DNA of 14,149 bases from positions 1 to 14,149 of the forward strand of contig JASAOO010002935.1 of assembly GCA_030849075.1 (NCBI GenBank), given 5' to 3'. A program made the translations under genes and the position numbers. The notes beneath the pieces are model-generated. The model did no database searches, was not told where the DNA came from, and was given only the letters and a program-made list of their open reading frames with translations. Positions 1 through 14,149 of this stretch are shown one piece after another. Position 1 is the stretch's first letter. Each line of letters begins with the position of its first letter. Source of the DNA: Zelonia costaricensis. Its lineage: Eukaryota; Euglenozoa; Kinetoplastea; Trypanosomatida; Trypanosomatidae.

Positions 1-516
1 TTTTTATTATTGTCACCTGTGCTTCTTCTTGCGCGCTGCCTTGATTCTCGAACCGGATTTACCTCCTCCTCGCATCTTCTCGTTTCCTTTTCTGGTGTGC
101 GTCTCCGCTCTCGTCGACTGGCCACCGCCACCACCACCACCCCTGCTTTTCTCCGTCAGCTCACTTTCGCACCTCGTTGCCCTCGCTTCTCCATTCCGCG
201 TTCGGCCACAGAGCACGACACGCGAGGTCCAGAGCCCCCCGACTCAGCAGCAGCACACGCGCACTGACTCCCCTCCCGATCCTCCATCTTGCTTCTATTC
301 CTAGCTCCCTTTCCTACCCCCCCCCTCCTCCTTTGGCAGCGCCCAGCCGAATCGGTACGTGCTCCACCTGCGCGCTCCCCGCCCCGCCCCCCTCCGTCTT
401 TTGCCTCTCTATTATTACTCGCCTTTTCCCCGCCCGTGTGTCTGTGACCGCTCGAGCTGACGCGGCTGGCGAATCTTGTTTTCCTGGGGGAACCGCCGCT
501 TTGCATTGAGGCCCTT

Positions 517-547
<31 letters not shown>

Positions 548-550
548 GTG
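517..550 (+). repeat. (TG)n microsatellite
   Basis: TG dinucleotides run 517-542 and resume after one CG at 545-550. Such tracts are common in Leishmania non-coding DNA. Confidence 0.9.
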
Positions 551-712
551 AGTAAGTCGTGTTGGGGAACTTCACTACCTTTTCTGGCTGTTTTCTCGGG
601 CTTCCTGGCACGCTCTGTCATCGGCATCTGTTCTTGTTGTCGTCGTTGGCCCTCCCTGGCTTCCGCCTCGTGGCTGTCCGCAAGCGTCCTCGTCGGCGTC
701 GTGGTTTTGCTC

Positions 713-734
713 GTGTGTGTGTGTGTGTGTGTGT
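713..734 (+). repeat. (GT)n microsatellite
   Basis: Eleven uninterrupted GT units are present. Confidence 0.9.
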
Positions 735-1142
735 CTGGCAGCGTGACGGGTGCACATAAATCCGCCCCCATCATCCCTCCCCTTCCTCTCTCTCTCCCTC
801 GAGCACGCTTCTTAGCCCTCTTCCGACTCGCATCCATTGCGCATCTCGTCATCGCCGCGTGCCGCGACTTGCCTTGTCTTCTGTGGTTTCGTTTTTCTCT
901 TGTGAGTTGTTGGATTTCTCATTGGCCACCATACTGATCTATTTCTTGATTGCTTGTTTCATTCGTTTTCTTCTTCTTCGCTTCACACGCGGACGCGTGT
1001 ACTCGTCTTTTTCGTTGTCGCTGCTGCATTTTTCTATCTTTCCTTTCGCCCCCTTTTTTTCCATCTCAGTGCGCGTCTGTTTGCTTTTTGTGTGCTCCGC
1101 TGGCCGAAGTGCGCGTTGCTCTTCAGCCTTGCCGCTGTCTAT

Positions 1143-1177
1143 TCTCCCCTCCCCTTCCCCCCCCCCCCAGCCCTCAG
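1143..1177 (+). promoter_or_regulatory. candidate distal SL acceptor pair (AG 1169-1170 and 1176-1177)
   Basis: A C-rich tract of about 25 bases runs into two closely spaced CAG triplets, followed by an A/C-rich stretch and a CA repeat. The composition change from pyrimidine tract to A/C-rich resembles a trans-splice junction. Use for the gene at 5414 would imply a leader above 4 kb. Confidence 0.3.
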
Positions 1178-1189
1178 AAAGACGCACGC

Positions 1190-1213
1190 ACACGCACACA
1201 CACATACACACAT
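1190..1213 (+). repeat. imperfect (CA)n tract
   Basis: CA repeats are interrupted by CG and TA steps. This is one of only two CA-oriented tracts in the window; nearly all other dinucleotide tracts are TG on the + strand. Confidence 0.8.
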
Positions 1214-1419
1214 TCACTTCCTCACGACCGAAAGACCCAATCTATTCCGTTCTCCCCACCCCTCCCCCTGCCCTCCGTGGTCCACGCTTTGATTCACCGT
1301 CATTCGTCGTCTTCCTCAACATATTGTTGTCTCCTCGCCTTCCCCCCTCCCTCCATCCCTCCCTCCCTCTCTTGCCCCGTTCACTGCCCTACGCCACACC
1401 TCGACCACTGCCGAACCCT

Positions 1420-1433
1420 AAAAAAAAAAAAAA
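1420..1433 (+). repeat. A14 homopolymer followed by a non-pyrimidine segment (1434-1500)
   Basis: Fourteen A residues interrupt a long pyrimidine-rich stretch and are followed by about 65 bases of balanced, A/G-rich sequence before the C/T bias returns near 1501. It could be a retroposon tail or a slippage product; no partner element is recognisable. Confidence 0.85.
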
Positions 1434-2476
1434 GAAGACTCACCAGTCGGGGCTTGCAAGAAACTGAAGCGCAGGATTGAGAATAAGACATCAAACACAG
1501 GACCTCTCCCCTCCGTTTCTCCTTCTTTTCTCCTCTTAGTTACCGGCAGGGTTCCTTCCTGCTTTCCCACGTCTGCGTTCCTCGTAGTGCCTCGGCGCAC
1601 CTGCTTCGCTTGTTTGTTTGTTTTCTTTCTCCGTGAGCTCCGCGTGCGTGCTTCCCACTTTCCCACTTTTTTGTTGTGCGTCGGTGTCTGTGCGTGACTG
1701 CGTGGTGTGTCTGTTGGCACAATCCGTTCTTACTTGATCTCCATTCGCACGTCGCATCCTTTTTTTTTCTTTTCTACCTTTCTCTCTTTTTTTTTTTACG
1801 CCGACGGCGACGTAACCTCGCGCGCAACCTTCCACGTAGACCCGTACCCCGCAGACACAGCTCCTCTGAAGCGTTGGGCCAGATCAGCTCTGATTGTTGC
1901 TCTGCATTTTCCTTTTTTTTTTCTCGCTTCCTCTTTTCTTCTCCGGTGACTGCGTTCGTCTCTGTGTGTGTCGATTGTCCGGCTCTTTTTTTTTCTTTTC
2001 CATTACTGCTCTGGGTAGCTGTTGGCGCTCACTGGCTGTCTTGTGACGGTGTCTTTCCTTCTCCACCTCGTGGTCTCTGACTCTCCTTTTTTTTTTCTCG
2101 GCCTCCGCCGCCTTCCTCTGTGGTTACCCCCCTTTTTTTTTGTCTTCAAGCAGTGGACGCTGCTGGTCGCTTCTTGTGTTCTTCTCGTGCTGTCTATCAT
2201 CTCTTTCGCTCTCTTTGCTGGATCATACTCGCGCCGTTCGTCATCAGCGCACACTCGCTTCTTGTGTCCGTAGTCAAGGCATCGCCACCACCCCCCTCCC
2301 CAGCCCCTCCCCCCCCTGCCGCCACGCCAACGCTCTAGAAAAAAAAAAGGGGCCCTTTCTGGTCAAGACAGTGCTTATCGCCGCTGCTGTTGCCCAACGC
2401 ATCCCTCGACTTTCTCGTTGTTTTTTTCTTTCATACTTCGCCTTTTTTTTTTTTTGTTTGGTCGCGTGTGAGTGCC

Positions 2477-2596
2477 TGTGTGTGTGTGTTTGTGTTTGCG
2501 CGTGTGTATAAGCTTTGTATCTCTAGCTGTGTAAACGGTAGCTGCCGCGCGCGCGTAGTACTTGTGTGTGTGTGTGTGTGAGTGTGTGTGAGTGTG
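2477..2596 (+). repeat. cluster of TG tracts (2477-2500 and 2563-2596)
   Basis: Two TG-rich tracts are separated by about 60 bases of mixed sequence that includes a GCGCGCGCG alternating run near 2546-2555. Interruptions within the tracts are GA, TT or CG, never a step creating ATG. Confidence 0.85.
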
Positions 2597-3054
2597 CTTG
2601 CCTATCGGTGCGCCCCTGCGCTTTCTCATCTTCCTCGCTTCCTTGTTTCACCGTGACGGGTTCCCTCTCACCACCTCGGGTTTTATTCTGGTTTTGCTTG
2701 CCTTTTTTGCCGGATCACCGTTCGTCCCTCTCCGTCTTCCTCCTCTCCCGCGCTTTCGTTCTTTCTCACTCTCTCTCTCTCTCCATCTCGTCTGTTCCCT
2801 CCTCCTTTCTGTGGTTGTGCCCCGCGTGCGCCTTCTCATCTCCAGTGAAGTCCCTTGTCCCTCATCGCTTTGTTGTCCTGCACAAACGTGCTCATTTATC
2901 ACCGTGTCGTGCTCCGCGTTTCCTTCCAGTCTTGACTGCTTTTTTTTTTTTTTTTGATTTCCCCTTTTCCCCTTTTTTTGTTGTTGCTGCCACCTTGACG
3001 CCACGTACGTGTGTGCGCTCCTCCTCTCTCTTCCCACCTTTCCCTCTTCCCCAC

Positions 3055-3082
3055 CTCACCCTCCTCCTTCCCCCCCCCTCAG
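3055..3082 (+). promoter_or_regulatory. candidate distal SL acceptor (AG 3081-3082)
   Basis: A long C/T tract ends in CCCTCAG at 3082 and is followed by mixed-composition sequence. If used for the gene at 5414 it would yield a leader of about 2.3 kb. It is as strong by eye as the proximal sites. Confidence 0.3.
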
Positions 3083-3446
3083 TGCTGTGAATTCTTGTCT
3101 TCGCCTTGTGTCATCGGGAATTCCGTGCTGACGACGAACTCGCGCTACTCCATCGCTGTAGTTTTCTTTCTGGTTTCGTCTGTTTCACCTTCTCGATCAA
3201 GAAGGAAAAAGCAGAAGAAACGAAAAAAAAAGCTCTCTCTCTTATCTTCGTGTTGCTTCCTGTGACTGTCTCTCGATTGCGCCTCGGCGTGCGCGCTTTT
3301 CCTTTCCATCTTTCTCTTGTGTTAAGCCTGTTCTGTTGCGCTTCTGCCTTTCCTCTCTTCCCCTCTTCCCCTCTTTCCCCCCTCCTCCTTCGTCCTCCTC
3401 CCCCCCCCCCCCACCTTTGCTGTTCCCCCCGCCCCATTCTGGTTTT

Positions 3447-3462
3447 AAGAGCTTGAGCTCTT
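3447..3462 (+). other. 16-base perfect palindrome, potential short hairpin
   Basis: AAGAGCT and AGCTCTT flank a TG centre. As RNA this can fold as a six-pair stem with a UUGA loop. It stands out because the surrounding C/T-rich leader has little self-complementarity. Confidence 0.7.
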
Positions 3463-3682
3463 GTCCTGCTTTTTTTTTTCCTTTCTTCCTCTCCTCCCCC
3501 GACCACCTCGCTAACCATTTTTTCGCTTTGTTGTTTGCTTTTGTGTTGAGCTCCTCTCTCTCCGCCCTCTTCTTTTCTTCGCTACGGATCGCGGCGCATC
3601 GGCGTCGTGCTTGTTTTTGGCACCCCGTACGCACGGTTGGAGAGCTTCACGAAGCAACCTACTCAACGTCTGCCGACTAGCG

Positions 3683-3747
3683 TGCAGGTACGTACTAGAG
3701 CTGCAGGCGTACGTGTCCACTGTGTGGCATTCGTAAAAAAAAAAAAA
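3683..3747 (+). other. mixed-composition block with short repeats and an A13 run
   Basis: TGCAGGTACGTA at 3683-3694 is nearly repeated as TGCAGGCGTACGTG at 3702-3715, and GTACGTAC at 3688-3695 is palindromic. An A13 run at 3735-3747 closes the block, after which the C/T-rich sequence resumes. Function is not recognisable. Confidence 0.6.
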
Positions 3748-4268
3748 GGAAACAGTGCTCGCTGACTGCTTCTCCTTTTTTCTACTTCTTATTTCCCACT
3801 CCATCGACTTCAGCGTCGCTCGTTTTCCCTGTGGCCTTGCTTTTGTTGTCTGTTTTGCCCTCCCGTTGCAGCCTTCCGCATCTTTCTTCCCCCCCCCTTT
3901 CGCTCTTACGTTCCGGTATATTCGCCTTTCGTGTCTTTTTTTTTCTTTTTGTTCTTCCCTGCCGACTCCCTGGCTTGTCTGCCCGTCTCGCACGCGCTTC
4001 TCCATCCTCCAGCCATTCCTCACTCCCCCACCCCACCCCTTCCACCCCCGCACCCGCAAACTCACGCACGCACGCCTGGACAACGACGAATAAACACGCA
4101 CACGAACCCTTCTCTCTCTCCCCCTTGTCTTCCTTCTCCCCTCATTCCTCCCCTTTCATTCGTTGGTGTATCACCATCTGTACGCGCCACCATTTTCTGT
4201 GTCGTCGTCGTCTCGCGCCCTTCACCCTCCCGCCGCGTGTGTGTCTGTTTCCCTCTTGCGTGTGTGCT

Positions 4269-4302
4269 TGTGTGTGTGTGTGTGTGTGTGTGCGTGTGTG
4301 TT
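4269..4302 (+). repeat. (TG)n microsatellite
   Basis: TG repeats run nearly uninterrupted, with one CG step close to the right end. Confidence 0.9.
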
Positions 4303-4492
4303 TGGCTTCTCTCGTTCCCACTTCTTTTTTTTCTCGCTTTCCCTCCTCCACGTCCTCTTGCCTTCTTTCTGTTTTTGATCCGACTTGGCCTCACGTGACG
4401 TGGTGCAGCAACACCTGGCGAGACTACCCGCTCGGTACGTGCCCTCTTCTGTGTCTATCTTATTTCTGTTTGTGGTGTGTCACCTTCGGCGA

Positions 4493-4515
4493 GTGTGTGT
4501 GTTTGTGTGTGTGTA
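4493..4515 (+). repeat. imperfect (GT)n tract
   Basis: GT units have one TT interruption and end in GTACGT. Confidence 0.75.
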
Positions 4516-4834
4516 CGTCTCTGCCTTTCTCTCTCTCCCCCGTTTTCGCTTTCCCCGTGTTTGTGATTGCCATTGTGTGTCCCTGAGCGCGGCCCCGGAC
4601 ACCCCGTCCTCCTCTCCCCCCCTCCCCCCCCCCTCGCCCCTCCCCCGCTCTCTCTTCTGTAGTTCTTTCTTTCGTTGACCACCGTACTCCTCTCCTGCCC
4701 TTTGCGTTTTCTTCTGTTCCTTCCTTCGTACTGGTCCGCCTCGTGGTTCGTGTGATCGACTTCCTTTCGCGTGGTGACTACTTCTTCTTTTTTTTAAACG
4801 TGTGTTTGTCTGATCTTGTCTACGCGTGGCGTTC

Positions 4835-4899
4835 GCGTCTCTTCTCTTCCTCCTTTTTTCCTCTTCTGTGAAAACAAAAACCCCCGAAACACACAACAG
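4835..4899 (+). promoter_or_regulatory. candidate SL acceptor (tract 4835-4867, AG 4898-4899) followed by A-rich leader
   Basis: A T/C tract runs to about 4867 and is followed by an A/C-rich stretch (4870-4920) whose first AG is at 4898-4899. The abrupt change from pyrimidine to A-rich sequence with CAACAG and AACAAC elements is typical of the start of a trans-spliced leader. It would give a 5' UTR of about 514 nt. Confidence 0.4.
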
Positions 4900-5007
4900 C
4901 AACAACAAAGAACAATCACCGCTGTCTCACTGGCACTCTCTTGTGTTTGTTCGCGATTCCCACTTCTTACTGTTGCATCCTCTCCATCTCCGCCGCGCTA
5001 CTCCTCA

Positions 5008-5041
5008 CTTCTCCCGCCCCCCCCCTCCCCCTCCCCCTCAG
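5008..5041 (+). promoter_or_regulatory. candidate SL trans-splice acceptor (polypyrimidine tract plus AG 5040-5041)
   Basis: An almost pure C/T tract of about 30 bases ends in CTCAG at 5037-5041. This is among the best acceptors near the gene and would give a 5' UTR of about 372 nt, of ordinary size, without any upstream ATG. In trypanosomatids the first AG after a long pyrimidine tract is usually the SL addition site. Confidence 0.5.
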
Positions 5042-5242
5042 CGTTTTCGCTCCTTGTCTTTCACTGTTGTCTTCTCCCCACCTCCACCACTACCAAACAT
5101 CAGCACCTCTCCCCTCCACCTCGCCCGACACCCTCTGCGCCATTTTTCCTCGTTTTCCTTACGCTTCTCCGTGCGTACTCCCTCCCTCCCTGTTCCTTTC
5201 CCCACTCTGCGCCGCACCTCCTTCTCCGTCCCGCTCGTACGT

Positions 5243-5298
5243 CGCTCTCTCTCTCCCTTCATTCCTGTTTGTTTGCGCGTGTCTGTGCTTGTGCTGAG
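5243..5298 (+). promoter_or_regulatory. candidate SL acceptor closest to the start codon (AG 5297-5298)
   Basis: A pyrimidine-rich stretch from about 5243 to 5275, with TG-rich sequence after it, contains no AG until 5297-5298. Use of this site would leave a leader of about 115 nt. Further AGs at 5351-5352 and 5369-5370 are weaker because no pyrimidine tract directly precedes them. Confidence 0.35.
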
Positions 5299-5413
5299 GA
5301 GCATCACTACACACGCACGGATCTCTGTTTGCCCTATCGCTGCTTCGCGTAGCGTTTACGCACTCCACAGGAAACACGGGCGCGTTCACGGAACCGCCAG
5401 CCCTGCAGAGCCT

Positions 5414-7126
5414 ATGTCGGCATCGCAGAGCGGCCAGTCTGCGTTGTGGCTCTCCTCACAGTCCCCCAACACCAGCAGCGCCACCGCAGCCTCCGACCCG
5501 AGAGCGCTTCATAGCAGCCCCAATAACTCCGGTGCCTCGCTCGAACGCAGCCGCGTCAACAGTTTCTCCACTACCGACACCGTTGCCGCACCGATGCACG
5601 CGTCGAGCCCCATCGCCACCACCGCCCCAAGCGGCGGCACCGCGGCGTCGACTTCCACCAGCGCGGTACGGCGCGACCCGACGCAGGCGACGATGGCGCA
5701 CGACACACACACCACCGTCGTTAACGCTCGACAGCAGGGCGACGAAGGACGGGCCGGCAACTCCGTGGTGACCTACCGCACCCCCGCTGCTCTGCGTCCC
5801 CGACTTGAGGCGGCGCCGCCGCAGCCGCCACAACGTCAGCAACAGCACCAACAGACGACGCCCATGACGCCGCCGAACGTTGGCGGACAGTCCGAGTTCG
5901 CCTTTGCGCGCGAGTCAGTGCCGTGCGTCGCCGACGTCTCGGACATCAGCACGCCCAATACGAACATCTACCAGCTCCGTGGTCTCCCCTTCGCGACCAC
6001 CGTGGATGACGTTAGGGCGCTTCTGGCCTCTGTGCCGGAGTACAAGCAGCTCGATGTCGGCTTCTTCGAAACCCACGAGTGCTCTGGCAATGCGTTTGTG
6101 GAGCTGTTCGACGACACGTACAAGGAAAATCTCATTGCCCTCAACAACTGCCGCATCGTCGTACCAGGCGAGTTCCGGCGGACGGCGGATGGACGAAAGC
6201 GGGAGCGCTACCTCGAAGTGTTCCCGGCTGCCATGGGCCGGCGGGAAAGCGTGCTGTATAACGACGCGCACTCGACGCCGCGGCGGGGGCCGCAGCGGCA
6301 GCCACGCCCGACGGCGCCGGCGGCAAACCCCGCGGCCCTCGGGCTCCCCATGATGAACCCGCAGCTGGACCCCATGAGCGGGTCGCTATCGTTTCTCTCG
6401 ACCCGGCAGGTGTTTCTCGTGGAGCAGCCTCAGCACGCACCGCCACAGCCGCAGGGCTTGCGCGAGGGTAGTGCGTGGCTCTACGTGCCCCGGCCGTCGC
6501 CAGTAACACTTGCAGAGCCTCGCCCCGCGCCGGTCGCCTCCTCGAGCTCGTCCCCGTCGCACTTCTCCGAAGTCTCACCCCTCTTCCACTCGCAGGACGG
6601 GACCTGGCCGACGTACTTGATGCCCACGACACAGCAGCAGTTTTCCCCACCAGGGGCGTACTATCCGCAGCAGCCACCACCGCAGCCGCAGCCGCAACAG
6701 CCGCAGTCGTACCTGCCCGCCTCCGCCCACCCCGGGCTGCTCCGCTTGCCCGCCTCGCTCGTTGGAGAACAAGCGGCGCCGACGCTGGTGCGCCTGCACG
6801 ACGGCGGCTGTGGCGCCAGCAGCACCTCGACGCCGCTGAACCTGTACCAGATTGTCAACTCGTACACCGTGCAGCAGCAACAGCAACATCAGCAGCACCT
6901 GTCGCCGCCACAGCATCAACCCCTGTCACCGCCGCTGTCGCAGTCGCAGTCGCAGTCGCAGTCGCAACCCTCCCTCTACTCTATCTGTGATGGCTCGTAC
7001 GTGCTGCTGCCCGCACCGGCGGCCCAGGCTCCGGCGCAGGCGGGCTACTACGTCGCCACATCGCCGGCACCGATCTCGCAGCAGCCGACGTTCTACTATA
7101 CCGGTGGTGGCGCGGCAACACTTTAG
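5414..7126 (+). CDS. RNA-binding protein with one hnRNP F/H-type quasi-RRM and long low-complexity flanks
   Basis: The predicted protein is 570 residues, ending at TAG 7124-7126. ATG 5414 is the first ATG on the + strand in the window, and composition changes from pyrimidine-rich to balanced, GC3-rich coding sequence close to it. Residues 1-183 are Ser/Thr/Ala-rich, then Pro/Gln-rich. Residues about 184-272 form an RRM fold of the quasi-RRM type: NIYQLRGLPF (184-193) in the RNP2 position, CSGNAFVELF (223-232) in the RNP1 position and ERYLEVF (264-270) as last strand. This trio matches hnRNP F/H, GRSF1 and ESRP-like domains, which lack the usual RNP aromatics and bind G-rich RNA. The C-terminal 300 residues are disordered-looking: Pro/Gln repeat 418-431, QQQQQHQQH 487-495, SQ repeat 510-518 and a Tyr-rich tail. 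No signal peptide or membrane segment is seen. It probably acts in mRNA processing, stability or translation; the specific role is unknown. Trypanosomatid F/H proteins are known mRNA regulators, but orthology is not established here. Confidence 0.93.
   Translation: MSASQSGQSALWLSSQSPNTSSATAASDPRALHSSPNNSGASLERSRVNSFSTTDTVAAPMHASSPIATTAPSGGTAASTSTSAVRRDPTQATMAHDTHTTVVNARQQGDEGRAGNSVVTYRTPAALRPRLEAAPPQPPQRQQQHQQTTPMTPPNVGGQSEFAFARESVPCVADVSDISTPNTNIYQLRGLPFATTVDDVRALLASVPEYKQLDVGFFETHECSGNAFVELFDDTYKENLIALNNCRIVVPGEFRRTADGRKRERYLEVFPAAMGRRESVLYNDAHSTPRRGPQRQPRPTAPAANPAALGLPMMNPQLDPMSGSLSFLSTRQVFLVEQPQHAPPQPQGLREGSAWLYVPRPSPVTLAEPRPAPVASSSSSPSHFSEVSPLFHSQDGTWPTYLMPTTQQQFSPPGAYYPQQPPPQPQPQQPQSYLPASAHPGLLRLPASLVGEQAAPTLVRLHDGGCGASSTSTPLNLYQIVNSYTVQQQQQHQQHLSPPQHQPLSPPLSQSQSQSQSQPSLYSICDGSYVLLPAPAAQAPAQAGYYVATSPAPISQQPTFYYTGGGAATL
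5963..6229 (+). other. quasi-RRM domain coding segment
   Basis: This segment encodes residues 184-272. The first strand carries LRGLPF, the helix after it reads ATTVDDVRALLASV, the third strand carries GNAFVELF, and the last strand carries RYLEVF. In hnRNP F/H-type domains the conserved Arg-Gly-Leu-Pro-Phe loop and the final strand take part in holding G-tract RNA. Only one such domain is present, whereas many family members have two or three. The domain boundaries are estimated from motif spacing, not from an alignment. Confidence 0.85.
6665..7123 (+). other. prion-like Gln/Pro/Tyr-rich C-terminal region of the CDS
   Basis: Residues 418-570 hold a PQ repeat (418-431), a Gln/His run (487-495), four exact CAGTCG hexamer copies at 6941-6964 giving an SQ repeat, and a tail with YY pairs (545-546, 561-562). 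Short aromatic clusters recur: NLYQIVNSYTV at 476-486, SLYSICDGSYVLLPAP at 520-535, GYYVATSPAP at 544-553 and FYYTGGG at 560-566. This is the composition seen in proteins that form RNP condensates; that behaviour is inferred, not shown. Confidence 0.7.
6941..6964 (+). repeat. (CAGTCG)4 hexamer repeat inside the CDS
   Basis: There are four exact tandem copies of CAGTCG, flanked by near copies (CTGTCG before, CAACCC after). They encode the Ser-Gln repeat at residues 510-518. The exact nucleotide identity suggests recent slippage, so copy number may differ between strains. Confidence 0.9.
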
Positions 7127-7153
7127 GATCGAAGGCGGCCGTGAAGAGCCACA

Positions 7154-7170
7154 TTTTTTTTTTTTTTAAG
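7154..7170 (+). promoter_or_regulatory. T14 run plus AAG just after the stop codon
   Basis: A run of 14 T residues starts 28 bases after the stop codon and is followed by AAG. It has the form of a polypyrimidine/AG acceptor, but no reading frame follows, so it is more likely a 3' UTR U-tract or a cryptic site. Confidence 0.35.
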
Positions 7171-7980
7171 TCCCCTCGATGTGAATGCGCCTTCACTAGC
7201 GCGCCCTGTTCTCGTCTGCGCGACGGTGTGTGCGCAACTGTGTGTGTGTATGTGTGTCAGTGAAGTGGGCGGTTCCTCCTTTTTTGTTTCGTGAACGATG
7301 TAGAAACGTGGACAGCGGGGATGTAAGTCGGGGCACGCCGCGCACGAGCAATCGGCTTTTTTGTGTCTGTTTTCCCGCCTCGTTGACGTTCCAGCGAGCT
7401 GTAGAGCGTCCTCAGCACGACGGAAGAGCGAGGGGAGGAGGAACGGACATCGACGCAAAAGGGAGCGCGCGGGCATGAGGCGCTTCATCGACGTCTGCTA
7501 TGCCACAGCACGTGTGGCCCGTCCGAGCTGCTCGTCCGCCGCGTGCAGCCGTCACGGGCTCTTGTTAAGGAGGAGGAGGGGGAAGGGAAAAGAGATTGGG
7601 AGGTGCCGCGCGTTGCCGCCCTCCCTCTTCTCTCTATTTCTGTTTTATGATACCTCCCCCCTCCCTCTGCTTGTCTTTTCCCTTCTCCTTCCTGTACCTA
7701 CTCCTCTGCCTGTCTTCTTCTTTTTTTTTCTGCGCCTTTTGGTGTTCCTGTGTTTCTCTATATACTCTGGTATACGTGTATTTCTACCCGCCTACCCGCC
7801 CCCCGCTCGTCCACTGTCTTCTTTTTCCTCCTCTTGCTCCTTCTTTTCGTTTTCTATCTCGTCTGTCTTGTGTGGCGGTCCCTTTTTTTTTTTCTGGTTT
7901 CCTTGTCGATTACTTTTCTTCTTTTTTTTTGGGTGGGGAGGGAGTGGCACACGCTGACACCTCTTTCCCTCTCATCCGAC

Positions 7981-8002
7981 GTGTGTGTGTGTGTGTGTGT
8001 GT
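7981..8002 (+). repeat. (GT)n microsatellite
   Basis: Eleven GT units are uninterrupted. Confidence 0.9.
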
Positions 8003-8291
8003 TCCTCTCTCACCCTTTGAGCCACCTCTCTCTCCCCCCTCGTTCCTTCCCCATTTTCAAGTGTTTCCTTCCACACCCACCCAACCCGTCTTGTCCAGGT
8101 ATAGCACACTTTTTTTCTTCCTTTTCTTTTGAGATTGGCTTTCGACAAGCTTCTTCCATGTGTGTGTGTGTATGTGCGTTCTCATCATATTCAGCAAGTT
8201 TCACTCTTCCCCATGCCCACCCCTGCCCTTCCCGCCCCCGCCGCTCCCTCCTGCCCCTCTCCTCCCTCGTTGCTTAGCTCCTCCATCTCCC

Positions 8292-8308
8292 TTTTTTTTT
8301 TTTTTTTT
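8292..8308 (+). repeat. T17 homopolymer
   Basis: This is the longest T run noticed in the window. The sequence after it (GATACTCACTGC) has no close AG, so it is a weak acceptor candidate. Confidence 0.9.
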
Positions 8309-8358
8309 GATACTCACTGCTGCGTAATCTTTCTTTTCTTTTCCTGCTGTGGTTGTCA

Positions 8359-8399
8359 CGTGTGTGTGTGTGTGCGTGTGCGTGCGTATGCGTGTGTGA
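8359..8399 (+). repeat. interrupted (TG)n tract
   Basis: TG repeats carry CG and TA steps, including TATG at 8387-8390. Confidence 0.85.
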
Positions 8400-8868
8400 T
8401 GATATTCTGACCTTTTCTTCTCTTCTTTTTTGTTTTGCCGCCGAGCGCGTGAGTCCGTCTTTCATCGATGTCTGTGTGGATGTTTGTGTCTTCGTGTGTG
8501 TGTATGTGTGCTCTCTTGCCACATCCTCTTTCTCTTTCCCTGCCTTGGTCACTTTTCTGACCGCCACTCTCCTGCGCTCTCCGTCTCTGTCTTCCGCGTA
8601 GTTTCATCCACTCGACTGCATGACCGAGGCGTCGCCTGCGCTCACCCATTTTTTCCTTTTTATTGGTTGCCTGCCGCACATCCTACTCGTTTCTTCGCGC
8701 CACTTTACTTTCGTTTTCGTTCTAACTTTGCTCCTATTGATGATGCTCATTTATCTCCAGAGACCATCGATCTGCTCAGGAATATACATCTATATACACA
8801 CCCCTGTATGCTCTCCCCTGTTGACTTGATTACTTGCTTTCGCCTCCTGTGACGCGTCGCGTGGTACC

Positions 8869-8914
8869 CGTGTGCGTGTGCGTGTGCGTGTGTCTGTGTG
8901 TGTCTGTGTGTGTG
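8869..8914 (+). repeat. (GTGTGC/GTGTCT)n TG-rich tract
   Basis: TG repeats are interrupted by CG and CT at regular short intervals. Confidence 0.85.
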
Positions 8915-9547
8915 TGGCTAGGTGAGTGCCTTCTTAGCCATCGCGGTGCTTTTTTTGGTTGTTGTCGGCTTGATTGTTTTCGCAGTTGTTGGCTTCCACT
9001 CTCTCTGTAGCTGTCTCAAGTGACTCAACCGTGTTCTCACCGTAACAGACCACCACCCACCTTTGGTTTCCTTTCCTTTCCTCTGCGTTGTACGTACTCT
9101 CCTATACCCCTCCTCTGCCCTTCCTGCACCTCCTCTCCGTCTTCCCACCTACCAGCGTGCGGCTTTACATGTCTCTCTCCACCGCCCGCTCCCTATTCCT
9201 CCTCTCCCATCTCAGTGCCTTCCCTCTTTCCCCTCTCCCCTCCCCGCACAACGTACGCTGTGTGGCGCGCCTCACTTCTTATCATCCTTTCACACGTTTT
9301 CCCGTCTTCCACCCTACTTGCTGTGCGTGCCCCCTGTTCCGTCATGCGCGCACTGCGTCTGCACTCGCCTCAACCTCCCCGCCCCCCCCCCTCTCTCCCT
9401 CCCTATGCACCAGGGGGCACCTTTATTGCCCCTCTGCTTGCTCCCCTTCACGCGCACCTTGCTTGCCAACCGCCACGCTGTTTCACGTTTTTGTTGTTGT
9501 TGTTTTCTTCTCGTCTCGTGTGTTCGAGTCGGAGCTGCGCAAACGTA

Positions 9548-9645
9548 ACAAAAAAAAAGCAGGAATAAAGAGCAAACACGAAAGCAAACCGACAAAGACA
9601 ATGAAGGACGTGTGCAAAAAAAAGAAAAAGAAGGACTGTGAAGAT
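9548..9645 (+). other. A-rich island in the 3' flank
   Basis: About 100 bases are A-rich with A9 and A8 runs and repeated AAAG/AAGAA motifs, between C/T-rich sequences. It includes AATAAAG at 9563-9569, although trypanosomatids do not depend on the AAUAAA signal. It may be a 3' UTR regulatory segment or a degenerate retroposon tail; neither is proven. Confidence 0.6.
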
Positions 9646-10635
9646 GCCGCCTTGTGCCCCTCTCACACCCGTGTTGTTCCGACTGCGTGTCCTTTCTGCA
9701 CCTCCAGGTGCCACCCTTCGACGCCGAACTTCCGCCTCATCCGTTCCGCTTAGGCTTTCCTTCTCTTCCCACCTTAAAAAAAAACACTGCACACACTATT
9801 TGTTTCCTCCTTTTTTTTTTTTCTCACGCACGTCTGCGCTCCCCCTCTCTCCCTGATGTGTCTGCATGCGTTCGCCTCTGCCCCCCCCCCTTCTTACTTC
9901 TCCCGCCTCCTCCAACCTTTGCATCGCTGAGAGAGAGAGAGAGAAAGAGACGCCATCTATAAGTGCATTCATGTACACATATATGTGTGTCTGTACCGGC
10001 TCACACCCCCGCCCTTTCCCCGTGACGTTCTCTTGATGGTAACAATTGAGGTCGTTCGGTATTGGAAAGCCGACCGGAGGGAAGGGGGGGGGCAGAGAAA
10101 AAGACTGGCGAGGTCAGCCGTGCGAGTTGGTGCCTGTCCCGGCACTTCGGCCTCCCTCCCTCCCTTCACCCTGGTGTCCCCGCGTTCTGTGCTCTGGCTC
10201 CCGCTCCCCCTCCCTCCGTCTCTCCTCCTTCTCGGCACCTCACAAGCACGCCGGAACGCACTCAAACGCGCCCTGGGCCCAAGTTCTCTACTGCTCTTCT
10301 CCCCTTCTGTTAACGCACTCCGCTTTGTTTTCTGCTTTTGTCCTCACGCACGATGTGCCTTCACCGATCGTCTCTTACTTCCGGGTGTGTGTGTGTGTGC
10401 GTGGCTTTGCGTCTGCGAGTACTTCACCTAATTTGTTTTCTCGTCCAAACTTTTTGTTGTTGTTGTTGCTTTTCTTCTCCAGCATCTCTTTCCTCACCTG
10501 TCCAATGTCCTCCTTCCTTCTCCGCTCAGCCGACCCACATTCGCCCGCCTCTTTCGCATTCTCAGCACCTCTCCCCTCCCCCCTCTCCCAACCCTGCTCC
10601 CTCAACCCAACTGCATCCTAGTGTGTAGCTGACGG
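9646..10635 (+). other. C/T-rich non-coding region with a GA repeat and a 14-base palindrome
   Basis: No gene is seen. It holds a GA tract at about 9929-9948, a perfect palindrome ACACATATATGTGT at 9975-9988, a nine-G run at 10084-10092 within a purine patch (10068-10120), and a GT tract at 10385-10399. C/T-rich sequence with scattered candidate acceptors makes up the rest. Confidence 0.6.
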
Positions 10636-10649
10636 CGCTGCGGCAAAGT

Positions 10650-10671
10650 GGGGTGGGGTGGGGGGGAGGGG
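10650..10671 (+). other. G-quadruplex-forming motif (G4-T-G4-T-G7-A-G4)
   Basis: Four G runs separated by single bases lie in a short purine-rich island. Single-base loops make this a textbook parallel quadruplex motif, in RNA or DNA. Further G runs follow at about 10690-10710. Confidence 0.85.
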
Positions 10672-11520
10672 CCTTGATAAACCCAAAGAGGGGAGGCGGG
10701 TAGTCGCGAAAAAATACATTTTTCTCTTCTTGTTGTGTTCTGTAGGGAGGTGGACGTTCTAGCTGCTTTCATACTTGTGTGTGGCCGCAGAACTCGCAAT
10801 CGGCTTTCCCTATAAAATGCACACACAAAAACAACCGAAAAACACAGCAGTGCGGAAGGCGGAAAATGCCAGCTTGTATATGGCACCTTTGGCGCCTCTC
10901 TCTTTTGTTCTTTTCGGAATCCTGCAACTCTCATAGCTGATGTCATGTGTGTGTGTCTGTGTGTTGGCTCTGGCGACCGACGACTCATGCGCTTCTTCTT
11001 TGCTGCTTCGCCGCCGTAGCAGCAGCCTCAGCAACGTTGACCTTGTCTTCTTCTCTGTAAACTACTCTGGTCCTCGTTTTCTTGCCTTCCGACTCCGCTG
11101 ACGAACCGCCCTGTCCCCACACTTCTTCACGCCCTTCCTCTTCTCATATACGCCGCCGCTATAAGCGGAGCTCTCCTTACCCCAAACTTTACCATCGCCG
11201 ACGGCCTCTTTTTCATTTTTCTTTCTCTCCTGCTTCCGCGTGTGTCCCGCATCGTGTCGTGGTGCGCGTCCTTATTTCTGTGTGCGCGCTGTTTCCATCG
11301 TGACCGTCTCTCGGGTGTACCACCCCGTGCTTTGTGATCCGTGTTCTTTGTGTGTCCACAGCGACAGCTCGCACCGATGCCGTTGTCGTTTTTTTTTTTT
11401 TTGGTGGTTTGGCCTTTCTTCGCGTCCCTGCCCTGCGCCTACTCCCTCGCATGCATCAGCTGCACTCGCCCAACCGCCTCTGCCTCTTTCCTCTTTTTTC
11501 TTGTTTCGCGCCCGTTTTAG
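10672..11520 (+). other. non-coding region, first part of balanced composition
   Basis: No gene is seen. From about 10680 to 10880 the base composition is balanced and A-rich, unlike the C/T-rich surroundings, and includes TATAAAA at 10811-10817 and CA-rich sequence. From about 11040 it is C/T-rich again, with a T14 run at 11389-11402. The balanced part could be a degenerate SIDER-type retroposon, which are common in Leishmania 3' UTRs, but I do not recognise a signature. Confidence 0.5.
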
Positions 11521-11523
11521 ATC

Positions 11524-11620
11524 GTGGCTAACATAGGAAAGGGGGATGGGGGGCCAGGGCAAGAGAGGAAACAAGAGCGAGAGAGAGCGCGTGAGGGACG
11601 AGTGCAAGTGATGAGGACAG
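11524..11620 (+). other. purine-rich island with G runs
   Basis: About 95 bases are dominated by A and G, with G5 at 11541-11545, G6 at 11548-11553 and G3 at 11557-11559, then GAGAGAGAGCGCG. It is sharply bounded by C/T-rich sequence on both sides. Confidence 0.75.
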
Positions 11621-11823
11621 ACGCATTCTCACCTATACATCCGCTTCTGGGCTTCGTGTTTTCGTTTTTCTTCTCTCTCCGCTGCCCATGCCCGTGCCCC
11701 ACCACCCACTACCTTCTTTTTTTCTTTTTGTTTGTTTCTTCCGTGTTCCCTCATCCTGTCATTGCCAGCCCCCGATCCTACGCTGTTTGCCGTTGCAACT
11801 GCTACAAGGAAAAGAAAGGCAAC

Positions 11824-11842
11824 GCACACACACACACACACC
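11824..11842 (+). repeat. (CA)n microsatellite
   Basis: About nine CA units follow a short A/G-rich stretch (11806-11820). This is one of the few CA-oriented tracts on this strand. Confidence 0.85.
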
Positions 11843-11903
11843 TGCTCCCCTCTCTTAGCCGCGTGGCCCCTCCTCCCTCCTTCCTCCGCCATGGAAGGTT
11901 ACT

Positions 11904-11945
11904 GGGCGTCGGGGGAGAGAAGGGGGAAAGGGGTACGGGGGGGGG
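11904..11945 (+). other. G-quadruplex-forming cluster of five G runs
   Basis: G runs of 3, 5, 5, 4 and 9 bases are separated by loops of three to six bases. It is the second G4-capable cluster in the 3' flank. Confidence 0.8.
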
Positions 11946-12037
11946 CATGCTCTGCACCGACTCCTCGTCGAACTCTCACGACCCCCACGTTGTCACAACG
12001 AAAATAAAGAGAATTTTGCTGCTGCATCGACACGTGC

Positions 12038-12040
<3 letters not shown>

Positions 12041-12069
<29 letters not shown>
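12041..12069 (+). repeat. (TG)n microsatellite
   Basis: Fourteen TG units are uninterrupted, preceded by CGTA, which creates an ATG at 12040. Confidence 0.9.
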
Positions 12070-12071
<2 letters not shown>

Positions 12072-12137
12072 GTCCTCTGTTCTCTCTGCGTTCCATCGTA
12101 TACGTGTGTTGGCGACAACGAGGAGGGAGCTCAAGGA

Positions 12138-12157
12138 GGGAGGGGTGGGGGTGGGGG
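12138..12157 (+). other. G-quadruplex-forming motif (G3-A-G4-T-G5-T-G5)
   Basis: Four G runs with single-base loops lie inside a purine-rich stretch (12116-12200). This is the third strong G4 motif downstream of the gene. Confidence 0.85.
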
Positions 12158-12724
12158 TGAAAATGCTAAGGGGTGTGAACAAGGTGAATGGACAAGATAA
12201 AAAAGCGCACAGGTTCTCTCCGCCCTCCGCCACCTTGTCGACATCTGCGCCTGATCTCTCCTTCCCCTGTCTTTACGTTGCCTTTTTTTTTGCCGTTGTT
12301 GTTGTCCTCGCTGACCTCTTCTCCCCCCTTCTCTTTCTCCTATCTGTGCATGTCCGGTGCCGCTGTTCTGCAAGTGTGTGCTCCCTCTCCCCCCCCTTCT
12401 ATTTGCCTCTCCCACGTTTTCTTTTGAACTCCTTGATGTTCCCACTCCCCCTCCCTCGCTTTTGGTGTGCGTACGTCGCCGCACCACCGTCGCACGCCTG
12501 GTTTCCGTTGTTGTCTTGTGGATGAGTGGCTCCACCCCCTCTCTCTTGTACTCTTTCTTTCTTCGTTCGTCAGGGCGCCCATCCTTCTCCTCTGCCGCCG
12601 CCTCCTTTCCCCTCCCCACCCACCCCCCACAACCCGGCCTCGGCGACTGCGCTGACTTCAACGTGGACCTCACCAGTGCACGCCTGGTGATCCTCTGCAC
12701 GGACGCTCCTCTGTGGTTTCCCCT

Positions 12725-12756
12725 CCCTTCCCCTCTTTCCACTTTTTTTTTTTCAG
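12725..12756 (+). promoter_or_regulatory. candidate SL acceptor (T11 run, AG 12755-12756)
   Basis: A C/T tract ends in an 11-T run followed by CAG. The form matches a trypanosomatid trans-splice acceptor. No coding frame follows inside the window. Confidence 0.4.
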
Positions 12757-13428
12757 CCCCTCCCGGACTCGCCGCCTTTGCTTTTCCTCCTTTTCGGTGC
12801 GTGTGTTTTGTTGCTTGTTTGTATGCGCCTCCTCCTGTTGACGTGTCTCGCCGTACGCGTGTGTGAGAACTCTCCTTGGTGTATTATTTCCTGGTTTGCT
12901 ATTCTGCGGCTGGCTTTTTTTTTCTGCGTGTTTTGTTCCCTGTTTTCTCTTCTCCGCTATCCTCGTTGTTCACCCCGCTTACTCCCCCGACCCCGACCCC
13001 CGCTTCTTCTCGCCCTCCACGTGTTCTGTAGTGGCCCCTGAACTCCTTGGAAAGCTCGCGCTTCATCCCTGCGCCCCGTCGCTGTACTCTGTAGCTTTGC
13101 GTTCTGTGTCTGTGAGTGTGTATGGGTGTGTTCTTCGTCTTCTTCCCCGCTGCTGCTGCTGTTCTAGCGGCTGCCCTAAATCTGCGTCTGTGTACCCCTC
13201 CTTTTTTTCATTTGTGCCGTGTACCACCACCGCCCCTCACTTCTTCTTCTCCCAGCTCCATAGCACACACCACCACCACCACCACCAGGTCTTCCTCCTC
13301 TGCCTACGCACGCGTTCTTGGGCACCACCGTCTTCCTGCCCTCCCCCTCCCTCCTCCTCCTACGATCTCTCTCTTCCCTTTACTATCTGGCCTTCTCTCC
13401 GCCTAACACTCGGCACCGTTACCGCTCT

Positions 13429-13462
13429 CTTGTTTTTTTTCTTTTCTTTGTCTTCCCTACAG
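13429..13462 (+). promoter_or_regulatory. strong candidate SL acceptor (AG 13461-13462)
   Basis: A T/C tract of about 30 bases, interrupted only by two single G residues, ends in CTACAG at 13457-13462 and is followed by mixed-composition sequence. This is one of the cleanest acceptors in the window. The next ATG is at 13534, opening only a 78-codon frame without convincing coding character, so the real downstream gene may lie past the right edge. Confidence 0.45.
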
Positions 13463-13533
13463 ACTAGAGGCTTCCTGGTGCGCGAGTTCACGTACGTGTT
13501 GATCACTTCCGTTTTCTCCTTTTTTTTTTCTAA

Positions 13534-13558
13534 ATGCCTTCGACGTCACTGTTTCTAG
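13534..13558 (+). repeat. imperfect direct repeat, copy 1
   Basis: The segment starts ATGCCTTCGACGTC and ends TTTCTAG. It matches the segment at 13833-13858 at about 21 of 26 aligned positions. Confidence 0.6.
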
Positions 13559-13696
13559 AATGCTCGCTTGTTCCCTCCTCTTCCACCATTTCCCGCCCGC
13601 ACCCTGCTGGCGTATGGTGCACCGCATGTTTCAGCTCCGTTGCCTTCCCTTCTTCTCGCTCGCTTACCTCTGTGCTGGGCCGCTGTGCGTGCAGGC

Positions 13697-13830
13697 GTCC
13701 AGTCAGTGCGGAGAGGGAGGAGAGCAGCAGGGGAAACACACAAAAAAGACAGAGAAGAGTGGGGGAGTGAAGAGGGAGGAGAGAGGAAGTAGACAGTGAT
13801 CGGGGAAGAGGGCGGGCCGCAGAGCTGTAC
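13697..13830 (+). other. polypurine island
   Basis: About 130 bases are nearly all A and G, with repeated GGGAGGAGAG-like units, in an otherwise pyrimidine-rich strand. Such mirror-like polypurine sequence can form triplex DNA; that is inference from composition. Confidence 0.8.
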
Positions 13831-13832
13831 TT

Positions 13833-13858
13833 ATGCCTTCGATGTCTCCATTTTCTAG
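13833..13858 (+). repeat. imperfect direct repeat, copy 2
   Basis: The segment starts ATGCCTTCGATGTC and ends TTTTCTAG, related to copy 1 about 300 bases upstream. Confidence 0.6.
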
Positions 13859-14149
13859 TGTGTGCGTGTGTGTGTGCCTGTGTGTATTTGTGAGCGAGCT
13901 CGATGCGCGCGCTCGTGCGCGCATGTGCGTGTCTACGTGTAGAAACCAACACGAATGACGCCGCATTCTCGTCGTTCAGTGGGCCCCCCCCTCACCCCTC
14001 CCTTTCCCCCATTCGATGCCCTGATATGCGGCTACCTTTTCTTCTCTCTCTCGCTCTTCTGCTTCGCCAGGCGCTTTCTGTGTGTTCTGCAACCCACTGT
14101 CGACTATTCCACTCTCTTCCCCCCCCCCCTCCAGCTCCTCCACCACCCA
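13859..14149 (+). other. TG-rich tract then C/T-rich end of window
   Basis: A TG-rich tract (13858-13893) is followed by GCGC-rich sequence and then C/T-rich sequence. A candidate SL acceptor with a C-rich tract and AG at 14133-14134 lies 15 bases from the right edge, hinting that the next gene or its leader begins just outside. Confidence 0.5.
14112..14134 (+). promoter_or_regulatory. candidate SL acceptor at the right edge (AG 14133-14134)
   Basis: A C/T tract of about 20 bases ends in CCAG. Its downstream context is cut off by the window end. Confidence 0.35.

Follow-up and report, generated by a model that had tools for sequence, protein, structure and literature searches.

A 5.4-kb sense strand without ATG upstream of a trypanosomatid gene that likely encodes an RNA-binding protein

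The sense strand upstream of a 570-aa coding sequence in this trypanosomatid genome lacks ATG entirely, up to the start codon of the gene. The window, i.e., the whole stretch of DNA analysed, is an entire contig of 14,149 bases. The ATG-free run is cut by the left end of this contig, and hence its 5413 bases are a minimum length. The depletion affects only the sense strand and only the start triplet; it stops where the coding sequence starts, and the DNA 3' of the gene does not show it. Judging from the sequence, positions 1–5413 probably form the 5' leader, or most of it, of a spliced-leader mRNA for an RRM protein; this leader would be scanned, and purged of AUG by selection.

Start triplets on the two strands

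A recount of the plus strand gave 0 ATG in 1–5413, and the first ATG is at 5414, exactly as the original prediction had stated. In 1000 dinucleotide-preserving shuffles, 27.7 ± 4.4 ATG were expected (range 15–42). Since none of these shuffles fell below 15, the claim that base composition does not explain the absence was borne out; the Poisson probability of zero is ~1e-12. Shuffling in blocks of 200 bases, which keeps the local composition, gave 26.2 ATG (sd 4.2, minimum 16, n = 300). Markov models fitted to the 3' flank of the same window gave even higher expectations, of 49.2 (order 2) and 50.1 (order 3), with minima of 31 and 32 (300 each). The absence extends to every part of the stretch, with zero ATG in 1–1500 (11.6 expected), 1501–3500 (8.6) and 3501–5413 (7.7). 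The cumulative local expectation, counted from the left end, equals 3 at position 561, and ~4.85 kb of the stretch is constrained at 95%.

Among all 64 triplets, ATG is the only one with a count of zero, and the next lowest are AAT and ATA (10 each). TGA and GAT occur 45 and 24 times in 1–5413; their counts in the first kilobase, 10 and 6, agree with the predicted 6–10 per kb. The reverse complement CAT, which represents ATG on the antisense strand, was rightly described as common: it was counted 61 times vs 48.9 expected, and is thus not depleted. Hence, the earlier description of a depletion of one triplet on one strand, ending at the start codon of the gene, was correct. Furthermore, ATC is in excess (61 vs 41.9 expected), and the near-cognates CTG, GTG, TTG and ACG, measured against expectation, show no deficit compared with the 3' flank. 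Both would be expected if selection acts on AUG recognition. The 3' flank contains 64 ATG, close to the 'roughly 60' counted before, vs 51.3 expected (1.25 times expectation). Folding of 1–5413 was no weaker than that of its shuffles (mean z −0.28), and a special lack of secondary structure was rejected on this value.

The gene, its product and its host

Table 1. Features of the window. Positions are counted from the left end of the contig.
Feature	Position	Strand	Basis
ATG-free sense strand, putative 5' leader (whole, or the last ~4.85 kb as a minimum)	1..5413	+	0 ATG vs 27.7 expected
(TG)n run in the putative leader	517..554	+	
(TG)n run in the putative leader	2559..2599	+	
(TG)n run in the putative leader; many further copies in this genome	4259..4304	+	
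Coding sequence, 570 aa, predicted quasi-RRM (LRGLPF...)	5414..7126	+	Profile match, homologues P0001–P0006
Predicted RRM core, ~residues 185–272	5966..6229	+	AlphaFold2 model, alignment, profile match
3' flank, C/T-rich like the upstream region, normal ATG	7127..14149	+	Internal control

The gene likely encodes an RNA-binding protein. Its profile matched the RRM of hnRNP F (E = 1e-4) and also those of RBM5, hnRNP H and ESRP1; in a single-sequence Pfam search RRM_1 scored weakly, below the cut-off. In the AlphaFold2 model (7 sequences) the mean pLDDT of the whole protein was 40.6, and the RRM core alone was confidently modelled. This core has the predicted order beta-alpha-beta-beta-alpha-beta, with a pLDDT of mostly 70–85 per block and of 51 in one block. 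On profile and model, we assign the protein a predicted, divergent quasi-RRM of the hnRNP F/H-ESRP type. Homologue P0001 is encoded on a 2602-base contig, and the homologue in L. donovani is LDHU3_33.4010. Identity with RBP10 was considered and rejected, as RBP10 of L. infantum is LINF_230015000; the two proteins, and their chromosomes, are told apart here by locus names.

The 21 listed ORFs of at least 100 aa in the 3' flank had no match in Pfam. Neither Rfam families at the gathering score nor tRNAs were found. The listed matches of 1–5413 in the rest of the genome were short simple-repeat stretches only (40 of 70 candidates scored, common words skipped), and on these matches a duplication of the region was rejected. 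A search for the orthologous locus in viral and prokaryote contigs produced 28 and 41 pattern matches, respectively, and no relative.

Conserved proteins are expected to be nearly identical within the genus Leishmania. The guanine deaminase of the host is 83% identical to that of Novymonas, 82% to those of L. braziliensis and L. donovani, 81% to those of L. martiniquensis and Porcisia, and 80 and 75% to those of two Leptomonas. Although the original prediction spoke of other Leishmania species, the genome is therefore probably not that of a Leishmania; judged by this one protein, the host is probably a member of the Leishmaniinae outside that genus.

Other AUG-poor strands of the same genome

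We surveyed 37 further pieces of the genome, leaving out five loci that are the window itself. Because 14 of these pieces came in through simple repeats that matched the window (7 + 7) and two others (L041 and L042) prolong one of the 14, the sampling was non-random and yields no genome-wide frequency. The longest ATG-free runs picked from it lie on C401, C523 and C90. The minus strand of C401 has a single ATG in 5247 b vs 27.5 expected, and its first 4360 b are ATG-free; antisense ATG is normal (44 vs 43.2 expected). Likewise, the minus strand of C523 has 0 ATG in 2914 b vs 14.9 expected, with normal antisense ATG (20 vs 20.9 expected). C90 is a weak further case, with an ATG-free run of 1510 b (7.2 expected) and 15 ATG vs 15.1 on the whole minus strand of the piece. 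Searches for RRM, zf-CCCH and kinase families listed no match on C401 or C523 (in one search, 117 of 190 candidates were scored). By their sequence, these strands may be leaders as well.

These counts suggest that the ATG-free upstream strand is not unique, and that at least one or two more places in the genome are alike. The original prediction of a very long leader without upstream AUG is strengthened by these strands and stands as the best reading, but not as an oddity of one gene.

Ordinary genes gave a scale for comparison. The pieces contained 18 gene-like ORFs, of which eight were counted, eight reached the edge of their piece without an ATG, and two (L038, plus strand) were shadows of genes on the opposite strand. 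With the first in-frame ATG taken as the start, and with the ORFs of L016 and L028 running off the piece at the 3' side, the ATG-free stretch before the start was 182–761 nt in the eight genes; summed, these runs have 18.2 expected ATG vs ~8 for neutral runs. Known Leishmania 5' UTRs are about as long as these runs, which lends weak support. ATG-free runs of 746 and 957 b (L020) and 806 b (L040) exist inside or opposite long ORFs, however, and hence runs under ~1 kb prove little.

A proposed scanned leader, its alternatives and known systems

Under the proposed mechanism, the trans-splice acceptor in the polycistronic pre-mRNA would lie close to the left edge of the window or beyond it. The 43S complex would load at the spliced-leader cap and scan linearly over ~5 kb, where the AUG at 5414 would be the first it meets. 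Any AUG that arose upstream would divert scanning ribosomes and reduce the output of a dose-sensitive regulator, and selection would therefore have eliminated all of them. Since the distal part of the leader is as clean as the proximal part, distally spliced isoforms would have to supply a large share of the protein. The long leader probably restrains translation of the RRM regulator or sets its timing, and a like arrangement probably exists at a few other loci of the same genome. In T. brucei, removal of an upstream ATG increased a reporter 7-fold (PMC3973304, citing earlier work). Yet, avoidance of AUG is not absolute in trypanosomatids, since uORFs are common there, with reports in 22% of T. 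brucei 5' UTRs (PMC3973304) and in 1122 L. mexicana transcripts.

An alternative explanation, which we find unlikely but deserving of weight, is a set of nested mRNAs, spliced at many alternative trans-splice acceptors over the 5 kb, whose leaders range from ~300 nt to >5 kb. The shorter forms would make most of the protein, and purging would extend as far as the minor isoforms matter. L. major has 154,046 mapped trans-splicing sites (PMC4538839), and 31.9% of L. donovani genes have multiple isoforms in promastigotes (PMC12978572). A loose rule finds 19 polypyrimidine-AG acceptor candidates in 1–5413, but this rule is not specific because the 3' flank yields 30. Moreover, selection on minor isoforms should spare distal ATGs, whereas the distal 1.5 kb (0 of 11.6) is as empty as the part near the gene (0 of 7.7).

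A cause outside translation is very improbable. It might be a bias of mutation or replication, a nuclease or binding factor with sequence specificity, or an origin of the stretch as repeat-like spacer. The stretch is of low complexity and rich in C/T and TG, and strands of similar composition elsewhere are also ATG-free. However, the similar 3' flank exceeds its ATG expectation, the antisense strand is normal, the run stops at the start codon, and the listed genome matches are simple repeats only. Furthermore, in the 91,809 bases examined, all runs that could be recognised as lying within or opposite an ORF were <1 kb.

We give still less credence to an upstream stretch that is itself coding, as an N-terminal extension begun at a non-AUG codon or as hidden genes, so that protein sequence would set its ATG content. 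The frame of the coding sequence stays open upstream as far as 4826 or beyond, and an ORF at 3336–3677 on the plus strand has a sub-threshold match to Pfam DUF4229 (17.9 bits vs a cut-off of 27). Against this, the 25 listed ORFs of at least 100 aa wholly inside 1–5413 have no other Pfam match and none over the cut-off, on which hidden genes were rejected. Their translations are of low complexity, the 3' flank has chance ORFs of comparable length (231 aa vs 251), and a methionine-free reading of all three frames over 5.4 kb seems implausible. Chance or base composition has practically no standing, for although A and G are scarce on the sense strand, the minima of the dinucleotide and block shuffles refute it at the Poisson probability given above.

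If the long scanned leader is correct, a natural AUG-purged leader of at least ~4.85 kb would be evidence for productive scanning over that distance, since distal AUGs would do no harm under shunting or internal entry, or if the main isoform were short. This bears on two questions, the scanning range of the ribosomal subunit and the benefit of kilobase leaders. Our broader proposal could as well fail as hold: that the genome has a whole class of genes whose multi-kilobase leaders have been cleared of AUG over their full length, and that 43S complexes scan processively in vivo for 5 kb or more and reach the start codon of the regulator mainly in this way. In trypanosomatids, where transcription is not controlled gene by gene, such a leader would mark a leader-controlled class of genes and could help to search unannotated genomes for its members. 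Under the broader proposal, the ATG-free run would also offer a ruler of trypanosomatid leader length that needs sequence only.

According to the original prediction, the leader far exceeds the 5' UTR lengths that are usual in trypanosomatids. This holds against typical values, with a median of 233 nt at primary sites in L. major (PMC4538839) and a mean of 479 nt in L. donovani (PMC12978572). It does not hold against the recorded ranges, of up to 7252 nt among all mapped sites in L. major (PMC4538839) and up to 7744 nt in direct-RNA transcripts of L. donovani, from reads with spliced leader and poly(A) (PMC12978572). A leader of >5 kb thus fits the known range, and length alone is not unprecedented. 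The Leishmania lengths, typically a few hundred nt, were measured on RNA, whereas ours is read from the DNA. The main texts of both papers do not use the term 'uORF', nor that of PMC12978572 the term 'AUG'.

Across 478 eukaryotes, upstream AUGs are depleted by purifying selection, most strongly near the CDS, with 5 of 20 protists at or above expectation (PMC7889888, whose text does not contain 'kinetoplast' or 'Leishmania'). That depletion likewise concerns the sense strand, but it is graded towards the CDS, whereas here no part of a stretch of at least ~4.85 kb is spared, a contrast that weighs against the leader reading. Hence, multi-kilobase 5' UTRs and a general depletion of upstream AUG are already known, while total purging over kilobases is unreported among the literature matches listed.

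Candida albicans is a fungus that is not known to have spliced-leader polycistrons. Two of its cell-state regulator genes, UME6 and WOR1, likewise have very long 5' leaders, of 3041 and 2978 nt, which both lower translation (PMC6034079, citing other work). These leaders are shorter than 1–5413, and a repressive effect of the putative leader here would be an analogy. In type of protein, RBP10 of T. brucei and other trypanosomatid RNA-binding regulators are likewise single-RRM regulators (PMC9284731).

Absence of ATG upstream of the start codon

The first ATG on the forward strand of the window is the start codon at position 5414, as the original prediction had claimed. Dinucleotide-preserving shuffles of positions 1–5413 predicted 27.7 ± 4.4 ATGs against the zero observed, and never gave zero (minimum 15 in 1000 shuffles). 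Shuffles within 200-base blocks predicted 26.2 ± 4.2 (minimum 16; 300 shuffles), and Markov models with the 3' flank (7127–14149) as training set gave about 49–50 (300 each). The depletion covers the whole stretch, with no ATG against 11.6, 8.6 and 7.7 expected in positions 1–1500, 1501–3500 and 3501–5413, respectively. A count of all 64 triplets confirmed that it concerns one triplet and one strand: ATG is the only triplet with a zero count (next lowest count 10), and the reverse strand has 61 ATGs vs 48.9 expected. ATC lies above expectation (61 vs 41.9), and observed/expected ratios of CTG, GTG, TTG and ACG are not below those of the 3' flank. That flank has 64 ATGs (51.3 expected), close to the roughly 60 predicted. 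The sense strand also contains (TG)n runs (517–554, 2559–2599, 4259–4304), which are common to many places in the genome.

The window is an entire contig (14,149 bases, from a 28.67-Mb assembly with 755 contigs) and the ATG-free run extends to its left edge, so 5413 nt is a minimum. The cumulative local ATG expectation from the left end reaches 3 at position 561, which puts the constrained part at no less than about 4.85 kb (95% bound). Among the matches listed for the 5' part of the window elsewhere in the genome (40 of 70 candidates scored), we found short simple repeats.

The gene and the proposed scanning of a long leader

The 570-aa protein probably has an RNA-binding domain. Its family profile matched RRMs of hnRNP F (E = 1e-4), RBM5, hnRNP H and ESRP1 in the PDB, and a single-sequence match to Pfam RRM_1 appeared, under the cut-off, only with the excised domain. 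AlphaFold2 (seven aligned sequences) was confident only at residues about 181–290 (block means mostly 70–85, one 51; mean over the protein 40.6), where the predicted strand/helix order is that of an RRM. The homologue P0001 reaches 90% in the RRM region; others are Porcisia hertigi JKF63_02304, L. donovani CGC20_10040 and LDHU3_33.4010, and two more (49–52%). In the genome that encodes it, the protein gave one match, and a search there with the L. donovani protein hit this gene only (34% overall), so the two are probably orthologues. Identity with RBP10 was rejected, as L. infantum RBP10 is LINF_230015000, vs LDHU3_33.4010 for the L. donovani homologue here. One protein, guanine deaminase on contig C740, would place the species in Leishmaniinae (Novymonas 83%, Leishmania species 81–82%, Porcisia 81%, Leptomonas 80 and 75%).

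All ATGs in the first 592 nt of the coding sequence (5414–6005) are in-frame (5414, 5594, 5693, 5864), and the first out-of-frame ATG is at 6006; these are small numbers. Downstream, none of 21 listed ORFs in 7127–14149 had a Pfam match. This region may be either a very long 3' UTR, which in L. donovani is recorded up to 8267 nt (PMC12978572), or a gene-poor stretch.

Translation by scanning would be expected to deplete one triplet on one strand up to the start codon, as seen here. A luciferase reporter in T. brucei rose 7-fold once an upstream ATG had been removed, and uORFs occur in 1092 (22%) of the 5' UTRs, which were assigned for 4909 genes (PMC3973304). Thus, upstream AUGs are costly, yet tolerated in one-fifth of genes. 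We infer that a long AUG-purged leader, read by scanning, precedes the 570-aa protein. Trans-splicing of the mRNA would take place close to the left edge of the window or further left, the 43S complex would scan the entire leader, and upstream AUGs would have been purged because they would reduce expression of a dose-sensitive regulator. The main alternative is a set of nested isoforms of which the short ones dominate. A loose rule finds 19 candidate acceptors in 1–5413, but the depletion is uniform to the far end, which argues that distal isoforms matter. In 27 windows of 200 nt, the putative leader showed no unusual lack of structure relative to its composition (z −0.28, standard error 0.24). 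Its C/T-rich composition nonetheless makes folding weaker per base than in the coding sequence (−0.17 vs −0.35 kcal/mol; −0.21 in the 3' flank).

Similar strands elsewhere in the genome

We surveyed 37 pieces (91,809 bases) of the same genome, excluding the window. The sample is not random: simple-repeat matches brought in 14 of the pieces, and a further 2 are extensions of one of these; kilobase-long ATG-free strands occur in 2 of the 14 loci (L025, L033). The longest ATG-poor runs, on three other contigs and picked for length, are listed below.

Coding sequence of the window and ATG-poor runs on other contigs
Feature	Location	Strand	Details
CDS	5414–7126	+	570 aa
C401 run	G000:C401:15898-21144	minus	pieces L025, L041, L042; 1 ATG in 5247 bases, 27.5 expected
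C523 run	within G000:C523:39052-42097	minus	piece L033; 0 ATG in 2914 bases, 14.9 expected
C90 run	C90	minus	0 ATG in 1510 bases, 7.2 expected

The C401 run is the strongest further case. Its first 4360 bases lack ATG (24.7 expected), its sole ATG starts an 8-codon uORF, and the antisense count is normal (44 vs 43.2). It is probably a second multi-kilobase AUG-purged leader. C523 comes next: four ATGs in 133 bases directly precede the run and mark one boundary, the whole piece has 4 ATGs vs 17.0 expected, and the antisense within the run has 20 vs 20.9. C90 is weak, because its whole piece has a normal count (15 vs 15.1). The ATG-free strand is C/T-rich (63–66%) in all three of these putative leaders. 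Long ORFs also contain, or lie opposite, shorter ATG-free runs of 746–957 bases (L020, L040). Long AUG-purged leaders are probably a feature of a class of genes; the weakness of C90 does not change these odds, since C401 and the window carry the case. The very long AUG-free leader originally proposed is thus partly supported, and the proposal widens from one gene to this probable class.

Comparison with known leaders

For eight of the 18 gene-like ORFs in the 37 pieces, the piece itself includes an ATG ahead of the assumed start. The ATG-free stretches before these starts (182, 241, 283, 395, 534, 587, 610 and 761 nt) match Leishmania 5' UTRs in size. Together, they would contain 18.2 ATGs by composition, whereas about 8 would be expected if these were neutral stretches up to a first ATG. 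This hints modestly that purging extends to ordinary leaders and that ATG-free runs scale with the length of the leader. On this rough scale, the putative leader in the window measures about 7 times the longest control run, or 6.4 times if the 95% bound is used.

The original description of a leader far beyond usual 5' UTR lengths holds against medians of 233 nt (primary sites) and 547 nt (all sites) in L. major (PMC4538839) and 242 nt in L. mexicana (PMC4599935), and a mean of 479 nt in L. donovani (PMC12978572). It does not hold against the extremes, since 5' UTRs are recorded up to 7252 nt in L. major (PMC4538839) and 7744 nt in L. donovani (PMC12978572). Eukaryotes in general show depletion of upstream AUGs, most strongly close to the coding sequence, but it was not observed in 5 of 20 protists (PMC7889888). 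Among the matches listed in the open-access literature, none described a completely AUG-purged multi-kilobase leader, which may exist in subscription papers or supplementary tables. In Candida, the long leaders of UME6 (3041 nt) and WOR1 (2978 nt) reduce translation of these regulators (PMC6034079). A leader of more than 5 kb, as the sequence suggests for the window, would lie within the range recorded for its trypanosomatid relatives.
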